Origin: Thiohalomonas denitrificans
GTDB taxonomy: Bacteria; Pseudomonadota; Gammaproteobacteria; Thiohalomonadales; Thiohalomonadaceae
DNA length: 64,000 nt
NCBI RefSeq assembly: GCF_016841685.1
Contig: NZ_JAENYR010000011.1
Location: 1 to 64,000, forward strand
Reading direction: 5' to 3'
Of this stretch, positions 1 to 64,000 are shown one piece after another. The notes below the pieces were generated by a model. It saw nothing but the letters and a program-made list of their open reading frames with translations. It did not search any database and was not told the DNA's origin. Each line of letters begins with the position of its first letter. Position 1 is the stretch's first letter. The position numbers and the translations under genes are program-made.

Positions 1-595
1 CGTAGCGGGAGACCCGGCCGTAAGTGGGCTTCAGGCCGGTGATCCCGCACAGGGCCGCCGGCTGGCGGATGGAGCCGCCGGTATCAGTGCCCGTGGCGCC
101 GGCAGCGAGACGCGCCGCTACCGCCGCGGCGGAGCCACCGGAGGAGCCGCCCGGTACTGCTTTCAGGTCCCAGGGGTTGCTGACCGGACCGTAGAAACTG
201 GTCTCGTTGGAGGAGCCCATCGCGAACTCGTCCATATTGGTCTTGCCCAGCATGACCGCACCGGCCGTCTTGAAGCGCTGCACGACCGTAGCATCATAGG
301 GGGCGACGAAGTTGTCCAGCATCTTCGAGCCGCAGGAGGTCCGCACGCCGCGGGTGCAGAAAATGTCCTTGTGGGCGATCGGAATACCGGTCAGCGGCCC
401 CGCCTCGCCACGGGCGATACGCCGGTCCGCCTCGCGCGCCTGTTCCAGGGCGGCCTCGGCGGTCACGGTGATGTAGCTGTTCAGTTTCCCGTCGAAGCGT
501 TCGATGCGGTCCACGAAGGCCTGCGTCAGCTCCTCGCTGGAGAATTCGCCGGCGCTGAGGGCGGCGGCAAGTTCGGCGATGGTCTTGTTATGCAT
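1..595 (-). CDS. gatA: Asp-tRNA(Asn)/Glu-tRNA(Gln) amidotransferase subunit A, 3' part outside window
   Basis: GatA is the amidase subunit of GatCAB, which transamidates misacylated Glu-tRNA(Gln) or Asp-tRNA(Asn) in the cytoplasm. The visible N-terminal 198 codons start at an ATG (595 reading down) with [13 protein letters not shown]. They contain the amidase-signature landmarks: the catalytic-lysine region [12 protein letters not shown], then a glycine/serine-rich stretch [18 protein letters not shown], then [12 protein letters not shown], which carries the Ser-cisSer-Lys triad serines. The reading frame is open to the window edge, so the C-terminal ~60% is missing. It lies 78 bp downstream of gatC on the same strand, the usual gatC-gatA order; gatB is presumably beyond position 1. 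Confidence 0.96.
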
Positions 596-603
596 GTCAA
601 CAC

Positions 604-640
604 TCAGGTTCGAGATTCAAGATTCGAGATACGAGGGGAT
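604..640. repeat. Dispersed TTCGAGATTCGAGATACGAGG-type repeat, gatC-gatA gap
   Basis: The gatC-gatA gap contains the direct-repeat-like text GGTTCGAGATTC, AAGATTCGAGATACGAGG. Closely related copies lie at about 2164-2214 (after mreB, where the unit also appears inverted as CCTCGTATCTTCAACCTCG) and 11597-11623 (after ybeD). These are short dispersed intergenic repeats with no coding capacity. Confidence 0.6.
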
Positions 641-673
641 AAGGGCACGGGACACGGGTATCTTGACCCGCAC

Positions 674-961
674 CTATTCGATGACCTTCGGCACGAGATA
701 GAGCCCTGCTTCGGTCGCGGGGGCATTTTTCTGGAATTCGCTGCGCTGATCGGTCTCGGTGACCTCATCGTCACGCAGCCGCTGACTCATCTCCAAGGGG
801 TGGGCCATCGGCACCACATCGGCGGTATCCACCGCGTTCATCTGCTCAACGAGTTCCATAATCCTGGAAAGGTTTGTGGCATACTCCGGGATATCTTCAT
901 CGGATATAGCCAGTCGCGCCAGGTGCGCGATGTTCTCCACATCGTCTCGGTCCAGGGCCAT
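674..961 (-). CDS. gatC: Asp-tRNA(Asn)/Glu-tRNA(Gln) amidotransferase subunit C
   Basis: GatC is the small (95 aa here) chaperone-like subunit that stabilises GatA against GatB in GatCAB. The start chosen is the ATG giving [17 protein letters not shown], which matches the normal N-terminus of the family. The frame stays open upstream for 27 more codons, but that extension is not GatC-like. The conserved core [11 protein letters not shown] and the C-terminal [15 protein letters not shown] tail are both typical. It is divergent from mreB, with a 138 bp intergenic region between the two starts. Confidence 0.95.
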
Positions 962-1021
962 CAGGCTCTCCATCCGGTCGGTTAATAGCGGAAAAAGCAG
1001 AAACTTATCACAGTTGCCACC

Positions 1022-2152
<1,131 letters not shown>

Positions 2153-2163
2153 ACCAGGTCCGA

Positions 2164-2214
2164 GGTAAAAGAATCGAGATACGGGGTTTCGCACCTCGTA
2201 TCTTCAACCTCGTA
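2164..2214. repeat. Dispersed TCGAGATACG repeat, inverted pair, between mreB and mreC
   Basis: AATCGAGATACGGGG followed by CCTCGTATCTTCAACCTCG forms an inverted arrangement of the same unit found at 604-640 and 11597-11623. Insertion here separates mreB from mreC by about 80-110 bp. Confidence 0.55.
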
Positions 2215-2264
2215 TCTGAAGTCGGAGGTGTCACATCAAGGTACTGTTCCAGCGCGGACCGTCA

Positions 2265-3134
2265 ATGGCCATGCGAGCGGCACTGCTCGTGCTCGCCTCC
2301 GTGTTCCTGATGACACTCGATCACCGCCAACAGCACCTCGAAACGATGCGTGCCACCCTCGCAATGGTCCTCTATCCGCTGGAATACCTGGTCAGCCTGC
2401 CCGCCACGGCCGGGAACTGGGCCTCCGATGCCTTCGCTGCCCGCTCCCACCTCATCAGTGAGAACGAAAATCTGCGTAGCCGCCAGCTGAAACTGGAAGC
2501 GCGGCTACTGAAATTCGACGCCCTCCTGGCCGAAAACAGCCGGTTGCGTGAAATGCTGCAGTCGCCGCGGATGGTTGACGAACGGCTGCTGGTGGCAGAG
2601 CTACTGGCTGTCGACATGGACCCCTTCAAGCGCCAGGCGGTGCTCAACAAAGGTTCTCTGGCCGGGGTCTACCGCGGTCATCCGGTCCTCGACGCCAAGG
2701 GCGTCATGGGGCAGGTAACCGAGGTATCGCCGGTCAGTTCGGTGGCAATGTTGATCACCGATCCCAGCCACGCCATTCCCGTACAATTCAATCGCAGCGG
2801 ACTCCGCGCCATTGCACTCGGTACGGGTGAGGCCGACCGGCTCGAACTTCCCCACATTCCCAACACCGCGGATATCCGCGTTGGCGATCTGCTGGTCACC
2901 TCCGGTCTCGACCGTCGTTTCCCGCCCGGCTATCCGGTCGCCAAGATACAGCATGTCGACAAGGATCCCTCCCAGCCCTATGCATTCATCGTGGCCCGGC
3001 CCACAGCGGAATTGGAGCGGGTTCGGGAGGTACTTCTGATTTGGCCGGACCACCTCACCGAAACCAGCGAATCGGAAGCGGCGCTCGGGGAAGATGCGCC
3101 CGAAGAAATGGCGCAAGAGGCGCCCTCGTCATGA
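2265..3134 (+). CDS. mreC: Rod shape-determining protein MreC
   Basis: MreC is a bitopic inner-membrane protein whose periplasmic part scaffolds the elongasome and activates PBP2. The ATG at 2265 gives 289 aa. An N-terminal membrane segment (about residues 3-18) is followed by a coiled coil rich in E/N/L/R (about 55-95, with ISENENLRSRQLKLEARLL) and then the beta-barrel domain with GHPVLDAKGVMGQV. The real start may be further upstream. The preceding in-frame codons encode K-V-L-F-Q-R-G-P-S, which resembles the conserved MreC N-terminus (RGPS), and a strong GGAGG (2224-2228) lies 6 nt before an in-frame ATC at 2235, whereas the ATG at 2265 has no good ribosome site. The stop overlaps the mreD start by 4 nt. 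Confidence 0.93.
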   Translation: MAMRAALLVLASVFLMTLDHRQQHLETMRATLAMVLYPLEYLVSLPATAGNWASDAFAARSHLISENENLRSRQLKLEARLLKFDALLAENSRLREMLQSPRMVDERLLVAELLAVDMDPFKRQAVLNKGSLAGVYRGHPVLDAKGVMGQVTEVSPVSSVAMLITDPSHAIPVQFNRSGLRAIALGTGEADRLELPHIPNTADIRVGDLLVTSGLDRRFPPGYPVAKIQHVDKDPSQPYAFIVARPTAELERVREVLLIWPDHLTETSESEAALGEDAPEEMAQEAPSS

Positions 3135-3634
3135 GCCTGGCCCAACACAGCCTGGCCCAACACCAGAACGGCTGGGCCATTATCGCCAGTTTCCTGGTGG
3201 CGATGATGCTGACGCTTATGCCGCTACCGGATGGCGCAGAGTGGTTTCGCCCCGAGTGGGTGGCCATGGTGCTGATTTACTGGTGCATGGCCCTGCCCGA
3301 GCGGGTCAACATTGGCGTTGCATGGATTATGGGCCTGTTCCTGGATGTTGCCCGTGGAGCACTGCTTGGTCAGTACGCGCTGACACTGACCCTGGTAGCC
3401 TTTTTGACTATCCACCTGCACCGCCGGGTGAGGAATTTTCCGCTTTGGCAACAAAGCCTTGCGGTATTGGTCCTGGTGGCGCTGGAGCAGCTGCTGGTCC
3501 TCTGGGTAAAGGGCATCATCGGCCAGTCACCGAATAACTGGCTTTATTGGGCGCCCTCGCTTACCAGTATGTTGCTGTGGCCGTGGATGTTTCTGGTCCT
3601 TCGGGATCTGCGCCGCCATTTCCGGGTGACCTAG
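3131..3634 (+). CDS. mreD: Rod shape-determining membrane protein MreD
   Basis: MreD is a small polytopic inner-membrane partner of MreC in the elongation complex. The start is the ATG overlapping the mreC stop (ATGA), giving 167 aa beginning MSLAQHSLAQHQNGW. About five hydrophobic segments are visible (for example IIASFLVAMMLTLMPLP, WVAMVLIYWCMALPE, YALTLTLVAFLTIHLH and MLLWPWMFLVL), with the family signature VAWIMGLFLDVARGALLGQ in the middle. Size and topology are typical. The open frame extends upstream into mreC but that part is not MreD-like. Confidence 0.94.
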   Translation: MSLAQHSLAQHQNGWAIIASFLVAMMLTLMPLPDGAEWFRPEWVAMVLIYWCMALPERVNIGVAWIMGLFLDVARGALLGQYALTLTLVAFLTIHLHRRVRNFPLWQQSLAVLVLVALEQLLVLWVKGIIGQSPNNWLYWAPSLTSMLLWPWMFLVLRDLRRHFRVT

Positions 3635-4066
3635 TCATGCCTGGAGCCGCCTTCAGGGAGCCGCTGACCGGCCAGGCCACTCCTGCGCATCCCTGCCCCC
3701 GCGGCATTCGTGCATCCATGGACATCACGCAAGGCGCGCTTGCGCCGGAATGGCAGGCTTTGGACGCGCAGAGACGCGCTAACACTCCAGGGGATATGGC
3801 TGCCCAGGAGCAGGCAAGCAGGCCTGCCCCCGCAGAGGGCCGGCCAGCCGCTCGTCCGAAGGGGGCCCCCCGAAAGCACCGTGACCGCGTTGCGGACTCC
3901 ATCCCCGGAGTCCGCCCTTCGGGCCGGCCTTCGGCTCTCCGAATCCGCTCCCGGCGGATTCGTGCAGTGCGTGACAAGAGGATAACCATTGCCTGCGCGC
4001 TGCACCTCGTCCTGGCGCTTTCGAAGGGCCCCGAAAATCCCCCCAAGCGTGAAGTAGCACACTAAA
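3635..4066 (+). other. 432 bp GC-rich hairpin-containing spacer inside the mre-mrd operon
   Basis: No gene is supported here, although GC richness leaves open frames on both strands. Two perfect hairpins are visible: GCGGACTCC-atcccc-GGAGTCCGC (3892-3915) and AATCCGC-tcccg-GCGGATT (3942-3960). Between them lies the palindrome GGCCGGCC, and upstream are GCAGGCCTGC and GGGGGCCCCCC. None is followed by a T tract, so these are not classical terminators. They may be a mobile palindromic insertion or RNA processing sites between mreD and mrdA, which are normally closely spaced. Confidence 0.5.
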
Positions 4067-5980
4067 ATGGCCAAGAGATTCACCCTCAAGGATCCGATTC
4101 GCGAAGCGCACCTGTTCCGAACCAGGGCGATAGCGGCGGCAGTCTTGACCACCTTACTCGTTTTCGTGCTGCTGGCCAGACTGGTCCATCTGCAGGTCCA
4201 CAACCATGACCACTTCAGCACGCTTTCCAACAACAACCGGGTGGCCGTCCAGCCAATTGCGCCGACACGCGGGCTCATTTTCGATCGCAACGGTGTGGTG
4301 CTCGCCGAAAACCTGCCCACCTACATCCTGGAAGTGATACCCGAACGGGTGGAAGACATGGAGACCACGCTGGCGGCCCTTCGCAAGCTGGTCAATGTGG
4401 CCGATAGTGATCTGAAGCGGTTCCGCGAGAGTGTCCGCCGAAAGCGCCGTTTCGAAGCTATTCCGCTGCGCTTTCAGCTGACCGATGAAGAAGTGGCCCG
4501 AGTCGCCGTCAATCGCCACCGTCTGCCGGGAGTGGAGATCAACTCCCGCCTCACCCGCCACTACCCTCTGGGTGCGCTGACCGCTCACGTTGTGGGTTAT
4601 GTCGGCCGGATCAACCAACGGGAGCTCAATTGCCTGGAGCAGCAAAGGGGCTGCGGCTTCGACTGGAGCGATACCTCCAAGGAACTCCTGCAACGCTCGA
4701 ACTACAGCGCGACCAACCGCATCGGCAAGGTGGGTGTGGAAAGGAGCCATGAGGATGCCTTGCATGGGAAGGTCGGGTTCCAGAAAGTGGAGACCAATGC
4801 ACGAGGCCGGGTCCTGCGAATTCTCGAGCGCACGCCGCCGGTCCCGGGAAAGGATCTGCACCTCAACATCGACATCGGGCTCCAGCAGGCGGCGCAAAAA
4901 GCCTTCACCGGCGAGCGCGGTGCGCTGGTCGCCATTGAGCCGAAAACCGGTGCAGTGCTGGCCCTGGTCAGCGTCCCCAGTTACGACAGTAACCTGTTCG
5001 TGAACGGGATCGACTCGGCAACCTACACAAAACTCTCCCAGTCACTGTTTCAGCCGCTCTTCAACCGGGCCCTGCGCGGCCAGTATCCACCCGGCTCGAC
5101 CACCAAGCCTTTTGTCGGCCTGGCGGGACTGGAACTGGGCGACATCGGCCCCGACGACAAGCAGGTATGCCGCGGCCATTACCAGCTAGAGGGTGAAGAG
5201 CGGCACTACCGTGACTGGACAAGGCACGGGCCCGGGGTGGATGTGCACCGCTCTATCGTCGAATCGTGTGATGTCTTTTTCTATGACCTGGCACACAAGC
5301 TCGGTATCGACCGACTCTCGGGCTTTCTGCGCCAGTTCGGTTTCGGACAACCGACCGGGGTCGATATCGGCGGGGAGGCGGGCGGACTGATGCCCACGCG
5401 GGAGTGGAAGCGCCGCACGCGACACGAGGCCTGGTATCCCGGCGAAACCCTGATCACCGGCATCGGTCAGGGCTTCACCCTGGCCACGCCGCTGCAGATG
5501 GCCTCCACCACCGCTGCCCTGGCCATTCGCGGGCAGCGCATGCAGCCCCAGGTGGTCCGTGCCGTGGAGAATTCGGGAGGCGGTAATCGTGAAACGTTGC
5601 CAGCGGTCGCTTTGAAGCCGGTGAGCGTAAAGGAGTCCTCCAACTGGGACCGGATCCTCAACGCCATGGAACAGGTGGTGCATGGGTCCCGCGGGACGGC
5701 TCGCCGTATCGGCCGTGATGCGCCTTATCAGATTGCCGGTAAGACCGGTACGGCTCAGGTGTTCGGTATCGCACAGGATGCAGAATATGTGGAGGCGGAC
5801 GTCGTCAAACTGCTCCGGGATCATGCCCTGTTTATCGGCTTCGCGCCGGTGGATGAGCCGCAGATCGCCATCGGGGTCATCGTGGAAAACGGTGGCAGCG
5901 GTGGTGCCGTGGCCGCGCCCATTGCCCGGCAGGTGATGGATTACCACCTGATTGGCCGTCAGGAGGAGAAAAAGCCATGA
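4067..5980 (+). CDS. mrdA: Penicillin-binding protein 2, elongation transpeptidase
   Basis: PBP2 is the D,D-transpeptidase of the rod elongation complex, anchored in the inner membrane and working with the glycosyltransferase RodA. The 637 aa product has one N-terminal membrane helix (about residues 24-43, ending LVFVLLARLVHLQV), a pedestal/dimerisation domain with TRGLIFDRNGVVLAEN, and a C-terminal penicillin-binding domain. Active-site motifs are intact: Ser344-Thr-Thr-Lys in YPPGSTTKPF, Ser400-Cys-Asp402, and Lys559-Thr-Gly in AGKTGTAQV. Length matches E. coli PBP2 (633 aa). The 3' end overlaps rodA by 4 nt, indicating translational coupling. Confidence 0.97.
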   Translation: MAKRFTLKDPIREAHLFRTRAIAAAVLTTLLVFVLLARLVHLQVHNHDHFSTLSNNNRVAVQPIAPTRGLIFDRNGVVLAENLPTYILEVIPERVEDMETTLAALRKLVNVADSDLKRFRESVRRKRRFEAIPLRFQLTDEEVARVAVNRHRLPGVEINSRLTRHYPLGALTAHVVGYVGRINQRELNCLEQQRGCGFDWSDTSKELLQRSNYSATNRIGKVGVERSHEDALHGKVGFQKVETNARGRVLRILERTPPVPGKDLHLNIDIGLQQAAQKAFTGERGALVAIEPKTGAVLALVSVPSYDSNLFVNGIDSATYTKLSQSLFQPLFNRALRGQYPPGSTTKPFVGLAGLELGDIGPDDKQVCRGHYQLEGEERHYRDWTRHGPGVDVHRSIVESCDVFFYDLAHKLGIDRLSGFLRQFGFGQPTGVDIGGEAGGLMPTREWKRRTRHEAWYPGETLITGIGQGFTLATPLQMASTTAALAIRGQRMQPQVVRAVENSGGGNRETLPAVALKPVSVKESSNWDRILNAMEQVVHGSRGTARRIGRDAPYQIAGKTGTAQVFGIAQDAEYVEADVVKLLRDHALFIGFAPVDEPQIAIGVIVENGGSGGAVAAPIARQVMDYHLIGRQEEKKP

Positions 5981-7083
5981 TCCTGGACGCACCCACATCC
6001 CTACGAGGGAGTCTGGCAAACCGGCTGCACCTGGATTTGCCGCTGCTAATCGCGCTACTGCTGCTATCGGGAGTCAGCCTGGCGGTACTCTACAGTGCCG
6101 ATAGCAGCAGGGTTGACCAGCAGCTGCTGCGGTTGGCGGTAGGCTTTGTGGTCATGCTGGTGCTGGCCCAGATCCCGCCGGACAACTATATCCGCTGGAC
6201 ACCCTGGCTCTATGCGCTGGCCGTCGGACTTTTAATCGCCGTGCTGCTGGCGGGGATCGCCGGCAAGGGCGCCCAGCGCTGGATCGGCATCGGCGGATTC
6301 CGCTTCCAGCCCTCGGAGTTGATGAAGCTGGCGATGCCGATGATGGTCGCCTGGTACCTGAGGGAGGTCTCCCTGCCCCCCAGCCTGAAAAAGCTCTTCG
6401 CGGCGGTACTGATTGTGGCGATCCCCACCCTGCTGATCGCCAAACAGCCCGACCTCGGCACCGCCGTGCTGGTGGCCGGTGCCGGGATTTTTGTTCTGCT
6501 TTTTTCCGGGATCCCGTTCAAGGTTTTGGGATTCGCCTCTCTGCTGCTCGCGCCACTCGCCGGTATGCTGTGGAAATTCGGGATGCACGATTATCAACGG
6601 CAGCGGGTGTTGACGTTCCTGACCCCCGAGTCCGACCCATTGGGGGCCGGGTACCACATCATCCAGTCGAAAATTGCCATCGGTTCGGGCGGACTGTATG
6701 GCAAGGGCTGGCTTAACGGCACGCAGTCTCACCTGGAGTTTCTGCCGGAGCGCCATACCGATTTCATTTTCGCGGTATTTGGAGAGGAATTCGGGTTGCT
6801 GGGCGGCACCCTGCTGCTTTCGGTTTATCTTTTCATCGTATGGAGGGGACTGTATATCGCCGCCCAGGCCCAGGAACCCTATGGGCGACTGCTCATCGGC
6901 GGACTGATCATGACGTTTTTTATCTACTTCTTTATCAATATAGGCATGGTCGCCGGGCTACTGCCGGTAGTGGGACTGCCACTGCCTTTGGTCAGTTTCG
7001 GCGGCACCTCCATGGTGACCATAATGGCCTCTTTCGGTATTTTAATGTCCATTCACACTCATCGAAAACTATTAAAAGGGTGA
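5977..7083 (+). CDS. rodA: Rod shape-determining SEDS glycosyltransferase RodA
   Basis: RodA is the SEDS-family peptidoglycan polymerase that extends glycan strands from lipid II in partnership with PBP2. The 368 aa product starts at the ATG overlapping the mrdA stop and has about ten membrane segments. SEDS hallmarks are visible: GAQRWIGIGGFRFQPSELMK, KQPDLGTAVLV, and the C-terminal GLPLPLVSFGGTSMV. Size is normal. It is followed almost immediately by mltB. Confidence 0.97.
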   Translation: MILDAPTSLRGSLANRLHLDLPLLIALLLLSGVSLAVLYSADSSRVDQQLLRLAVGFVVMLVLAQIPPDNYIRWTPWLYALAVGLLIAVLLAGIAGKGAQRWIGIGGFRFQPSELMKLAMPMMVAWYLREVSLPPSLKKLFAAVLIVAIPTLLIAKQPDLGTAVLVAGAGIFVLLFSGIPFKVLGFASLLLAPLAGMLWKFGMHDYQRQRVLTFLTPESDPLGAGYHIIQSKIAIGSGGLYGKGWLNGTQSHLEFLPERHTDFIFAVFGEEFGLLGGTLLLSVYLFIVWRGLYIAAQAQEPYGRLLIGGLIMTFFIYFFINIGMVAGLLPVVGLPLPLVSFGGTSMVTIMASFGILMSIHTHRKLLKG

Positions 7084-7088
7084 CGGCC

Positions 7089-8078
7089 GTGAACCACCGT
7101 TTCGTACAGCTTGTATTCATTCCGGCCTCGCTACTGCTGTCGGGTCCCGGTCATGCCGATCTCGCAACACGGAACGATGTGCAGGGCTTTATTTCGCAAA
7201 TGGTCTCCGAATACGGTTTCGAAGACACACAGTTGAAAACGCTGTTCGGAAAGGTGGAACTTCAAGAGGATATCATCAGCGCCATCTCGCGCCCCGCCGA
7301 GAGTAAACCCTGGCACGAGTACCGGCCGATCTTCATCACCGAGTCGCGCATAGAACAGGGTGCCGAATTCTGGCGGGAGCATGCCGAGGTGCTGGCGGAA
7401 GCGGAGCGCCGCTATGGCGTGCCGCCATCGATTCTGGTGGCGATTTTGGGGGTGGAGACCCGCTATGGTCGCCACCGCGGCGACTATCGGGTGATGGACT
7501 CCCTCTCCACGTTGGCCTTCGACTACCCGCCGCGCGCCAAGTTTTTCCGCGGAGAGCTGAAAGAGTTCCTCGTCATGGCCCGGGAAGAGGCGATAGACCC
7601 GTTGGAGTTGACCGGCTCCTATGCCGGCGCCATGGGCCAGCCCCAATTCATTCCGAGCAGCTTCCGCGCCTATGCCGTCGATTTCGATGACGATGGCCGC
7701 CGTGACCTCTGGGAGAATATCGGAGACGTCATCGGCAGTGTCGCCAACTACTTCGCCGAGCATCGCTGGCAACCGGGCCAGCCCATCGCCACCCGTGCGA
7801 AGGTCAATGGCACCCAGCACCAATCGCTGCTGGACAAGGGCTACCGACCGAGTACCACGGCCGGGGAACTGGGGAAACTGGGAGTCGAGCCGCAGACGCC
7901 CATCAACCCCGGGCTGGAGGCGGCCTTGATTGCGCTGGAAGCCGAAGAGGGCATGGAGCACTGGGTGGCCCTGCACAATTTCTACGTCATCACCCGTTAC
8001 AATCACAGCCCGCTCTATGCCATGGCGGTCCACCAGCTGGCCGAAGGGATACGCGCGGCCTATGCGGCGGCGGAGTGA
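7089..8078 (+). CDS. mltB: Membrane-bound lytic murein transglycosylase B
   Basis: MltB cleaves glycan strands between MurNAc and GlcNAc to form 1,6-anhydroMurNAc ends in the periplasm. I place the start at the GTG at 7089, about 8 nt after AAAAGGG; an alternative GTG at 7080 overlaps the rodA stop. The 329 aa product has an N-terminal signal sequence (FVQLVFIPASLLLSGPGHA) without an obvious lipobox. The transglycosylase 3 domain shows the catalytic glutamate Glu123 in ILGVETRYGR, plus GSYAGAMGQPQFIPSSFRAY and the C-terminal NFYVITRYNHSPLYA. Its stop overlaps the rlpA start. Confidence 0.95.
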   Translation: MNHRFVQLVFIPASLLLSGPGHADLATRNDVQGFISQMVSEYGFEDTQLKTLFGKVELQEDIISAISRPAESKPWHEYRPIFITESRIEQGAEFWREHAEVLAEAERRYGVPPSILVAILGVETRYGRHRGDYRVMDSLSTLAFDYPPRAKFFRGELKEFLVMAREEAIDPLELTGSYAGAMGQPQFIPSSFRAYAVDFDDDGRRDLWENIGDVIGSVANYFAEHRWQPGQPIATRAKVNGTQHQSLLDKGYRPSTTAGELGKLGVEPQTPINPGLEAALIALEAEEGMEHWVALHNFYVITRYNHSPLYAMAVHQLAEGIRAAYAAAE

Positions 8079-9010
8079 CCGTGAAGCGAGCTGGCGATCA
8101 GTGGCTGGTAGCGGCTGCCCTGATCCCGATTTTGATTGGCGGCTGTAGCACGGGCATCGTCCGGGATGGCACCCCGGAGGATGCCGATGTCGATTTCAGC
8201 CGCATTCCCGACGCCGTGCCCCACTTCGAGCCGAAAAGCCGCTACGGCAATCCCGAGTCCTACGTCGTGTCCGGTAAGCGCTACCGGGTCAGTGACCGTG
8301 CCGATGCCTTTGTGGAGCGAGGTCTGGCATCCTGGTACGGCACCAAGTTTCACGGTCGGCGCACCTCTAGCGGCGAGGTGTACGACATGTACAAAATGAC
8401 TGCCGCCCACAAGAGTCTGCCCCTGCCCACCTATGTGGAGGTCACCAACCTGCTTACGGGACGTAGCGTGGTGGTCAAGGTGAATGATCGCGGCCCCTTT
8501 CACGACGATCGAATTATCGACCTCTCCTACGCCGCCGCCCGCAAACTGGAGATCACCCGCAGCGGTACGGCACCAGTCGAGATCCGGGCTATCGAGCCGA
8601 ACAAACCGACGAGGGCCATCGACCGTCCCCAACCGGCACTGGAAGTCCGCTCGGGCGGTGAAACCACCGCGATGGCGCGTCCAGCCGCGCTCGCCGCCGC
8701 GGCACCCGGGGAGGTGGCCGAGGCGATCGAAACGGCACCAACACCTTTGGCGTTCGACACAATCCGGTCATCCGGGGCAGCTGCTATTTTTCTGCAGGTC
8801 GGCGCGTTTTCCAGCCGTGACAATGCGGAACGTCTTCGCCAGCGACTGACCGATGCCGTCTCCGACATCGTCATTGAGTCGGGGGGTGCAGCCCAACGCC
8901 CGCTCTACCGGGTTCGCGTCGGGCCGCTGGCTTCGGAGCAGGAAGCCGACGCGCTGGCGGATCAACTGGTGGAATTCGGCATCCATTCACCCCGGGTCCT
9001 CCGGGATTGA
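8075..9010 (+). CDS. rlpA: Septal-ring lytic transglycosylase RlpA with SPOR domain
   Basis: RlpA is an outer-membrane lipoprotein that cleaves denuded (peptide-free) glycan at division sites. A GTG at 8075 overlaps the mltB stop; a second GTG at 8081 is possible. The N-terminus has a signal peptide ending in the lipobox IGGCS (Cys24). The double-psi beta-barrel domain shows GLASWYGTKFHGRRTSSGE, TAAHKSLPLPTYVEVTN and VVKVNDRGPF, with the catalytic-type Asp/His region. A Pro/Ala-rich linker leads to a C-terminal SPOR domain (about residues 232-305, FLQVGAFSSRDNAERLRQRL) that binds denuded glycans. The protein is 311 aa. Confidence 0.95.
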   Translation: MTVKRAGDQWLVAAALIPILIGGCSTGIVRDGTPEDADVDFSRIPDAVPHFEPKSRYGNPESYVVSGKRYRVSDRADAFVERGLASWYGTKFHGRRTSSGEVYDMYKMTAAHKSLPLPTYVEVTNLLTGRSVVVKVNDRGPFHDDRIIDLSYAAARKLEITRSGTAPVEIRAIEPNKPTRAIDRPQPALEVRSGGETTAMARPAALAAAAPGEVAEAIETAPTPLAFDTIRSSGAAAIFLQVGAFSSRDNAERLRQRLTDAVSDIVIESGGAAQRPLYRVRVGPLASEQEADALADQLVEFGIHSPRVLRD

Positions 9011-9165
9011 GGTGCTCGAAAAATCACGGGGGACATGGGGGTAACCAGAAAAAACCACTGGGACACAGAATAATCGCGGCTCGTCAGTGTGACTGGCCAC
9101 CTACTTTTCGACGGGATGACGCGGTAGACTATAAGTCTTCTCCAAATCGCTGACTGCACACTGCC

Positions 9166-10308
9166 ATGAGCGCTATCCTGCGTTGTTTTAGCCTTCTCTT
9201 TTTGACCTTTGCCGCCACGGCCGTCTCGGCCAATCTTGCGTTCGTACCATCGCCGCCTGCCGTAAAGGCGGAGGGATTCGTGCTGCAGGATTTCCATAGC
9301 GGCCGTATTCTCGCTTCGGTCAACGAAAAAGAACGAATGGAACCGGCCAGCCTGACCAAGATGATGACCGCCTATGTGGTCTTTCAGGAGGTAGCCTCCG
9401 GCGACATCAAACTCGACGACCAAGTCCGGATCAGTGAAAAAGCCTGGCGCACCCAGGGCTCGCGGATGTTTGTCGAGGTCGACACCAAGGTCGGGCTGGA
9501 GCACCTGCTCAAGGGGGTGATCATCCAGTCCGGCAACGATGCCAGTGTGGCCCTGGCGGAGTACATCGCCGGCAGCGAAGAGGCATTCGCCGCACTGATG
9601 AATGACTATGCACGCAAGGTCGGTTTAACCGATACCCACTTCGTCAACAGTACCGGCCTGCCCCATCCCGAGCATTACACCACGCCGGGGGATATGGCTC
9701 GGCTCGCTGCTGCCGTCATCCGCGACTTCCCGCAGTTTTACGAGTGGTATTCCATCAAGGAATACACCTACAACAATATTACCCAGCATAACCGCAACAA
9801 GCTGCTGTGGCGGGACGAGTTCGTCGACGGCGTGAAAACAGGCCATACCGACTCCGCCGGCTACTGCCTGGTCTCCTCGGCCAAACGAGAGGATATGCGA
9901 TTGGTCGCCGTGGTGATGGGGACATCCAGTGAAAATGCCCGTGCACAGGAGAGTCAGAAACTGCTCAACTATGGTTTCCGGTTTTTCGAAACCCACCACC
10001 TTTACGAAAGCGACGAAGCACTCAAGGAGATACGGATCTGGAAGGGAATGTCGGAAACCCTGCCACTGGGTCTGAATAGGGAGATGTACGTAACGATACC
10101 GCGGGGGCAGTACAAACAACTCGATGCGTCACTCAGCGTGGACACTAATATCATCGCCCCGGCACTCAAGGGTCAGGAGTTCGGGACCGTGACCGTGCAA
10201 CTGGGAGAGGAAATACTGGCGGAGCAGCCGCTGGTCGCCCTTGAGGATATCGCAGAGGGCGGACTCTGGCAGCGCCTGCTGGATGACGTCATGCTGTGGT
10301 TCCACTAA
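9166..10308 (+). CDS. dacA: D-alanyl-D-alanine carboxypeptidase (PBP5/6 type)
   Basis: This periplasmic DD-carboxypeptidase removes the terminal D-Ala of peptidoglycan pentapeptides. The 380 aa product has a cleavable signal peptide (ending about AVSA, residue 22). The class C PBP active site is intact: Ser62-Leu-Thr-Lys65, Ser122-Gly-Asn124, and Lys224-Thr-Gly226 in VKTGHTDSAGYC. It keeps the C-terminal beta-domain and ends in WQRLLDDVMLWFH, an amphipathic membrane-anchoring helix typical of PBP5. It is separated from rlpA by 155 bp and followed by dat, the common dacA-dat-ybeD-lipB-lipA order. Confidence 0.96.
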   Translation: MSAILRCFSLLFLTFAATAVSANLAFVPSPPAVKAEGFVLQDFHSGRILASVNEKERMEPASLTKMMTAYVVFQEVASGDIKLDDQVRISEKAWRTQGSRMFVEVDTKVGLEHLLKGVIIQSGNDASVALAEYIAGSEEAFAALMNDYARKVGLTDTHFVNSTGLPHPEHYTTPGDMARLAAAVIRDFPQFYEWYSIKEYTYNNITQHNRNKLLWRDEFVDGVKTGHTDSAGYCLVSSAKREDMRLVAVVMGTSSENARAQESQKLLNYGFRFFETHHLYESDEALKEIRIWKGMSETLPLGLNREMYVTIPRGQYKQLDASLSVDTNIIAPALKGQEFGTVTVQLGEEILAEQPLVALEDIAEGGLWQRLLDDVMLWFH

Positions 10309-10371
10309 GGAATTCAGTGCAAGAGCATTGGCCCCGCGAACACAGAGCGTATCTTTCCGGACAAAATAACA

Positions 10372-11232
10372 ATGACCGATACGGTTTTTCTGAATGGTGA
10401 TTTCCTGCCTGCGGACGAGGCCTGTATCTCGGTCCTCGACCGCGGATTCATGTTTGGTGACGGCGTTTACGAAGTCATCCCGGTCTACGGCGGACGACTT
10501 TTCCGCCTCGAACACCATTTGGACCGGCTTGACCACAGCCTCGATGGTATCCGACTGGAGAATCCGCTCCCGCATTCCCGCTGGCAGAGCGTGCTCGAGG
10601 AATTGGTAAGGTATAACGGCGGCGGCGATCAGTCCCTGTATCTTCAGGTCACCCGTGGTCCGGCCCGTCGCGACCATGCCTTCCCCCGCAATGTAAACCC
10701 GACGGTGTTCGCCATGAGCTCCCCGCTGGCTGCTCCTTCCCCCGAACTGCACAAAGGTATCAGTGCCGTCACGCTGGAAGACATCCGCTGGAAACTGTGT
10801 AACATCAAGGCCATCGCGCTGCTGCCGAACATCCTGCTGCGCCAACAGGCGCTGGACCAGGGCTCCGCCGAGGCGATTATGACCCGTGACGGCGAGGTCA
10901 CCGAGGGCGCAGCCGCCAACATCTTTATGGTCCGCAACGGCACGGTCATCACACCGCCGAAGAGCAACCTGCTGCTGCCAGGCATCACCCGCGATCTGGT
11001 GGTGGAACTCTGTGCCCACCACGGGCTACCCTGCGAAGAGCGCCCCATCGAAGCAGCGGAACTCCGTGACGCCGATGAACTCTGGGTTACCAGCTCCACC
11101 AAGGAAGTGGTGCCGGTCACCCGACTGGACGGCGTACCGGTAGGCAACGGACGCCCGGGCCCGGTCTGGGAACGGATGGTGGAGCTCTACCAGGCCTACA
11201 AGGAGGCCTTTCGCCGGGGCGAGGTGGAATAG
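10372..11232 (+). CDS. dat: D-amino acid aminotransferase (class IV PLP enzyme)
   Basis: This PLP enzyme of fold-type IV most likely interconverts D-alanine and 2-oxoglutarate with D-glutamate and pyruvate, supplying D-amino acids for the wall. The 286 aa protein shows the family landmarks ISVLDRGFMFGDGVYEVIPV, the PLP-lysine Lys146 in WKLCNIKAIALLPN, the EGAAANIFMV loop and LLPGITRDLVVEL. Branched-chain aminotransferase and ADC lyase share the fold. The neighbourhood (dacA upstream, ybeD-lipBA downstream) and the LDRGF motif favour a D-alanine transaminase. Confidence 0.9.
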   Translation: MTDTVFLNGDFLPADEACISVLDRGFMFGDGVYEVIPVYGGRLFRLEHHLDRLDHSLDGIRLENPLPHSRWQSVLEELVRYNGGGDQSLYLQVTRGPARRDHAFPRNVNPTVFAMSSPLAAPSPELHKGISAVTLEDIRWKLCNIKAIALLPNILLRQQALDQGSAEAIMTRDGEVTEGAAANIFMVRNGTVITPPKSNLLLPGITRDLVVELCAHHGLPCEERPIEAAELRDADELWVTSSTKEVVPVTRLDGVPVGNGRPGPVWERMVELYQAYKEAFRRGEVE

Positions 11233-11238
11233 ATTTTC

Positions 11239-11312
11239 GGCTTTTACCACCGAGAGCGCAGGGGATTGCACCGAATCAGTAGGCCATCTCTGTGTACTCT
11301 GTGGTTTAAAGG
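11239..11312. repeat. Dispersed ACCACxGAG ... CTCTGTGGT imperfect palindrome
   Basis: The dat-ybeD gap contains TTTTACCACCGAGAGCGCAG and, inverted, TGTGTACTCTGTGGTTTAAA. Related text recurs at 50724-50800 (between cydA and cydB), 54485-54545 (after ku) and 63040-63215. This is a common proteobacterial intergenic repeat type; no gene is seen. Confidence 0.5.
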
Positions 11313-11321
11313 GTTTTGAGA

Positions 11322-11588
11322 ATGAGCGACGAAGATACCCTGCTGGAGTTTCCCTGTGACTTCCCCATCAAGGCGATGGGGCGCGCTAGCGACGATTTCG
11401 AGACCACAGTGGTCGAGATCGTGCGTCGTCACGCCCCGGACCTGAGCGAGACCGCGGTGTCCGTGCGCGAGAGCAGTGGTGCCAAATACCTGGCGGTGAC
11501 CGTCACCGTCCGGGCCACCAGCCGGGAGCAACTGGACAACATCTACCTCGAACTCACCGCCCACGAACAGGTCATGATGGCACTGTAA
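11322..11588 (+). CDS. ybeD: YbeD/DUF493 family regulator-like protein
   Basis: This small protein (88 aa from the ATG at 11322, MSDEDTLLEFPCDFPIKAMG) belongs to the DUF493/YbeD family, which has an ACT-like alpha-beta fold. The conserved pattern FPxxFPIKxMGR...DDFE at the N-terminus and ANIYLEL-like NIYLELTAHEQVMMAL at the C-terminus are present. An in-frame TTG two codons upstream is less likely. Its role is not established; the gene is regularly found between dacA/dat and lipB in gammaproteobacteria, as here. Confidence 0.9.
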   Translation: MSDEDTLLEFPCDFPIKAMGRASDDFETTVVEIVRRHAPDLSETAVSVRESSGAKYLAVTVTVRATSREQLDNIYLELTAHEQVMMAL

Positions 11589-11714
11589 GGCAGGGACGAG
11601 GTTCGAGATGCGAGATTCGAGGAAAAGCGAAGGGCGTACGCCTGCTACCAGGCGACGGATTCATTGCTTCTTTCTGCGCACCGAGTATCCGTTTTGATTT
11701 CCCCCGAGAACCCC

Positions 11715-12362
11715 GTGGCCCCTGTGGTTAAACAGCCCCTTCTCCGCCACCTTGGCCTCCGTGACTACATCCCTGTCTGGGAGGCGATGCGAGCGTTTAC
11801 TGACGAACGAGGATACGATACGCCAGATGAGTTCTGGCTGGTCGAACATCCGCCGGTATTCACACAGGGGCTGAACGCCAAGCCGGAACACCTGCTCGAT
11901 ACGGGTACCATCCCGGTGGTCAAGACTGATCGGGGCGGACAGGTGACCTATCACGGCCCCGGCCAGATTGTCCTCTATCCGCTAATCGATCTGCGGCGAC
12001 TCGGGATCGGTGTCCGCCACTTGGTCACTGCCCTCGAGCAATCGGCTGTAGACCTGCTGGCCGATCTTGAAGTGAGCGCTTACCCCAGACGGGACGCCCC
12101 CGGGGTCTATGTCGAGCTGCCCGGGCGGGGGGAGGCAAAGATCGCCTCGGTGGGTCTTCGGGTGCGCCGCGGGTGCAGTTACCACGGAATTGCCCTCAAT
12201 ATCGCCATGGAAACGACGCCGTTTCAGTGCATCAATCCCTGCGGCTATGCCGGCCTGACCGTGACCCAGCTCAGAGAACTGGGCATCGAGCTGGATGTGG
12301 AAACGGCCGGCGAACAACTCGCCGCGAAACTGGTTCAGAGATTGGTAGTGGATAGTCGGTAG
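11715..12362 (+). CDS. lipB: Octanoyltransferase LipB
   Basis: LipB transfers octanoate from octanoyl-ACP to the lipoyl domains of 2-oxoacid dehydrogenases and GcvH, the first step of lipoate synthesis. Motifs seen are [30 protein letters not shown], the catalytic-lysine segment [20 protein letters not shown], and the acyl-accepting cysteine in [10 protein letters not shown]. The start is uncertain. The frame opens at 11664 (TTG), with further in-frame TTG (11694) and GTG (11715, 11724) codons; comparison with usual LipB N-termini favours 11715 or 11724. It is followed by lipA after a 43 bp gap. Confidence 0.92.
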
Positions 12363-12405
12363 TACGATTCGCGTTCAATCCCCGTTGGCTTTATCCTTCT
12401 CTCCC

Positions 12406-13350
12406 ATGAACTCCGATGAAAAACGATCCCTGAGGGGCGAGACCAAGACCGCACGCATCCCCATCAAGGTGGTGCCCGCAGAGCGCCCTCTGCCGAAGCC
12501 CCGCTGGATCCGCGCCAAGGCGCCCACCAGCCCCGAAGTAATGCGCCTCAAGGGCATTCTTCGCGAACAAAGGCTGCATACCGTTTGTGAGGAGGCGGCC
12601 TGCCCGAACCTGGGCGAATGTTTCCAGCACGGGACTGCCACCTTCATGATCATGGGGGATATCTGTACCCGCCGCTGCCCCTTCTGTGATGTAGCCCACG
12701 GACGTCCGAACCCCCTCGATAGCGATGAACCGGCGCACCTGGCTGAAACCGTCAAGGCCATGGGCCTGCGTTTCGTGGTGGTGACATCGGTGGACCGCGA
12801 TGACCTGCGCGACGGCGGCGCCGGGCACTTCGCTGATTGCGTGGCAGCGGTGCGCGAGCAATCACCCGAAACGGCCGTGGAGATCCTGGTGCCCGACTTC
12901 CGGGGTCGCCTGGAGCCTGCCCTGGAAGCGCTCGGCAAGGCACCACCGGACATCTTCAATCACAACCTGGAGACGGTGCCCCGCCTCTACCGCAAGGCCC
13001 GGCCGGGTGCCGATTACCAGTGGTCGCTGGACCTGCTGCAGCGCTTTCGTGAACAGCACCCGCAAGTGCCCACCAAATCGGGGCTGATGCTTGGCCTGGG
13101 TGAGGAGCCCGGGGAGATCCTGGAGGTGCTGAGGGATCTCCGGGAACACGGCTGCGACCACCTGACCCTCGGCCAGTATCTGCAACCGAGCCGCCACCAT
13201 CTGGCGGTGGAGCGCTATGTCCCTCCCGAAGAGTTCCGGGAGGCGGGAGCCCAGGCCAGATCATTGGGGTTCACCCACGTAGCAAGCGGTCCCATGGTCC
13301 GCTCATCCTATCACGCCGAACAGCAGGCCCGCGGCGAACCAGTCGGTTAG
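12406..13350 (+). CDS. lipA: Lipoyl synthase LipA (radical SAM)
   Basis: LipA inserts two sulfurs into protein-bound octanoate using two iron-sulfur clusters. From the ATG at 12406 ([12 protein letters not shown]) it is 314 aa; the frame extends 7 codons upstream to a TTG. The auxiliary-cluster cysteines Cys61, Cys66 and Cys72 ([12 protein letters not shown]) and the radical-SAM CxxxCxxC Cys87, Cys91, Cys94 (CTRRCPFC) are intact. The C-terminus [19 protein letters not shown] carries the conserved RSSYHA serine that ligates the auxiliary cluster. Confidence 0.97.
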
Positions 13351-13494
13351 TCGCGCGTCGGTAATCTACGGCGCATTCACAATGCGCCACCTCTTCGTTC
13401 CGTCAGAAAGCGGTCGCTCTACTGGAGACTTGCCCTTTATGCGGCAAGCCGCGAGTGGCCCCCGCCCCATTCCAGGTAGTGCAATCCACATTTT

Positions 13495-13509
13495 GCGCCG
13501 CGATGGTGC
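13495..13509 (+). promoter_or_regulatory. Candidate NtrC binding site upstream of nrtA
   Basis: GCGCCGCGATGGTGC fits the NtrC dyad GCACYNNNNTGGTGC with one mismatch (third base). It lies about 80 bp upstream of a good sigma-54 promoter, the usual enhancer distance. No other gene start explains this position. Confidence 0.5.
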
Positions 13510-13587
13510 ATCGACCACGCATCCGCTCACTCCCTCCCGGGTCCCTTTCCGTGGCCCGCCCGCGGTTTCCTCCCTTCCGGCAACGGT

Positions 13588-13603
13588 TGGCATGCCAACT
13601 GCA
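13588..13603 (+). promoter_or_regulatory. Sigma-54 promoter of the nrtABC-nirBD-nasA cluster
   Basis: TGGCATGCCAACTGCA has the -24 GG (13589-13590) and -12 GC (13601-13602) with exactly 10 bp between them, close to the consensus TGGCAC-N5-TTGCA. Transcription would start near 13613, leaving a ~120 nt leader before nrtA. Nitrate-assimilation operons are typically under NtrC/sigma-54 control. Confidence 0.65.
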
Positions 13604-13613
13604 AGATAAAACC

Positions 13614-13703
13614 CGAATGCGGCCCTGCCGACACGGGTCCGCATCCGGGCCCATCTCGGACAACGGCCGTTCCTGTACGGAACAATTCCGTGGGCTGTTT
13701 TTT
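13614..13703 (+). terminator. Leader with hairpin and intrinsic terminator before nrtA (attenuator)
   Basis: Downstream of the predicted start a first hairpin pairs ATGCGG/CCC (from 13617) with GGG/CCGCAT (to ~13643). A second structure pairs AACGGCC (13662-13668) with GGCTGTT (13693-13699) around an inner ACGGAA-CAA-TTCCGT hairpin (13677-13691) and runs into a T6 tract (13698-13703). A terminator located between a promoter and the first gene suggests nitrate- or nitrite-responsive antitermination, as by NasR/NasT-type ANTAR proteins; the specific regulator is not in the window. Confidence 0.55.
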
Positions 13704-13731
13704 ACTCATAACCCGGAATGGCGAGGGAGTG

Positions 13732-15120
13732 ATGCAAAGAGAGAAAAGAAAAACCAGTCGGCGCAACTTTGTGAAGTCGGTGGGTGCCGGGATTGTTACC
13801 GCCGCGACACTGCTCGCGACCCCGACCATCCAGGGAGCCGAACCGGAGAAAGAGGACCTCAGGTTCGGTTTTATCAAGTTGACCGATATGGCCCCGCTGG
13901 CGATTGCCTATGAAAAGGGCTATTTCGAGGATGAAGGGCTATATGTCACGCTGGAGGCGCAGGCCAACTGGAAAGTACTGCTGGATCGGGTGATCGACGG
14001 CCAGCTCGATGGCGCCCACATGCTGGCCGGTCAACCGCTTGGAGCCACCATCGGCTACGGCACGCAGGACCATATCGTCACTGCCTTCTCCATGGACCTC
14101 AACGGCAACGGCATCACCGTATCCGACACGGTCTGGGAGGAGATGAAAAAGCATATTCCTCACGAAAACGGCAAGCCGGTTCACCCCATAAAGGCCGATG
14201 CCCTGAAGCCGGTCATCGATCAATACAGGCAGCGAGGCAAGCCCTTCAACATGGGCATGGTCTTCCCGGTTTCCACCCACAACTACGAACTGCGCTACTG
14301 GCTCGCCGCCGGCGGCATCCACCCCGGCTACTACGCCCCGCACAGGAACGATACCTCCGGTCAGATCCAGGCCGATGCCCTGCTCTCGGTGACACCGCCG
14401 CCGCAGATGCCGGCCACCATGGAAGCAGGCACCATCGATGGCTACTGCGTCGGTGAGCCCTGGAACCAGCAGGCGGTCTTCAAGGGCATCGGTGTACCGG
14501 TAATCACCGATTATGAGATCTGGAAGAACAATCCGGAGAAGGTCTTCGGCGTTTCCAAACAGTGGGCCGACCAATACCCCAACACCCATGTCGCAGTCGT
14601 GAAGGCCCTCATCCGTGCGGCCCAGTGGCTGGACGCCGACCACAATGCCAACCGTCCCGAAGCGGCGAAAATCCTGTCGCGTCCCTACTATGTCGGCGCC
14701 GACGAGGAGGTGATCGCAAACTCCATGACGGGTACTTTCGAGTACGAAAAGGGCGACCAGCGTGCGGTTCCCGATTTCAACGTTTTCTTTCGCTATAACG
14801 CCACCTATCCCTACTACTCCGACGCTGTCTGGTATCTGACGCAGATGCGCCGCTGGGGCCAAATCCCCGAGTCCAAACCGGACAGCTGGTACATGGAGGT
14901 GGCGAAGCGTGTCTACCGCCCGGACATTTACCGGAAAGCGGCCGAAGCCCTGATTGCCGAAGGCAAATTCCGTTCGGAGGATTTCCCCGACTTCGACCAC
15001 GAAGACGGCTTCCGTCCGGCACAGGAAGACTTCATCGACGGACTGACATTCGACGGCGGAAAGCCCAATGCCTACCTGGATCAGTTCCCCATCGGGCTCA
15101 AAGGCGACCAGCGGATATAG
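13732..15120 (+). CDS. nrtA: Nitrate ABC transporter substrate-binding protein
   Basis: This is the periplasmic nitrate/nitrite-binding component of an NrtABC/CmpABC-type importer. From the ATG at 13732 (GGGAG ribosome site 5 nt upstream) it is 462 aa. The N-terminus [12 protein letters not shown] followed by a hydrophobic stretch is a twin-arginine signal. The NrtA-like core shows [54 protein letters not shown] and [16 protein letters not shown]. It lacks a lipobox, so export as a soluble Tat substrate is inferred. It is the first gene of the nitrate-assimilation cluster. Confidence 0.94.
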
Positions 15121-15215
15121 CAACCGCTTTCGGACGGTGCCTGGCCGAACGAACGACACAAGAGTCCGGAACCGACCGAAACGTCCATGCAGCGAAAAAG
15201 GAAAGGTGAGCACGT

Positions 15216-16238
15216 ATGGCGACCAATCTCATAAACACGCATCGCACCTTCAGCGTCGGCTGGCTGGATGCCCTGCAGCATCGGCTCCAGGGCGACCGAC
15301 TCACCACGCTTACAGCAACAGTGACAAAAACGCTGCTTGCTCCGGTGTTCGCGATTGCCGTTTTTCTGCTGGTATGGGGCATTGGCGCGGCTCACGTCGA
15401 GACCTCACTGGGGCAGTTGCCGGGACCGACCCAGGTATGGCACAGCGGCCAGCAACTCATCGCGGAATACCAGCAGGAGCGTCAGCGCGAAGCCGCATTC
15501 AATGAACGCCAGCACAAACGCAATGAGGCCAGGCTGGCAAAAGATCCCGACGCCGAGGTGATGCTGCGCCCCTATACCGGTATGCCGACCTTTTTCGATC
15601 AAATCGGCACCAGTCTCGTTACGGTAGCCACCGGCTTCCTGTTGGCTTCATTGATCGCGATCCCCATCGGCATCGTTTGCGGCATGAGCACCATCCTCTA
15701 TCAGGCTCTCAATCCCATCATTCAGGTGTTCAAACCGGTATCGCCACTGGCCTGGCTGCCCCTGGTAACCATCGTGGTCAGTGCCGTGTACGTCAGCGAC
15801 GACCCGATGCTTTCCAAGTCGTTTGTCACCTCGGCAATCACCGTCGCCCTGTGCTGTATCTGGCCCACCATCATCAATACCACCGTCGGTGTTTCCGCCG
15901 TTGACAAGGACCTGGTGAACGTGAGCCGCGTGCTTCGTCTCGGCTGGTTTACCAAGACGATGAAAATCGTCTTGCCCTCGGCGATCCCCATGATGTTTGC
16001 AGGTCTGCGGTTGTCACTGAGCATCGGCTGGATGGTGCTGATTGCCGCCGAAATGCTGGCACAAAATCCGGGGCTCGGAAAATTCGTCTGGGATGAGTTC
16101 CAGAACGGCAGCTCCGATTCGCTGGCGCGCATCATGGTCGCGGTTTTCGTCATCGGCTTCATCGGCTTTCTCCTCGATCGGTTCATGCTGCTGCTTCAGC
16201 GCTGGGCCAGCTGGGACAAAAGCGCGGTGCTGCGATAG
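15216..16238 (+). CDS. nrtB: Nitrate ABC transporter permease
   Basis: This inner-membrane permease of the nitrate importer has 340 aa and six or so membrane segments, for example LLAPVFAIAVFLLVWGIGA, VTVATGFLLASLIAIPIGI and IMVAVFVIGFIGFLLDRFML. The BPD-transporter EAA loop lies near the C-terminal third (AAEMLAQNPGLGKFVWDEF). An insertion rich in charged residues (about residues 85-120) between the first two membrane segments is usual for NrtB-like permeases. It sits 95 bp after nrtA and is separated from the ATPase gene by a palindromic repeat. Confidence 0.93.
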   Translation: MATNLINTHRTFSVGWLDALQHRLQGDRLTTLTATVTKTLLAPVFAIAVFLLVWGIGAAHVETSLGQLPGPTQVWHSGQQLIAEYQQERQREAAFNERQHKRNEARLAKDPDAEVMLRPYTGMPTFFDQIGTSLVTVATGFLLASLIAIPIGIVCGMSTILYQALNPIIQVFKPVSPLAWLPLVTIVVSAVYVSDDPMLSKSFVTSAITVALCCIWPTIINTTVGVSAVDKDLVNVSRVLRLGWFTKTMKIVLPSAIPMMFAGLRLSLSIGWMVLIAAEMLAQNPGLGKFVWDEFQNGSSDSLARIMVAVFVIGFIGFLLDRFMLLLQRWASWDKSAVLR

Positions 16239-16304
16239 ACAGTTGCCCAAAATAGGAGCGTAACTCGCCCAGGTCCGCTCTCGAGACCCGGCACGATACA
16301 GAGC

Positions 16305-16375
16305 CTCCGTCATCCCCGCGAAGGCGGGGATCCATTGTGCCGCTCCTGGATTCCGCCTTCGCGGGAATGACGGAG
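16305..16375. repeat. dRS3-like palindromic repeat pair between nrtB and nrtC
   Basis: The two arms are CTCCGTCATCCCCGCG-type (16305-16334, ending GGGGATCCA) and its inverted partner starting TGGATTCCGCCTTCGCGG (16347-16375). Each arm is itself a palindrome of the ATTCCCGC...GCGGGAAT kind. The flank GAGGGGGGGAGTAGT after the right arm recurs after the copy at 27981-28058, so the mobile unit is longer than the palindrome. Its purine-rich right flank may provide the ribosome site of nrtC. Confidence 0.75.
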
Positions 16376-16392
16376 GGGGGGAGTAGTCACAC

Positions 16393-17256
16393 ATGAGCAA
16401 TAAAAACCAACCAGAGGTCCCCACCATGACCTACCTGCACATCGACCACATCGGCATGACGTTCAAGACCAGCAATGGCCCGCTGAATATCCTTGATAAC
16501 GTCGACCTCAAGGTCAGCAAAGGCGAATTCGTTTCACTCATCGGCCACTCCGGCTGCGGCAAGTCGACAGTACTCAATGTTGTTGCAGGCCTGCTGGAGG
16601 CTACGACCGGCGGTGTACTGCTCGAGAACCGGGAGGTGAACGAACCGGGACCGGATCGGGCGGTAGTGTTTCAGAACCACTCGCTGCTGCCGTGGCTGAC
16701 CGTCTACGAAAACGTCCGTCTGGCCGTCGACCAGGTTTTCGGCAAGGTGCATACCCGGCGTGAACGGAAAAAACGGACTCTGCATTACCTTGAGCTGATG
16801 CATATGGGACATGCATTGGAGCGGCGCCCGGCGGAGATCTCGGGCGGCATGAAACAGCGGGTCGGCATTGCACGCGCCCTGGCGATGGAGCCGAAGGTAC
16901 TGCTGATGGACGAACCCTTTGGTGCGCTTGATTCGCTGACCCGAAGCCATATGCAGGACACCCTGATGGAGATTCAGGCGTACCTGCAAAACACCGTGGT
17001 GATGATCACGCACGACGTGGATGAAGCCGTACTGCTTTCCGACCGCATCGTGATGATGAGCAACGGGCCGTCGGCAACGATTGGGCAAGTCCTCCCGATC
17101 GATTTGGTTCGTCCCCGGCACCGGGTCGAACTCGCCGACGATCCGGCCTACAACCGCTATCGCGGAGCCGTGTTCCAGTTTCTGCATGACCGCCAGGAAA
17201 ACCTGACGATCGCGAAACCGACAAAATCTGCCGTTCTGCGGATGGCAGCCGGTTAG
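16393..17256 (+). CDS. nrtC: Nitrate ABC transporter ATP-binding protein
   Basis: This cytoplasmic ATPase energises nitrate import by NrtAB. The 287 aa product has Walker A GHSGCGKST, Q-loop VVFQNHSLLPWLTV, signature SGGMKQRVGIARAL, Walker B VLLMDEPFGALD and H-loop MITHDVDEA. It lacks the extra solute-binding-like domain of cyanobacterial NrtC, so it corresponds to an NrtD/NasD-type single-domain ATPase. Two starts are plausible: ATG 16393 (GGGAG 9 nt upstream, within the repeat flank) and ATG 16426 (MTYLHIDHIGMTF, GAGG 8 nt upstream), the latter nearer the usual N-terminus. Confidence 0.94.
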   Translation: MSNKNQPEVPTMTYLHIDHIGMTFKTSNGPLNILDNVDLKVSKGEFVSLIGHSGCGKSTVLNVVAGLLEATTGGVLLENREVNEPGPDRAVVFQNHSLLPWLTVYENVRLAVDQVFGKVHTRRERKKRTLHYLELMHMGHALERRPAEISGGMKQRVGIARALAMEPKVLLMDEPFGALDSLTRSHMQDTLMEIQAYLQNTVVMITHDVDEAVLLSDRIVMMSNGPSATIGQVLPIDLVRPRHRVELADDPAYNRYRGAVFQFLHDRQENLTIAKPTKSAVLRMAAG

Positions 17257-17305
17257 CAGGAATCACCGGCTCACAGCGGCCAATGGTGCTTAGGAGAAAA
17301 GGATT

Positions 17306-19780
17306 ATGAAAGAGCGACTAATCGTCATCGGAAACGGCATGGCGGGGATGCGCACTGTCGAAGAACTGCTCAAGCTGGCCCCCGATCTGTACGACATCAC
17401 CGTGTTTGGCGAAGAGCCCCATGGCAACTACAACCGCATTCTGCTTTCTCCGGTACTGGGCGGTGAGTTGTCGTTCGAAGAGACGCTGCTCCATCGGCCC
17501 GAATGGTATGCGGAGAATGGTATTACGCTGCGCTCGGGTACGAGGGTAGAAAAGATTGATCGGCGGCGCCGGGTGGTGGTTGCCGCCGATGGCAGCGAAA
17601 CACCCTATGACCGCATGCTGCTCGCCACCGGCTCCCGTCCGGTGATCCTGCCGGTAGCCGGTCACGGATTGCCCGGGGTGATCGGCTTTCGCACCATCGC
17701 CGACGTGGAGACGATGATCGATGCATCGCAGCGATTCCACCATGCGGTAGTGATCGGCGGCGGACTGCTCGGGCTGGAGGCCGCCGCGGGGCTGCTCAAG
17801 CATGGTATGAAGGTGCGTGTTGTGCATCTCGCGGAAACATTGATGGAGCGCCAGCTCGACGAGACCGCGGGTCGGATGCTCCAGGAAAATCTGGAATCCC
17901 GCGGGGTCGAGTTCCTCATGGGCGCTAAAACCAGAGAGATCATCGGCCGGAAACGGGTGCAGGGCGTAGTGTTCGAAGATGGTCGCGAGGTCAGTGCCGA
18001 TCTGGTGGTGATGGCTGCCGGTGTCCGTCCCGAGAAGGAACTCGCCCGGAGCGCCGACATTCACTGCGACCGCGGAGTGGTGGTGGACGACACACTGCAG
18101 ACCTTCGACCCGCGTATCTACGCGGTAGGCGAATGCGTCCAGCATCGCCGCGCCATCTACGGTCTGGTGGCCCCTCTATTCGAACAGGCCAGGGTCTGCG
18201 CCAACCATCTGGCCCGACTCGGCTTTGCCCGCTATACCGGCTCCATCACCTCCACCAAGCTCAAGGTAACCGGCGTCGACCTCTTCTCCGCCGGAGATTT
18301 CACCGGAAACGAACACAGTGAGGCCATCGTCTTTCGCGACCCGGCACGAGGTGTCTACAAGAAGCTGGTGCTGGAGGACGACCACCTGAGGGGAGCCGTC
18401 CTCTACGGCGACACCGTGGACGGCTCCTGGTACTTCGAACTGATGCGCGGGGGGGTCGACGTCAGCGCCTTCCGCGACGACCTGATGTTCGGGCGGGCAC
18501 ACATCGGCGATACCGGTCATGGCGGTGGAACAAGCACTGCCGAGATGGCCGATGACGCACAGGTTTGCGACTGCAACGGCGTCAGCAAGGGCGACATCGT
18601 CAAGGCCATTCGCAGCCAGGGTCTGTTTACCCTTGAAGAGGTGAAGAAGCATACCAAGGCGGCTGCGTCCTGCGGTGGTTGTACCGGTTTGGTGGAGCAG
18701 ATCCTCGCGGCTACCGTGGGCGGCGAATACACCCATCCGGATCGGAAACCGCTCTGCGCCTGCACCGACTTCAGCCACGACGAGGTGCGCCACGCCATTC
18801 GTGAACAGCACCTGATCGATCGTGAATCGGTCATGAAGGGGCTCGATTGGCGCAGCCCCGACGGCTGTCCCACCTGTCGCCCGGCGCTCAATTACTATCT
18901 GCTGGCGGCGTGGCCGGGCGAGGCGGTGGACGACAGACAGTCACGCTTTGTCAACGAGCGGGTACACGCCAATATCCAGAAGGATCGCAGCTATACCGTA
19001 GTACCGCGGTTGTGGGGCGGTGTAGCCACGCCGGATGAACTGCGGGCCATTGCCGACGCTGCAGACAAGTACGCGGTGCCGCTGGTCAAGCTGACCGGGG
19101 GGCAGCGTATCGATCTGGTGGGCGTAAAAAAGGAGCAGCTACCCGACATCTGGGGCGATCTCAACAATGCGGGACTTGTCTCCGGCCACGCCTACGGCAA
19201 GGCGCTACGTACGGTCAAAACCTGCATCGGCGCACAGTTTTGCCGCTTCGGCACCCAGGATTCAATTCAGATGGGTATCGACCTGGAAAAGATGACCTGG
19301 GGCTCCTGGACACCGCACAAATTCAAGATGGCGGTCTCCGCCTGTCCGCGCAATTGTGCCGAGGCAACCATCAAGGACTTTGGCGTGGTCGGTATCGAAG
19401 GCGCCTGGGAGCTGCATGTAGGCGGCAACGGCGGCACCAAGGTGCGGGTCACGGACAGGCTTTGTCGGGTCGAGACCGCGACCGAAGTGCTCGAGTATGC
19501 CGGTGCCTTCATGCAGCTCTATCGGGAGGAGGCACGCTATCTCGAGCGCACCGCGCCATGGGTGGAGCGCATCGGCCTGACGCACATCAGAACCCGGGTG
19601 GTCGATGACGCAGAAAGGCGCCGCGAACTCTACGAGCGTTTTCTCGAATCACAGCGATACGCTCGGCATGATCCCTGGGCGGCAAACCGGACACCGGAGC
19701 AGCGTCTGGAATTCGTACCCATGCAGACGCTGTCCATGGACGCCCCGACCGTCATTCCCGCGAAGGCGGGAAGCCAGTGA
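17306..19780 (+). CDS. nirB: Nitrite reductase [NAD(P)H] large subunit
   Basis: NirB catalyses six-electron reduction of nitrite to ammonium in the cytoplasm. The 824 aa protein begins with an FAD/NAD oxidoreductase module (VIGNGMAGMRTVEELL, LLATGSRPV, VVIGGGLLGLEAAAGL, YAVGECVQHR). A BFD-like [2Fe-2S] region follows (CDCNGVSKGDI...SCGGC, then CACTDFS...CPTC), then the siroheme/[4Fe-4S] domain with Cys640-x5-Cys646 and Cys680-x3-Cys684. The last ~10 residues (PTVIPAKAGSQ) are encoded by an inserted dRS3-like palindrome, an unusual C-terminal tail. nirD follows after 164 bp. Confidence 0.96.
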   Translation: MKERLIVIGNGMAGMRTVEELLKLAPDLYDITVFGEEPHGNYNRILLSPVLGGELSFEETLLHRPEWYAENGITLRSGTRVEKIDRRRRVVVAADGSETPYDRMLLATGSRPVILPVAGHGLPGVIGFRTIADVETMIDASQRFHHAVVIGGGLLGLEAAAGLLKHGMKVRVVHLAETLMERQLDETAGRMLQENLESRGVEFLMGAKTREIIGRKRVQGVVFEDGREVSADLVVMAAGVRPEKELARSADIHCDRGVVVDDTLQTFDPRIYAVGECVQHRRAIYGLVAPLFEQARVCANHLARLGFARYTGSITSTKLKVTGVDLFSAGDFTGNEHSEAIVFRDPARGVYKKLVLEDDHLRGAVLYGDTVDGSWYFELMRGGVDVSAFRDDLMFGRAHIGDTGHGGGTSTAEMADDAQVCDCNGVSKGDIVKAIRSQGLFTLEEVKKHTKAAASCGGCTGLVEQILAATVGGEYTHPDRKPLCACTDFSHDEVRHAIREQHLIDRESVMKGLDWRSPDGCPTCRPALNYYLLAAWPGEAVDDRQSRFVNERVHANIQKDRSYTVVPRLWGGVATPDELRAIADAADKYAVPLVKLTGGQRIDLVGVKKEQLPDIWGDLNNAGLVSGHAYGKALRTVKTCIGAQFCRFGTQDSIQMGIDLEKMTWGSWTPHKFKMAVSACPRNCAEATIKDFGVVGIEGAWELHVGGNGGTKVRVTDRLCRVETATEVLEYAGAFMQLYREEARYLERTAPWVERIGLTHIRTRVVDDAERRRELYERFLESQRYARHDPWAANRTPEQRLEFVPMQTLSMDAPTVIPAKAGSQ
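19750..19777. repeat. dRS3-like half repeat overlapping the 3' end of nirB
   Basis: CGTCATTCCCGCGAAGGCGG followed by GAAGCCA is a single arm of the palindromic repeat seen at 16305-16375 and 27981-28058. It is in frame with nirB and encodes its final residues VIPAKAGS; the nirB stop comes 1-3 nt after the repeat. Confidence 0.75.
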
Positions 19781-19782
19781 CG

Positions 19783-19833
19783 GTAGGGTGCACTCTCGTA
19801 GAGTGCACTCTTCAAGTGCACCGTTTCCGTCTG
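19783..19833. repeat. Partial GTAGGGTGCA-type element after nirB
   Basis: GTAGGGTGCACTCTCGTAGA and TTCAAGTGCACCGTTTC match the left end of the element family at 58187-58671 and 46108-46174. No right CCCTAC terminus is seen here, so this copy is truncated. It starts 3 bp after the nirB stop codon and lies in the nirB-nirD gap. Confidence 0.6.
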
Positions 19834-19944
19834 CCCCGTTTCTGTCACGGAAAAACGGCGCAATGGAAAAATGCGCTTTACATCGTCCGCATACCTTTTC
19901 AAAAAACCAACACCCCGCATCGCCGGGCATAACGGGAGAAAAAA

Positions 19945-20253
19945 ATGTCCGAATGGATCGAAGTCGGCCCCCTGGAGAGTATTCCGCAACTGGGCGCCCG
20001 GGTTGTGGCCACCGACCAGGGGGATATCGCGGTGTTCCGCACCGGAGACGATCAGGTGTTCGCACTAGACGATGCCTGCCCCCATGAAGGTGGGCCGTTG
20101 TCGCAGGGCATGGTCTACGGCACCCGGGTCGCCTGTCCGCTGCATAACTGGAGCATCGAACTGTCCACCGGAGAGGCGGTCAGTCCGGACGAAGGATGCG
20201 CGGGCCGCCATGAGGTACGAGTCACCAACGGGAGGGTTGCGATACGTTTGTGA
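19945..20253 (+). CDS. nirD: Nitrite reductase small subunit, Rieske type
   Basis: NirD is the small partner of NirB. The 102 aa protein has a Rieske [2Fe-2S] fold. Unlike many NirD proteins, which have lost the ligands, it retains all four: Cys45-x-His47 (DACPHEGGPL) and Cys64-x2-His67 (ACPLHNW). It may therefore hold a functional cluster, resembling the ferredoxin-like subunits of some assimilatory enzymes. A good ribosome site (GGGAGAAAAAA) precedes the ATG. The stop overlaps a possible GTG start of nasA. Confidence 0.93.
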   Translation: MSEWIEVGPLESIPQLGARVVATDQGDIAVFRTGDDQVFALDDACPHEGGPLSQGMVYGTRVACPLHNWSIELSTGEAVSPDEGCAGRHEVRVTNGRVAIRL

Positions 20254-20261
20254 GAGACGCC

Positions 20262-22916
20262 ATGAAAAACAGCGCTCCACTGCGGACCACGTGCCCCTAT
20301 TGCGGTGTCGGCTGCGGCATCATCGCCACTGGAGAACCGGATGGCCGGGTGAATATCGCCGGCGATCCGAATCACCCTGCCAACTTCGGACGCCTCTGCT
20401 CCAAAGGCCATGCGTTGGGGGAAACACTCGGTATGGAGGGGCGGCTACTGCATCCCGAGATCACGGGTGTGCGATGTGACTGGGACACCGCTCTGGATGC
20501 AGTGGCCAATGGTTTCAAGGAGATCATTGAACAACACGGCCCCGAGTCGGTTGCGATCTATCTCTCCGGCCAGCTGCTCACGGAAGATTACTACGTAGCC
20601 AATAAACTGATGAAGGGTTTCATCGGCTCGGCTAACGTCGATACCAATTCGCGCCTCTGTATGTCTTCGGCGGTATCCGCCTACAAGCGTGCCTTCGGTG
20701 CCGACGTGGTGCCGTGCAGTTACGAAGATATCGAACGCACCAAGCTAGCGGTTTTAGCCGGTTCGAATGCCGCCTGGACCCATCCTGTGATTTATCAGCG
20801 CCTGGCGCGCGCAAAGCGGGACAATCCCGATCTGTTCATCGTGGTCATCGATCCGCGGCGGACTGCCACCTGTGACCTTGCCGACCTCCACCTGCCGCTG
20901 GCTCCGGACAGCGACGCCATTCTCTTCAACGGACTGCTCACCTGGCTGGCAGACAGCGGTGAATGCAATGAACTCTTCCTCAGCCACCACACGGAGGGTG
21001 CTGATGAGGCATTGGCCACGGCCCGGATGGCGGCACCGGACGTCGACAGCGTCGCCGGGCAATGCGGATTGCCGGCCGAAGATGTGACTGCCTTTTTCCG
21101 GCTGTTCGCCCGCACCGAGCGGGTGCTGACACTCTTCTCCCAGGGCATCAACCAGTCCGCCGGCGGCACCGATCAGGCCAATGCCATCATCAACTGTCAC
21201 CTGTTCACAGGCCGCATCGGAAGGCCCGGCACAGGTCCCTTTTCCCTCACCGGACAACCCAACGCCATGGGCGGACGCGAGGTGGGCGGGCTTGCCAACC
21301 AGCTCGCAGCCCACATGGAGCTCGACGACCCCGCAGCGCGACAACGAGTGCAGGCCTTCTGGAATGCACCGGCAATGCCGGAGCGCGAGGGGCTCAGGGC
21401 GGTATCGATGTTCGATGCCATAGCAACCGGGAGCATCAAGGCCGTATGGATACTGGGGACCAATCCTGCGGTGAGCCTGCCCGAAGCGGATCGGGTCAGA
21501 GAGGCCCTGCGGCGATGCGAACGGGTGGTGGTCTCCGACTGCGTGTCCCGCAGCGATACCGTGGATCTGGCCGATATACGCCTGCCGGCCCTGACATGGG
21601 GCGAAAAGGAGGGTACGGTCACCAACTCCGAGCGGCGCATCTCCCGCCAGCGCGCCTTTCTGCCGCCGCCCGGTACCGCCCGGCCGGACTGGTGGGCCCT
21701 GGCACAAGTGGCCCGACGGCTCGGTTTCGGGGCAGCCTTCGATTACAACAGCCCCGCAGCCATCTTCCGGGAGCACGCGGCACTTTCCGGTCTGGACAAT
21801 GGCGGACAGCGCGCCTTCGACATCGGTGCACTGGCCGGACTCGACGATGCCGGCTACCAGCACCTCGCACCTATCCAGTGGCCGCTGCCCGCAGGCAAAC
21901 GACAGGACAAGACGCGGCTCTTTTCCGACGGCCGCTTCCATACGCCTTCGGGCCGGGCGCGCCTGATTCCGGTTCGCCCCGCTATCCCGCATCCGGGCGC
22001 CCTGTCGACAGATATGCTGGTGCTCAATACCGGCCGAATTCGCGACCAATGGCACACCATGACCCGCACGGGCCGTTCTCCACGTCTGGCCGGCCATACC
22101 CCCGAACCCTACGTCGAGGTCTCGGAGGAGGATGCCCTCCGCCTGGGATTGACGGAGGGTGGCCTGGCGGAATTGAGCTCGGCTTTCGGAACCATGCTGG
22201 CACGCACGCGGATCAGCACCGGACAGAAAACCGGGAGTGTCTTCGTTCCCATGCACTGGAGCCGCCCCTTTGCCTCTCGCGGCCGGGTGGGTGCTCTGAT
22301 CGCGGCCCTGGTGGATCCCGTTTCAGGACAGCCCGCCTTGAAACAGGGCCGTGTGCGGGTCTCCCCCTGGAGGCCCTCGTGGCATGGTTTCGTGCTGTCA
22401 CGACGCGAGTTGAAACTCGATTTGCCCTATTGGGTTCTCCATCAGGGGCACGAGTTCCGGAGTTATGAAGTGGCCGGTGACCGTGCACCGGAAGCGTGGC
22501 CCGCGGCAGCCCGGCAAATCCTCTGTTCGCCGGCACAGGATGTCGGCTGGGCGGAATATCTGGCAGTAAGCACCTATCGGGCAGCCCGGCTGATAAGTGG
22601 ACGCCTGGAGAGCTGTCTGTTTATCGAACCCGCCTCCCATCCGTTACCCGACCGGGCTTGGCTGGAGTCACTGTTCGCGGCAGATGAATTGAACCACGAA
22701 CAGCGACACCGGTTGCTCTCCGGCCAATCACCAAAAGATGCACCCTCGAGTGGGCGGACGGTATGTGCCTGTCATGGTGTGGGCGAAAACAGCATTCTCA
22801 CCGCGATTCGTGAACAGGGGGTGAACAGTGTGGAGAAGATCGGCGAGTGCCTTAAGGCCGGTACCGGGTGCGGAGCATGCATCCCCGAACTGAAGGCCCT
22901 GCTCCGACTGGCTTGA
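20262..22916 (+). CDS. nasA: Assimilatory nitrate reductase catalytic subunit
   Basis: NasA reduces nitrate to nitrite in the cytoplasm using Mo-bis-MGD. From the ATG at 20262 the protein is 884 aa; a GTG at 20250 overlapping nirD would add 4 residues. The N-terminal [4Fe-4S] ligands are Cys11, Cys14, Cys18 and Cys46 (TCPYCGVGC, RLCSKG). Molybdopterin oxidoreductase motifs follow (SANVDTNSRLCMSSAV, GTNPAVSLPEADRV, and the dinucleotide-binding domain with NTGRIRDQWHTMTRTG). The C-terminus (from CACHGVGENSIL to GTGCGACIPEL) is a BFD-like [2Fe-2S] domain, as in Klebsiella NasA, which takes electrons from a separate reductase not present in the window. Confidence 0.95.
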   Translation: MKNSAPLRTTCPYCGVGCGIIATGEPDGRVNIAGDPNHPANFGRLCSKGHALGETLGMEGRLLHPEITGVRCDWDTALDAVANGFKEIIEQHGPESVAIYLSGQLLTEDYYVANKLMKGFIGSANVDTNSRLCMSSAVSAYKRAFGADVVPCSYEDIERTKLAVLAGSNAAWTHPVIYQRLARAKRDNPDLFIVVIDPRRTATCDLADLHLPLAPDSDAILFNGLLTWLADSGECNELFLSHHTEGADEALATARMAAPDVDSVAGQCGLPAEDVTAFFRLFARTERVLTLFSQGINQSAGGTDQANAIINCHLFTGRIGRPGTGPFSLTGQPNAMGGREVGGLANQLAAHMELDDPAARQRVQAFWNAPAMPEREGLRAVSMFDAIATGSIKAVWILGTNPAVSLPEADRVREALRRCERVVVSDCVSRSDTVDLADIRLPALTWGEKEGTVTNSERRISRQRAFLPPPGTARPDWWALAQVARRLGFGAAFDYNSPAAIFREHAALSGLDNGGQRAFDIGALAGLDDAGYQHLAPIQWPLPAGKRQDKTRLFSDGRFHTPSGRARLIPVRPAIPHPGALSTDMLVLNTGRIRDQWHTMTRTGRSPRLAGHTPEPYVEVSEEDALRLGLTEGGLAELSSAFGTMLARTRISTGQKTGSVFVPMHWSRPFASRGRVGALIAALVDPVSGQPALKQGRVRVSPWRPSWHGFVLSRRELKLDLPYWVLHQGHEFRSYEVAGDRAPEAWPAAARQILCSPAQDVGWAEYLAVSTYRAARLISGRLESCLFIEPASHPLPDRAWLESLFAADELNHEQRHRLLSGQSPKDAPSSGRTVCACHGVGENSILTAIREQGVNSVEKIGECLKAGTGCGACIPELKALLRLA

Positions 22917-22948
22917 TGAAACAGCCGAACACCTCGCTCCCGGGGTCC

Positions 22949-23155
22949 TCAGGCACTGGTGTTAGCCGCAATCTGGACCCAGATAAAAAACAGGAAAACA
23001 GCACCGCCAATCACTAACGGCACCATCACAGACCACATCAATCCGAGCCCCCACAGCAGCCACGCGGCTCCCACGGCCGCCACCCCCGCCGGGACCACAG
23101 GCCAGAAGTAGCGCAGGTAGATGGCAACTATTCCTAACAACCTACCACATCGCAT
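22949..23155 (-). CDS. Small membrane protein, unknown function
   Basis: From the ATG at 23155 the product is 68 aa. GGGAGGTG is placed 6 nt upstream, which decides this start over the in-frame TTG at 23188. It has two hydrophobic stretches (about IVAIYLRYFWPVVPAGVAAV and the segment around MWSVMVPLVIGGAVFLFFIWV) and no recognised motif. It is convergent with nasA. Its ribosome site and 5' flank recur nearly intact at about 30561-30612 in front of another gene, so this promoter segment has been copied. Function not recognised. Confidence 0.6.
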   Translation of the reverse strand: MRCGRLLGIVAIYLRYFWPVVPAGVAAVGAAWLLWGLGLMWSVMVPLVIGGAVFLFFIWVQIAANTSA

Positions 23156-23494
23156 CTCAACACCTCCCACCTCACGCGAAGGTTCCAATAACTACCAAAC
23201 ATCCCCGGTATATGTCCTTACAAATAGCAGGGTATTGACCAGTACTGTATGTCAGGCGTAAAGTCGATTGCGCCCCCCGGGAATTCGAGGGCAGTTTCCA
23301 AGGGAGGCACAAGGCAAAGCCGGCCTCCCCGGAGAGGGAGTCAACATGAGCAACAGGACGCGCCGGCCCTTGCGCCCGCACCCGATTTTCCTTCCTGCCG
23401 CGTCGTCTGACGCTTCGCTCGCACCGCGCTCCAATGCGCGAAACCGTTCGCCCTCCCTCGCCAGGTTTGTTGGTCTACAAAAGGAGTTCTGGCT
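23156..23494 (+). other. Gene-poor region with nested hairpin upstream of the peptidase-like gene
   Basis: No convincing gene is seen. The clearest structure is a nested hairpin, GGGAGGC (23302-23308) pairing with GCCTCCC (23323-23329), enclosing GGC-AAA-GCC. It is followed by GGAGAGGGAGTCAACATG, a ribosome-site-like stretch opening a short frame (from 23346) with no protein-like character. It may be the untranslated leader of the gene starting at 23495. Confidence 0.4.
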
Positions 23495-23585
23495 ATGGAA
23501 AGAAGTATACGCATAGGGGGGCACCACGAGCACATGGCACGAAGTCGCCTATAAAAGCTACTGCCGAACAGCGGGGAGCTGGTCT
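23479..23585 (+). other. Out-of-frame N-terminus of the next gene, split by a G6 run
   Basis: AAAAGGAG (23479-23486) lies 8 nt before an ATG at 23495 that opens MERSIRIGG. The frame then meets a run of six G (23516-23521) and ends 20 codons in. Skipping one G continues as TTSTWHEVAYKSYCRTAGSW and runs straight into the frame of the gene called at 23586. The strong ribosome site and protein-like continuation indicate that the true gene is 23495-24512 and is frameshifted in this sequence. Confidence 0.6.
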
Positions 23586-24512
23586 GTGGACATCCGGTAT
23601 GCCCCCGGAGACGGAAGTCCCGAGCAACTCATCGAAAACCCACTGGAGATCGTCTCGACCGGTCCCGAGGTGGATGTAGCTACCGCTTCAAACCGGATCC
23701 GTCCCAAAGTCATCGGGGGCGGGGGGATCCCCAATCTGTCTGCGGGCAGTACCGGCGTCAAGGTTGAAGTGAACGACTCCGGCTGCCCCAACAGACCCCT
23801 GCCGGATGCCGACATCACGATCGAGACACGGACCGTGGCCGGCAGCGGCGGACATACCCACATGGGCAAACAGGCCGGCACCGGCTCGTTTCCCTCGGGG
23901 AACGCGACCGAAACCGGAATCACCAACGAGGAGGGTGTTTTCCGAACCGAATACACCGCCGGCGTCGTCGGACTGAAGGAGCAGGTGATAGCCACAGCCA
24001 GGGCGGATGTATCGGCGGCGAGTGAACCACCAAACATTATGGAGAGTACTGGCGAAACCGAACTGACCATCGCAATTCCGGATCTCGTTCCGCTGACACC
24101 GTCCAGCGATTATGAACTGTACCAGTCACCCACCGGACAAGATACGCATCGTCAAAACAACTATGGGACCTTGGGGCTGGTATCGATTCTACAGAGCGTG
24201 GCAAGCCAATGGATAGAAGACCGGGTCGCTGAAGGCACGCCAGCAGCTGAAGTAAAAACACTGAGCTTCAACGATATGAGCCTGCCGAACGGCGGCGTTT
24301 TCGACCTGTGCAAAAGCCTGCAAGCCAATTGCAGCCATGTTTCACATGAGGTTGGAATCGATGTGGATGTAAATGTAACGAATCGGATGGGGTTAGACCA
24401 TGATGAAACCGAGGCTCTCAAGTTCTTATTCATGAAACATGAGCCATCATGCCGTTTTATACACAAATATCATTTCCGTTGTGAACCGGCGTTGACGGTC
24501 TATCGACAGTAG
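23586..24512 (+). CDS. Metallopeptidase-like protein with Ig-like region, 5' end frameshifted
   Basis: As an uninterrupted frame it starts at GTG 23586 (308 aa), but the natural start is probably ATG 23495 with a one-base shift in a G run. The middle (about residues 50-150, with VKVEVNDSGCPNRPLPDADI and EEGVFRTEYTAGVVG) looks like an invasin/Big-type Ig-like repeat. The C-terminal part has LSFNDMSLPNGGVF, then SHEVGIDVDVNV, and ends near KYHFRCEP. This His...Asp plus late His pattern recalls MepA/LAS-type zinc peptidases that cut peptidoglycan or its precursors. The family call is tentative. No signal peptide is seen. A family of secreted proteins follows 14 bp downstream, so the four genes may be co-transcribed. 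Confidence 0.6.
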   Translation: MDIRYAPGDGSPEQLIENPLEIVSTGPEVDVATASNRIRPKVIGGGGIPNLSAGSTGVKVEVNDSGCPNRPLPDADITIETRTVAGSGGHTHMGKQAGTGSFPSGNATETGITNEEGVFRTEYTAGVVGLKEQVIATARADVSAASEPPNIMESTGETELTIAIPDLVPLTPSSDYELYQSPTGQDTHRQNNYGTLGLVSILQSVASQWIEDRVAEGTPAAEVKTLSFNDMSLPNGGVFDLCKSLQANCSHVSHEVGIDVDVNVTNRMGLDHDETEALKFLFMKHEPSCRFIHKYHFRCEPALTVYRQ

Positions 24513-24526
24513 GAAAGGAGTTTCGA

Positions 24527-25504
24527 ATGAAAATGTTCGCACGTAATACAGTATTCATCACTACTGCTATGGCATCAATCGTTACTGTACCCGTATGCGC
24601 CGAGTGGATCGCACCCGATATCTCGAAGGCAGACGTCCAGGTTGAAGTTAAATTTGACCTGGCCACTGGAATCTATAGTTATGATTATACGGTAACAAAT
24701 CCAAGTTCCAGCTTCGCACCAGTGTGTTGCTTCTGGATAGCAACAAAGCCCGAATTTCCGGCTTCGCTTCTCGGGGATCGCCCCTATCTGGATGACTCCG
24801 GGTTGTCAAGTGACGGCAGTCTGGATAAGGACCATTCTTCCGGATATTCGATCCCCTTAGGAATTGAGTCGCCTAGTGGTTTCGAAGCCAGTATCGGACG
24901 GCATGGCGATGTGCTTTGGCTACCAAAAGCACCTTTCGGACAACCGCACGACCTCATCGATCCTGGCGAAGTAATTGATGGGTTCCAGCTTCACTCTCGC
25001 GTTCCCCCCGGGGTTCTCACCGCTACGCTTAAGCCGAAAATCGACATGGGCCCAGGCTCGCCATACGAAGAATACGGCGAACTGTGCGGCGAGGACAACA
25101 GCCCCTGCCCCGACCCCAACACCTTCTGGGAGGAGCGACGGGTGGTCGGCCCCCAACTTCCGCACGAGCGCGAACTTATCGATGGCAAGGGACAGCGCGG
25201 GCGCGACGTCAACAAGTTCCTGCGCTTTGCCAACCCGCTGGAAACGTCGGTGGATCTCCCGCCCGATACCGAGCACTACGATCTGGTCGTCGTCTTCGGA
25301 GAGACCATCGTGCCCGAAAGCTTCGAAGCCTCGCTAAATCGCAGCGACATCACCGACCGGTTCACGGTGGCACCGGGCGGAACGGCCGTGGTGAAACTCC
25401 CCCTGGAGCCGGGACGCAACAAGGTGGTGCTCTCCATCGACGGCGAACGCGACGATGGCCGCATCGCCACGGACACCGACCAAATCACCTTCGTAGTCAA
25501 GTAG
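24527..25504 (+). CDS. Secreted protein, tandem paralogue 1 (unrecognised family)
   Basis: The 325 aa product has a signal peptide (cleavage likely VCA/EW, residue ~25) and no membrane segment after it. The mature part starts EWIAPDISKADVQVEVKFD, has an aromatic beta-rich region (IYSYDYTVTNPSSSFAPV) and an invariant block YGELCGEDNSPCPDPNTFWE with a probable disulfide pair. It ends in a domain of alternating hydrophobic strands (VVVFGETIVPESFEASLNRS to TDTDQITFVVK), suggestive of an Ig-like or beta-sandwich fold. The C-terminal half is nearly identical in the next two genes while the N-terminal half differs more. I do not recognise the family; periplasmic or extracellular location is inferred. 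Confidence 0.8.
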   Translation: MKMFARNTVFITTAMASIVTVPVCAEWIAPDISKADVQVEVKFDLATGIYSYDYTVTNPSSSFAPVCCFWIATKPEFPASLLGDRPYLDDSGLSSDGSLDKDHSSGYSIPLGIESPSGFEASIGRHGDVLWLPKAPFGQPHDLIDPGEVIDGFQLHSRVPPGVLTATLKPKIDMGPGSPYEEYGELCGEDNSPCPDPNTFWEERRVVGPQLPHERELIDGKGQRGRDVNKFLRFANPLETSVDLPPDTEHYDLVVVFGETIVPESFEASLNRSDITDRFTVAPGGTAVVKLPLEPGRNKVVLSIDGERDDGRIATDTDQITFVVK

Positions 25505-25686
25505 CCGCTGTGGCCCAAGTAGGAGCCCACCCCATGGGCGAACATGGCAAAGCCATCACCAAGTCTTCGTTCGCTCGTTCGCCCGGAGGGCCGGGCTCCT
25601 ACGACCTGGACCGGGCGGTGCTACTACCGGTTACAGCCAAATAGAGCGGCCAATGAGCAATCGTCAAATCTCGGCAAGGATGTAAT
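25505..25686 (+). repeat. Duplicated intergenic segment, copy 1
   Basis: The spacer after paralogue 1 (GTAGGAGCCCACCCCATGGG, then CGGAGGGCCGGGCTCC, then GAGCGGCCAATGAGCAATCG and AAGGATGTAATATG) recurs after paralogue 2 at 26662-26845 with few changes. The duplication unit therefore included gene plus downstream spacer. It supplies the ribosome site of the next copy. Confidence 0.85.
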
Positions 25687-26661
25687 ATGAAAGTTTCTAA
25701 AATTTGGTTAGTCGCCACGCTGCTTCTCACCTGCGCGTCGACACTATCAGCCGAATGGATCGCACCCGATATCTCGAATGCTGAGGTCGAGGTCGAGGTC
25801 GGGTTCGACCCGGCCACGGGGATTTACCGATACGACTATAAACTGATTAATCCAAGCTCAAATTTTGCGCCTATACGCGCATTCTGGGTGACTGCGGGAC
25901 CGGAAAAGAACACGTCGAGTATCGAAGACCGCCCGTATATGGATAAATCGAATCTACCGAGCGACGGTAGCTTAAACAAAGATCGTTCCTTCCATTCGGG
26001 ACGCTCGATTCCCCTCGGCATCGAGTCACCGACGGGTTTTGAAGCCACCATCGGCAGGGATGGAGACGTGGTGTGGCTTCCCGATACGCCGTGGGGGCAG
26101 CCTCTCGATTTTATCGACCCCGGTGAAGTTGTCAGTGGATTCCGCCTGCACTCTCGCGTACCGCCCGGAGTCGTAACGGCGCTTCTAAAGCCCAAAATCG
26201 ACATGGGCCCAGGCTCGCCATACGAAGAATACGGAGAACTGTGCGGCGAGGACAACAGCCCCTGCCCCGACCCCAACACCTTCTGGGAGGAGCGACAAGT
26301 GGTCGGCCCGCAGCTGCCGGAGGAGCGCGAACTCATCGACGGCAAGGGGCAGCGCAGCCGGGACGTGAACCGATTCCTGCGCTTCGCCAATCCGCTGGAA
26401 ACGTCGGTGAACCTGTCGCCCGATATCGAGCACTACGATCTGGTCGTCGTCTTCGGAGAGACCATCGTGCCCGCAAGCTTCGAGGTCTCGCTGAATCGCA
26501 GCGACATCACCGACCGGTTCACGGTGGCTCCGGGCGGAACGGCCGTGGTGAAACTCCCCCTGGAGCCGGGGCGCAACAAGGTGGTGCTCTCCATCGATGG
26601 CGAACGGGACGATGGACGCATCGCCACGGACACTGACCAAATCACCTTCGTGGTCAAGTAG
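25687..26661 (+). CDS. Secreted protein, tandem paralogue 2
   Basis: 324 aa with signal peptide MKVSKIWLVATLLLTCASTL ending SA/EW. Same architecture as paralogue 1: EWIAPDISNAEVEVEVGFD, the Cys-containing block YGELCGEDNSPCPDPNTFWE, then FLRFANPLETSVNL and the terminal strand-rich domain to FVVK. Differences cluster in the first ~150 residues (for example PIRAFWVTAGPEKNTSS against PVCCFWIATKPEFPASL), suggesting a variable outward-facing region on a constant scaffold. It could arise by recent duplication with diversification or gene conversion. Confidence 0.8.
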   Translation: MKVSKIWLVATLLLTCASTLSAEWIAPDISNAEVEVEVGFDPATGIYRYDYKLINPSSNFAPIRAFWVTAGPEKNTSSIEDRPYMDKSNLPSDGSLNKDRSFHSGRSIPLGIESPTGFEATIGRDGDVVWLPDTPWGQPLDFIDPGEVVSGFRLHSRVPPGVVTALLKPKIDMGPGSPYEEYGELCGEDNSPCPDPNTFWEERQVVGPQLPEERELIDGKGQRSRDVNRFLRFANPLETSVNLSPDIEHYDLVVVFGETIVPASFEVSLNRSDITDRFTVAPGGTAVVKLPLEPGRNKVVLSIDGERDDGRIATDTDQITFVVK

Positions 26662-26845
26662 CCGCTGCCGCCCAAGTAGGAGCCCACCCCGTGGGCGAAC
26701 ATGGCAAAGCCGTCACAGAAATATTCATTCGCTCGTTCGCCCGGAGGGCCGGGCTCTGCGATCCTGGCCCGGGCGATGCCACTACCAGGTTTCAGCCGAA
26801 TAGAGCGGCCAATGAGCAATCGCCAAATCTCGGCAAGGATGTAAT
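26662..26845 (+). repeat. Duplicated intergenic segment, copy 2
   Basis: Second copy of the spacer at 25505-25686, ending in the same CTCGGCAAGGATGTAATATG that serves as ribosome site for paralogue 3. A truncated third copy (GTAGCCGCTGCCCAGTAGG) begins after paralogue 3 at about 27821. Confidence 0.85.
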
Positions 26846-27820
26846 ATGAAAGTTTCTACACTTTGGTTAGTCGCCACGCTGCTCCTCACCTGCGCGTCGA
26901 CACTATCAGCCGAATGGATCGTACCCGATATCTCGAAGGCGGACGTCCAGGTTGAAGTGGACTTCGACCCGGCCACGGGGATTTACCGATATGACTATAC
27001 GGTGATCAATCCCAGTTCCAGCTTCGCACCCGTGCGTTACTTCTGGATAGCAACAAAGCCCGAGTTTCCGACTTCGCTTGTCGGGGATCGTCCCTATCTG
27101 GATGACTCCGGGTTGCCAAGTGATGGCAGCCTCAAACGGGATCATTCCTCCGCATCAGCCTACGCTATCCCCCTCGGGGTCGAGTCACCAACAGGGTTTC
27201 GTGCAAGTATCGGCCGACACGGCGATGTGCTATGGGTTCCTGATGGTCCATGGGGCGAACCACGCGATCTCATCGATCCCGGCGAAGTCATTAGCGGATT
27301 CCGGCTGCACTCCCGGGTTCCACCCGGCTCCATCACCTCTATATTAAAGCCACAGATCGACATGGGCCCAGGCTCGCCATACGAAGAATACGGAGAACTG
27401 TGCGGCGAAGATGACAGCCCCTGCCCCGATCCCAACACCTTCTGGGAGGAGCGACGGGTTGTCGGCCCGCAGCTGCCGGAGGAGCGCGAACTCATCGACG
27501 GCAAGGGGCAGCGCGGGCGCGACGTCAACCAATTCCTGCGCTTCGCCAACCCGCTGGAAACGTCGGTGGACCTGTCGCCCGATATCGAGCACTACGATCT
27601 GGTCGTCGTCTTCGGAGAGACCATCGTGCCCGCAAGCTTCGAGGCCTCGCTGAATCGCAGCAACATCACCGAACGGTTCACGGTAGCACCGGGCGGAACG
27701 GCCGTGGTGAAGCTCCCCCTGGAGCCGGGGCGCAACACGGTGGTTCTCTCTATTGACGGCGAACGCGACGATGGACGCACCGCCACGGACACCGACCAAA
27801 TCATTTTTGTGGTCAAGTAG
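26846..27820 (+). CDS. Secreted protein, tandem paralogue 3
   Basis: 324 aa. The signal peptide is almost identical to paralogue 2 (MKVSTLWLVATLLLTCASTL), but the following region (PVRYFWIATKPEFPTSLVGD) is nearer paralogue 1, so the copy looks mosaic. The Cys block reads YGELCGEDDSPCPDPNTFWE and the terminal domain is conserved with scattered substitutions (NITERF for DITDRF, GRTATDTDQIIFVVK). No catalytic motif is recognised. Function unknown; secreted location inferred from the signal peptide. Confidence 0.8.
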   Translation: MKVSTLWLVATLLLTCASTLSAEWIVPDISKADVQVEVDFDPATGIYRYDYTVINPSSSFAPVRYFWIATKPEFPTSLVGDRPYLDDSGLPSDGSLKRDHSSASAYAIPLGVESPTGFRASIGRHGDVLWVPDGPWGEPRDLIDPGEVISGFRLHSRVPPGSITSILKPQIDMGPGSPYEEYGELCGEDDSPCPDPNTFWEERRVVGPQLPEERELIDGKGQRGRDVNQFLRFANPLETSVDLSPDIEHYDLVVVFGETIVPASFEASLNRSNITERFTVAPGGTAVVKLPLEPGRNTVVLSIDGERDDGRTATDTDQIIFVVK

Positions 27821-27980
27821 CCGCTGCCCAGTAGGCGCACTACCTATGATTATGTCTCAGGATCGGGAGTTCGCAATTTCAAAGACAAGATCGCTGCCTT
27901 GATCGTGCCGGCATCCGACTAATTTAGTCAGCCTTCACTGTAACTGCTCGCCCGGGTGATCACGCACGGCCCGGGAAATC

Positions 27981-28058
27981 CGTCATCCCCGCGTAGGCGG
28001 GGATCCATTTTGAACCATGCTTCTGTCCTCTGGATCCCCGCCTACGCGGGGATGACAG
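27981..28058. repeat. dRS3-like palindromic repeat pair
   Basis: Arms CGTCATCCCCGCGTAGGCGG (27981 on, ending GGATCCA at 28007) and the inverted TGGATCCCCGCCTACGCGGG (28031-28058) surround about 23 bp. The right flank GAGGGGGTGAGTAGT matches the flank of the copy at 16305-16375. It lies between the secreted-protein triplet and the convergent MNT-HEPN gene. Confidence 0.8.
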
Positions 28059-28071
28059 AGGGGGTGAGTAG

Positions 28072-28947
28072 TTACCCTTCACTCATCTTTTCTAACGCCT
28101 CGATTTTTGCTTCGCAGCTTTTTCGGGTGAGTTCCATCAGCTCGGCGACCCGCTCGGCCAGATAGGCGAGAGAAACTTCGTCTATGATGTAGCGGCGATC
28201 ATAACGGGCACCGACATAGGCATACTCAAGGAGTGTATAAGCGTCTCTCTGAAACTCTTCGACCGAAGGAAAAATATCGGCAAACGCCGGATTAATTTCC
28301 GAGGCACGATGACTCAGAATGGAGAGATAGTGTTCATCAGGAATGTAGCCGGTAAAAATCAAAAGAACCGTTTTAAAAGAAGCTTCTGCGGCTTGATGTA
28401 GATGAAACGCTCCATCCTTCCACCAGTTTTTTGCCTTATCAAATTCATAATGTGCAAAAAAGCGCTCGGCTCTCTCGAACCAGTGACCGTAATCATTGCG
28501 CGCGATATCCAGCCGCTCTCCCGGCGTCAATGCCTTCGGCTTAGCCAGCGAAAAATCGCCGGAGTCATACAACACCTTCCCTTCACTGATGATGTCAGAG
28601 AAGAAGTACTGTCCCAACTCCAGCTTACGATTCAGAAAATCGATATCGTGATGAATGATTCGAGGAGAAGCAGAAAGATTGGCTGCGTAGCAAGCCTGCC
28701 CTAACTCATGCCACACCAGCGAATCGCAGTCGTCCGACTCGTCAGTCACAGCCAGGATGTCGTAATCGGATGCATGGCCGGAACGCCGATCGGGTGCCAA
28801 ATCCCCGGCCTCCTTCCAGCCGCCCCGAGCGTACGATCCGTAAAGAACGATAAGGCCGACCGCCGGGCAGTAGTCGCGAATCATTGCGGTGACCTTCGCC
28901 AGCTCCTGCTGCTTTTTCTCGGGTAGGTGTGAAATCGATGAGTCCAT
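28072..28947 (-). CDS. MNT-HEPN fusion protein (nucleotidyltransferase plus HEPN), copy 1
   Basis: The 291 aa product has an N-terminal minimal nucleotidyltransferase with the pol-beta signature Gly37-Ser38...Arg41-Gly42 (LYGSYARGGW) and the metal-binding pair Asp61-x-Asp63 (HASDYDILAV). A C-terminal helical HEPN domain follows (about residues 150-280, with DGAFHLHQAAEASFKTVLL and LLEYAYVGARYDRRY). In MNT/HEPN toxin-antitoxin pairs the NT domain AMPylates and silences the HEPN RNase; here both are in one chain. A close paralogue lies at 30687-31559 on the same strand with vapBC and another nucleotidyltransferase between. Toxin-antitoxin or defence role is inferred. Confidence 0.85.
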   Translation of the reverse strand: MDSSISHLPEKKQQELAKVTAMIRDYCPAVGLIVLYGSYARGGWKEAGDLAPDRRSGHASDYDILAVTDESDDCDSLVWHELGQACYAANLSASPRIIHHDIDFLNRKLELGQYFFSDIISEGKVLYDSGDFSLAKPKALTPGERLDIARNDYGHWFERAERFFAHYEFDKAKNWWKDGAFHLHQAAEASFKTVLLIFTGYIPDEHYLSILSHRASEINPAFADIFPSVEEFQRDAYTLLEYAYVGARYDRRYIIDEVSLAYLAERVAELMELTRKSCEAKIEALEKMSEG

Positions 28948-28965
28948 ATCAGTTCGGAATGCGGC

Positions 28966-29376
28966 TCAGCAGGCCGGCGCCCAATTTTCCACCGCCAATC
29001 CGGTCACGCGCTCGAACTTCCGGCCATTGTAGGTCACCAGGGTCGCTCCCAGGTATCGGGCGTGTGAAGCGATCAGCATGTCGTTGCCGCCGATGATCCG
29101 GCCCACCCTCTCCAGTTCGGCCCGAATCTCGCCGTAGTCCTGCGCGGCGCCCTCCGGCCAGTCCAGCACCGAAGCAAAACGCAGAAACTCGATCAGTGCC
29201 GCTTCACTACGCTCACCCTGGACGGACTTGGCAATGCCGTAGCGCAATTCTGCCAGCACCACGGCGGATATGCCGACGTCACCAACCGACACTCCTTTCA
29301 GCCGCTCGTGAACCTCTGGAGGACGGCGCTTCATGACGTATATGCAGATGTTCGTATCCAGCATATAGCGCATCAA
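28966..29376 (-). CDS. vapC: VapC-type PIN-domain toxin
   Basis: PIN-domain ribonuclease of 136 aa. Acidic active-site residues are visible in MLDTNICIYV, AVVLAELRYGI and GGNDMLIASHARYLGATLVT, and the C-terminus FERVTGLAVENW is typical of VapC/FitB-like toxins. The start overlaps the vapB stop; two consecutive ATG codons (29376 and 29373) are available. It would act on tRNA or rRNA unless bound by VapB. Confidence 0.93.
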   Translation of the reverse strand: MMRYMLDTNICIYVMKRRPPEVHERLKGVSVGDVGISAVVLAELRYGIAKSVQGERSEAALIEFLRFASVLDWPEGAAQDYGEIRAELERVGRIIGGNDMLIASHARYLGATLVTYNGRKFERVTGLAVENWAPAC

Positions 29377-29612
29377 AGTGCCTCTCGTTCCTGCGGTGGG
29401 GCATCATCGACGCTGTCGGGAAAGTCTTCCGGCAGTGTTGGGACCTGCTTGGTAAAGTACTCGTCCCAGGTGCGCGGCTTTGGCCGTAGGACGATTTCAT
29501 CACCCCGACGCTCTATGTAGACCTCATCGGCATCCAGTTCGTAAGCCTTTGGCAAGCGAACCGCCTGACTGCGACCGTTTCGGAAGAGATGCGCCGTTCG
29601 TTTTGTCATCAT
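29373..29612 (-). CDS. vapB: VapB-type antitoxin, AbrB/SpoVT-like
   Basis: From the ATG at 29612 (a second ATG follows immediately) the antitoxin is 79 aa. It has an N-terminal swapped-hairpin DNA-binding domain (RTAHLFRNGRSQAVRLPKAY, then DEVYIERRGDEIVLRP) and a C-terminal toxin-binding tail (WDEYFTKQVPTLPEDFPDSV). It overlaps vapC by 4 nt. The palindrome 15 bp upstream is the likely autoregulatory operator. Confidence 0.92.
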   Translation of the reverse strand: MMTKRTAHLFRNGRSQAVRLPKAYELDADEVYIERRGDEIVLRPKPRTWDEYFTKQVPTLPEDFPDSVDDAPPQEREAL

Positions 29613-29626
29613 CGCCAGCCTTTTGG

Positions 29627-29643
29627 ATATGCAAAAAGCATAT
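29627..29643 (-). promoter_or_regulatory. Inverted-repeat operator of vapBC
   Basis: ATATGC-AAAAA-GCATAT is a perfect 6 bp inverted repeat with a 5 bp spacer, 15 bp upstream of the vapB start. Position and form fit a VapB/VapC autorepression site. Confidence 0.6.
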
Positions 29644-29797
29644 GCCGACCCCTTCGACATTGCAACGCTTTTGTTCGCGACTCAACGAGGGCGCGGCCCT
29701 GAAGTTAGGGAGCGTGGGAGTGATTCACTTTCCTGTCGTTCTACCCGCTTGCGGATGTCTTCCTGGCTTTTACAACCCGCCTGGCGCTTGAATCAGT

Positions 29798-30001
29798 TCA
29801 CTCCGAAGCCCCGGGCTTACCCGGTTCCTTGAGCTTTCCCTCTTCGCGCGCCCGTTGCAGTAACGCTGCTGTGACCCGTAGCTGGTCGAGCGTCTCGAAG
29901 CGCTCGCGCAGCGTCAGCCGCTGCCAGCGGCGTAACTGCTCCCGTCGACTGACATCCCAGGAAGCCACGTCTGAGCAGGGCTCATTGTGTTGTTCGCTCA
30001 T
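29798..30001 (-). CDS. Small protein coupled to AbiEii-like gene, possible antitoxin
   Basis: 67 aa, highly charged and helical (REQLRRWQRLTLRERFETLD), with no membrane segment. The ATG overlaps the stop of the upstream nucleotidyltransferase gene by 4 nt, so the two are translated together. This arrangement resembles small partner proteins of AbiEii/DUF6036-type nucleotidyltransferase cassettes. No DNA-binding motif is obvious. Function not recognised. Confidence 0.6.
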   Translation of the reverse strand: MSEQHNEPCSDVASWDVSRREQLRRWQRLTLRERFETLDQLRVTAALLQRAREEGKLKEPGKPGASE

Positions 30002-30507
30002 TGCTTCTCCCGCTCTGCCAAAATCATACGCAAATGCTCCACATCAAGCAGATCCTGAGGGCGCCCCACTCGCTCTTTTATTGTAATCAGCGTTTCCAGA
30101 GACACAAAGCGCACCGTAAGCCCCGGGATAAGCTCACCAGACAGCGCGCGGGCGTATTCATCCTCAAAGTCGAATGGGTTCTCCACAAACAGATCGACCG
30201 ATGTTCCCCGAAACCGATCGCTATAGAGGTTTAGCACCGTCATCCCTTTCTCTTCGATCCACAGCCGGCGGGTTCCCGGGTCGGCAAACTGCTCAGCGGT
30301 AACTGGCACCGTTGGGCGATATCCCAGTGGCTCCAGTGCCTTAAATGCCTTCACGACATTGTCAGGTGCCAAGGCCAATACCAAATCAACATCCGCAGTG
30401 AACCTCACATAGCCATGCGCCACGACAGCCAGACCACCGACCACGAGATACCGGACCTGCGAGTCGTTCAACGCCCGCGTTATCGTTTCGAAGCTAGTCA
30501 GTTCCAC
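29998..30507 (-). CDS. AbiEii-like nucleotidyltransferase
   Basis: The 169 aa protein has the nucleotidyltransferase signature VGGLAVVAHGYVRFTADVDL (Gly-Gly...Asp-x-Asp) and ends with LETLITIKERVGRPQDLLDV, the conserved helix of AbiEii/DUF6036-like enzymes. Such proteins act as toxins or defence components that add nucleotides to tRNA or proteins; that role here is inference. It is translationally coupled to the small ORF after it. Confidence 0.75.
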   Translation of the reverse strand: MELTSFETITRALNDSQVRYLVVGGLAVVAHGYVRFTADVDLVLALAPDNVVKAFKALEPLGYRPTVPVTAEQFADPGTRRLWIEEKGMTVLNLYSDRFRGTSVDLFVENPFDFEDEYARALSGELIPGLTVRFVSLETLITIKERVGRPQDLLDVEHLRMILAEREKQ

Positions 30508-30560
30508 TGGTTCGCCCCATCGGCCCCTTGCCCCAACCTATTGGTAACGACATAAGGGAA

Positions 30561-30612
30561 CCGTACCACAATCGCATCTCTACGCCTCCCGGCTCACGCG
30601 AAGGTTCCGGTA
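30561..30612. repeat. Copy of the small membrane gene's 5' flank
   Basis: ACGCCTCCCGGCTCACGCGA followed by AGGTTCCGGTAACTGCCAA matches the ribosome site and upstream flank of the gene at 22949-23155, including the ATG, but homology stops within about 20 bp of coding sequence. The remaining ORF here (27 codons) runs into the AbiEii-like start and is not credible as a gene. Confidence 0.6.
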
Positions 30613-30686
30613 ACTGCCAATGACAACGTTTTGCAAAGCGACCTCACCCACGCACCAGTGAGACATCCGGGCTAGCGCGAACATCC

Positions 30687-31559
30687 TCAAAGGCAGGCCC
30701 GTGCCAGCGCCTCGATTTTTGCTTCACAGCTTTCGCGGGTAAGCCTTATCAGTTTGGCGACCCGTTCCGCGAGATAGGTGAGAGACGCTTCGTCTATAGA
30801 GTAGCGCCGGTCGTAACGGGCGCCGATGTAGGCATACTCCAGAAGCGTAAAAGCCTCTCTCTGGAATTCGTCGGCCGAAGGAAAGATATCCGTGAACGCC
30901 GGATCGATCTCCGAGACCTTGTGGCCCAGAACAGAGAGATAGTGTTCATCGGGGATATAGCCGGTGAAGACCAGTAGCATGGTTTTGAAGGAGGCTTCTG
31001 CGGCTTGATGCAGGTTGAATGCCGCCAGCTCACGCCATGTCTTGGCATGGACGAGACGATGGGTCTCGAAAAATTGTTCCGCTCTCGTGAACCAATATTT
31101 AAAGTCATTGCGGGCGATATCAAGCCGTTCTTCCGGCGTCAGCACTTTCAGTTCGGCCAGTGAGAAATCACCCGAGTCGTACAGCACCTTCCCTTCACTG
31201 ATGATGTCCGAGAAGAAGTACTGACCCAGTTCCAGCTTCCGATTCAGAAAATCGATATCGTGGTGGATAATTCGAGGGGAAGCCGAGAAGCCTGCTTCAT
31301 GACACACCTCCCCTATTTGGTGCCAAACCAGGGAGTCGCAGTCATCCGGCTCTTCGGTCACAGCCAGAATATCGTAATCGGATGCGTGACCGGAACGCCG
31401 ATCGGGTGCCAAATCCCTGGCATCCTTCCAGTCGCCCCGAGCGTACGAACCAAAGAGAACGATCAGGCCAACCGCCGGACAGTGGGCGCGAATAATCGCG
31501 ACGACGTTTGCCAGATCCTGCTGCTTCCCCTCGGGGAGATGGGCAATCGATGAATCCAT
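30687..31559 (-). CDS. MNT-HEPN fusion protein, copy 2
   Basis: 290 aa, clearly paralogous along its whole length to the gene at 28072-28947. NT motifs are intact (LFGSYARGDW at residues 36-45, HASDYDILAV with Asp61/Asp63), as is the HEPN half (NLHQAAEASFKTMLLVFTGY, LLEYAYIGARYDRRYSIDEA). Divergence is spread evenly with a hot spot around residues 160-178 (RAEQFFETHRLVHAKTWREL). The two copies are in direct orientation about 2.6 kb apart. Retention of both active sites argues that both are functional. Confidence 0.85.
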   Translation of the reverse strand: MDSSIAHLPEGKQQDLANVVAIIRAHCPAVGLIVLFGSYARGDWKDARDLAPDRRSGHASDYDILAVTEEPDDCDSLVWHQIGEVCHEAGFSASPRIIHHDIDFLNRKLELGQYFFSDIISEGKVLYDSGDFSLAELKVLTPEERLDIARNDFKYWFTRAEQFFETHRLVHAKTWRELAAFNLHQAAEASFKTMLLVFTGYIPDEHYLSVLGHKVSEIDPAFTDIFPSADEFQREAFTLLEYAYIGARYDRRYSIDEASLTYLAERVAKLIRLTRESCEAKIEALARACL

Positions 31560-31764
31560 ATCAAGTTCAGATCGTGAGTTTAGTGGACTGTGTGCCCGAT
31601 TCTCGACCGCGAGTTCGAGTGAACGGCCTGACTATGGTCGTTTCGGACGAGATGTGCTGCACATTTCACTCGTCAGGAGCCTTCTTGGCCTCAAAGCATA
31701 AGCCTACCTCCTTTAAGATTGCAATCTGGAACACTGCTTACCAAGGCGGTGACGCTCAAGCTCT
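31560..31764. other. Intergenic gap between MNT-HEPN gene and CRISPR array
   Basis: No gene is supported. A palindrome GATTGCAATC lies near 31718. This is the leader-distal side of the CRISPR array, so a leader is not expected here. Confidence 0.5.
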
Positions 31765-34700
31765 CTTCTGAGCTGCTTATCCGGCAGTGAACAGCACATG
31801 GATGGCCTATCGCGGTTTCCTGCTTTTCTGAGCTGCCTATCCGGCAGTGAAAAGTGAACGTGAAAGAGCTGCAGTACCTGGGCGTGCACCTTTTCTGAGC
31901 TACCTATCCGGCAGTGAACGCATCCGCCCATCTCTCCGTGAGGACCTGATATTTCTGAGCTGCCTATCCGGCAGTGAACCTTCGCATAGTCGATGGCTTC
32001 CATTTCACGGTTTTCTGAGCTGCCTATCCGGCAGTGAACGACGGCTGCCTCCAGCTCGGCGATGGCCATCTTTTCTGAGCTGCCTATCCGGCAGTGAACA
32101 TGGGGAGGCATCCGGCACGACCAGGGAGTGGATTTCTGAGCTGCCTATCCGGCAGTGAACATTGGCTATATCGGCAGCAGAGAGCGTCTGGTTTTCTGAG
32201 CTGCCTATCCGGCAGTGAACTCGGCGCCCTCGGCGGATGCGCGTACCTGGGTTTTCTGAGCTGCCTATCCGGCAGTGAACGACATAGGTGCCGGGCTTGG
32301 CGTCGCGTCCCATTTCTGAGCTGCCTATCCGGCAGTGAACGCGGCCCCAGTCGAGCGAGGCGGCGACATCGATTTCTGAGCTGCCTATCCGGCAGTGAAC
32401 CACCTGGGCAGCGTTGACCTCGGGATCATCCATTTCTGAGCTGCCTATCCGGCAGTGAACCGATACCGGGCTATGACCGACTCAGCCTGGTCTTTCTGAG
32501 CTGCCTATCCGGCAGTGAACCACATACCCCCGATTTCGCGGAGCCTCCCGCATTTCTGAGCTGCCTATCCGGCAGTGAACTCGGGGTATGACCGCTCGCC
32601 GGGATAGGAACTTTTCTGAGCTGCCTATCCGGCAGTGAACAATTATCGAGAAGATGCGCGAGCGGTCTAATTTTTCTGAGCTGCCTATCCGGCAGTGAAC
32701 GGAGGCGATCGCAGAACTGCCGGTGATGGTGTTTTCTGAGCTGCCTATCCGGCAGTGAACCTGGAGACGATCCCGCGTCATCTGCGGGATAATTTCTGAG
32801 CTGCCTATCCGGCAGTGAACGCACCCAAAGCGCATAGCTTTTCCGCCTGATTTTTCTGAGCTGCCTATCCGGCAGTGAACAAGCATCCCGCGAAATGCTG
32901 GCGCTCGCGTTTTTTCTGAGCTGCCTATCCGGCAGTGAACGCGGAACCCGGCCGAGGCCGTTTCCGCGTGGTTTTCTGAGCTGCCTATCCGGCAGTGAAC
33001 GCCTCCATCAGCCACGAGACCAGTGCGCAAGATTTCTGAGCTGCCTATCCGGCAGTGAACGCATGGGCTCGGTTTATCCAGTTTATGACGATTTTCTGAG
33101 CTGCCTATCCGGCAGTGAACACCCTTTGAGCGCCGCTTCACGCTTCCATGCTTTTCTGAGCTGCCTATCCGGCAGTGAACCGTCTGCGCACGAAGGGGCT
33201 AAGCCCGTTGTTTTTCTGAGCTGCCTATCCGGCAGTGAACCAAGCTCAGCGAAATCGCCGGCCGAACAAAATTTTCTGAGCTGCCTATCCGGCAGTGAAC
33301 CTCATGCAGGTAGTCGATGTTCGGGTTGCCCTTTTCTGAGCTGCCTATTCGGCAGTGAACGAATTCATCATCCTGCAACGCTGGTTTAATCCTTTCTGAG
33401 CTGCCTATCCGGCAGTGAACAAAGACATGTCGCGCAAAATCGGATTACTCAATTTCTGAGCTGCCTATCCGGCAGTGAACTACTCTGCCCGCTTCACCTG
33501 CTGGGAGATGTATTTCTGAGCTGCCTATCCGGCAGTGAACGGATCGGGAGAGTCGTGCGGAGTGTCGGACGTTTTCTGAGCTGCCTAGCCGGCAGTGAAC
33601 ATCAAGAGGCATTAGCGCTTGAGGATGTAGATTTTCTGAGCTGCCTATCCGGCAGTGAACACGCCGTTGGGGGAGGATTACATAAACGAACATTTCTGAG
33701 CTGCCTATCCGGCAGTGAACCTGTGGCAGGAAGTATTTGCAGCCACCAGCAATTTCTGAGCTGCCTATCCGGCAGTGAACCGCATTACGCAGGGTTACGG
33801 CAGCACCAATATTTTCTGAGCTGCCTATCCGGCAGTGAACCGCACAGAGCCGGAGGGGTGGAAGCTGGTGCCTTTCTGAGCTGCCTATCCGGCAGTGAAC
33901 GCTCCGGGTCCGTGGCAACATCCCCCTCCGTTTTTCTGAGCTGCCTATCCGGCAGTGAACTCCGAGAACCGTCATGCAGCAGATTGCCCGCTTTTCTGAG
34001 CTGCCTATCCGGCAGTGAACAACACAACAACAGTTTCTTTAGACGATGAAGCGTTTCTGAGCTGCCTATCCGGCAGTGAACGGCGATGGCGGAGCCCGTG
34101 CCGATGTTCCCGTTTTCTGAGCTGCCTATCCGGCAGTGAACGTGAGAAGAGCAGCATCACCGCCGGCACTAAGTTTCTGAGCTGCCTATCCGGCAGTGAA
34201 TGCTCTCAATCTCTGCGGCCAACTGCTCCAAGTTTTCTGAGCTGCCTATCCGGCAGTGAACCTGTCTCAACAGGATTTGTTCGGGGGTGCATTTTTCTGA
34301 GCTGCCTATCCGGCAGTGAACGGTTTGTTCCTGCTTGCTGCGGTGCCCGGTCATTTCTGAGCTGCCTATCCGGCAGTGAACTGTGAATTTCATGTCTGCT
34401 TCCTCTGATTGCCTTTCTGAGCTGCCTATCCGGCAGTGAACCTACTGCGTCGCATCCCTCCGGCAGAATGTCATTTCTGAGCTGCCTATCCGGCAGTGAA
34501 CCGTATATCCCATGTTATGCGGTCATCTCCGCATTTCTGAGCTGCCTATCCGGCAGTGAACCGATTGCTTACTACAAATTTCCGCTCACAGAATTTCTGA
34601 GCTGCCTATCCGGCAGTGAACCGCAGCAAGCAGAAACAAACCGAACACTATCTTTTCTGAGCTGCCTATCCGGCAGTGAACTCCGGGTAATATCCGCAAA

Positions 34701-37446
34701 TCGTCCGCGACGTTTTCTGAGCTGCCTATCCGGCAGTGAACGGGTTCCAGCGCCGGACGTCCTCGAGGCCAATTTTCTGAGCTGCCTATCCGGCAGTGAA
34801 CGCGTTGAACGGGAGATAAAAGTGATATCTATCTTTCTGAGCTGCCTATCCGGCAGTGAACGGGCGCCACCGGCGGCGCCGGCTGGGACGGCTTTTCTGA
34901 GCTGCCTATCCGGCAGTGAACATCTGTTCCCATCGCTGAATCGTCCGGATGCTTTTCTGAGCTGCCTATCCGGCAGTGAACGTTGAGATTGACTATTCGG
35001 AGGCCGCGCAACATTTCTGAGCTGCCTATCCGGCAGTGAACGGCAGCGATCGCCAGAGCCAGGGCGACGAATTTTTCTGAGCTGCCTATCCGGCAGTGAA
35101 CCCGATCGGCGAGACCATGGAGGGCGCCGAACATTTCTGAGCTGCCTATCCGGCAGTGAACGAGATGCGGGAGCTGGAGGCTAAGGCGGCGATTTTCTGA
35201 GCTGCCTATCCGGCAGTGAACAGGGTAGGGCCCCAATATTGGATTTCCTTCTCTTTCTGAGCTGCCTATCCGGCAGTGAACCCCCGTGCCCGTGCATGCG
35301 GTGATATCTCGACTTTCTGAGCTGCCTATCCGGCAGTGAACGTGATAACCTCGCCAGAAATCGAGTAGTATTCCTTTCTGAGCTGCCTATCCGGCAGTGA
35401 ACGTACGACAAAGGCGGATATGATATTCGCTGTATTTTCTGAGCTGCCTATCCGGCAGTGAACGAAGGTCGAGTTGGTGGTGCCCGCGCCATTTTTTTCT
35501 GAGCTGCCTATCCGGCAGTGAACAACCTGAGCGCCACCATCAGCGCAGACGCCACTTTCTGAGCTGCCTATCCGGCAGTGAACAGAACAAGCATCACGAT
35601 TACATCGTGCTCTTTTTTCTGAGCTGCCTATCCGGCAGTGAACTGAGTCTGGCCGAAAGAGGCCGATCCTTCATTTTTCTGAGCTGCCTATCCGGCAGTG
35701 AACAGCGATACCGAATACTACGCCGCAGGCGTCAATTTCTGAGCTGCCTATCCGGCAGTGAACCAGTGTGGCATAGGTGTGGCGGCTGCCGTGTATTTCT
35801 GAGCTGCCTATCCGGCAGTGAACAATGAGCTACTTCGAACGATACGATTCTTTCTTTTCTGAGCTGCCTATCCGGCAGTGAACCTAAAACACAACGGCAT
35901 GTCGGTTATTAACTTTTTCTGAGCTGCCTATCCGGCAGTGAACCTGGCGACTAGAAACAAGTGGAAGCCTATTAATTTCTGAGCTGCCTATCCGGCAGTG
36001 AACATTATGGAAATCTGGAAAGACACTTATGTATTCTTTCTGAGCTGCCTATCCGGCAGTGAACAACCAGGGCGTGCGCGGATGTCTGGCGTCGATTTTC
36101 TGAGCTGCCTATCCGGCAGTGAACAGGACACTATTTTCCCTGACCTGGCAAGCGGTTTTCTGAGCTGCCTATCCGGCAGTGAACGAAGACGTGATCCATA
36201 CGCTGCACTCCGAGCTTTTCTGAGCTGCCTATCCGGCAGTGAACGATCCGCCTTGGCTTGCAGGGTGCCGAGCTTTTTTCTGAGCTGCCTATCCGGCAGT
36301 GAACCGAGCGGGGCACCAGTACGCCGGTGTGGTGCATTTTCTGAGCTGCCTATCCGGCAGTGAACTCAAATACCTGTCCGGCACTGCGGCCCATTATTTT
36401 CTGAGCTGCCTATCCGGCAGTGAACGTCGGGGACCTGACTCCAGCGCATGACGATCGATTTCTGAGCTGCCTATCCGGCAGTGAACCGCCTATTGTCGAG
36501 TCGGGGAGTAATGCGAACTTTCTGAGCTGCCTATCCGGCAGTGAACGGATGCGACGAGCGGGACATGGTTTTCGCTAATTTCTGAGCTGCCTATCCGGCA
36601 GTGAACGTTGGCCGTGGATGGTCCGCGCTCTTCAGTCATTTCTGAGCTGCCTATCCGGCAGTGAACTTGCGGGACTCCCACACGGCCCTGCGGTATTTTT
36701 TCTGAGCTGCCTATCCGGCAGTGAACAAATCCGGGTCCAGGTCCAGCACGATCGCGACTTTCTGAGCTGCCTATCCGGCAGTGAACGTGGAGTCGGCCAC
36801 GTCTCCCCAGGGCGACGTTTTCTGAGCTGCCTATCCGGCAGTGAACCTCATCAACTACCAGATCATTGAGCACAACCTTTTCTGAGCTGCCTATCCGGCA
36901 GTGAACGTCTTCGGCCTCTTCATCCGTGTAGCCCTTCTTTTCTGAGCTGCCTATCCGGCAGTGAACGCATTTAGTGCTCCACTGCTCAGGCCGCCAGATT
37001 TCTGAGCTGCCTATCCGGCAGTGAACCCGACAGCGCTCGCGGTGTCGTCGGCTTCGGTTTTCTGAGCTGCCTATCCGGCAGTGAACAACGCGCTCAACGC
37101 GACCCCCACTATCCAGCATTTCTGAGCTGCCTATCCGGCAGTGAACGAGTGGTCCGGCATCAGGTCGCGTTTCTCCGTTTTCTGAGCTGCCTATCCGGCA
37201 GTGAACGATCACCTACGACCAGACCGTGGCGTTGTCATTTTCTGAGCTGCCTATCCGGCAGTGAACAGTTGGGCCAACTGTTCGCCTTGATCTTCAATTT
37301 TCTGAGCTGCCTATCCGGCAGTGAACTCGATCGTAAGCTGTAACGCCGTCTTTTTGGTTTTCTGAGCTGCCTATCCGGCAGTGAACAGAACGGCATGTAC
37401 TACGCGCACGACAGTTGCTTTCTGAGCTGCCTATCCGGCAGTGAAC
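31765..37446 (-). CRISPR. Type I-F CRISPR array, 95 repeats and 94 spacers
   Basis: Repeats of 28 bp recur every 60 bp (spacers 32, occasionally 33). Read on the minus strand they start GTTCACTGCCGGATAGGCAG and end CTCAGAAA, a type I-F repeat with the Cas6f hairpin CTGCC-GGATA-GGCAG. Counting one repeat per 60 bp gives 95 repeats. The leader-distal end (31765-31919) is degenerate: repeat 1 has changes at its end and in the stem, repeat 2 carries a 7 bp duplication of AGTGAAA before the spacer, and repeat 3 has a G-T wobble in the stem. Internal single-base variants at 33333-33360 and 33573-33600 fall only in the hairpin loop. Many ORFs across the array are artefacts of the repeat. Confidence 0.99.
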
Positions 37447-37575
37447 TAGCGATACTAGCGAGTAACTTCTTATTGTTAAAGAGCTTTTCTGAATGAGGAA
37501 CGCCCACACCCTATTTTTGGGCGCGGGCGTAACTGTCTGATAGTGAAGGCACTGACTGCAAGGGCTGAAAAAGGG
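37447..37575 (-). promoter_or_regulatory. CRISPR leader
   Basis: The 129 bp between the first (newest) repeat and the cas6f stop are the expected leader and promoter of the array, read on the minus strand. The direct repeat ACTAGCGA-t-ACTAGCGA abuts the first repeat junction (37444-37461). A GC-rich dyad (ACGCCCACACCC...GGGCGCGGGCGT, 37501-37530) lies further upstream. I cannot place an IHF site with confidence. Confidence 0.7.
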
Positions 37576-38142
37576 TCAAAACCAGGGGATGGTCGCTTCT
37601 GAGCTCAACCCATAGGCATTAAAAGTTCCATTTATTGCTTGTGCCTGGGGTGGAGAATGCTCCAAAAAAACACAAAAGTAGTGTCCATTGCTTTGGCTTT
37701 TTAGCCGAAGAAAGGGCAGCTTCACCCGTTCCTCCACGGAATCGGGGATTTTCAGCGCGATTTCTTCCTCTGACAGTTCCGAATGCCGTTTGGCATGCCG
37801 GCGCCGCAAACGCTCGGCATTGGACTTCGGCTGTACTCGCCTTATGCGACGGTGCTTAGCATTCCCGGGCACCGCCGCCAAGTCCGACTGAAACAGGTGA
37901 TCACGCATTCCAGTCAGCCAATTCTCTGTCATGACTCGCTCAAGGTCGGCAGCAGTTCCGTGTAGTCGTAGGCACGGCCCAAGAAACAGTTGGTCCTGCT
38001 GAAGTTCTGGGAAACTGATCCCGATAGAGCGGCTGTCGATCTGGACCAAGGCACGATGAAGTTTGGAAAACAGGGCATTCATCAATAGCGGCGTCGGAAA
38101 TTCCGGATCGGGTAGCAGCCGAAAATCCAGATAGTGATCCAT
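37576..38142 (-). CDS. cas6f: Type I-F CRISPR endoribonuclease Cas6f (Csy4)
   Basis: Cas6f cuts the pre-crRNA on the 3' side of each repeat hairpin and stays bound to it. The 188 aa protein starts MDHYLDFRLLPDPEFPTP, nearly the Pseudomonas Csy4 N-terminus, with catalytic His29 (SKLHRALV) conserved. The arginine-rich RNA-binding helix RVQPKSNAERLRRRHAKRH and the C-terminal ending GLSSEATIPWF are also present. It is the last gene of the cas8f-cas5f-cas7f-cas6f operon, 3 bp after cas7f and next to the leader. Confidence 0.98.
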   Translation of the reverse strand: MDHYLDFRLLPDPEFPTPLLMNALFSKLHRALVQIDSRSIGISFPELQQDQLFLGPCLRLHGTAADLERVMTENWLTGMRDHLFQSDLAAVPGNAKHRRIRRVQPKSNAERLRRRHAKRHSELSEEEIALKIPDSVEERVKLPFLRLKSQSNGHYFCVFLEHSPPQAQAINGTFNAYGLSSEATIPWF

Positions 38143-38145
38143 GGT

Positions 38146-39180
38146 CTACTCCTTTTCGCCGAATACGCCGCCCCGGATTAGCGTCGCCATGACGAAGTGC
38201 TGATGGCCTTCTGCCGGAACCTGTTCCTTCAGCACCCAGTTGTCGAGCAGGTTGTAGAAGTCGGTCTTCTGCTTAGGCTGGCGGTACGCCTTGCCTTGAG
38301 ATGTTACGGAGCCATACGGTTCGACTGCAATCGGCCCTAGGTTGGTGGTGTCGCGATACCAGGTGTCTATCGTCCTGAGTGCGTTCCCAATCTTCTGGCT
38401 GTGCATTCCCGCCACGTCGCCAACGGTGTAGAGGGTTTTGCTTTTCTGTCCGCGTTTATCGCCCCTGTCGAGGATCAGCTCCTGGGAAGGGTAGACCTCC
38501 TGGCCATCACCGACGCGGGCATAGGCGATCACCTCAAGCAGGACATGGCTTTCACCGGACAGCCCCTTTTCGACAACCCTGGCGAGCTCTTCGAGCGAAT
38601 TTGCCTTCGCCTCTGGTGCGTTGAAGTCCCGTAGCGAAAAATCATGTGCATCGAAGTCCCACTCGTTCGCCACTTCACCATCCTTCAGGTGGCGGATCCG
38701 GACCTCGATGCGTTCCGCACCAATGCGGTTACGCCACAGAAAGCGGCCATTGGCCAGGTTGACTGCGTAGCGGTGGGCCAGCTCGGAGAATCCTTTTTCC
38801 TGAACATATCGCTGCACGGTCGCCTGCAACCGCTCCTGGTAATCGGCGTTGTTACAGGCCGAGGGCGATCCCGCGCCGCCGAGAACGCGTAGGGTGAAGC
38901 GGGTCCGCAGCGTGTCCAGGTCGTTCGGCAGCGCCGCGACATCGACGGTCTGCAGGTTGGGCGATTGAATCGATGCGTCCAGCTTTGCCGGGTCCTGCTC
39001 CTTGGTTTTCAGACGGTTGGAAATGGTCCCGCGCACCGACTTTTCCCTAACGCTGATCGCAGGCCATTTGGAACCGTTGTCCCTAGTGTTCCAGGAACCG
39101 GCGCTAAAAAGGGCGTCGGAGGGATCCAGTTTGCGCTCGAAGGCGAGAACAGAGGCGGTTTTTACTTCTTTAGTGGCCAT
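38146..39180 (-). CDS. cas7f: Type I-F Cascade backbone protein Cas7f (Csy3)
   Basis: Cas7f forms the six-subunit backbone of the I-F Cascade along the crRNA guide, with one base in six flipped out by its thumb. The 344 aa product has typical Csy3 landmarks: [20 protein letters not shown] near the N-terminus, [18 protein letters not shown], and the C-terminal [18 protein letters not shown]. Length is close to the family norm. Gap to cas5f is 12 bp. Confidence 0.97.
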
Positions 39181-39192
39181 GATTGATGCTCC

Positions 39193-40167
39193 TTATGCAA
39201 TGCCGTCAACGGCGGTTTCCAACGTTTGGGAGTAGTGATTGATGCAGCGGTAGATTCCTCTGTCCGGATCGGCCTCATTGCGCCACAGCAATTGATCTAG
39301 GTGGTTAAACCGGTGGGGACTGACCCATTCGCCCAACGAATAGATGCTTTCGACAAAGCGAAAGGGGGTGGATTCATCCCGGGTATTCTTTACCTCGCCA
39401 CCACGATGAAGCGGCGAGAGAGCGGCATAGCCGACCGGAAGCGGCACAAGCCAGCCCGGTCTCTTGCGGATGCCCCACTTCGATTCCTCCGGCTTGTCCG
39501 GATCGGGACAATCAGGCTCGTAATTCAGGCGGGTCATATCCAGTAATGCATCGAGCGCGGTGGTGGTTGGTGCCCGTTCCCGCAGTTCAGACAGGCGTTG
39601 CGCCAACCGGTCCTCCCGTTCAACCAGGGCGAAGCCCGGGAGTAGACGGCGACGGAATTTGCGAAGGACCTCCCGTTGGCCCTCGATATCCTCCGCCATT
39701 GGCCACCATTGGGCGTCAAACCTTTTTCCCTCGCGTTTCGGCAGGATGCTACCGCCGGCAAGACGCATTCCCTGCACGATTTCCATGACCTCCTCGGCGA
39801 AACGCTGGCCCTTGCCGGCCGACAGGTAATCGCGCACGGCAATCACCAGACTGACCTCCATATGGGCCCGACCCTCTTCCACTAGCGCCTGGGTCGTTCC
39901 ATCCTTCCCGACCGGGTTTCGGGTCAAGCGGAAGACCTGGGTGTGTTTTCCGGCCGGCTGGAACACCTGGGGGGCGAAGCCGTGACAGATGATGCCGACA
40001 CCAGTGAATCCCAAGGCCTGATCGCGCGCAAGGCGACGCTCCAGCGCATGGACAAATCCGGTGAATGCCGTCGGAGCGGGAAAGCCCCAGCTTAGTGGGC
40101 CGCAAATCGCGTTGGCGTTCTGTACCCGCAGGCGCGGCAGCAGTAGCAGAGCGGTAGGTTCACTCAT
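39193..40167 (-). CDS. cas5f: Type I-F Cascade subunit Cas5f (Csy2)
   Basis: Cas5f binds the crRNA 5' handle together with Cas8f. The 324 aa protein begins LLLLPRLRVQNANAICGPLS, followed by WGFPAPTAFTGFVHALERRL and GVGIICHGFAPQV, the standard Csy2 pattern. Its start overlaps the 3' end of cas8f by 8 nt. Confidence 0.97.
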   Translation of the reverse strand: MSEPTALLLLPRLRVQNANAICGPLSWGFPAPTAFTGFVHALERRLARDQALGFTGVGIICHGFAPQVFQPAGKHTQVFRLTRNPVGKDGTTQALVEEGRAHMEVSLVIAVRDYLSAGKGQRFAEEVMEIVQGMRLAGGSILPKREGKRFDAQWWPMAEDIEGQREVLRKFRRRLLPGFALVEREDRLAQRLSELRERAPTTTALDALLDMTRLNYEPDCPDPDKPEESKWGIRKRPGWLVPLPVGYAALSPLHRGGEVKNTRDESTPFRFVESIYSLGEWVSPHRFNHLDQLLWRNEADPDRGIYRCINHYSQTLETAVDGIA

Positions 40168-41461
40168 CGAAGTCGACCTCCATGCGCATGAGTTTCATCT
40201 CCTTTTCCATGACTGATTGCCACTCGTGGGCTTCGTCTTTGCCCATGGGGGTTCTTGTCGATGTGAGGGTTGCGTTCAGCCAGTTGGCAAAGCGCCTGCA
40301 GACCTCCTCTTTCCAATCACCTCTGGCACAGAGCGTCGCGAACGCTTCATCCTGCGCGGCCCGGCCCGGATCGAGCCAGCATTGCTCCGCCGCATTCAGC
40401 CGACACTTTTCATCCACGGTCCAGCCCGGTTTGAGCTCATGCAGTTCAGCGGCAAACAGCAACGCCTCGTCACGAAGGTGGCCTACGAGATCGGCGCGCG
40501 TCTCGCGAATGCGGATGTTGTTGATATCCTGAACCCCTTTCAGAAAGTCTCCCAGCGTGCGGAGTAGTATTCGCACCCGCTTGCGCCTCTCGAACACATG
40601 GTCGAAGACACTCTCTGTATTCAGTGGGGTTCGAACCGGGGTCGAATACCAGGTCGGCGGCAGGGCGGCGAGCAAATAGTTCTCTCCGTAGCGCTCGCTG
40701 TTTAGCTGGCTGATGTTTTGCGGTTTGGTGCCGCCGAAGTTCTGGATCGCCAGATCGGGGTATTCGCAAAAGCCGTGAGGATGCGGCTCGCGGTCCCAGT
40801 AGGCCTTTCGGGCGGCCTTCGCCTCCTCGGAGAACCGATCAACGCGAATGCCGCTCACGACGCGGTGTACCAATGAGGTTGGGAACAAGGGGGCCAGCAG
40901 GTGGTACTCACCCTTTCCAAGAGGCCAGTAGAGCTGCTTGGCAAGCCGGTGAGAGGCCAGCTCTCCCTTGGGCTCAATCAGCCCGGTGAAGGCCTCCATC
41001 CAACTTTTGGCCTGTTCGGCATTATCCGAGAAAGCGGCCTGCAGCGCGCTGTCGCCCTCAAGAGCCAGGTCCAGCAGGCTCTTGCCGCCAACCTCCAACT
41101 TCAGAAACTTGTACACGTCCAGAGCGGCGGCATTACCGACGATATCGGGGGCGGCTTCATCCAGGGTATGGGTGCCGACCAGCAGGTCACCGGCCTGCGG
41201 GTTGCCTGGGGCGTTCAGACTGGTGCCCCTGGCATCGGGGTGGGTGAACTTGATGGCGTGGGTGACTTGCTGAATTTGCCCGACTCGGCTCGCGGCGTTG
41301 TAAATCCAGCGCTCAGGCTGATGCGCCTCCAGAAGCTTTTCGCGTTTGTCGTCCTCCCCTTCCTTGAGTTTATCCAGCTTGGGCTGAAGTCGCTCTTGGA
41401 GGAATTGAGTGATCACCTGCCGAACACTTTCCGGCGATATTGAAGATTCCGGCACAACCAC
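40160..41461 (-). CDS. cas8f: Type I-F Cascade large subunit Cas8f (Csy1)
   Basis: Cas8f recognises the CC PAM and anchors the crRNA handle. I choose the GTG at 41461 (433 aa, starting VVVPESSISPESVRQV) because AAGGAG (41471-41476) lies 9 nt upstream. The frame extends to an ATG at 41524 with no ribosome site and an un-Csy1-like N-terminus. Family features include FLQERLQPKLDKLKEGEDDK, ATHAIKFTHPDA-like THAIKFTHPDARG and NFGGTKPQNISQLNSERYG. It heads the four-gene Cascade operon; its upstream region holds the pseudo-CRISPR element. Confidence 0.95.
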   Translation of the reverse strand: MVVPESSISPESVRQVITQFLQERLQPKLDKLKEGEDDKREKLLEAHQPERWIYNAASRVGQIQQVTHAIKFTHPDARGTSLNAPGNPQAGDLLVGTHTLDEAAPDIVGNAAALDVYKFLKLEVGGKSLLDLALEGDSALQAAFSDNAEQAKSWMEAFTGLIEPKGELASHRLAKQLYWPLGKGEYHLLAPLFPTSLVHRVVSGIRVDRFSEEAKAARKAYWDREPHPHGFCEYPDLAIQNFGGTKPQNISQLNSERYGENYLLAALPPTWYSTPVRTPLNTESVFDHVFERRKRVRILLRTLGDFLKGVQDINNIRIRETRADLVGHLRDEALLFAAELHELKPGWTVDEKCRLNAAEQCWLDPGRAAQDEAFATLCARGDWKEEVCRRFANWLNATLTSTRTPMGKDEAHEWQSVMEKEMKLMRMEVDFDE

Positions 41462-41522
41462 GAATGCACGCTCCTTATGACAAATAAATATTGTTTTCGA
41501 ACAAACTACCTGCCTGAAAGGC

Positions 41523-41551
41523 AAAATACAACCATGTAATTATCTGAAGAA
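41523..41551 (-). promoter_or_regulatory. Candidate promoter of the cas8f operon
   Basis: On the minus strand TTCTTC (41546-41551) and TATTTT (41523-41528) are 17 bp apart, about 62 bp before the cas8f GTG. The -10 matches four of six positions; the -35 is poor, as expected for a regulated promoter. The proposed target site of the pseudo-guide falls between the two boxes. Confidence 0.3.
41532..41547 (+). promoter_or_regulatory. Proposed Cascade target (PAM plus protospacer) of the pseudo-crRNA
   Basis: CC (41532-41533, the I-F PAM) precedes ATGTAATTATCTGA (41534-41547). The pseudo-guide at 41595-41608 is ATGTAGTTATCAGG. Over the first 13 positions only 6 and 12 differ. These are the bases flipped out of the guide-target duplex in type I Cascades. 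Confidence 0.65.
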
Positions 41552-41557
41552 CCACTC

Positions 41558-41563
41558 TATAAT
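41558..41563 (+). promoter_or_regulatory. Consensus -10 box before the pseudo-CRISPR unit
   Basis: TATAAT on the plus strand ends 3 bp before the first pseudo-repeat, placing a start of transcription at about 41569-41571, at the pseudo-repeat itself. The -35 region (about 41535-41540) overlaps the proposed Cascade target and has no good hexamer. Confidence 0.5.
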
Positions 41564-41566
41564 TCC

Positions 41567-41636
41567 GAACACTGCCGAAGAGGTAGCTTAGAAGATGTAG
41601 TTATCAGGATTAACTGCCGACCAGGCAGCACTCCGC
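41567..41636 (+). ncRNA. Pseudo-CRISPR unit: two degenerate I-F repeats with a ~14 nt guide
   Basis: Pseudo-repeat 1 (41567-41594) matches the array repeat at 21 of 28 positions, keeps the Cas6f stem (CTGCC-GAAGA-GGTAG, one G-T wobble) and would give an 8 nt handle CTTAGAAG (array handle CTCAGAAA). Pseudo-repeat 2 (41609-41636) keeps the exact stem CTGCC-GACCA-GGCAG but has decayed beyond the cleavage site. Between them are 14 nt (41595-41608) instead of 32. Cas6f cleavage after both stems would yield a ~42 nt crRNA-like RNA. Its guide matches the site at 41534-41547 next to a CC PAM upstream of cas8f. A role as a Cascade-loaded autorepressor, like Cas-regulating RNAs known in other CRISPR types, is inferred. 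Confidence 0.7.
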
Positions 41637-41654
41637 GGGGCTTTCGCCCCGCGG
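41633..41654. terminator. GC-rich hairpin between pseudo-CRISPR unit and cas2-3 stop
   Basis: CCGCGGGGC-TTTC-GCCCCGCGG is a perfect 9 bp stem with a tetraloop, 2 bp from the cas2-3 stop. The plus-strand side continues TCTCATT, a weak T-rich tail. It may terminate the pseudo-CRISPR transcript, cas2-3, or both. Confidence 0.5.
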
Positions 41655-41656
41655 TC

Positions 41657-44600
41657 TCATTGACCCCGACTAAACCCCAATGCCGGGTGGTAATTCCACC
41701 CTTTCGTTTCTTGCTTCGCCGGTAGGTCGATAATGCCAAACAGCCGGGCGCAGTACGTTACTTCCATGCCGAGCCGCTCCGCGAGCGCCTCCAGGGCCTC
41801 CCTGTAATCCGGCTCGCCCCAGAACTCGATCCGGGGCCCCGGATCGAGTTCAAGGGCATTGCAAAGAGATAATTTCGTCAGTTTTCCATCGCCCTCGAAA
41901 CGGTAGAATCCGATGTCTTCATCGTCATCATCAGGCAGGAGCCCGTAACGCTGGTGTCCCTCTGGATCGAGACGGAAGGGGGTGTTTCGCTGAAGTTCGC
42001 CGCTTATGCTCGCGTGCGTTGACCACCACCAGTGGACCGGCTCCATCTTGTAGATGCCCCCTTCGGTCTCTCCAAACATCAAAGCCCGCAGCTTGGCGTG
42101 TTCCAGGTCCACTAGGTTCCGTGTGGGCTGAAGTGTTTTTCGCTCGCGGATGCGAGCCGAGGCGTCGATTGAAGCTAACTGCTCCGGGGCCAACAGTTCG
42201 GTAAGGCGATGCGTCGCCAGCGGAAAGTCCTCATTTTCGAAGCCGGGCCGGCAAAACGCGGGGGCGTTGGGCCGGATCAGGTGTCTTACATTGGTGTCCA
42301 GCAGGTAGAGGTTGGCACTTTCACAAACCCCGGGGCGGTGCCTGCGGACGCGTCCGGCCAACTGAATAATGGAGCGCATCGACGAGGGCTCGACCACCGC
42401 CCAGTCGTAGTCATGGTCCCGCCCCACTTCGGCGACCGCCGTCGCCAGTACGACGTAGATCTGCTCCGGTTCCGATGCATTGTCGAGGCAGTCGCGAACC
42501 GCGGGTTCTTCGAGTACCGCGTCGGGTTCTGCTCGGTTCAGGAGGCGGTCTAATCGGTTTTCGATGCCGGTGCGGACCAATAGCGGATGCTGTGAATGAT
42601 ATACACAGAGGTGAATACGATGACCCTCCTCGGCGCCCAGGCGGTATAGGGCTTGAGCGGTTTCGATTAGGGGCCCGATATTAGCCATTCGGATGAGTCC
42701 GAAACTAATCCGCTTTCCGGTTTTTGGGTCGGGCGTATTGTGCCGATCGTGAAGCTCATGAATGTAGTCACGTAGATGGGGCGCCAACTCTGCCGTGACC
42801 TCTTCCCGCTCCTTGGCGTGGGCAATCGAAAGTGGCTTGATAACCGCCTTTCGGCGCATCTCTGTCTGCGCCAGTCGGCGGAGGCGCCCATCGACAAAGG
42901 TCCGATGAGCCAAGGCATAACTATCCCGGGCAGAATGATTGCTGGTATCTGCGTTGAACTCGTCAAACCAGGCGCAACAGACGTCGAGAGGTTCTCCCGG
43001 TATGCCCCGGTTGCGTTGATAGCTACGCCGTCCCTCCAGGTAGGCTTGGAACAGCCCCTGAGTCAGAGTGGGTGGGAGCGTTGCTGATGAGAGCAGGACG
43101 CGACTGCCCAACAGCCCGGCCCAATGAACCAGTCGGGTCAGGGCGGGCAAATCGTTGGTATCGAAGTCGTCCGGTTCGTCCAGCACCAGGTCCGAACTCA
43201 TAAGACGCAACATCGGAGCAATTTGACGGCCGCCACGGGTGCCCTCGGTGGCCGGGATCAGGTGATCGACAGTGCAGGCCAGAATGGGGGCATTGAGAAG
43301 TTTCCGTGCCTCCACGTTATCACCCAGCCAGCGGTTCAGTGGGCCATCCTCCAGGCTTCCCTCGAAATGCACGAAGTGCTGTTTGGGCAACAGATCGGCG
43401 CTGGATTCAGCACCCAGCGTCGATAGCCGAGTCTCCTCTTCTTGGCGCTGCTGCTCATGAAGTTTCCGAACGGCTCCACCAACAAGCACCGCCAGATCAT
43501 CACTGCCCAGTCCGAGCCGCTTCCGGTAGGCGTCACCGGTCTGCAAGGTCAGAGTCCGAAGTCCCAGGGCGATACTGAAGCGGGCTCCCTGTTGCGGATC
43601 GGCAAGGGCATAGAGTATTCGCCCATTGGCCAGCGTCTTGCCGGCCCCTGTGGAGGCCATGTTGACGCCAAAGAAGCCCTGGCGAGCAGTGCGGGACTGA
43701 ATGCCGGTCGCTAAATCAAAGGCGCGATCCTGCCAACGAAAAGCCGGATTCCGACTGCGCTGCCGGAAACCCTTGTGCCGGGCGATACGGGGAAGCCGTT
43801 GTGCTAATCGGGGCAGCGCCCGGACAATTCGGCTGGCACTGACCTCGACACCGATCAGGTGTTCATCAAGTCGCTGCTTGAGGGCGCCTGTACCACGGTC
43901 GGTATTGGCGAAAAGCGGGTACTCCGGGCTTCCGTACCGCTTGTGGCTGGGTTGGGCGGAGTAGTAGTGGTCGGCCAGCATCAGGGCCATGCGGGAGAGG
44001 TGCAACACATAAGGATCATCCCGCCATTGTGACTGCAGCATTGTAGGTCGCTGGAGGATTCTGTTAGCGACTTTGGCCGCGTGAATGCGCCAGTGATGGC
44101 TGTCGAATGGCGTGCCTTTTCTGAACCGCCAGCACTCCGCGATGGCCTTTTCCGAGGCGTCGAACTGCAGTCCGCTCCATGTGTCTTGAATCTCTTCGGG
44201 GAGGTTGACCAAAAGCTGGGAGCGGATGGGGGAACCCTTCACCTGAGTCGGTAGACGGTGATGGCTGACAATCAACCACCCGACAACGTGTGCCAAAGGT
44301 GCTGACGATGGCAATGCTTCGAACGGTCCGAGAAGGCCGCGATCCATTCTGTCTCGCGACAACCGGTCCAGCACGCCTTTGCCCTGCCCCTTGGTCAACC
44401 CGGCTAGCCGCTGCAACCAGACATCATCGCTGTCCTCTCCGACAAAGGCCTCGAACAGCCGCAACGAGACCCATTCATGCCGGTAGGCGTCAGCAATTGG
44501 CTTTTTGCTGCTGGCCGGGGCCAACTTTTTCTGAAAGGCTTGGTTTGCCTTACCGAAGTCATGAAACAGCGCCGCAAGCGTCGCCAGGAGCCGGATCTCC

Positions 44601-44929
44601 TCGGCGGTATGCCAGTCGTTTTCATCCCGGCTTCTGAGTACATCACGTGCTGTCGTATTGGTCGGGGTGGCCCCCTGAGCATTGAATCTCCTGGCATCGC
44701 CGACAATCCAGAGAAGCTCACTATGGTCTTTCCCGCGTATCCAGTGACAAGCCACCGCGGTATTCTTGCGAGCCGTTTTTCGCAACATGCGATGCAGAGT
44801 TTCCAGGCCCTGCTGGGTGATTGGGGTTTGCCAGGTACGGTCGCCGCGGCGCTCAGCAAACTGGTCGAGGATCCGCCGTGTTTCGGTAAGGGCATTCTTG
44901 CTGCACTGGGAGGCCAGCAGAACGTTCAT
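41657..44929 (-). CDS. cas2-3: Type I-F Cas2-Cas3 fusion, helicase-nuclease
   Basis: The 1090 aa protein combines Cas2 (about residues 1-95, starting MNVLLASQCSKNALTETRRI), needed for spacer acquisition, with Cas3. The HD nuclease motif is His123-Asp124 (ALFHDFGKANQAF). Further helicase landmarks are Walker A Lys431 in MASTGAGKT, the DExD-like LVLDEPDDFD, SSATLPP, and motif VI LAGRVRRHRPG. This fusion is the hallmark of type I-F. It overlaps cas1 by 4 nt, so cas1-cas2-3 form an adaptation/interference operon separate from the Cascade operon. Confidence 0.97.
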   Translation of the reverse strand: MNVLLASQCSKNALTETRRILDQFAERRGDRTWQTPITQQGLETLHRMLRKTARKNTAVACHWIRGKDHSELLWIVGDARRFNAQGATPTNTTARDVLRSRDENDWHTAEEIRLLATLAALFHDFGKANQAFQKKLAPASSKKPIADAYRHEWVSLRLFEAFVGEDSDDVWLQRLAGLTKGQGKGVLDRLSRDRMDRGLLGPFEALPSSAPLAHVVGWLIVSHHRLPTQVKGSPIRSQLLVNLPEEIQDTWSGLQFDASEKAIAECWRFRKGTPFDSHHWRIHAAKVANRILQRPTMLQSQWRDDPYVLHLSRMALMLADHYYSAQPSHKRYGSPEYPLFANTDRGTGALKQRLDEHLIGVEVSASRIVRALPRLAQRLPRIARHKGFRQRSRNPAFRWQDRAFDLATGIQSRTARQGFFGVNMASTGAGKTLANGRILYALADPQQGARFSIALGLRTLTLQTGDAYRKRLGLGSDDLAVLVGGAVRKLHEQQRQEEETRLSTLGAESSADLLPKQHFVHFEGSLEDGPLNRWLGDNVEARKLLNAPILACTVDHLIPATEGTRGGRQIAPMLRLMSSDLVLDEPDDFDTNDLPALTRLVHWAGLLGSRVLLSSATLPPTLTQGLFQAYLEGRRSYQRNRGIPGEPLDVCCAWFDEFNADTSNHSARDSYALAHRTFVDGRLRRLAQTEMRRKAVIKPLSIAHAKEREEVTAELAPHLRDYIHELHDRHNTPDPKTGKRISFGLIRMANIGPLIETAQALYRLGAEEGHRIHLCVYHSQHPLLVRTGIENRLDRLLNRAEPDAVLEEPAVRDCLDNASEPEQIYVVLATAVAEVGRDHDYDWAVVEPSSMRSIIQLAGRVRRHRPGVCESANLYLLDTNVRHLIRPNAPAFCRPGFENEDFPLATHRLTELLAPEQLASIDASARIRERKTLQPTRNLVDLEHAKLRALMFGETEGGIYKMEPVHWWWSTHASISGELQRNTPFRLDPEGHQRYGLLPDDDDEDIGFYRFEGDGKLTKLSLCNALELDPGPRIEFWGEPDYREALEALAERLGMEVTYCARLFGIIDLPAKQETKGWNYHPALGFSRGQ

Positions 44930-45903
44930 ACGGCCCGCCCCCCGACATCTGTCGCGATCCGCTTGATCGTATCGATCATGAAATCCAGCGATTCATTGCG
45001 TGTTAAGCCTTCAATGCAGGCTTGCCGGAACTCCTGCTCGTCATGACCGGCCATGGCAGAAATAAACGCCTGGGGCAAAATAACGGCATCTTTCACCAAA
45101 TCCGCCACGTCGAACACTAAACCGCCACGACGGGTTTTGCCGTGCAATACTGCCAGGCCATGCGGCACGCCCAGTACCCAGGTGGCCGTTGCGCCCAAGC
45201 CATAGGCCAGATAGTTGCCGTGATCGAGAAAACGATTAGCTGGATCGGTGCCGGTACCCTTCTTGGCGCGGACAAACTCACCGTAACCCATGGTCCGTGC
45301 AGCAATCTTGAACAGGTCTTTGGTAAGGCGCGCTTCAAGAGTCAGGAGATCCATCGTAGTAGGGCAGGCGGCAATACCGGCGCGGGTACTTTCAAGCTGT
45401 GGCCCCAAGGTGCTTCCCTGCACCTCGAAGCCCGCATCCCGCAGAGCCCGACTTTTTAGCCAGTGTGACTCAAGGCGCTGCAGCCGGGCATACTGAAAAG
45501 CCCTGGCTGCTTCCAACCGTAGTCCGTCATCGAACCAGAACCGGACCCAATTCTGCAGATATTCGGTTGGTCGGTATTCGCTTTGCGGAGTGAACCAGGC
45601 AACTTCGACATCCACTTCGTTTGCACTAAAAAGCGGCGTGCCACCACCACCACAGAATCCCACCAATACACCCGCCTTGGCCAGTTCGCGCATGGCGGCC
45701 TGAGTTATCGATGTGCCGGTCCCCAAGAGCAGGGATGTGGTGTTGGCGATAGGGATGTTCCAATATAGCGACTGCCGCCCTTCATCGGTGACGTATTCGA
45801 CTCGTCCACCGTTTACTAGTACGCGACAGTGCTGGAGATAGTAGAGGTTAGCGCGTTTCGAATGTAAAACGCTTTTGAGGTCGCTTGGTGTCAGGTCATC
45901 CAT
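44926..45903 (-). CDS. cas1: Type I-F CRISPR integrase Cas1
   Basis: Cas1 inserts new spacers at the leader end together with the Cas2 domain of Cas2-3. The 325 aa product begins MDDLTPSDLKSVLHSKRANL, has the beta-rich N-terminal domain (VEYVTDEGRQSLYWNIPIAN) and the helical catalytic domain with RFLDHGNYLAYGLGATATW, GVPHGLAVLHG and RGGLVFDVADLVKDAVILP. The acidic/His metal ligands of Cas1 lie in these blocks. It is the first gene of the cas1-cas2-3 operon. Confidence 0.97.
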   Translation of the reverse strand: MDDLTPSDLKSVLHSKRANLYYLQHCRVLVNGGRVEYVTDEGRQSLYWNIPIANTTSLLLGTGTSITQAAMRELAKAGVLVGFCGGGGTPLFSANEVDVEVAWFTPQSEYRPTEYLQNWVRFWFDDGLRLEAARAFQYARLQRLESHWLKSRALRDAGFEVQGSTLGPQLESTRAGIAACPTTMDLLTLEARLTKDLFKIAARTMGYGEFVRAKKGTGTDPANRFLDHGNYLAYGLGATATWVLGVPHGLAVLHGKTRRGGLVFDVADLVKDAVILPQAFISAMAGHDEQEFRQACIEGLTRNESLDFMIDTIKRIATDVGGRAV

Positions 45904-46107
45904 TGAACTTGTCCATTTGCAAACGATGCATACATAGGCAGCGGTCTACCCTGATGCTCGGCAATCGAGTGATTAGCCAAAGCATCATTCTTTAGGGTTT
46001 AAGCACGAATTGCAAAGCCGGAGGAGTTGGCGGGAATCGCCGCGGGGGCGCGCCTCCTGCGGGGAGGGGGAGGACCGGATGGCGCATTATAAAGGTGCCT
46101 GCGGATC
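45904..46107 (-). promoter_or_regulatory. Upstream region of cas1 with an inverted repeat
   Basis: TGATGCT (near 45951) and AGCATCA (near 45985) form a 7 bp inverted repeat with a 22-24 bp loop containing GGC...GCC. It may be an operator or a leader hairpin of cas1-cas2-3. No gene is seen between cas1 and the next repeat. Confidence 0.35.
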
Positions 46108-46174
46108 GTGGGGTGCATCCTTCAAAATCATCGGCTGCGGACAGTTGTGGCGGCGTGTTGAGAATGCGCCCTAC
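46108..46174. repeat. GTAGGG-type element at the 3' end of the glycosyltransferase-like gene
   Basis: Left end GTGGGGTGCATCCTTCAAAA and right end TTGAGAATGCGCCCTAC are those of the family at 58187-58671, here shortened to 67 bp. The right terminus, read on the minus strand as GTAGGG, supplies the TAG stop of the adjacent gene. Confidence 0.75.
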
Positions 46175-47250
46175 GGGTCGGTTGCGATCCGCTTCTCCAG
46201 TTCGTCGACCGCCTGCCCGATGCCGGTGGCGGGAACCGGGGGGTGGCGGCCGGCCTGCAGTGACCGCAGGACGGCTTGCCTGAATTGGTTCGATTTCCAG
46301 GACTGCGGCGACAGGGGTTCGGCGCTTCCGTTCTGGGTGAGCCACTGCTCAAGGTAAGGTGATTCGGGCCAGTCGGGGCGGGGGATGTAGAGAACGGGGA
46401 TGCCGTTTCCGGCGGCTTCGGTGAAGCTGCCGTAACCCGGCTTTGTGATCAGCAGGTCGCATGAGGCGACCAGGTCGGTGAATGGCAGATTCAGGTCCTC
46501 GAAGGGGATCGCGTCGGGGTGTTCAACCTGCCAGCCGCGCTGCACCAGCCAGCGCACACCTTCGATACGTGGCCACTGCTCGACCGGCAGCCGCAGGTGG
46601 ATGCCACCTACGGCAACGAGAACGAGTTTATCGCCTCCGGTGTTGAAGGCGTGGTCGAGTTCCGGGCGTCGATTACGGCCCGGCGCCATGATCGGCCCGA
46701 TGTCGCGGGCGTTATCGAGAAACCCCATCGGCATGGAGGGTTCGGTGCGCAGAAACAGATCGGCACTGTTATAGGCAACCTCCATCTGCCCGAGGATAGG
46801 TCCCGCCTCGGGTCGGTCTCCACAGTAGTGCCGATAGATATCCGCCCAGTTGAGGCAGCACATCGCCGCGGAGGGGAGCCCCGCCCGCTCGGCACCCGCC
46901 AAGGTAAGGTAAGGAATATCCGCCAGAACGAGATTGGGGGCGACCTCTCGCAGCTCTCCCGCCACACGGTCGACCCGCTCATCCCACTGCCGGTGGAATC
47001 CGCCATAGCGCTGTGCACTGGCCTCGACGTCCACCTCCAGTGCATCGTGCTGCACCATGCCGAAATCGTCGGTGGCAACCTGCAGCTCGAAGGGGCCGTC
47101 GATGCGACGCTCGAGAACGGCACGTGACAGCGCGGTACGAAGTGTCAGCCGCAGTTCCGGGTAGCGTGCCCGGAGTGCGTTCAAAACGGCCGCGCTCTGG
47201 GCCAAATGCCCAAAGCCGTGGGGCGAAATGGCGGCAAGCAGGTGCATCAC
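46171..47250 (-). CDS. Glycosyltransferase-like protein (GT-B fold)
   Basis: The 359 aa cytoplasmic protein begins [20 protein letters not shown], the His-Gly-x-Gly-His pattern of GT-B enzymes related to the N-terminal domain of arabinokinase/galactokinase fusions and to MurG-like transferases. A second nucleotide-binding half shows [34 protein letters not shown] and [20 protein letters not shown], the donor-sugar site. Substrate is unknown. Its start overlaps the stop of the sigma-54 activator gene, so the two form an operon. The TAG stop comes from an inserted repeat. Confidence 0.75.
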
Positions 47251-48572
47251 TGCTCCGCTTGGTCAAGCATTTTGAGGTCCTGGAGCTTCCGGTAGAGGGT
47301 TCGCTCACTAACTCCCAGGCGCGCGGCCAGGTCGCGCTTGTCTCCCTCGAAACGGGCGACGGACCAGCCCATGTAGCGGCGCTCCATTTCGTCGAGCGGA
47401 ATGATCTCGTTGGGCATCGGTCCCGAGACCGATCGCTGCATACCGCTCCGGCACTCCTCCGGGAGGTGATCCGGGAGGATTACGTCCCCGTCGGCCAAAA
47501 GTGCAGCGCGCTCCAGAATATTGCGCAACTCGCGGATGTTCCCCGGGAAGTCATAGGCGCGCAAATAGTCGAGGGCCTCCGCGGAGAGCGTCAGGGTGCG
47601 CCCGATGTTCACGCGGCGAAGCAGGTTTTCACACAGCAGCGGCAGGTCTTCGACCCGTTCGCGCAGCGAGGGAAGGACGATCGGGAAGGCGTTGAGGCGG
47701 TAGAAGAGGTCACTTCGGAACTCCCCTGCCTCGACCATCTTCTTCAGTCCACGGTGAGTGGCACAGACCAGCCGGAAGTCGGCCTTATGGGGCTCGATTC
47801 CCCCCACCCGCCGGTAGGTTCTGGTCTCCAGCAGCCGCAGCAGCTTTACCTGCAGCGAGAGAGGCACATCGCCGATCTCGTCCAGGAACAGCGTCCCGCC
47901 GCGCGCCGCCTCGACCAGACCGATCTTCTGGACCTGGGCACCGGTAAAGGCGCCCTTTTCGTGGCCGAACAACTCGCTTTCGAACAGGCTTTCGGTCAAC
48001 CCCGAGCACTCCACCGGCACGAAGGGACCTTTGGCACGGCTGCTGGCATCATGCACGGCCTGGGCAACCAGCTCCTTGCCGGTACCGGACTCGCCCAGCA
48101 GCAGGGCCGCCGCGTCGGAAGGGGCAACCCGCCGCACCAGCTCCAGCACCCGGTTGAAAGGCGATGAACGCCCTACCAGCCCGCTATCGGTCGGGTCGGA
48201 ACTGGCCAGGCAGCTGTGATGCATGATCTCCAGATAGAAGTTCGGCTCGCCGCTTTCCCCCCGGACCGGCATCATCTCCACCTCCACGTGCTCCTCGCCG
48301 GAGGGCGTGTGGTGCAGGTGCAGATCGCGCTGGGGCAGACCGGTTTCCCGACACGCCTTGAGGGGACAGCTCTCGCCGGCCTGATCGCAGGGGAGCTGAT
48401 AATGGTGGGATATACGGTAGCAGAGCGACTCGCCGCTTGGTCCCGGGTCGCCATACTCCTTCTTGTAGGCCCCGTTCGCCGCCAGAATGCGGTAATCGCG
48501 GGCAATGATCACAGCCGGTTCGCCGAAGGAATCGATTATTGAAACCACTTCGGCCGGGACCCTCTCGCTCAT
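47247..48572 (-). CDS. PAS-containing sigma-54-dependent transcriptional activator
   Basis: The 441 aa protein has an N-terminal PAS-like sensor (about residues 8-125, [20 protein letters not shown]) with several cysteines ([22 protein letters not shown]) that could hold a metal or respond to redox. A central AAA+ domain follows with Walker A GESGTGKE, the sigma-54-contacting GAFTGA loop, FLDEIGDVP and [22 protein letters not shown]-terminal Fis-type helix-turn-helix ([20 protein letters not shown]) completes it. It is divergent from the cyd operon and co-transcribed with the glycosyltransferase-like gene; its targets are not evident. Confidence 0.92.
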
Positions 48573-48890
48573 GAACCAAACCCCAGAGTGACGTGAATGA
48601 CAGGCATTCTCTCAGAAATGCCAGATTTGACACAAGCACAATCGCTTCCGCCTCCTCCATCAACGCCCTAAAAACATTGGGAAAACTTCAAAACTTGATT
48701 TATATCAATTGTTTTAGGTGGCAGTTTGGAGTCAGAAGACCCTCGGAGATTGAAAATGTGATGGTTGGCACAATGGTTGCTCAATCATAGGACCGGCCCC
48801 GGCTCTTGCCGGATCCCCCTCGCCTCTCGCGCTCTTGACCTTGAGGCGGCAGGAGCCGTGTCCGGCCGTTTCGCTCTTCGGGAGGACCTT
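48573..48890 (+). other. Divergent intergenic region between sigma-54 activator and cyd operon
   Basis: These 318 bp contain no convincing gene. They hold the FNR box listed separately, and the GGGAGG ribosome site of cydP at their right end. Sequence around the FNR box is AT-rich, as expected for a promoter, but I cannot place a clear -10. Confidence 0.5.
48695..48708 (+). promoter_or_regulatory. FNR/ANR box upstream of the cyd operon
   Basis: TTGAT-TTAT-ATCAA is a perfect match to the FNR consensus TTGAT-N4-ATCAA, 182 bp upstream of cydP and 123 bp upstream of the divergent activator gene. Oxygen-responsive control of cytochrome bd by FNR/ANR is well established, which supports the assignment. 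Confidence 0.75.
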
Positions 48891-49109
48891 ATGTTCAGCA
48901 ATCCGCTGGTGAAGGAAATCACGGTGGTGCTGCTGTTGAAACTCGCTTTCATCACCGCACTCTGGTTTGCCTTTTTCCGTGGAGCATCGGAACCGCGGCT
49001 CCCGATCACGGAAATCGATCGCATTGAAAAGGGACCGGCTACCGAGCTCCGCGCAAGCCCAACAGCAGTCCACTCCACCATGCATATAATCAGAGGTAAC
49101 CCGGCATGA
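48891..49109 (+). CDS. cydP: Cytochrome bd accessory small subunit CydP-like
   Basis: 72 aa with one membrane helix (about [20 protein letters not shown]), starting [13 protein letters not shown] after GGGAGG. The pattern of a short charged N-terminus, KLA...LWxAFF and a hydrophilic tail matches the CydP family found upstream of cydA. Its stop overlaps the cydA ATG by 4 nt. Confidence 0.85.
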
Positions 49110-50722
49110 TTGGTGCAGATGTCGTCGACCTGTCGCGATTGCAGTTTGCAATCACGGCGATGTACCACTTCCTGTTCGTCCCGTTGACCCTTGGGCTGTC
49201 CTTTATCCTGGTGATCATGGAGTCGGTCTATGTGATGACCGGCAAAACCATCTACAAGGATATGACCAAATTCTGGGGCAAGTTGTTTGGTATCAACTTT
49301 GCGCTGGGGGTCACCACCGGCATCACCATGGAGTTCCAGTTCGGCACCAACTGGGCCTACTACTCCCACTATGTGGGTGATATCTTCGGTGCCCCGCTGG
49401 CCATTGAAGGGCTGATGGCCTTCTTTCTGGAGTCCACCTTCATCGGCCTGTTCTTCTTCGGCTGGGAGCGGCTTTCGCGGCGCCAGCATCTGATGGTCAC
49501 CTTCCTGACGGCCTTCGCCTCCAATATGTCCGCGCTATGGATTTTGGTGGCCAACGGCTGGATGCAGAACCCGGTCGGTTCGGAGTTCTCCTTCGAGACC
49601 ATGCGCATGGAGATGACCTCCTTTGCCGAGGTGCTGCTCAATCCGGTGGCGCAGGTCAAGTTCGTGCATACCGTTTCGGCAGGCTACGTCACCGGCGCGC
49701 TGTTCGTGCTGGGTATCTCCGCCTATTACATGCTCAAGGGGCGGGATCTGGAGTTCGCCAGGCGCTCGTTTGCGGTGGCCGCCGCCTTCGGGCTCGCCTC
49801 CTCCCTCTCGGTGGTGATCCTGGGCGACGAGTCCGGCTACGAGCTGGGCGATGTCCAGAAGGTGAAGCTGGCCGCCATTGAATCCGAGTGGGAGACCCAG
49901 GAGGCACCGGCCGGCTTTACCCTGTTCGGCATCCCCGACCAGGAGAACGAGACCACCGACTACTCGGTGAAAATTCCTTGGGCCCTCGGCCTCATCGCCA
50001 CCCGCTCGGTCGATGAAGAGGTAACCGGCCTGAAGGACCTCAAGGTGCAGCATGAGTCCCGCATTCGCAACGGCATGGAGGCGTACGGCCTGCTGCAGAA
50101 GCTGCGCAGTGGGCAGACCGATGAGGCCACCAAAGCGCGCTTCAACGCGATCAAGGACGACTTGGGGTACGGACTGCTGCTGAAGAAGTACACGCCGGAG
50201 GTGGTGGATGCCACGGAAAAGCAGATCCTCATGGCCGTGGACGACACCATCCCGCAGGTGGCACCGCTGTTCTGGAGCTTCCGCCTCATGGTGGCATTGG
50301 GCTTCTGGTTCATCCTCCTGTTCGGGCTCTCCTTCCTCTACTGCGCCAAGCGCGATGCCGGCCGCAAACAGTGGCTGCTAAAGGCGGCGCTCTACAGCAT
50401 CCCGCTGCCCTGGATCTCCTGTGAGCTCGGCTGGTTCGTGGCCGAGTATGGGCGCCAGCCCTGGTCCATCGGCGAGGTGCTGCCGACCCACCTATCCACC
50501 TCCACCCTGGGAACGGGCGACCTGTGGTTCTCCCTGGCCGGATTCATCGGCTTCTACACCCTGCTGCTCGTGATCGAGATGTACCTGATGTTCAAGTACG
50601 CCCGCCTCGGTCCCTCCGCGCTGCACACCGGTCGCTACCACTTCGAGGTCGGAGCGGCGGCAGCACCGATGGGCGGCGGCGCCGGTCTGATCCCGCAGCC
50701 AATGCAAACGCATGTGGAATAA
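49106..50722 (+). CDS. cydA: Cytochrome bd ubiquinol oxidase subunit I
   Basis: CydA carries hemes b558, b595 and d and oxidises quinol at the membrane surface. The 538 aa protein has the heme ligand His21 in [13 protein letters not shown], several membrane segments, a long hydrophilic Q-loop (roughly residues 260-380) and the quinol-site motif Gly449-Arg-Gln-Pro-Trp453. This length and loop fit the long-Q-loop (E. coli-like) class. The high oxygen affinity of cytochrome bd fits the upstream FNR box. Confidence 0.97.
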
Positions 50723-50806
50723 ACGCAAAGAGCGCAGAGGCGCAGAGCACGCCGCGTTGAACGAGTTCTCTTTGCGACCTCCGCGTCCAATAACGAGGTC
50801 TGAACA
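50723..50806. repeat. AACGCAAAGAGCGCAGAGG-type palindrome between cydA and cydB
   Basis: AAACGCAAAGAGCGCAGAGG and the inverted TTCTCTTTGCGACCTCCGCG fill the gap that is usually very short in cydAB operons. It belongs to the common dispersed repeat type also seen at 11239-11312 and 63040-63215. Confidence 0.55.
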
Positions 50807-51949
50807 ATGATTCTGGATTACGAGACATTGAAACTGGTGTGGTGGCTGCTGGTCGGCGTGCTGCTGATCGGCTTCGTCATCACTGACGGCTTCGACATGG
50901 GTGCCGGTGCACTGCTGCCGTTCCTGGGCCGGAGCGATGAGGAGCGCCGGGTGATTATCAATACGCTCGGCCCGCACTGGGACGGCAACCAGGTGTGGTT
51001 CATCACCGCCGGAGGGGCTATTTTCGCGGCCTGGCCGGCGGTGTACGCGGCGGCTTTCTCGGGCTTCTATGTTGCCATGCTGCTGGTGCTGTTCGCGCTG
51101 TTCTTCCGGCCGGTGGGTTTTGATTATCGCTCCAAGGTGGAGGACCCGCGATGGCGCAGCGCCTGGGACTGGGGCCTATTCGTGGGCGGCGCAGTGCCGG
51201 CCCTGCTGTTCGGGGTGGCCTTCGGCAACCTGATCCTGGGCGTGCCGTTCGAGTACGACACGTTTTTGCGGCCCACCTACACCGGTTCATTCTTCGGGTT
51301 GCTGCGTCCCTTCGCGCTGCTGGCGGGTGTCGTGAGCCTGTCGATGCTAATCATGCACGGCGCCACCTGGCTGCAACTGCGTGCGGGCCAACCCATCGAG
51401 GCCCGTGCCCGCAAGACGGTGATGGTGGCCGGTTCGGCGGTGATCGTCTCCTTTGGTGTTGCCGGCATCTGGCTGGCCCTGGGGATTCCCGGCTACGAGA
51501 TCGTCTCCATGCCGGCCACCGATGCGCTGCCGAATCCGCTGGCCAAAGAGGTGGTGCAGGCGGAAGGGGCCTGGATGGCCAACTACGGTCGTTATCCCTG
51601 GATGATCCTCGCGCCGATGCTGGGTTTTGTCGGTGCACTGGGGGCGATCCTGATGGCGGGCGCCAAGCGTCCGGGTCTGGCATTCACCTCCAGCGCGGCT
51701 TCGATGTCGGGCATCATTTTCACGGCGGGCTTCTCCATGTTCCCGTTCATCATGCCCTCCATCACCGTACCCGATGTTTCGCTGACGATGTGGGATGCCC
51801 CCTCCAGTCATCTGACGCTGACGGTAATGTTCTGGGCCGCGGTGATCTTTGTGCCCATCATCCTGGCCTACACCGTCTGGTGTTACAGGGCGCTGTGGGG
51901 AAGAACCACCGTGGAGTTCATCCGCGAGCACAACTATGACGCTTACTAA
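50807..51949 (+). CDS. cydB: Cytochrome bd ubiquinol oxidase subunit II
   Basis: CydB is the second large membrane subunit. The 380 aa protein begins MILDYETLKLVWWLLVGVLL, followed by FVITDGFDMGAGALLPFLGR (conserved TDGFDMG), then GPHWDGNQVWFITAGGAIFA and the C-terminal LTVMFWAAVIFVPIILAYTV. Length and about eight to nine membrane helices are typical. Confidence 0.97.
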   Translation: MILDYETLKLVWWLLVGVLLIGFVITDGFDMGAGALLPFLGRSDEERRVIINTLGPHWDGNQVWFITAGGAIFAAWPAVYAAAFSGFYVAMLLVLFALFFRPVGFDYRSKVEDPRWRSAWDWGLFVGGAVPALLFGVAFGNLILGVPFEYDTFLRPTYTGSFFGLLRPFALLAGVVSLSMLIMHGATWLQLRAGQPIEARARKTVMVAGSAVIVSFGVAGIWLALGIPGYEIVSMPATDALPNPLAKEVVQAEGAWMANYGRYPWMILAPMLGFVGALGAILMAGAKRPGLAFTSSAASMSGIIFTAGFSMFPFIMPSITVPDVSLTMWDAPSSHLTLTVMFWAAVIFVPIILAYTVWCYRALWGRTTVEFIREHNYDAY

Positions 51950-52026
51950 CTCAACCAAAACGGTGCCGCGGAGGTGCAAAGCGACGGCAGCCTTTCGCGG
52001 CACCGCGGCCCATCAGGAGGTTTGAA

Positions 52027-52131
52027 ATGTGGTATTTCGCCTGGATTCTCGGGGTTTTGCTGGCGTTGACCCTGGGGGCGCTGAACGTCATGTGGCTGGA
52101 GTCCGAACTCGCCGGTTCCGAACCGGACTAA
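52027..52131 (+). CDS. cydX: Cytochrome bd small subunit CydX
   Basis: 34 aa, too short for most gene callers. It starts MWYFAWILGVLLALTLGALN and contains the conserved NVMWLE segment of CydX/YbgT, a single-helix subunit that stabilises the heme site of CydAB. AGGAGG is 7 nt upstream of the ATG. Position directly after cydB and before ybgE is the standard order. Confidence 0.93.
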   Translation: MWYFAWILGVLLALTLGALNVMWLESELAGSEPD

Positions 52132-52138
52132 GCCCGAT

Positions 52139-52453
52139 ATGATGAATTCCCCTGAGCGGGGGCGCGGCCGCAGCCGCGTCCCTTACCCCAATCCCCTCTG
52201 GGCCCGAACGGGGTCTCTGCTAATGGCCATTGCGCTGAGCGGCCTCGTTCTCGTCTTCCCGCGCGCGATTGCCGAGACCGCCGGCGCGATCCGCCACGGC
52301 GCCTTGATGCTGTTGCTGTGGGGTATCGCTGCTGGCTTTATTCACGGAGTCGGATTTGTTCCCCGCATAGGCCTCTGGCGCGCAGCATTTCACCCGGGGG
52401 TCGGATGGCTCTTCATGATCGGTGGGAGTCTCTGGATTTTCGCTGCCCCGTAG
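52139..52453 (+). CDS. ybgE: Cyd operon protein YbgE
   Basis: 104 aa with three hydrophobic segments (GSLLMAIALSGLVLVFP, GALMLLLWGIAAGFIHGVGF and GVGWLFMIGGSLWIFA). The FIHGVGFVPR motif is characteristic of the YbgE family, which accompanies cydABX. Role unknown. It is the last gene of the operon, 7 bp after cydX, and is followed by a strong terminator at 52627. Confidence 0.88.
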   Translation: MMNSPERGRGRSRVPYPNPLWARTGSLLMAIALSGLVLVFPRAIAETAGAIRHGALMLLLWGIAAGFIHGVGFVPRIGLWRAAFHPGVGWLFMIGGSLWIFAAP

Positions 52454-52626
52454 TTTTCTGCGCGACACTTCGATCGGTTGATTTATTGGCAATGGGCGTG
52501 ACCCGGCTCAAGAAGTAGTCTGGTGAAATAGGTGTGCCGAAATGGTGCCCGAGAGAGAAGGGAAGCCGGTGAATCCCATTTTGAAATGCGTATCAAGTGC
52601 TACGACCTGAAAGCGGGAGCGCTAAC

Positions 52627-52675
52627 GCGGAGTTCGCAAAGGGGCCCTGCCTCTTTTACGAGCTCCGCATTTTTT
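52627..52675 (+). terminator. Rho-independent terminator of the cyd operon
   Basis: GCGGAGTTCG (52627-52636) pairs with CGAGCTCCGC (52659-52668) with one G-T pair, enclosing a further AAAGG/CCTCTTT pairing, and is followed by ATTTTTT (52669-52675). It ends the plus-strand cyd transcript just before the convergent NifX-like gene. Confidence 0.8.
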
Positions 52676-52679
52676 CGGA

Positions 52680-53024
52680 TCAATGCGCGTGCGGCTCAGG
52701 CGGTGGTAGCGGTTCACCATGGACGATGGCCTTGACGGCCCTCATCGGGTCGGTCTCGGAGGTCGCGACCACACGAATGCCGCGCGCGGCCATGCGGTTC
52801 ACAAAACCCTGACCGCAGCCGCCGGTGATGATCACGTCGGCCACATCGACGGGGTGCGGGTCATCTCCGTGGTAGTCGTGAAAGGCCATGCCCTTGGGAA
52901 GATCGATACGCTGTATCTCGTCGGGTTCGCCTTCCACTTGGGAATCATAGACCAGGAACCGCCGTGTTTTACCGGCGTGCCCGGTGACGGTGCGAAAGTT
53001 CTGACTGGTCACTGCGATCTTCAT
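52680..53024 (-). CDS. NifX/NafY-family iron-molybdenum cofactor-binding-like protein
   Basis: 114 aa, beginning MKIAVTSQNFRTVTGHAGKT with the ribonuclease-H-like fold of the NifX/NafY/NifB-C-terminal family. Conserved elements are TGHAG, the HPVDVADVIITGGCGQGF core and MAARGIRVVATSETDPMRAV. The tail is His/Pro-rich (EPLPPPEPHAH). No nif genes are in the window, so a general metal-cofactor or iron-sulfur handling role is more likely than nitrogenase maturation. Confidence 0.85.
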   Translation of the reverse strand: MKIAVTSQNFRTVTGHAGKTRRFLVYDSQVEGEPDEIQRIDLPKGMAFHDYHGDDPHPVDVADVIITGGCGQGFVNRMAARGIRVVATSETDPMRAVKAIVHGEPLPPPEPHAH

Positions 53025-53084
53025 TTCGTTGCTCCAGGAATGGGTAAAGAGGGGAAAGCGCCGAGCGCCCCCGCTGTTTCAATG

Positions 53085-53237
53085 TTAGCCGCCAGGGAGT
53101 GATGCCCGGTTCGGGCCTCCCTCATCGATGGCGTTCTGGATGAGCAGCAGATCCCTGTCATCGAGACTGCCGAAGAGGACGCTGTCGCGGATCCCGCAAC
53201 GACGGCAGAGGCTTGAACACGGTTCGGGTTGGGTCAT
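53085..53237 (-). CDS. 50 aa FNR-N-terminus-like cysteine peptide
   Basis: A 50-codon ORF starts MTQPEPCSSLCRRCGIRDSV and continues LFGSLDDRDLLLIQNAIDEG. The Cys7-x3-Cys11-x2-Cys14 group followed by F-x-x-L-x-x-x-[DE] and an amphipathic helix resembles the [4Fe-4S]-binding N-terminus of FNR-type regulators, but the cNMP-like fold and DNA-binding domain are missing. It may be a remnant, or an independent small iron-sulfur protein. It lies 60 bp upstream of the NifX-like gene on the same strand, so co-transcription is possible. Confidence 0.5.
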   Translation of the reverse strand: MTQPEPCSSLCRRCGIRDSVLFGSLDDRDLLLIQNAIDEGGPNRASLPGG

Positions 53238-53412
53238 GTCGGATCAGCATTGAAGGAGACGCTATTATAACGTAGCCGGACCCTAAACGCTGGACACGCA
53301 CCCGCCCAAGGGACTGCCCGCGGGCCTCGGGCCTCGGGCCCCGACTCACGGCTGCATCCGGCGCCGTCCGAACTATCCTTACCGAAAGGAAACCAGGCGA
53401 GGCGAGTGTGCA

Positions 53413-53592
53413 ATGAGGGTATGCCCTTACCATTGCGGGTGGTGTGATGACCCGGCCTGTAAGGCACAGGGGTGTCGATATACCGGGACGCCGCCGCTGA
53501 TCGCCTGTGAACGGTGTGGTGAACTGCATGAGCCGTATGTTGAACCGGTCCAGTGCGCGGGCTGCTGCGAGCCGCAGCGGGAGGATTCGTGA
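53413..53592 (+). CDS. 59 aa cysteine-rich small protein coupled to ku
   Basis: The ORF MRVCPYHCGWCDDPACKAQG runs to CRYTGTPPLIACERCGELHE and CAGCCEPQREDS. It contains ten cysteines in groups (CPYHCGWC, CxxxxC, CERC, CAGCC), a layout typical of one or two zinc ribbons. A moderate ribosome site (GGCGAG) precedes the ATG. Its TGA overlaps the ku ATG (TGATG), so Ku would be translated by coupling. I do not recognise the family; a zinc-binding partner of the NHEJ proteins is inferred from position only. Confidence 0.6.
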   Translation: MRVCPYHCGWCDDPACKAQGCRYTGTPPLIACERCGELHEPYVEPVQCAGCCEPQREDS

Positions 53593-54437
53593 TGTCACGG
53601 GTAATCTGGAAAGGCAGCATCAGCTTCGGCCTGGTCAATGTCCCGGTCTCCCTCTACTCGGGCGAACAGCGGGACGATATCCATTTTCATCAGCTGGACA
53701 AACGCAACCTCTCTCCGATCGGGTACCGGCTGGTGAACAAAAACACCGGCGAAGAGGTACCCCGGGGTGAGATCGTCAAGGGCTACGAATACGAGAAGGG
53801 CGAGTACGTCCTTGTCTCCGACGACGAACTCAAACAGGCCAATCCCGAAGCGACCCAGACCGTAGAGATCATCGATTTTGTCGAGGGCGACGGCATTCCG
53901 CTCATGTACTTCGATAAGCCCTATTACCTGGAGCCGCAGAAGCGTGCGGAGAAGGGTTACATCCTCCTGCGGGAGACACTCCGGCGCACCGGGAAGGTGG
54001 GGATCGCGCGGGTGGTACTGCGGACCCGTCAGTATCTGGCAGCCCTGGTGCCGGTGGAAAACGCATTGGTCCTGGAGATGCTGCGCTACGATTACGAGCT
54101 GCGTAAACCGGGCGATTTCAACCTGCCGGCCGAAGACATGGAGGCTTACGGCGTATCCGACCGAGAGATCGAGATGGCCGAACGGCTGGTCGAGGGCATG
54201 GCCGGCGAATGGCAGCCGGAGAAGTACCATGACGATTTCCGGGAAGATATCCTGCGCCTGATCGACGAAAAGGTTCGCACCGGCAAGACCCACGAGATCG
54301 GTATCGGACCACCCCCTCCCGAACGCCGCCGTGCCGAGGTCGTCGACCTCATGTCTCTGCTCAAAAAGAGCGTCGAGGAGACGGAGAAGGAGCGCGGCAA
54401 GAAAACCGCACCCAAACGACCCCGAAAACGGGCCTGA
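53592..54437 (+). CDS. ku: Ku-like DNA end-binding protein (bacterial NHEJ)
   Basis: Bacterial Ku forms a homodimeric ring on double-strand ends and recruits LigD. From the ATG at 53592 it is 281 aa, starting SRVIWKGSISFGLVNVPVSL, the typical Ku N-terminus. The core has FDKPYYLEPQKRAEKGYILL and the bridge region, and the C-terminus ends in a Lys-rich tail (KERGKKTAPKRPRKRA) that contacts DNA or LigD. ligD follows after a ~560 bp repeat-filled gap on the same strand. Confidence 0.96.
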   Translation: MSRVIWKGSISFGLVNVPVSLYSGEQRDDIHFHQLDKRNLSPIGYRLVNKNTGEEVPRGEIVKGYEYEKGEYVLVSDDELKQANPEATQTVEIIDFVEGDGIPLMYFDKPYYLEPQKRAEKGYILLRETLRRTGKVGIARVVLRTRQYLAALVPVENALVLEMLRYDYELRKPGDFNLPAEDMEAYGVSDREIEMAERLVEGMAGEWQPEKYHDDFREDILRLIDEKVRTGKTHEIGIGPPPPERRRAEVVDLMSLLKKSVEETEKERGKKTAPKRPRKRA

Positions 54438-54639
54438 GAGCGAGTCCACCTGCCGCTCCGCAGCCCCGAATCGGTGATGAACTGGTAACCACGGGGACCA
54501 CGGGGTAAAACAAGGTGTTCGGCTTTTTCTCCGCCGTGCGCTCCGTGGTTCGAAATTCAAGGGGTGAATCGTTAGTTCTTCAGGAAGAGCCGGAGGCCAC
54601 GAATAATCTTGTGTCGCAAACAGCGAAACTGCCGCATCG

Positions 54640-54957
54640 CTGGGGCTCCTCCTGAAGAACTTGCCTCTGCTGTCATTACGAGGAGCCTAAGCGACGAAGT
54701 AATCTCTCCTGCCAACACCGGGATTGCCGCGTCGCCGAGGCTCCTCCTGAAGAACTTCCGCTTCTGTCACTGCGAGGAGCCCCAGCGACGAAGCAGTCTG
54801 GTACTCCGCAACATCGAGATTGCCGCGTCGCTGGGGCTCCTCGCAATGACACCTAAGAGTTCGTCATTGATTCGGGGCCGCGCAGCGGCGGGTACGGCTC
54901 GCAATGACAACTTTCTTCATTGATTCAGGCCTGCGCAGCAGGACGGCTCGCAGTGAC
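54640..54957. repeat. Tandem GTCATTGCGAGGAGCC-type repeats between ku and ligD
   Basis: About three imperfect units share TGTCAYTRCGAGGAGCC, AGCGACGAAG and the inverted GATTGCCGCGTCGCTGGGG/CTCCTCGCAATGAC (for example 54657-54760, 54765-54853). A different ~50 bp unit, TTCATTGATTCRGG...CGGCTCGCARTGACA, is then repeated twice (54854-54957). No gene is supported in 54438-54999. Confidence 0.8.
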
Positions 54958-54999
54958 AGGAGAGATCCTGCCAATCTTCCCTTGCTATCCAATCTGACC

Positions 55000-57513
55000 A
55001 TGGCACTGGAAAAATATCGCCACAAACGGAATTTCGAACGCACGCCGGAGCCGGGTGGAGAAGAGCCCACTTCGGGCGGCGAAGGTCCGCTGTTCGTGGT
55101 TCAGAAACATGCGGCGCGGCGACTGCACTACGACTTTCGTCTGCAGATTGGAGACGTACTGAAGAGCTGGGCGGTCCCCAAGGGACCGAGTCCCAATCCG
55201 TCCGACAGGCGTCTGGCAGTGGAAACGGAAGATCATCCCCTCGATTACGGTGACTTCGAGGGCGTGATCTCCAAGGGAGAATACGGTGCCGGCACGGTCC
55301 TGCTCTGGGATCGCGGCAGCTGGCAGCCGGAAGGTGATGCCGAGACTGCCTGGCGTCGGGGCCATCTCAGCTTTCGACTCGCTGGAGAGAAACTGAGGGG
55401 CCGCTGGTCGCTGGTCCGTACCGGCGGCAAGGAGAGCCGCAACTGGCTGCTCATCAAGTCCGATGATGACGAGGCCGGGAGCTACTGGAGTGACGCCGAA
55501 GAGAATCAAAGCGTAGCGTCCGGACGCAGCCTGGAGCAAATTGCGCAGGGCCGTGACCACCTCTGGCACTCCGATTCAGGGCACGGGGCGCTGTTTCCCG
55601 AAATGGAGGGCAGACCGGTCCCTTTGCCAGCCGCGATGGACGCCCAACTCGCCCGGCTGACCGACAACCCTCCCGAAGGGGAGCAGTGGCTGCATGAAAT
55701 CAAATTCGACGGCTATCGTATTCTCGCCCGCCTCGATGCCGGCAATGTCCGGCTGATCAGCCGCAACGGCAAGGACTGGACCGGCAAGTTCGGTTCGATC
55801 GCTGCGGCTCTGGCCGACCTGCCGATCCAGAACGCCTGGCTGGACGGGGAGATCTGCACCCTGCTCCCGGATGGAAGGACCAGCTTTCAGGGGCTGCAGG
55901 AGGCCTTGAGCAAGGGGCATGAGGAGGAGCTGGTCTACTTCGTGTTCGACCTGCTCTACCTGGATGGACTGGACCTTCGCGACCGGCCACTGAAAGAGCG
56001 CAAACTTGACCTGAAGCGGATGCTGGAGCGGGTCGGCAGTGGCGCCTCTCTGCTTCGCTATGCCGATCACATTACCGGCCATGGAACGGTCTTCTATGAA
56101 CAGGCGTGCGCCCACGGACTGGAGGGTACGCTGGCCAAGCGCGTCGACGCGCCTTATCGAAGCGGCCGCGGCGGCGACTGGCGGAAGATCAAGTGTCTGC
56201 TTCAGCAGGAGTTCGTCATCGGTGGCTTTACCGATCCGACGGGGGGCCGAAAGGGGCTAGGCGCGCTGCTTCTGGGGGTCTATGAGAACGGGAGCCTTCG
56301 CTACGTAGGAAAGGTCGGAACCGGCTTCACCGAAGCGACACTGCGGGACCTGCATGACCGGCTTCGGCCGCTTGAGCAGTCGGAGCCCCCCTTCACGATG
56401 GGTCTGCCACGCAGCAGCCGCCACCTGCACTGGGTGCGGCCCGAGTTGGTGGCCGAGGTACAGTTCGCCGAATGGACGCGCGAGGGAATATTGCGCACCC
56501 CTTCCTATCAGGGACTGAGAGAAGACAAGCCCCCCACCGAGGTGCGACGCGAGGCCCCAGAGCGGCTTTCGCCCTCCTCGACTGCGCCTGCGCAGGAGCA
56601 ACCCTCTCCTCGCCTGCTGAACGATCGCATCGAGGGCCTGAAGCTCTCCAACCCGGACAAGGTACTCTATCCGGGGCAGGGCCTGACCAAGCGCGATCTT
56701 GCCCATTACTATCAAACGGTGGCTGACCGGATTTTGCCCTGGCTGGCCGGGCGTCCTCTTACCCTGTTGCGCTGCCCCGAAGGTCTCCATGAAGAGTGTT
56801 TTTTTCAGAAACACGCCGAGGGCAACATCCCCAAGGCGATTCGGCGTGTAATGATCCCCGAGAAAGAAGGGAAGGAAGCCTACCTGTTCGTGGACGACCT
56901 CGAAGGACTGATTGGTCTGGTCCAGATGGGTGTACTGGAGATCCACACCTGGGGCGCACGCGCCGACCGGACCGAAGCCCCGGATCGGGTGATTTTCGAC
57001 CTGGATCCCGATGAGGGTCTTGAATGGCGGGCCGTCGTCGACGCAGCGCTGGCGATCCGCTCGCGTTTACAGGAGCTCGGATTCAGCTCCTTTTTGACGA
57101 CCACCGGCGGCAAGGGCCTGCACGTGGTGGTGCCCCTCATCCGCCGGCACGGATGGAGGGAAGTGAAAGCCTTCGCCAAGGCGGTAGCGGAGGGTCTGGT
57201 CAATGGTGCTCCACATCGCTATACCGTCAGCCCCTCGAAGCGGGCCAGGCGGGACAAGCTGTTTATCGACTATTTGCGCAACACCCGGGGCGCAACCGCC
57301 ATTACCCCCTATGGCACCCGCGCCAGGTCGGGCGCCCCGGTGGCGACACCTATCGCCTGGGACGAACTGACGCTCGCCCTCCGACCGGATCAGTGGAATG
57401 TCCACAACATCGCCGAGCGGCTGACGAGGCCGGAGGAAGACCCGTGGAGGGGCTATCGCGGTGTTCGCCAGTCGATCACCATCGCAGCCCGGCGTCAGTT
57501 GGGACTTGAGTAG
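55000..57513 (+). CDS. ligD: Multifunctional NHEJ DNA ligase LigD
   Basis: LigD trims, fills and seals double-strand breaks held by Ku. The start used is ATG 55000 (MALEKYRHKRNFERTPEPG), giving 837 aa; the frame extends 32 codons upstream into repeat DNA. Domain order is phosphoesterase, ligase, polymerase as in Pseudomonas. The PE domain shows FVVQKHAARRLHYDFRLQ with its His/Asp site. The ligase adenylation lysine is Lys235 in EIKFDGYRI, with motif III-like YFVFDLLYLDG. The AEP-type polymerase domain shows DRVIFDLDPDEGLEW and GGKGLHVVVPL. Confidence 0.96.
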   Translation: MALEKYRHKRNFERTPEPGGEEPTSGGEGPLFVVQKHAARRLHYDFRLQIGDVLKSWAVPKGPSPNPSDRRLAVETEDHPLDYGDFEGVISKGEYGAGTVLLWDRGSWQPEGDAETAWRRGHLSFRLAGEKLRGRWSLVRTGGKESRNWLLIKSDDDEAGSYWSDAEENQSVASGRSLEQIAQGRDHLWHSDSGHGALFPEMEGRPVPLPAAMDAQLARLTDNPPEGEQWLHEIKFDGYRILARLDAGNVRLISRNGKDWTGKFGSIAAALADLPIQNAWLDGEICTLLPDGRTSFQGLQEALSKGHEEELVYFVFDLLYLDGLDLRDRPLKERKLDLKRMLERVGSGASLLRYADHITGHGTVFYEQACAHGLEGTLAKRVDAPYRSGRGGDWRKIKCLLQQEFVIGGFTDPTGGRKGLGALLLGVYENGSLRYVGKVGTGFTEATLRDLHDRLRPLEQSEPPFTMGLPRSSRHLHWVRPELVAEVQFAEWTREGILRTPSYQGLREDKPPTEVRREAPERLSPSSTAPAQEQPSPRLLNDRIEGLKLSNPDKVLYPGQGLTKRDLAHYYQTVADRILPWLAGRPLTLLRCPEGLHEECFFQKHAEGNIPKAIRRVMIPEKEGKEAYLFVDDLEGLIGLVQMGVLEIHTWGARADRTEAPDRVIFDLDPDEGLEWRAVVDAALAIRSRLQELGFSSFLTTTGGKGLHVVVPLIRRHGWREVKAFAKAVAEGLVNGAPHRYTVSPSKRARRDKLFIDYLRNTRGATAITPYGTRARSGAPVATPIAWDELTLALRPDQWNVHNIAERLTRPEEDPWRGYRGVRQSITIAARRQLGLE

Positions 57514-57576
57514 CCGACAGGCAGTTGCCGTGTACCTTTGTGCCCCTCTTGCCTGAAGTTTCACGCCAAAGCACCT

Positions 57577-57625
57577 GTAGGTCGGGCTTCAGCCCGTCAT
57601 GGTGACGGCCTGAAGGCCGACCTAC
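57577..57625. repeat. GTAGGTCGGGCTTCAGCCCG dispersed palindrome
   Basis: GTAGGTCGGGCTTCAGCCCG is followed by TCATGGTGA and CGGCCTGAAGGCCGACCTAC, a near-perfect inverted repeat of 20 bp arms. It lies in the 200 bp gap after ligD. This is a known type of proteobacterial intergenic palindrome. Confidence 0.8.
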
Positions 57626-57716
57626 ATGAAAACCGGAGAGTGCAGGAGCGTACCGGGTCGATTATTCCGGTCCGACGGGCTGCTAGACTCGAAACGATAA
57701 CCGACAGGAGAGCCCC

Positions 57717-58190
57717 ATGCGCAAACGTATTATCGATCGGCAGGCCCGCCCTTCATCGACTGAGGCCGAAGGCTGGCTGGACCTCGAACGGATTGCGCGT
57801 GCCGAGCTGACTTCGGAGGACCCGCAGTACCCGATCGAAAACGCCCTGGCCCCACCGGGAGGGGACGGCTGGCGCGCCGAAGCGCCGGGACCGCAAACGG
57901 TGCGGCTACTCTTCGATGAACCGCGACGGGTACAGCGCATACGCCTGGTGTTCGAGGAGCATGACATCGCTCGTACGCAGGAGTTCGCAGTGCGCTGGTC
58001 AACCAGCGGCGGACACACCTACCGCGAGATTATCCGCCAGCAATACAATTTCAGCCCGCCGACCACCGAACGTGAAGAGGAGGAGTTACAGACTCAACTC
58101 GACGGTATGACGGCACTGGAGATCGAGATCATCCCCGACATTGACGGAGGTGACGCACGCGCCTCCCTAACGGAGTTACGGTTGGCGTAG
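57717..58190 (+). CDS. Hypothetical protein with discoidin-like beta-sandwich features
   Basis: 157 aa without signal peptide. The centre (PQTVRLLFDEPRRVQRIRLV to EFAVRWSTSGGHTYREIIRQ) follows the strand pattern of F5/8-type (discoidin) domains, including the usual E...A...WxxxG-like spacing after DPQYPIENAL. The C-terminus ALEIEIIPDIDGGDARASLT completes the sandwich. Similar cytoplasmic proteins are annotated as carbohydrate-binding, but I cannot name a ligand. The TAG stop is the first TAG of an adjoining repeat. Confidence 0.65.
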   Translation: MRKRIIDRQARPSSTEAEGWLDLERIARAELTSEDPQYPIENALAPPGGDGWRAEAPGPQTVRLLFDEPRRVQRIRLVFEEHDIARTQEFAVRWSTSGGHTYREIIRQQYNFSPPTTEREEEELQTQLDGMTALEIEIIPDIDGGDARASLTELRLA

Positions 58191-58671
58191 GGTGCATTCT
58201 TCAAATGTGCGGTTCCGGAGAGGTCGGAGACGGCGCATTTGGATGTGCCCCGGGGCGAGAGTGGTGCACGCTGGAAATCGATCGGTTTTATGGAAGAAGG
58301 TGCAACGTCGAGAATGCGCCCTACCGAGACGGGGTTGTACGCCGAGAATGCGCCTTGTCCCGTAGGGTGCATTCTTTAAATGCACCGTTTCGGCTATGAG
58401 CGGAGCTGGCGCATTTGGATGTGCCCCAGGCGGGGATTGGTGCGTTCTCACAATTAATCGGTTTTATGGAAAGGAAGTTTCAACGTCAAGAATGCGCCCT
58501 ACGGAGACCGGGTGGCACGTCAGAATGCGCCCTACGTAGGGTGCATTCTTCAAATGCACCGTTCCGCTAACGACCGGAGCCGGCGCATTTGAATGTGCCC
58601 CAGGCGAGGGTGGAGTGCTCTGAAATCTTTCGGCTTGGGAAGGAAGGTGCTACGTCGAGAATGCGCCCTAC
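58187..58671. repeat. Three tandem GTAGGG-ended elements filling the gap between two genes
   Basis: Three copies begin GTAGGGTGCATTCTT at 58187, 58362 and 58536 and end AGAATGCGCCCTAC-like at about 58323, 58534 and 58671. The ends are inverted repeats. The interior shares AAATGCACCGTT, GGCGCATTTGGATGTGCCCC, ATCGGTTTTATGGAA and AACGTCGAGAATGCGC. Copies are 135-175 bp, too short to encode a transposase, so the element is MITE-like. The first and last bases provide the TAG stops of the genes on both sides. No gene is present. Confidence 0.85.
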
Positions 58672-59243
58672 CAGTAGCGGACGCGGCCGGTGTCCACATG
58701 CACGAAGTCGGATTCCGGGTAGTAGCCCACGCCGCCCCGTTTCAGGACCACAGCGACTTGTTTGAGCCGTCGGGTCGGGGTACCCGGGAGGCGGATGTCG
58801 ATGGCCTTTCCCACCTTATGCAGGCTGTACTTGGCGATACCTCCTGAAGCAGCGCGCAGTGCCTCGTTGGTGCTCGGGGAACGGTAACCCGAGATCACGT
58901 GGAAGGTCCCCTGCCCCGGAACCCGTTGCTGCATGGCCCAAAGCAGATCGAGCAGTCCCGGGTCGATGCGCTTGACCTCGCTACTGCGGTGATCGCGTAG
59001 GATAAAATCGACGGCCTCGAGGGCCTCAGGAAGGTAGTGACCCTCTTCCCAATAAGGCGTACGCAGGGATTCACCGGTATGCAGGCCATAGAAGGCCAAC
59101 TCCCGCACGTTTTCCTCGCGCGCCGAAATTGCCGTGGCTGAAAAAACCGGTGGCGTGATAACCGTCGTCGCACATGCGGCCGCGGCCTTCAGCAGACCGC
59201 GTCGGCCACGGTCCACCCGATTCCGCTGGATACGGTTTGGCAT
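58668..59243 (-). CDS. DUF882 / YcbK (MepK-like) murein peptidase
   Basis: This is a Tat-type secreted protein (191 aa) with DRGRRGLLKAAAAC signal and no lipobox. The peptidase M15-like DUF882 domain has zinc-site motifs HVISGYRSPSTNEAL, KYSLHKVGKAIDIRLP and SDFVHVDTGRVRYW. E. coli YcbK/MepK, the closest well-known relative, cleaves 3-3 peptidoglycan crosslinks. That suits its neighbour, an L,D-transpeptidase that makes such crosslinks, as in the E. coli ycbB-ycbK pair. Confidence 0.9.
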   Translation of the reverse strand: MPNRIQRNRVDRGRRGLLKAAAACATTVITPPVFSATAISAREENVRELAFYGLHTGESLRTPYWEEGHYLPEALEAVDFILRDHRSSEVKRIDPGLLDLLWAMQQRVPGQGTFHVISGYRSPSTNEALRAASGGIAKYSLHKVGKAIDIRLPGTPTRRLKQVAVVLKRGGVGYYPESDFVHVDTGRVRYW

Positions 59244-59305
59244 TTTTCCCCTCTAATCCGGATTCAGGGGGAATCAAACCGCAAATGACGATCAGCGTCA
59301 ACGAA

Positions 59306-60931
59306 TCAGTTCACGTTGGTAATGAATCCGAATGGTTCACCCTGCAAAGCTGCTATGAGCTTCCGGTTTCGACCGTAGATGTCGTCCCGGAACTGTACCC
59401 GGCCTTCGGAATCGACCCAGGTGGTCTGATAGACAAAGTAAACCGGCACCGGCTCCGGCAGGATTATCTTTTTCCACGCCCCTGTCTCCGCAGCTTCGAG
59501 CAGGCGTCCGCTCCCCCAGGTGTCATCGAGCAGTGCGCCGGCGAGGAGAAAAGGTTTTTCCAGCCGGATGCAGCCGTGGCTCAGCGCCCGGTCGCGGCGC
59601 GCGAACAGGTGACGGTCGGGGGTATCGTGAAGATAGATGGCAAAGCGATTGGGCAGCACCAGCTTGATCTGCCCGAGGGCGTTGCGGCTTCCGGGCTCTT
59701 GCTCAAGGACATAGGGGAACGGTTCCTCCCTGTCCAGTCGCAGGACAGCCAGGACATCGTCCCGGGTCAACTCCACCGGGCGCCCCTCCTTGAACGCCTG
59801 AATGCCCTGTCTAACGAAATAGGCCGGGTCCGACAACATACGCGGCAGCAGTTCATCACGGGCAATCGCCTCCGGCACCACCCATCCGGGATTGAGAACC
59901 AGGTAGCGAATCGATGAGGTAAAGGCCGGAGTCTCCCACTCCTCCTCCGCGCGACCCACAATGATGCGCATGCTCAACTGTTCACGATCGGCTTCGTAAA
60001 AAGAGAGACGAAAACCGGCGACATTCACCACCACGGAGCGCTGCGCCTCGGTACGCGGCATCCAGCGCCAGCGCTCCAGGCTGGCCCGGATCTGTGCAAG
60101 CCGCTCCTCGACCGGCACATTCAGGGCCGCCCGGGTTTCCGGGCCCACCCGACCATCCACCTGGAGTCCGTGCCGCACCTGAAAACGCCGTACGCCCGCC
60201 TCGACTTGCCCATCGAAATATCCCGGGTCCGGATGTTGTGCCGGGGAGAGGTCGCCGCTCTGCGCCAGGCGGCGGCGAAGCGTGAGGACCCGCGGCTGGC
60301 GATCGCCCCGCTTCAGGTTCGGAGTCGCCCCGGGAAGCAGATAATGGAAGCCACCCATCCGGGCTACGGCCCGATAGTCCAGAAGGGCGCGGCGCAAATG
60401 ACGGTAGCCGGCTGCCTGCGGTGCCAGGCCGTCCAGCACCGTCGCCACCGATTGACCATCGAGCAACTCGATGATCCGCTCCGGTGCCAGGCGATCCCGC
60501 TGCCAATGCCAGGAGGGGTCGACCCTGTAGGGATCGGTTTGCCCCCGGTAGAGTTCCGAGGCGGTCACCAGCAGGGCATGCGTGAGTTGCAGTTCGACTG
60601 CGGCGATACGCTCGGAAGAGACTTCACCAAGAGGGATATAGGGCGTGCGGGCATAATCGAGCCCGTGGCGCTCGTTGGCCAGCCAGGTCAGGAATTCGCG
60701 GGCACGCGGGTTGATTCCGCGGCCATCGAACCACAAGGGTGTGTAGCGGCGTGCGGAATAGACACCGTGCCAGGAAGAAAAGGTCGTCAACCGGGCCACC
60801 TCGGCAGGCACCTGGTCATTTTGCAGCCAGACACGCAGCACCGCCCTTACATCGACATCGGCTGCTGCGGGATTGAGCGATCCCAGCAACAGCACGACGG
60901 CCGCCAGACCGCGGCGCATCCCCGTCAACAT
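59306..60931 (-). CDS. ldtD: L,D-transpeptidase, YcbB/LdtD type
   Basis: LdtD forms 3-3 (mDAP-mDAP) crosslinks in the periplasm. I place the start at ATG 60931 (541 aa); an ATG at 60919 is equally possible and the frame is open to 61006. After a signal peptide (LAAVVLLLGSLNPAAA) comes a scaffold domain, a PG-binding-1 domain (FDGQVEAGVRRFQVRHGLQV, VGPETRAALN), and the YkuD catalytic domain with nucleophile Cys454 in SHGCIRLEKP. It is 62 bp upstream of the DUF882 gene on the same strand. Confidence 0.93.
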   Translation of the reverse strand: MLTGMRRGLAAVVLLLGSLNPAAADVDVRAVLRVWLQNDQVPAEVARLTTFSSWHGVYSARRYTPLWFDGRGINPRAREFLTWLANERHGLDYARTPYIPLGEVSSERIAAVELQLTHALLVTASELYRGQTDPYRVDPSWHWQRDRLAPERIIELLDGQSVATVLDGLAPQAAGYRHLRRALLDYRAVARMGGFHYLLPGATPNLKRGDRQPRVLTLRRRLAQSGDLSPAQHPDPGYFDGQVEAGVRRFQVRHGLQVDGRVGPETRAALNVPVEERLAQIRASLERWRWMPRTEAQRSVVVNVAGFRLSFYEADREQLSMRIIVGRAEEEWETPAFTSSIRYLVLNPGWVVPEAIARDELLPRMLSDPAYFVRQGIQAFKEGRPVELTRDDVLAVLRLDREEPFPYVLEQEPGSRNALGQIKLVLPNRFAIYLHDTPDRHLFARRDRALSHGCIRLEKPFLLAGALLDDTWGSGRLLEAAETGAWKKIILPEPVPVYFVYQTTWVDSEGRVQFRDDIYGRNRKLIAALQGEPFGFITNVN

Positions 60932-61002
60932 CCGACGCTGATGGAGAGTGATTCCCAAACCGCACGTCCTTTTCACCAGGCTGCCAGGCATAAGACAAGG
61001 AC

Positions 61003-62892
61003 TCAACCGGCCTCCTCCACCATCTCAATCAACGCCCGACAATCACGCGCATCGGCCCCTCCGGCCTCGATAAAGGGAACCAGAGCCGCCGCAGGTCCAA
61101 AGAGTGCCGCCAGCGCCGCTGATCCAAGGATCTCCGGAACAGGGTCGCCAACTGCCTCAAAAGAGGGGTCACGAAACGGTCCCTGAACGGTTACCGGCCG
61201 ATTCAGGTAGAGCGGACTCGGCTCCTTGGCGCGGGAGGCCACCTCCAGATTGAAGGTTTCGCTCCGCAGGTTAATCAATCCCTCGGCAATCAGCACGGCG
61301 GCTTCGGTATCGACGACAGCGGTCTCCGCCCTGGCGATCCCGTTTTCGACATCAAAGAGGGCCATGGCGCAGCGAATGGGCGTGCTGGCGTCTTCGCCGC
61401 GGACCAGCAGGAACTTGGCAATATCCAGTCCGGCCGCCGCCACCAGGATACTGTCCAGCCGTCCACCGGTGCCGACCAGTTCAATTCGCCCGTTCCCATG
61501 TCCGATGGCGGAGGCGATCGTGGGCCCGTCACCCTCCAGACGCACGCGGCCACCGATGACGATTTGCGTGGCCTTCACCGGTTCCATTTTCGGCAGAAGC
61601 TTCGCCAGTTGGATGCCGTGCAGCTCCAGATTCAGCCCCATCCCCGACAGGCCGACCGCATCGAATCGTACACGGCCCTTCACCTGACCGCCCGCGATGC
61701 GCACCCGAAGAGGGTCAAGGGTGAGGCGGCCGTCCTGCAAGCGGATAAGCAGTTCCAGGTTACGGAGGGGGATGATGGGAGTTTCCAACACGCCGGCCTT
61801 CAGCTCGATATCGACTCCAAGGGCCCGCAGCCTCTGTTCGGGAATACGCGCCCGAGGCAATATCTCCGTCCGCTCCTCCTCTTTCTCGGGTTCGGCCAGG
61901 AACATACCGATGTCTGTCGGCGCCAGACGCTCTCCGGCAAGGTGCCCCTTCAATTGCGGAGGATGGACCGAAAAATCCACACCGATGCGACCCTCCAGAT
62001 CCGACTCCCCCACCCGCAGTTGCAACTCCGTAAGAACAAACCGCGCACCCTCCCGTTGCAGCTGGCCACTCATGGCATAAGGCGGGGTGGGCGGGGCCGG
62101 TATCCCGGCGATAGGAAAAAGACGCCCCAGATCGGGGCCGCTAAGTTCCACGTGTGTATCGAAGAACTGGCCGCTCCCGCGGCCCGTCAAAACACCGTCG
62201 ACCTCCAGCCGGGTCTCGGCGATGACCAGTTCGCCGCGGAGCGGAAAACGCGCGCCCGGGGTCTGCAGATCGGTAACGTCCCCACCCTCTGCGCTGGCAA
62301 GCAGCGGCAATCCGTCAAGGGTACCCCGAATATCGAGGGTGGCGCGATCGTCATAGCTCGACAGGTATGCTTCGGCAAGCACGAGCGACCGCTCACTGTC
62401 CCGGGTGTGATCGCGGTATTCAATCACGACATCACTCAGTCGCGCGCCGGTAACGACCGGCAGCTCGGCCCCTCTTTCCCCATCCTGCCCGGCAAAGGTC
62501 CAGTTTGTGACACCCTCCGCGGAACGGGTCAATCGCAGGACCCCCTCGTCGATTCGGAGATCGGTCAGCAAGACCTTGCCACGAAGCAGCGGTAATAGTC
62601 CGATAGTCACCCTCGCCTGTTCGATGTCGAGCATCGGCTGTTCCGCCCGGGCGGAGTTCGCGAGGCGCAAGTCCGAGACCCTGAAGCGGGTCGGCAATCC
62701 CCAGTCGATCCCGAGATCACCGATATCCAATGCGCGCCCCGTCGCTTCCTCGACCCGGGATTCGGCGAATCGGGCTACGTCCGCATCGTCGATCAGCAGC
62801 ATGAGGGCAACGATCGCGGCCGCTGTCAGCAGCAGAAACGCCGCGACACCCTTGAGTACGGTGTGCTTTCCCTTGCCCTTGCGACCCGCCAT
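61003..62892 (-). CDS. AsmA-family envelope protein
   Basis: From ATG 62892 (GGAGG about 10 nt upstream) the protein has 629 aa, starting MAGRKGKGKHTVLKGVAAFL with a single N-terminal membrane anchor. The rest is a long beta-rich periplasmic domain with the AsmA core (DLGIDWGLPTRFRVSDLRLA, LRNLELLIRLQDGRLTLDPL) and C-terminal GHGNGRIELVGTGG and RAETAVVDTEAAVLIAEG. AsmA-like proteins are thought to help phospholipid or lipoprotein traffic to the outer membrane. The frame extends 44 codons upstream but that part is not protein-like. Confidence 0.88.
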   Translation of the reverse strand: MAGRKGKGKHTVLKGVAAFLLLTAAAIVALMLLIDDADVARFAESRVEEATGRALDIGDLGIDWGLPTRFRVSDLRLANSARAEQPMLDIEQARVTIGLLPLLRGKVLLTDLRIDEGVLRLTRSAEGVTNWTFAGQDGERGAELPVVTGARLSDVVIEYRDHTRDSERSLVLAEAYLSSYDDRATLDIRGTLDGLPLLASAEGGDVTDLQTPGARFPLRGELVIAETRLEVDGVLTGRGSGQFFDTHVELSGPDLGRLFPIAGIPAPPTPPYAMSGQLQREGARFVLTELQLRVGESDLEGRIGVDFSVHPPQLKGHLAGERLAPTDIGMFLAEPEKEEERTEILPRARIPEQRLRALGVDIELKAGVLETPIIPLRNLELLIRLQDGRLTLDPLRVRIAGGQVKGRVRFDAVGLSGMGLNLELHGIQLAKLLPKMEPVKATQIVIGGRVRLEGDGPTIASAIGHGNGRIELVGTGGRLDSILVAAAGLDIAKFLLVRGEDASTPIRCAMALFDVENGIARAETAVVDTEAAVLIAEGLINLRSETFNLEVASRAKEPSPLYLNRPVTVQGPFRDPSFEAVGDPVPEILGSAALAALFGPAAALVPFIEAGGADARDCRALIEMVEEAG

Positions 62893-63239
62893 TCCGTGGC
62901 CTCCGGTTTTGCCAGCGAGTATAGCGAGCCAGCCGAAGGTCGGCACCGAACAGATCCGGTTCCACGCAAGTCCGTGGGCGCAGGAGCGGCGCAAGCCGCC
63001 GGCCGGGCCGTTGTCGCGAAACACGTATTGAGCCCGGATTGTTCACCGCAAGGACGCAAAGCTTTAGTTGCAATGCATCCTGCATTATCGCCGCGGTTCT
63101 GCCGTTTCCGTTGTTTTTCGGTTATGTATGCCGATAAGCAATTGAATCTTTGCGCTCTTGGCGTCTTCGCCTACATGGATGTAGGTGAGGGGCGTGAGCA
63201 GGAGCGGAAGCTTTGCGGTGAATTCGTGAATTTTCCGGG
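62893..63239. other. Intergenic region with dispersed TTCACCGCAAGGACGC-type repeat
   Basis: No gene is supported. TTCACCGCAAGGACGCAAAG (63041-63060) and the inverted AAGCTTTGCGGTGAATTC (63209-63226) bracket about 150 bp that also includes CAATCTTTGCGCTCTTGGCG. It is of the same general type as the repeats at 11239-11312 and 50723-50806. Confidence 0.5.
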
Positions 63240-64000
63240 TTAGGAGGCGGTCAGACGGGCGTAGAGCAGGGGCAGGTGTTTCGGCAATTCTTCCGGTCGG
63301 CGGATGACGATGAAGCTGTCCGGACCGAACAGATGGGGCAGGTACTCACCCCCTTCGCGGTCGATAGTCACACAGAACGGAAACAGCCCTTTTTTACGGG
63401 CCTCGCGCACCGCCTCCCGGGTATCCTCGATACCGTAACGGCCTTCGTATTTATCCAGGTCGTTCGGCTTTCCGTCGGTAAGGATCAACAGCAACTGCCG
63501 GCTTGCGCTCTGGCGTGAAAGCAGGTCGGCGCTGTAACGGATCGCTGCCCCCATGCGGGTATAGTAACCGGGTTTGATGGCATTGATTCGACCCCTGACG
63601 CGATCATCAGGGCGCTCATCGAACCCCTTGAGCTTGTGAACCCGAACCTGATCACGACGCTTCGAGGAGAAGCCGTGAATGGCAAACCGATCGCCGGTGG
63701 CCGAGAGAGCTTCGGTGAACAGATGCAGGCTGTCGCGGATAACATCGATGACCCGATCGTCATCATTGACCGCCGCGTCGGTCGAGAGCGAGAGATCGGC
63801 CAGCAGCAGGCACGCCAGGTCACGGTTGCCGTTGCGAAACTCCCGGTACAGATTGTCGCCTGCAGCAACATGGCCACTCATTTTTTCGGTGGTGAAATGC
63901 AGGTAGGCATCCAGGTCCACCTCGGATCCATCGGCCAGGCCGCGCTCCCAGATCCGGGTCTGCACCAGTGCCTGAAACTGGTTGCGCAGACGTTTCGCCG
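63240..64000 (-). CDS. NorD/CbbO-type VWA-domain protein, C-terminal part
   Basis: The frame is open to the window edge, so only the C-terminal ~253 residues are seen; internal starts are not meaningful. The visible part is a von Willebrand A domain with a MIDAS-like motif DLSLSTDA, followed by AIKPGYYTRMGAAIRYSADL, LLLILTDGKPNDLDKYEGRY and the ending PKHLPLLYARLTAS. This pattern is shared by NorD (nitric oxide reductase activation) and CbbO (Rubisco activation with the MoxR ATPase CbbQ). Which one cannot be decided without the upstream neighbours. Confidence 0.9.
   Translation of the reverse strand, partial: AKRLRNQFQALVQTRIWERGLADGSEVDLDAYLHFTTEKMSGHVAAGDNLYREFRNGNRDLACLLLADLSLSTDAAVNDDDRVIDVIRDSLHLFTEALSATGDRFAIHGFSSKRRDQVRVHKLKGFDERPDDRVRGRINAIKPGYYTRMGAAIRYSADLLSRQSASRQLLLILTDGKPNDLDKYEGRYGIEDTREAVREARKKGLFPFCVTIDREGGEYLPHLFGPDSFIVIRRPEELPKHLPLLYARLTAS

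Follow-up and report, generated by a model that had tools for sequence, protein, structure and literature searches.

Autorepression of CRISPR-Cas systems by CreR, a Cas-regulating crRNA-like RNA, has been reported for types I-B, I-E and V-A (reviewed in PMC12737573 and PMC13131331). In type I-F, a CreTA toxin-antitoxin module has been characterised in the cas3-csy1 gap of Acinetobacter WCHA45, where the RNA antitoxin CreA represses transcription via the Csy proteins, Cas1 and Cas3 are not needed, and any loss of pairing at positions 13-17 abolished repression (PMC10097628). Tandem rare codons are the signature of the tRNA-sequestering CreT toxins, as worked out in haloarchaea (PMC8501985). Shmakov et al. 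(2023, NAR 51:8150, gkad495) have been cited for Cas-dependent repression through repeat-like sequences, and a natural single guide (long tracrRNA) has been cited as autoregulating Cas9 (Workman 2021, in PMC10651486). The latter resembles the element described here in that a natural guide RNA repurposes the effector to repress its own operon, but it belongs to type II and is a tracrRNA-derived single guide with unrelated parts. No account of a type I-F CreR was found in the open-text literature. The mini-arrays of Shmakov and colleagues are said to carry spacers partly matching cas8 promoters, a likeness to the present element, and one of them, from I-F1, reportedly acts as a regulatory guide.

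The window analyzed here (the whole stretch of 64,000 nucleotides) contains a complete type I-F1 CRISPR-Cas locus, with Csy1-4, Cas3f carrying an N-terminal Cas2 domain (fused cas2/3), Cas1f and a 28-nt I-F repeat (GTTCACTGCCGGATAGGCAGCTCAGAAA in crRNA sense; 95 copies). A 195-nt gap between the start of cas8f and the end of cas2/3 houses, on the plus strand, two degenerate copies of this repeat, psiR1 and psiR2, around a 14-nt guide, psiS (Table 1). The sequence from 41558 to 41636 is very probably a creR gene, through which Cascade would repress its own operon. The CreR features present are a crRNA-like gene whose degenerate repeats lie outside the array, a partial, PAM-flanked match to the cas promoter (site and PAM exact, promoter by consensus), no toxin gene, guide-target pairing conserved in relatives, and a predicted self-repression that would sense crRNA and anti-CRISPRs. 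It differs from described CreRs in its subtype, in its 14-nt guide and in being known here from sequence alone. The element resembles Acinetobacter WCHA45 CreTA in position (cas3-csy1), psiR1-psiS-psiR2 order, orientation divergent from csy1, CC PAM and unpaired position 6. However, the guide there has 20 nt and represses a toxic mini-ORF RNA, whereas the window has no toxin gene and its target abuts the putative cas8f promoter. The first-pass annotation had left open whether such a layout was described: as a I-F CreTA it has been published (PMC10097628), and an I-F1 regulatory version is the mini-array mentioned above.

Table 1 Features of the type I-F1 locus and of the candidate creR element in the window
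Feature	Position	Strand	Remarks
Main CRISPR array	31765..37446	-	95 repeats; source of the crRNAs that would compete
cas6f (csy4)	37576..38142	-	Presumed processing nuclease
cas7f (csy3)	38146..39180	-	
cas5f (csy2)	39193..40167	-	
cas8f (csy1)	40160..41461	-	GTG start at 41461, 70 nt from PAM; first gene of presumed repressed operon
Shine-Dalgarno TAAGGAG of cas8f	41471..41477	-	
Putative cas8f promoter	41503..41531	-	-35 TTGTAT 41531-41526, 17 nt, -10 TAGTTT 41508-41503
CC, type I-F PAM	41532..41533	+	Directly before target
Target (protospacer) ATGTAATTATCTGA	41534..41547	+	Pairs with psiS guide
creR -10 box TATAAT	41558..41563	+	Probable; 3 nt before psiR1
psiR1, degenerate repeat	41567..41594	+	21/28 matches to array repeat; predicted Cas6f/Csy4 cut after G41586
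5' handle CTTAGAAG	41587-41594	+	Left by predicted cut in psiR1
psiS, 14-nt guide ATGTAGTTATCAGG	41595..41608	+	14 = 6N-4 at N=3 Cas7f
psiR2, degenerate repeat	41609..41636	+	17/28; stem intact, 3' part lost; predicted cut after 41628
GC-rich perfect hairpin CCGCGGGGCTTTCGCCCCGCGG	41633..41654	+	After psiR2
cas2/3	41657..44929	-	Flanks element on side opposite cas8f
cas1	44926..45903	-	

The first-pass annotation had placed both repeats, the guide and the CC-flanked target, and all of these positions and letters were correct on recheck, as were its match count for psiR1 and the intact core stem of psiR2. psiR1 is the best match to the repeat outside the array in the whole window (runner-up, 19 matches). 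psiR2 would be unremarkable by its match count alone, but it retains an intact 5-bp stem with its flanking core (ACTGCCGnnnAGGCAG). A search of the 3.79-Mb genome with the psiR core pattern gave psiR1 as the single match outside the array and no other copies of the element. The two predicted Cas6f cuts would release a mature RNA of 42 nt (41587-41628), CTTAGAAG-ATGTAGTTATCAGG-ATTAACTGCCGACCAGGCAG, with an 8-nt handle, a 14-nt guide and a 20-nt stem. Counting against the proposal, psiR1 pairs with psiR2 in the lowest-energy fold of the precursor, which does not form two separate hairpins. The GC-rich hairpin behind psiR2 could mark the 3' end of creR and, read from the opposite side, of cas2/3; no U-run follows it, and the terminator scan called no intrinsic terminator there. 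At 17-nt spacing, the -35 box of creR would fall inside the target, and creR may thus be self-repressed as well. The same TATAATTCC stands ahead of psiR1 in locus L005.

The guide differs from its target only at positions 6, 12 and 14, which bears out the earlier claim that the first 13 nt are mismatched at 6 and 12 alone and adds position 14. The resulting 11 pairs are the ten pairable positions of the seed plus position 13, with none certain beyond 13. The target seed (CCATGTANTTATC) occurs once in the 3.79-Mb genome, where no secondary target with a full seed was found. Toward cas8f, the PAM reads GG, and a -35-like box comes next. It should be noted that a generic scan called no promoter; the placement in Table 1 comes from a graded scan anchored on the PAM, by consensus only, and both boxes are weak, with 3/6 consensus matches each. 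Their position 0-3 nt after the PAM is conserved: the -35 box of the best promoter within 90 bp starts 2-5 nt after the first PAM base (a 0-3 nt gap) in 15 of 24 loci, and the commonest offset between PAM and -35 box reaches z=4 (24 independent loci). The cas8f transcript would start near 41496, giving a leader of ∼35 nt with TAAGGAG before the GTG, and Cascade on the target would place its Cas8f-Cas5f end over the -35 box. A small palindrome (TGCCTTTCAGGCA) lies at 41509-41525, between the putative -35 and -10 boxes, and was called terminator-like on the minus strand.

To place the element among other I-F systems, the cas8f upstream region was scanned in 80 named I-F loci and 13 from whole genomes (window included), and psiR1-psiS-psiR2 was present in 37 of the 93. 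In 23 held-out loci, fetched afterwards, the layout was present in 8, with seed scores of 8-10. Counting the window, 45 of 116 I-F loci (44 of 115 others) carry it in the cas2/3-cas8f gap, which, given the strict detection rules, is a lower bound. Of 78 testable loci, 32 had the paired-repeat layout upstream of cas8f, and the same scan found it in 0/78 stretches of the cas8f/cas5f body, 0/78 of cas2/3 and 0/78 shuffles. The guides of different loci are wholly unlike, yet nearly all match a nearby CC-flanked site: behind CC, 9/10 seed positions matched in 11 loci and 10/10 in 26 (the window among them), whereas among 1220 trials with guides swapped between loci, 9 reached 9/10 and none reached 10/10. 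Repeat layout and guide-target match are not due to chance.

Degenerate repeats with a spacer also occur at the ends of ordinary arrays, and an array end with a chance self-match could look like this element. Such an origin is extremely improbable. The array lies 4 kb off on the opposite strand, the swapped-guide, control-stretch and shuffle scans speak against it, and for the class it is ruled out by covariation that keeps guide-target pairing in dozens of loci.

Positional pairing was measured on 24 independent guides, in targets selected without the use of positions 13-18. Matches were found in 100% at positions 1-5, 29% at 6, 88-100% at 7-11, 17% at 12, 100% at 13, 71% at 14, 91% at 15, 86% at 16, 62% at 17, 29% at 18 and about 40% beyond, where chance gives 27%. 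This is the pattern of a guide bound by Cas7, in which every sixth base is flipped out, and of an R-loop that stops near 17. Positions 6 and 12 match about as often as chance predicts and so seem to be unconstrained, not kept mismatched by selection. The covariation test proposed in the first-pass annotation, with drift expected at 6 and 12, was positive. Pairs of related guides had 70 matched double changes versus 10 one-sided changes at pairable positions, and 14 versus 21 at positions 6 and 12; these counts are descriptive and carry no significance test, because the pairs overlap and some similar guides may be non-homologous. For example, the element of L005 resembles that of the window, and where its guide differs at positions 4, 8 and 13 the target is altered likewise. 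Across relatives, psiR1 retains stem and handle and psiR2 only the stem, its 3' end being lost, as would be expected if Cas6f processing left constraint only on sequence retained in the mature RNA. The free evidence here is limited to what is lost in psiR2 and in the outer five bases, because the scan itself required the psiR1 handle and both stems. CreR-like self-repression, as proposed at first, is the best explanation of the element.

The absence of cutting had been ascribed to the short guide. In vitro, a 14-nt spacer let I-F1 Cascade form an R-loop, but binding was weak and Cas2/3 was not triggered; in vivo, a 14-nt Aggregatibacter Cascade gave no detectable phage block (PMC7296934). This part of the argument holds for the window, where the 14-nt guide would have the same non-cutting effect through length, but it is not general: the relatives' guides have 14-34 nt and pairing ends near position 17 in all of them, so limited complementarity, and not a length of 14 nt, is what they have in common. 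Whole Cas7f units in I-F1 Cascade follow the rule 6N-4, with 14 nt (N=3) the smallest purifiable complex (PMC7296934). Guide lengths in our set cluster at these values (14, 20, 26 and 32; Rayleigh P 0.0006 for 37 guides, 0.005 for 24 independent), which is supportive only, because P falls below 0.01 for a period of 7 as well.

On the basis of these results, the following circuit can be proposed. creR would be transcribed away from cas8f, Cas6f would cut both degenerate repeats, and a short Cascade of about three Cas7f would take up the ∼42-nt RNA, recognise the CC at 41532 and pair through guide positions 1-5, 7-11 and 13 next to the cas8f -35 box. Its R-loop would be too short to activate Cas2/3, so it would stay in place and block transcription of cas8f-cas5f-cas7f-cas6f. 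Competition from many crRNAs, or inactivation of Cascade by an anti-CRISPR, would lower repression and raise Cascade production.

With 11 pairs, the pairing in the window is the weakest of the set and near the minimum, in contrast to Acinetobacter CreA with its need for pairs at 13-17, and repression may be mild or decayed. The element could even be a relic of CreTA or CreR that looks right and no longer represses, its guide shrunk to 14 nt and its pairing ended at 13, and the weak binding of 14-nt Cascade and the absent toxin would fit. We consider this unlikely, since the ten pairable seed positions and position 13 match, nothing is lost from the CC, the handle or either stem, and guides of 14-15 nt with kept pairing exist elsewhere (L067, L005 and L102). 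The comparison turned up no relative above 58% in Cas8f and, among 20 genomes of the same order and family, no other I-F system; recent selection on the exact copy in the window is not visible.

The CreTA explanation, the main rival, which the first-pass annotation did not consider, had to be excluded for the window. Under it the RNA would be the antitoxin CreA, the repressed gene a tiny RNA toxin, and cas8f would lie downstream by accident. CreTA occupies exactly this place in Acinetobacter I-F, and candidates for it stand at the same position in many relatives. Loci with the element fall into two classes by the stretch between PAM and cas8f start. In the short-gap class (14 loci, window included) this measures about 23-110 nt with nothing between. 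The longer class has an extra stretch with a Shine-Dalgarno, a ∼10-codon mini-ORF with tandem AGA/AGG or ATA and usually a hairpin; 8 of its 29 loci were labelled by distance only, and L047 and L054 are uncertain. By a strict rule the mini-ORF is present in 21 of the 29 longer-gap loci, versus 0-6% per locus in shuffles, and in none of the 14 short-gap loci. The window has a 9-codon ORF (41506-41535, minus strand) that starts beside the PAM, but it lies at or upstream of the putative transcript start and has neither a Shine-Dalgarno nor tandem rare codons. No divergent creT mini-ORF with these two features was found under the targeted promoter, and the PAM is only 70 nt from the cas8f start. 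The short gap and the lack of a toxin mini-ORF assign the window to the CreR class, and a CreTA identity has little probability, about as little as the relic.

On the other hand, the window's Cas8f nests among mini-ORF loci, in a clade with 100/100 support together with L001, L014, L099, L103 and L115, all of the longer class. Mapped on the Cas8f tree, the CreR and CreTA classes imply 8 changes, of which supported branches force 7; under strict labels the figures are 7 and 6. The simplest reading is that the lineage of the window lost creT, but the branching inside this clade does not prove that direction. It is conceivable, at somewhat less than even probability, that I-F loci repeatedly switch between addiction and autoregulation, keeping the guide-target-promoter cassette and losing or gaining the toxin before cas8f. 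The self-repressing element of the window would then be a CreTA minus its toxin, whose Cascade-repressed promoter now drives cas8f and whose guide has been cut to the smallest assembling Cascade. In that case CreR, the autoregulator, and CreTA, the addiction module, would be alternative states of a single cassette.

Our data add a clear type I-F case to RNA-guided CRISPR self-control, with an unusually clean evolutionary test in which dozens of unrelated guides keep their pairing and the free positions lie where Cas7 flips bases. They also supply bacterial I-F CreTA candidates with tandem AGA/ATA, a tRNA-sequestering signature whose characterisation has until now come from archaea. Novelty may lie in the breadth of I-F sampling combined with positional covariation, in the proposed repeated switching between CreR and CreTA, and in these bacterial mini-ORFs with AGA or ATA pairs.

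Several other observations were made during the survey. Putative I-F CreTA modules, from psi-array target to cas8f, were identified in L014, L021, L028, L033, L034, L041, L048, L052, L060-L062, L069, L071, L076, L080, L083, L087, L092, L099, L102 and L115, and the AGA and ATA versions of the mini-ORF alternate among related Halomonadaceae. After its PAM, L001 has a mini-ORF homologous to that of L115 (GTG TTC GGC ...) in which TTA TTA replaces AGA AGA; this copy may be dead, or it may have moved to a rare leucine codon. Pairing is also kept in L054, where extra DNA puts about 874 bp between the psi-array and its target. The target in L066 and L091 begins just 10 nt before psiR1, where bound Cascade would cover the creR gene too. 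Finally, L005 has an ORF of ∼63 codons under the Cascade-targeted promoter, overlapping the cas8f start and lacking a clear Pfam match, which could encode a protein under creR control.
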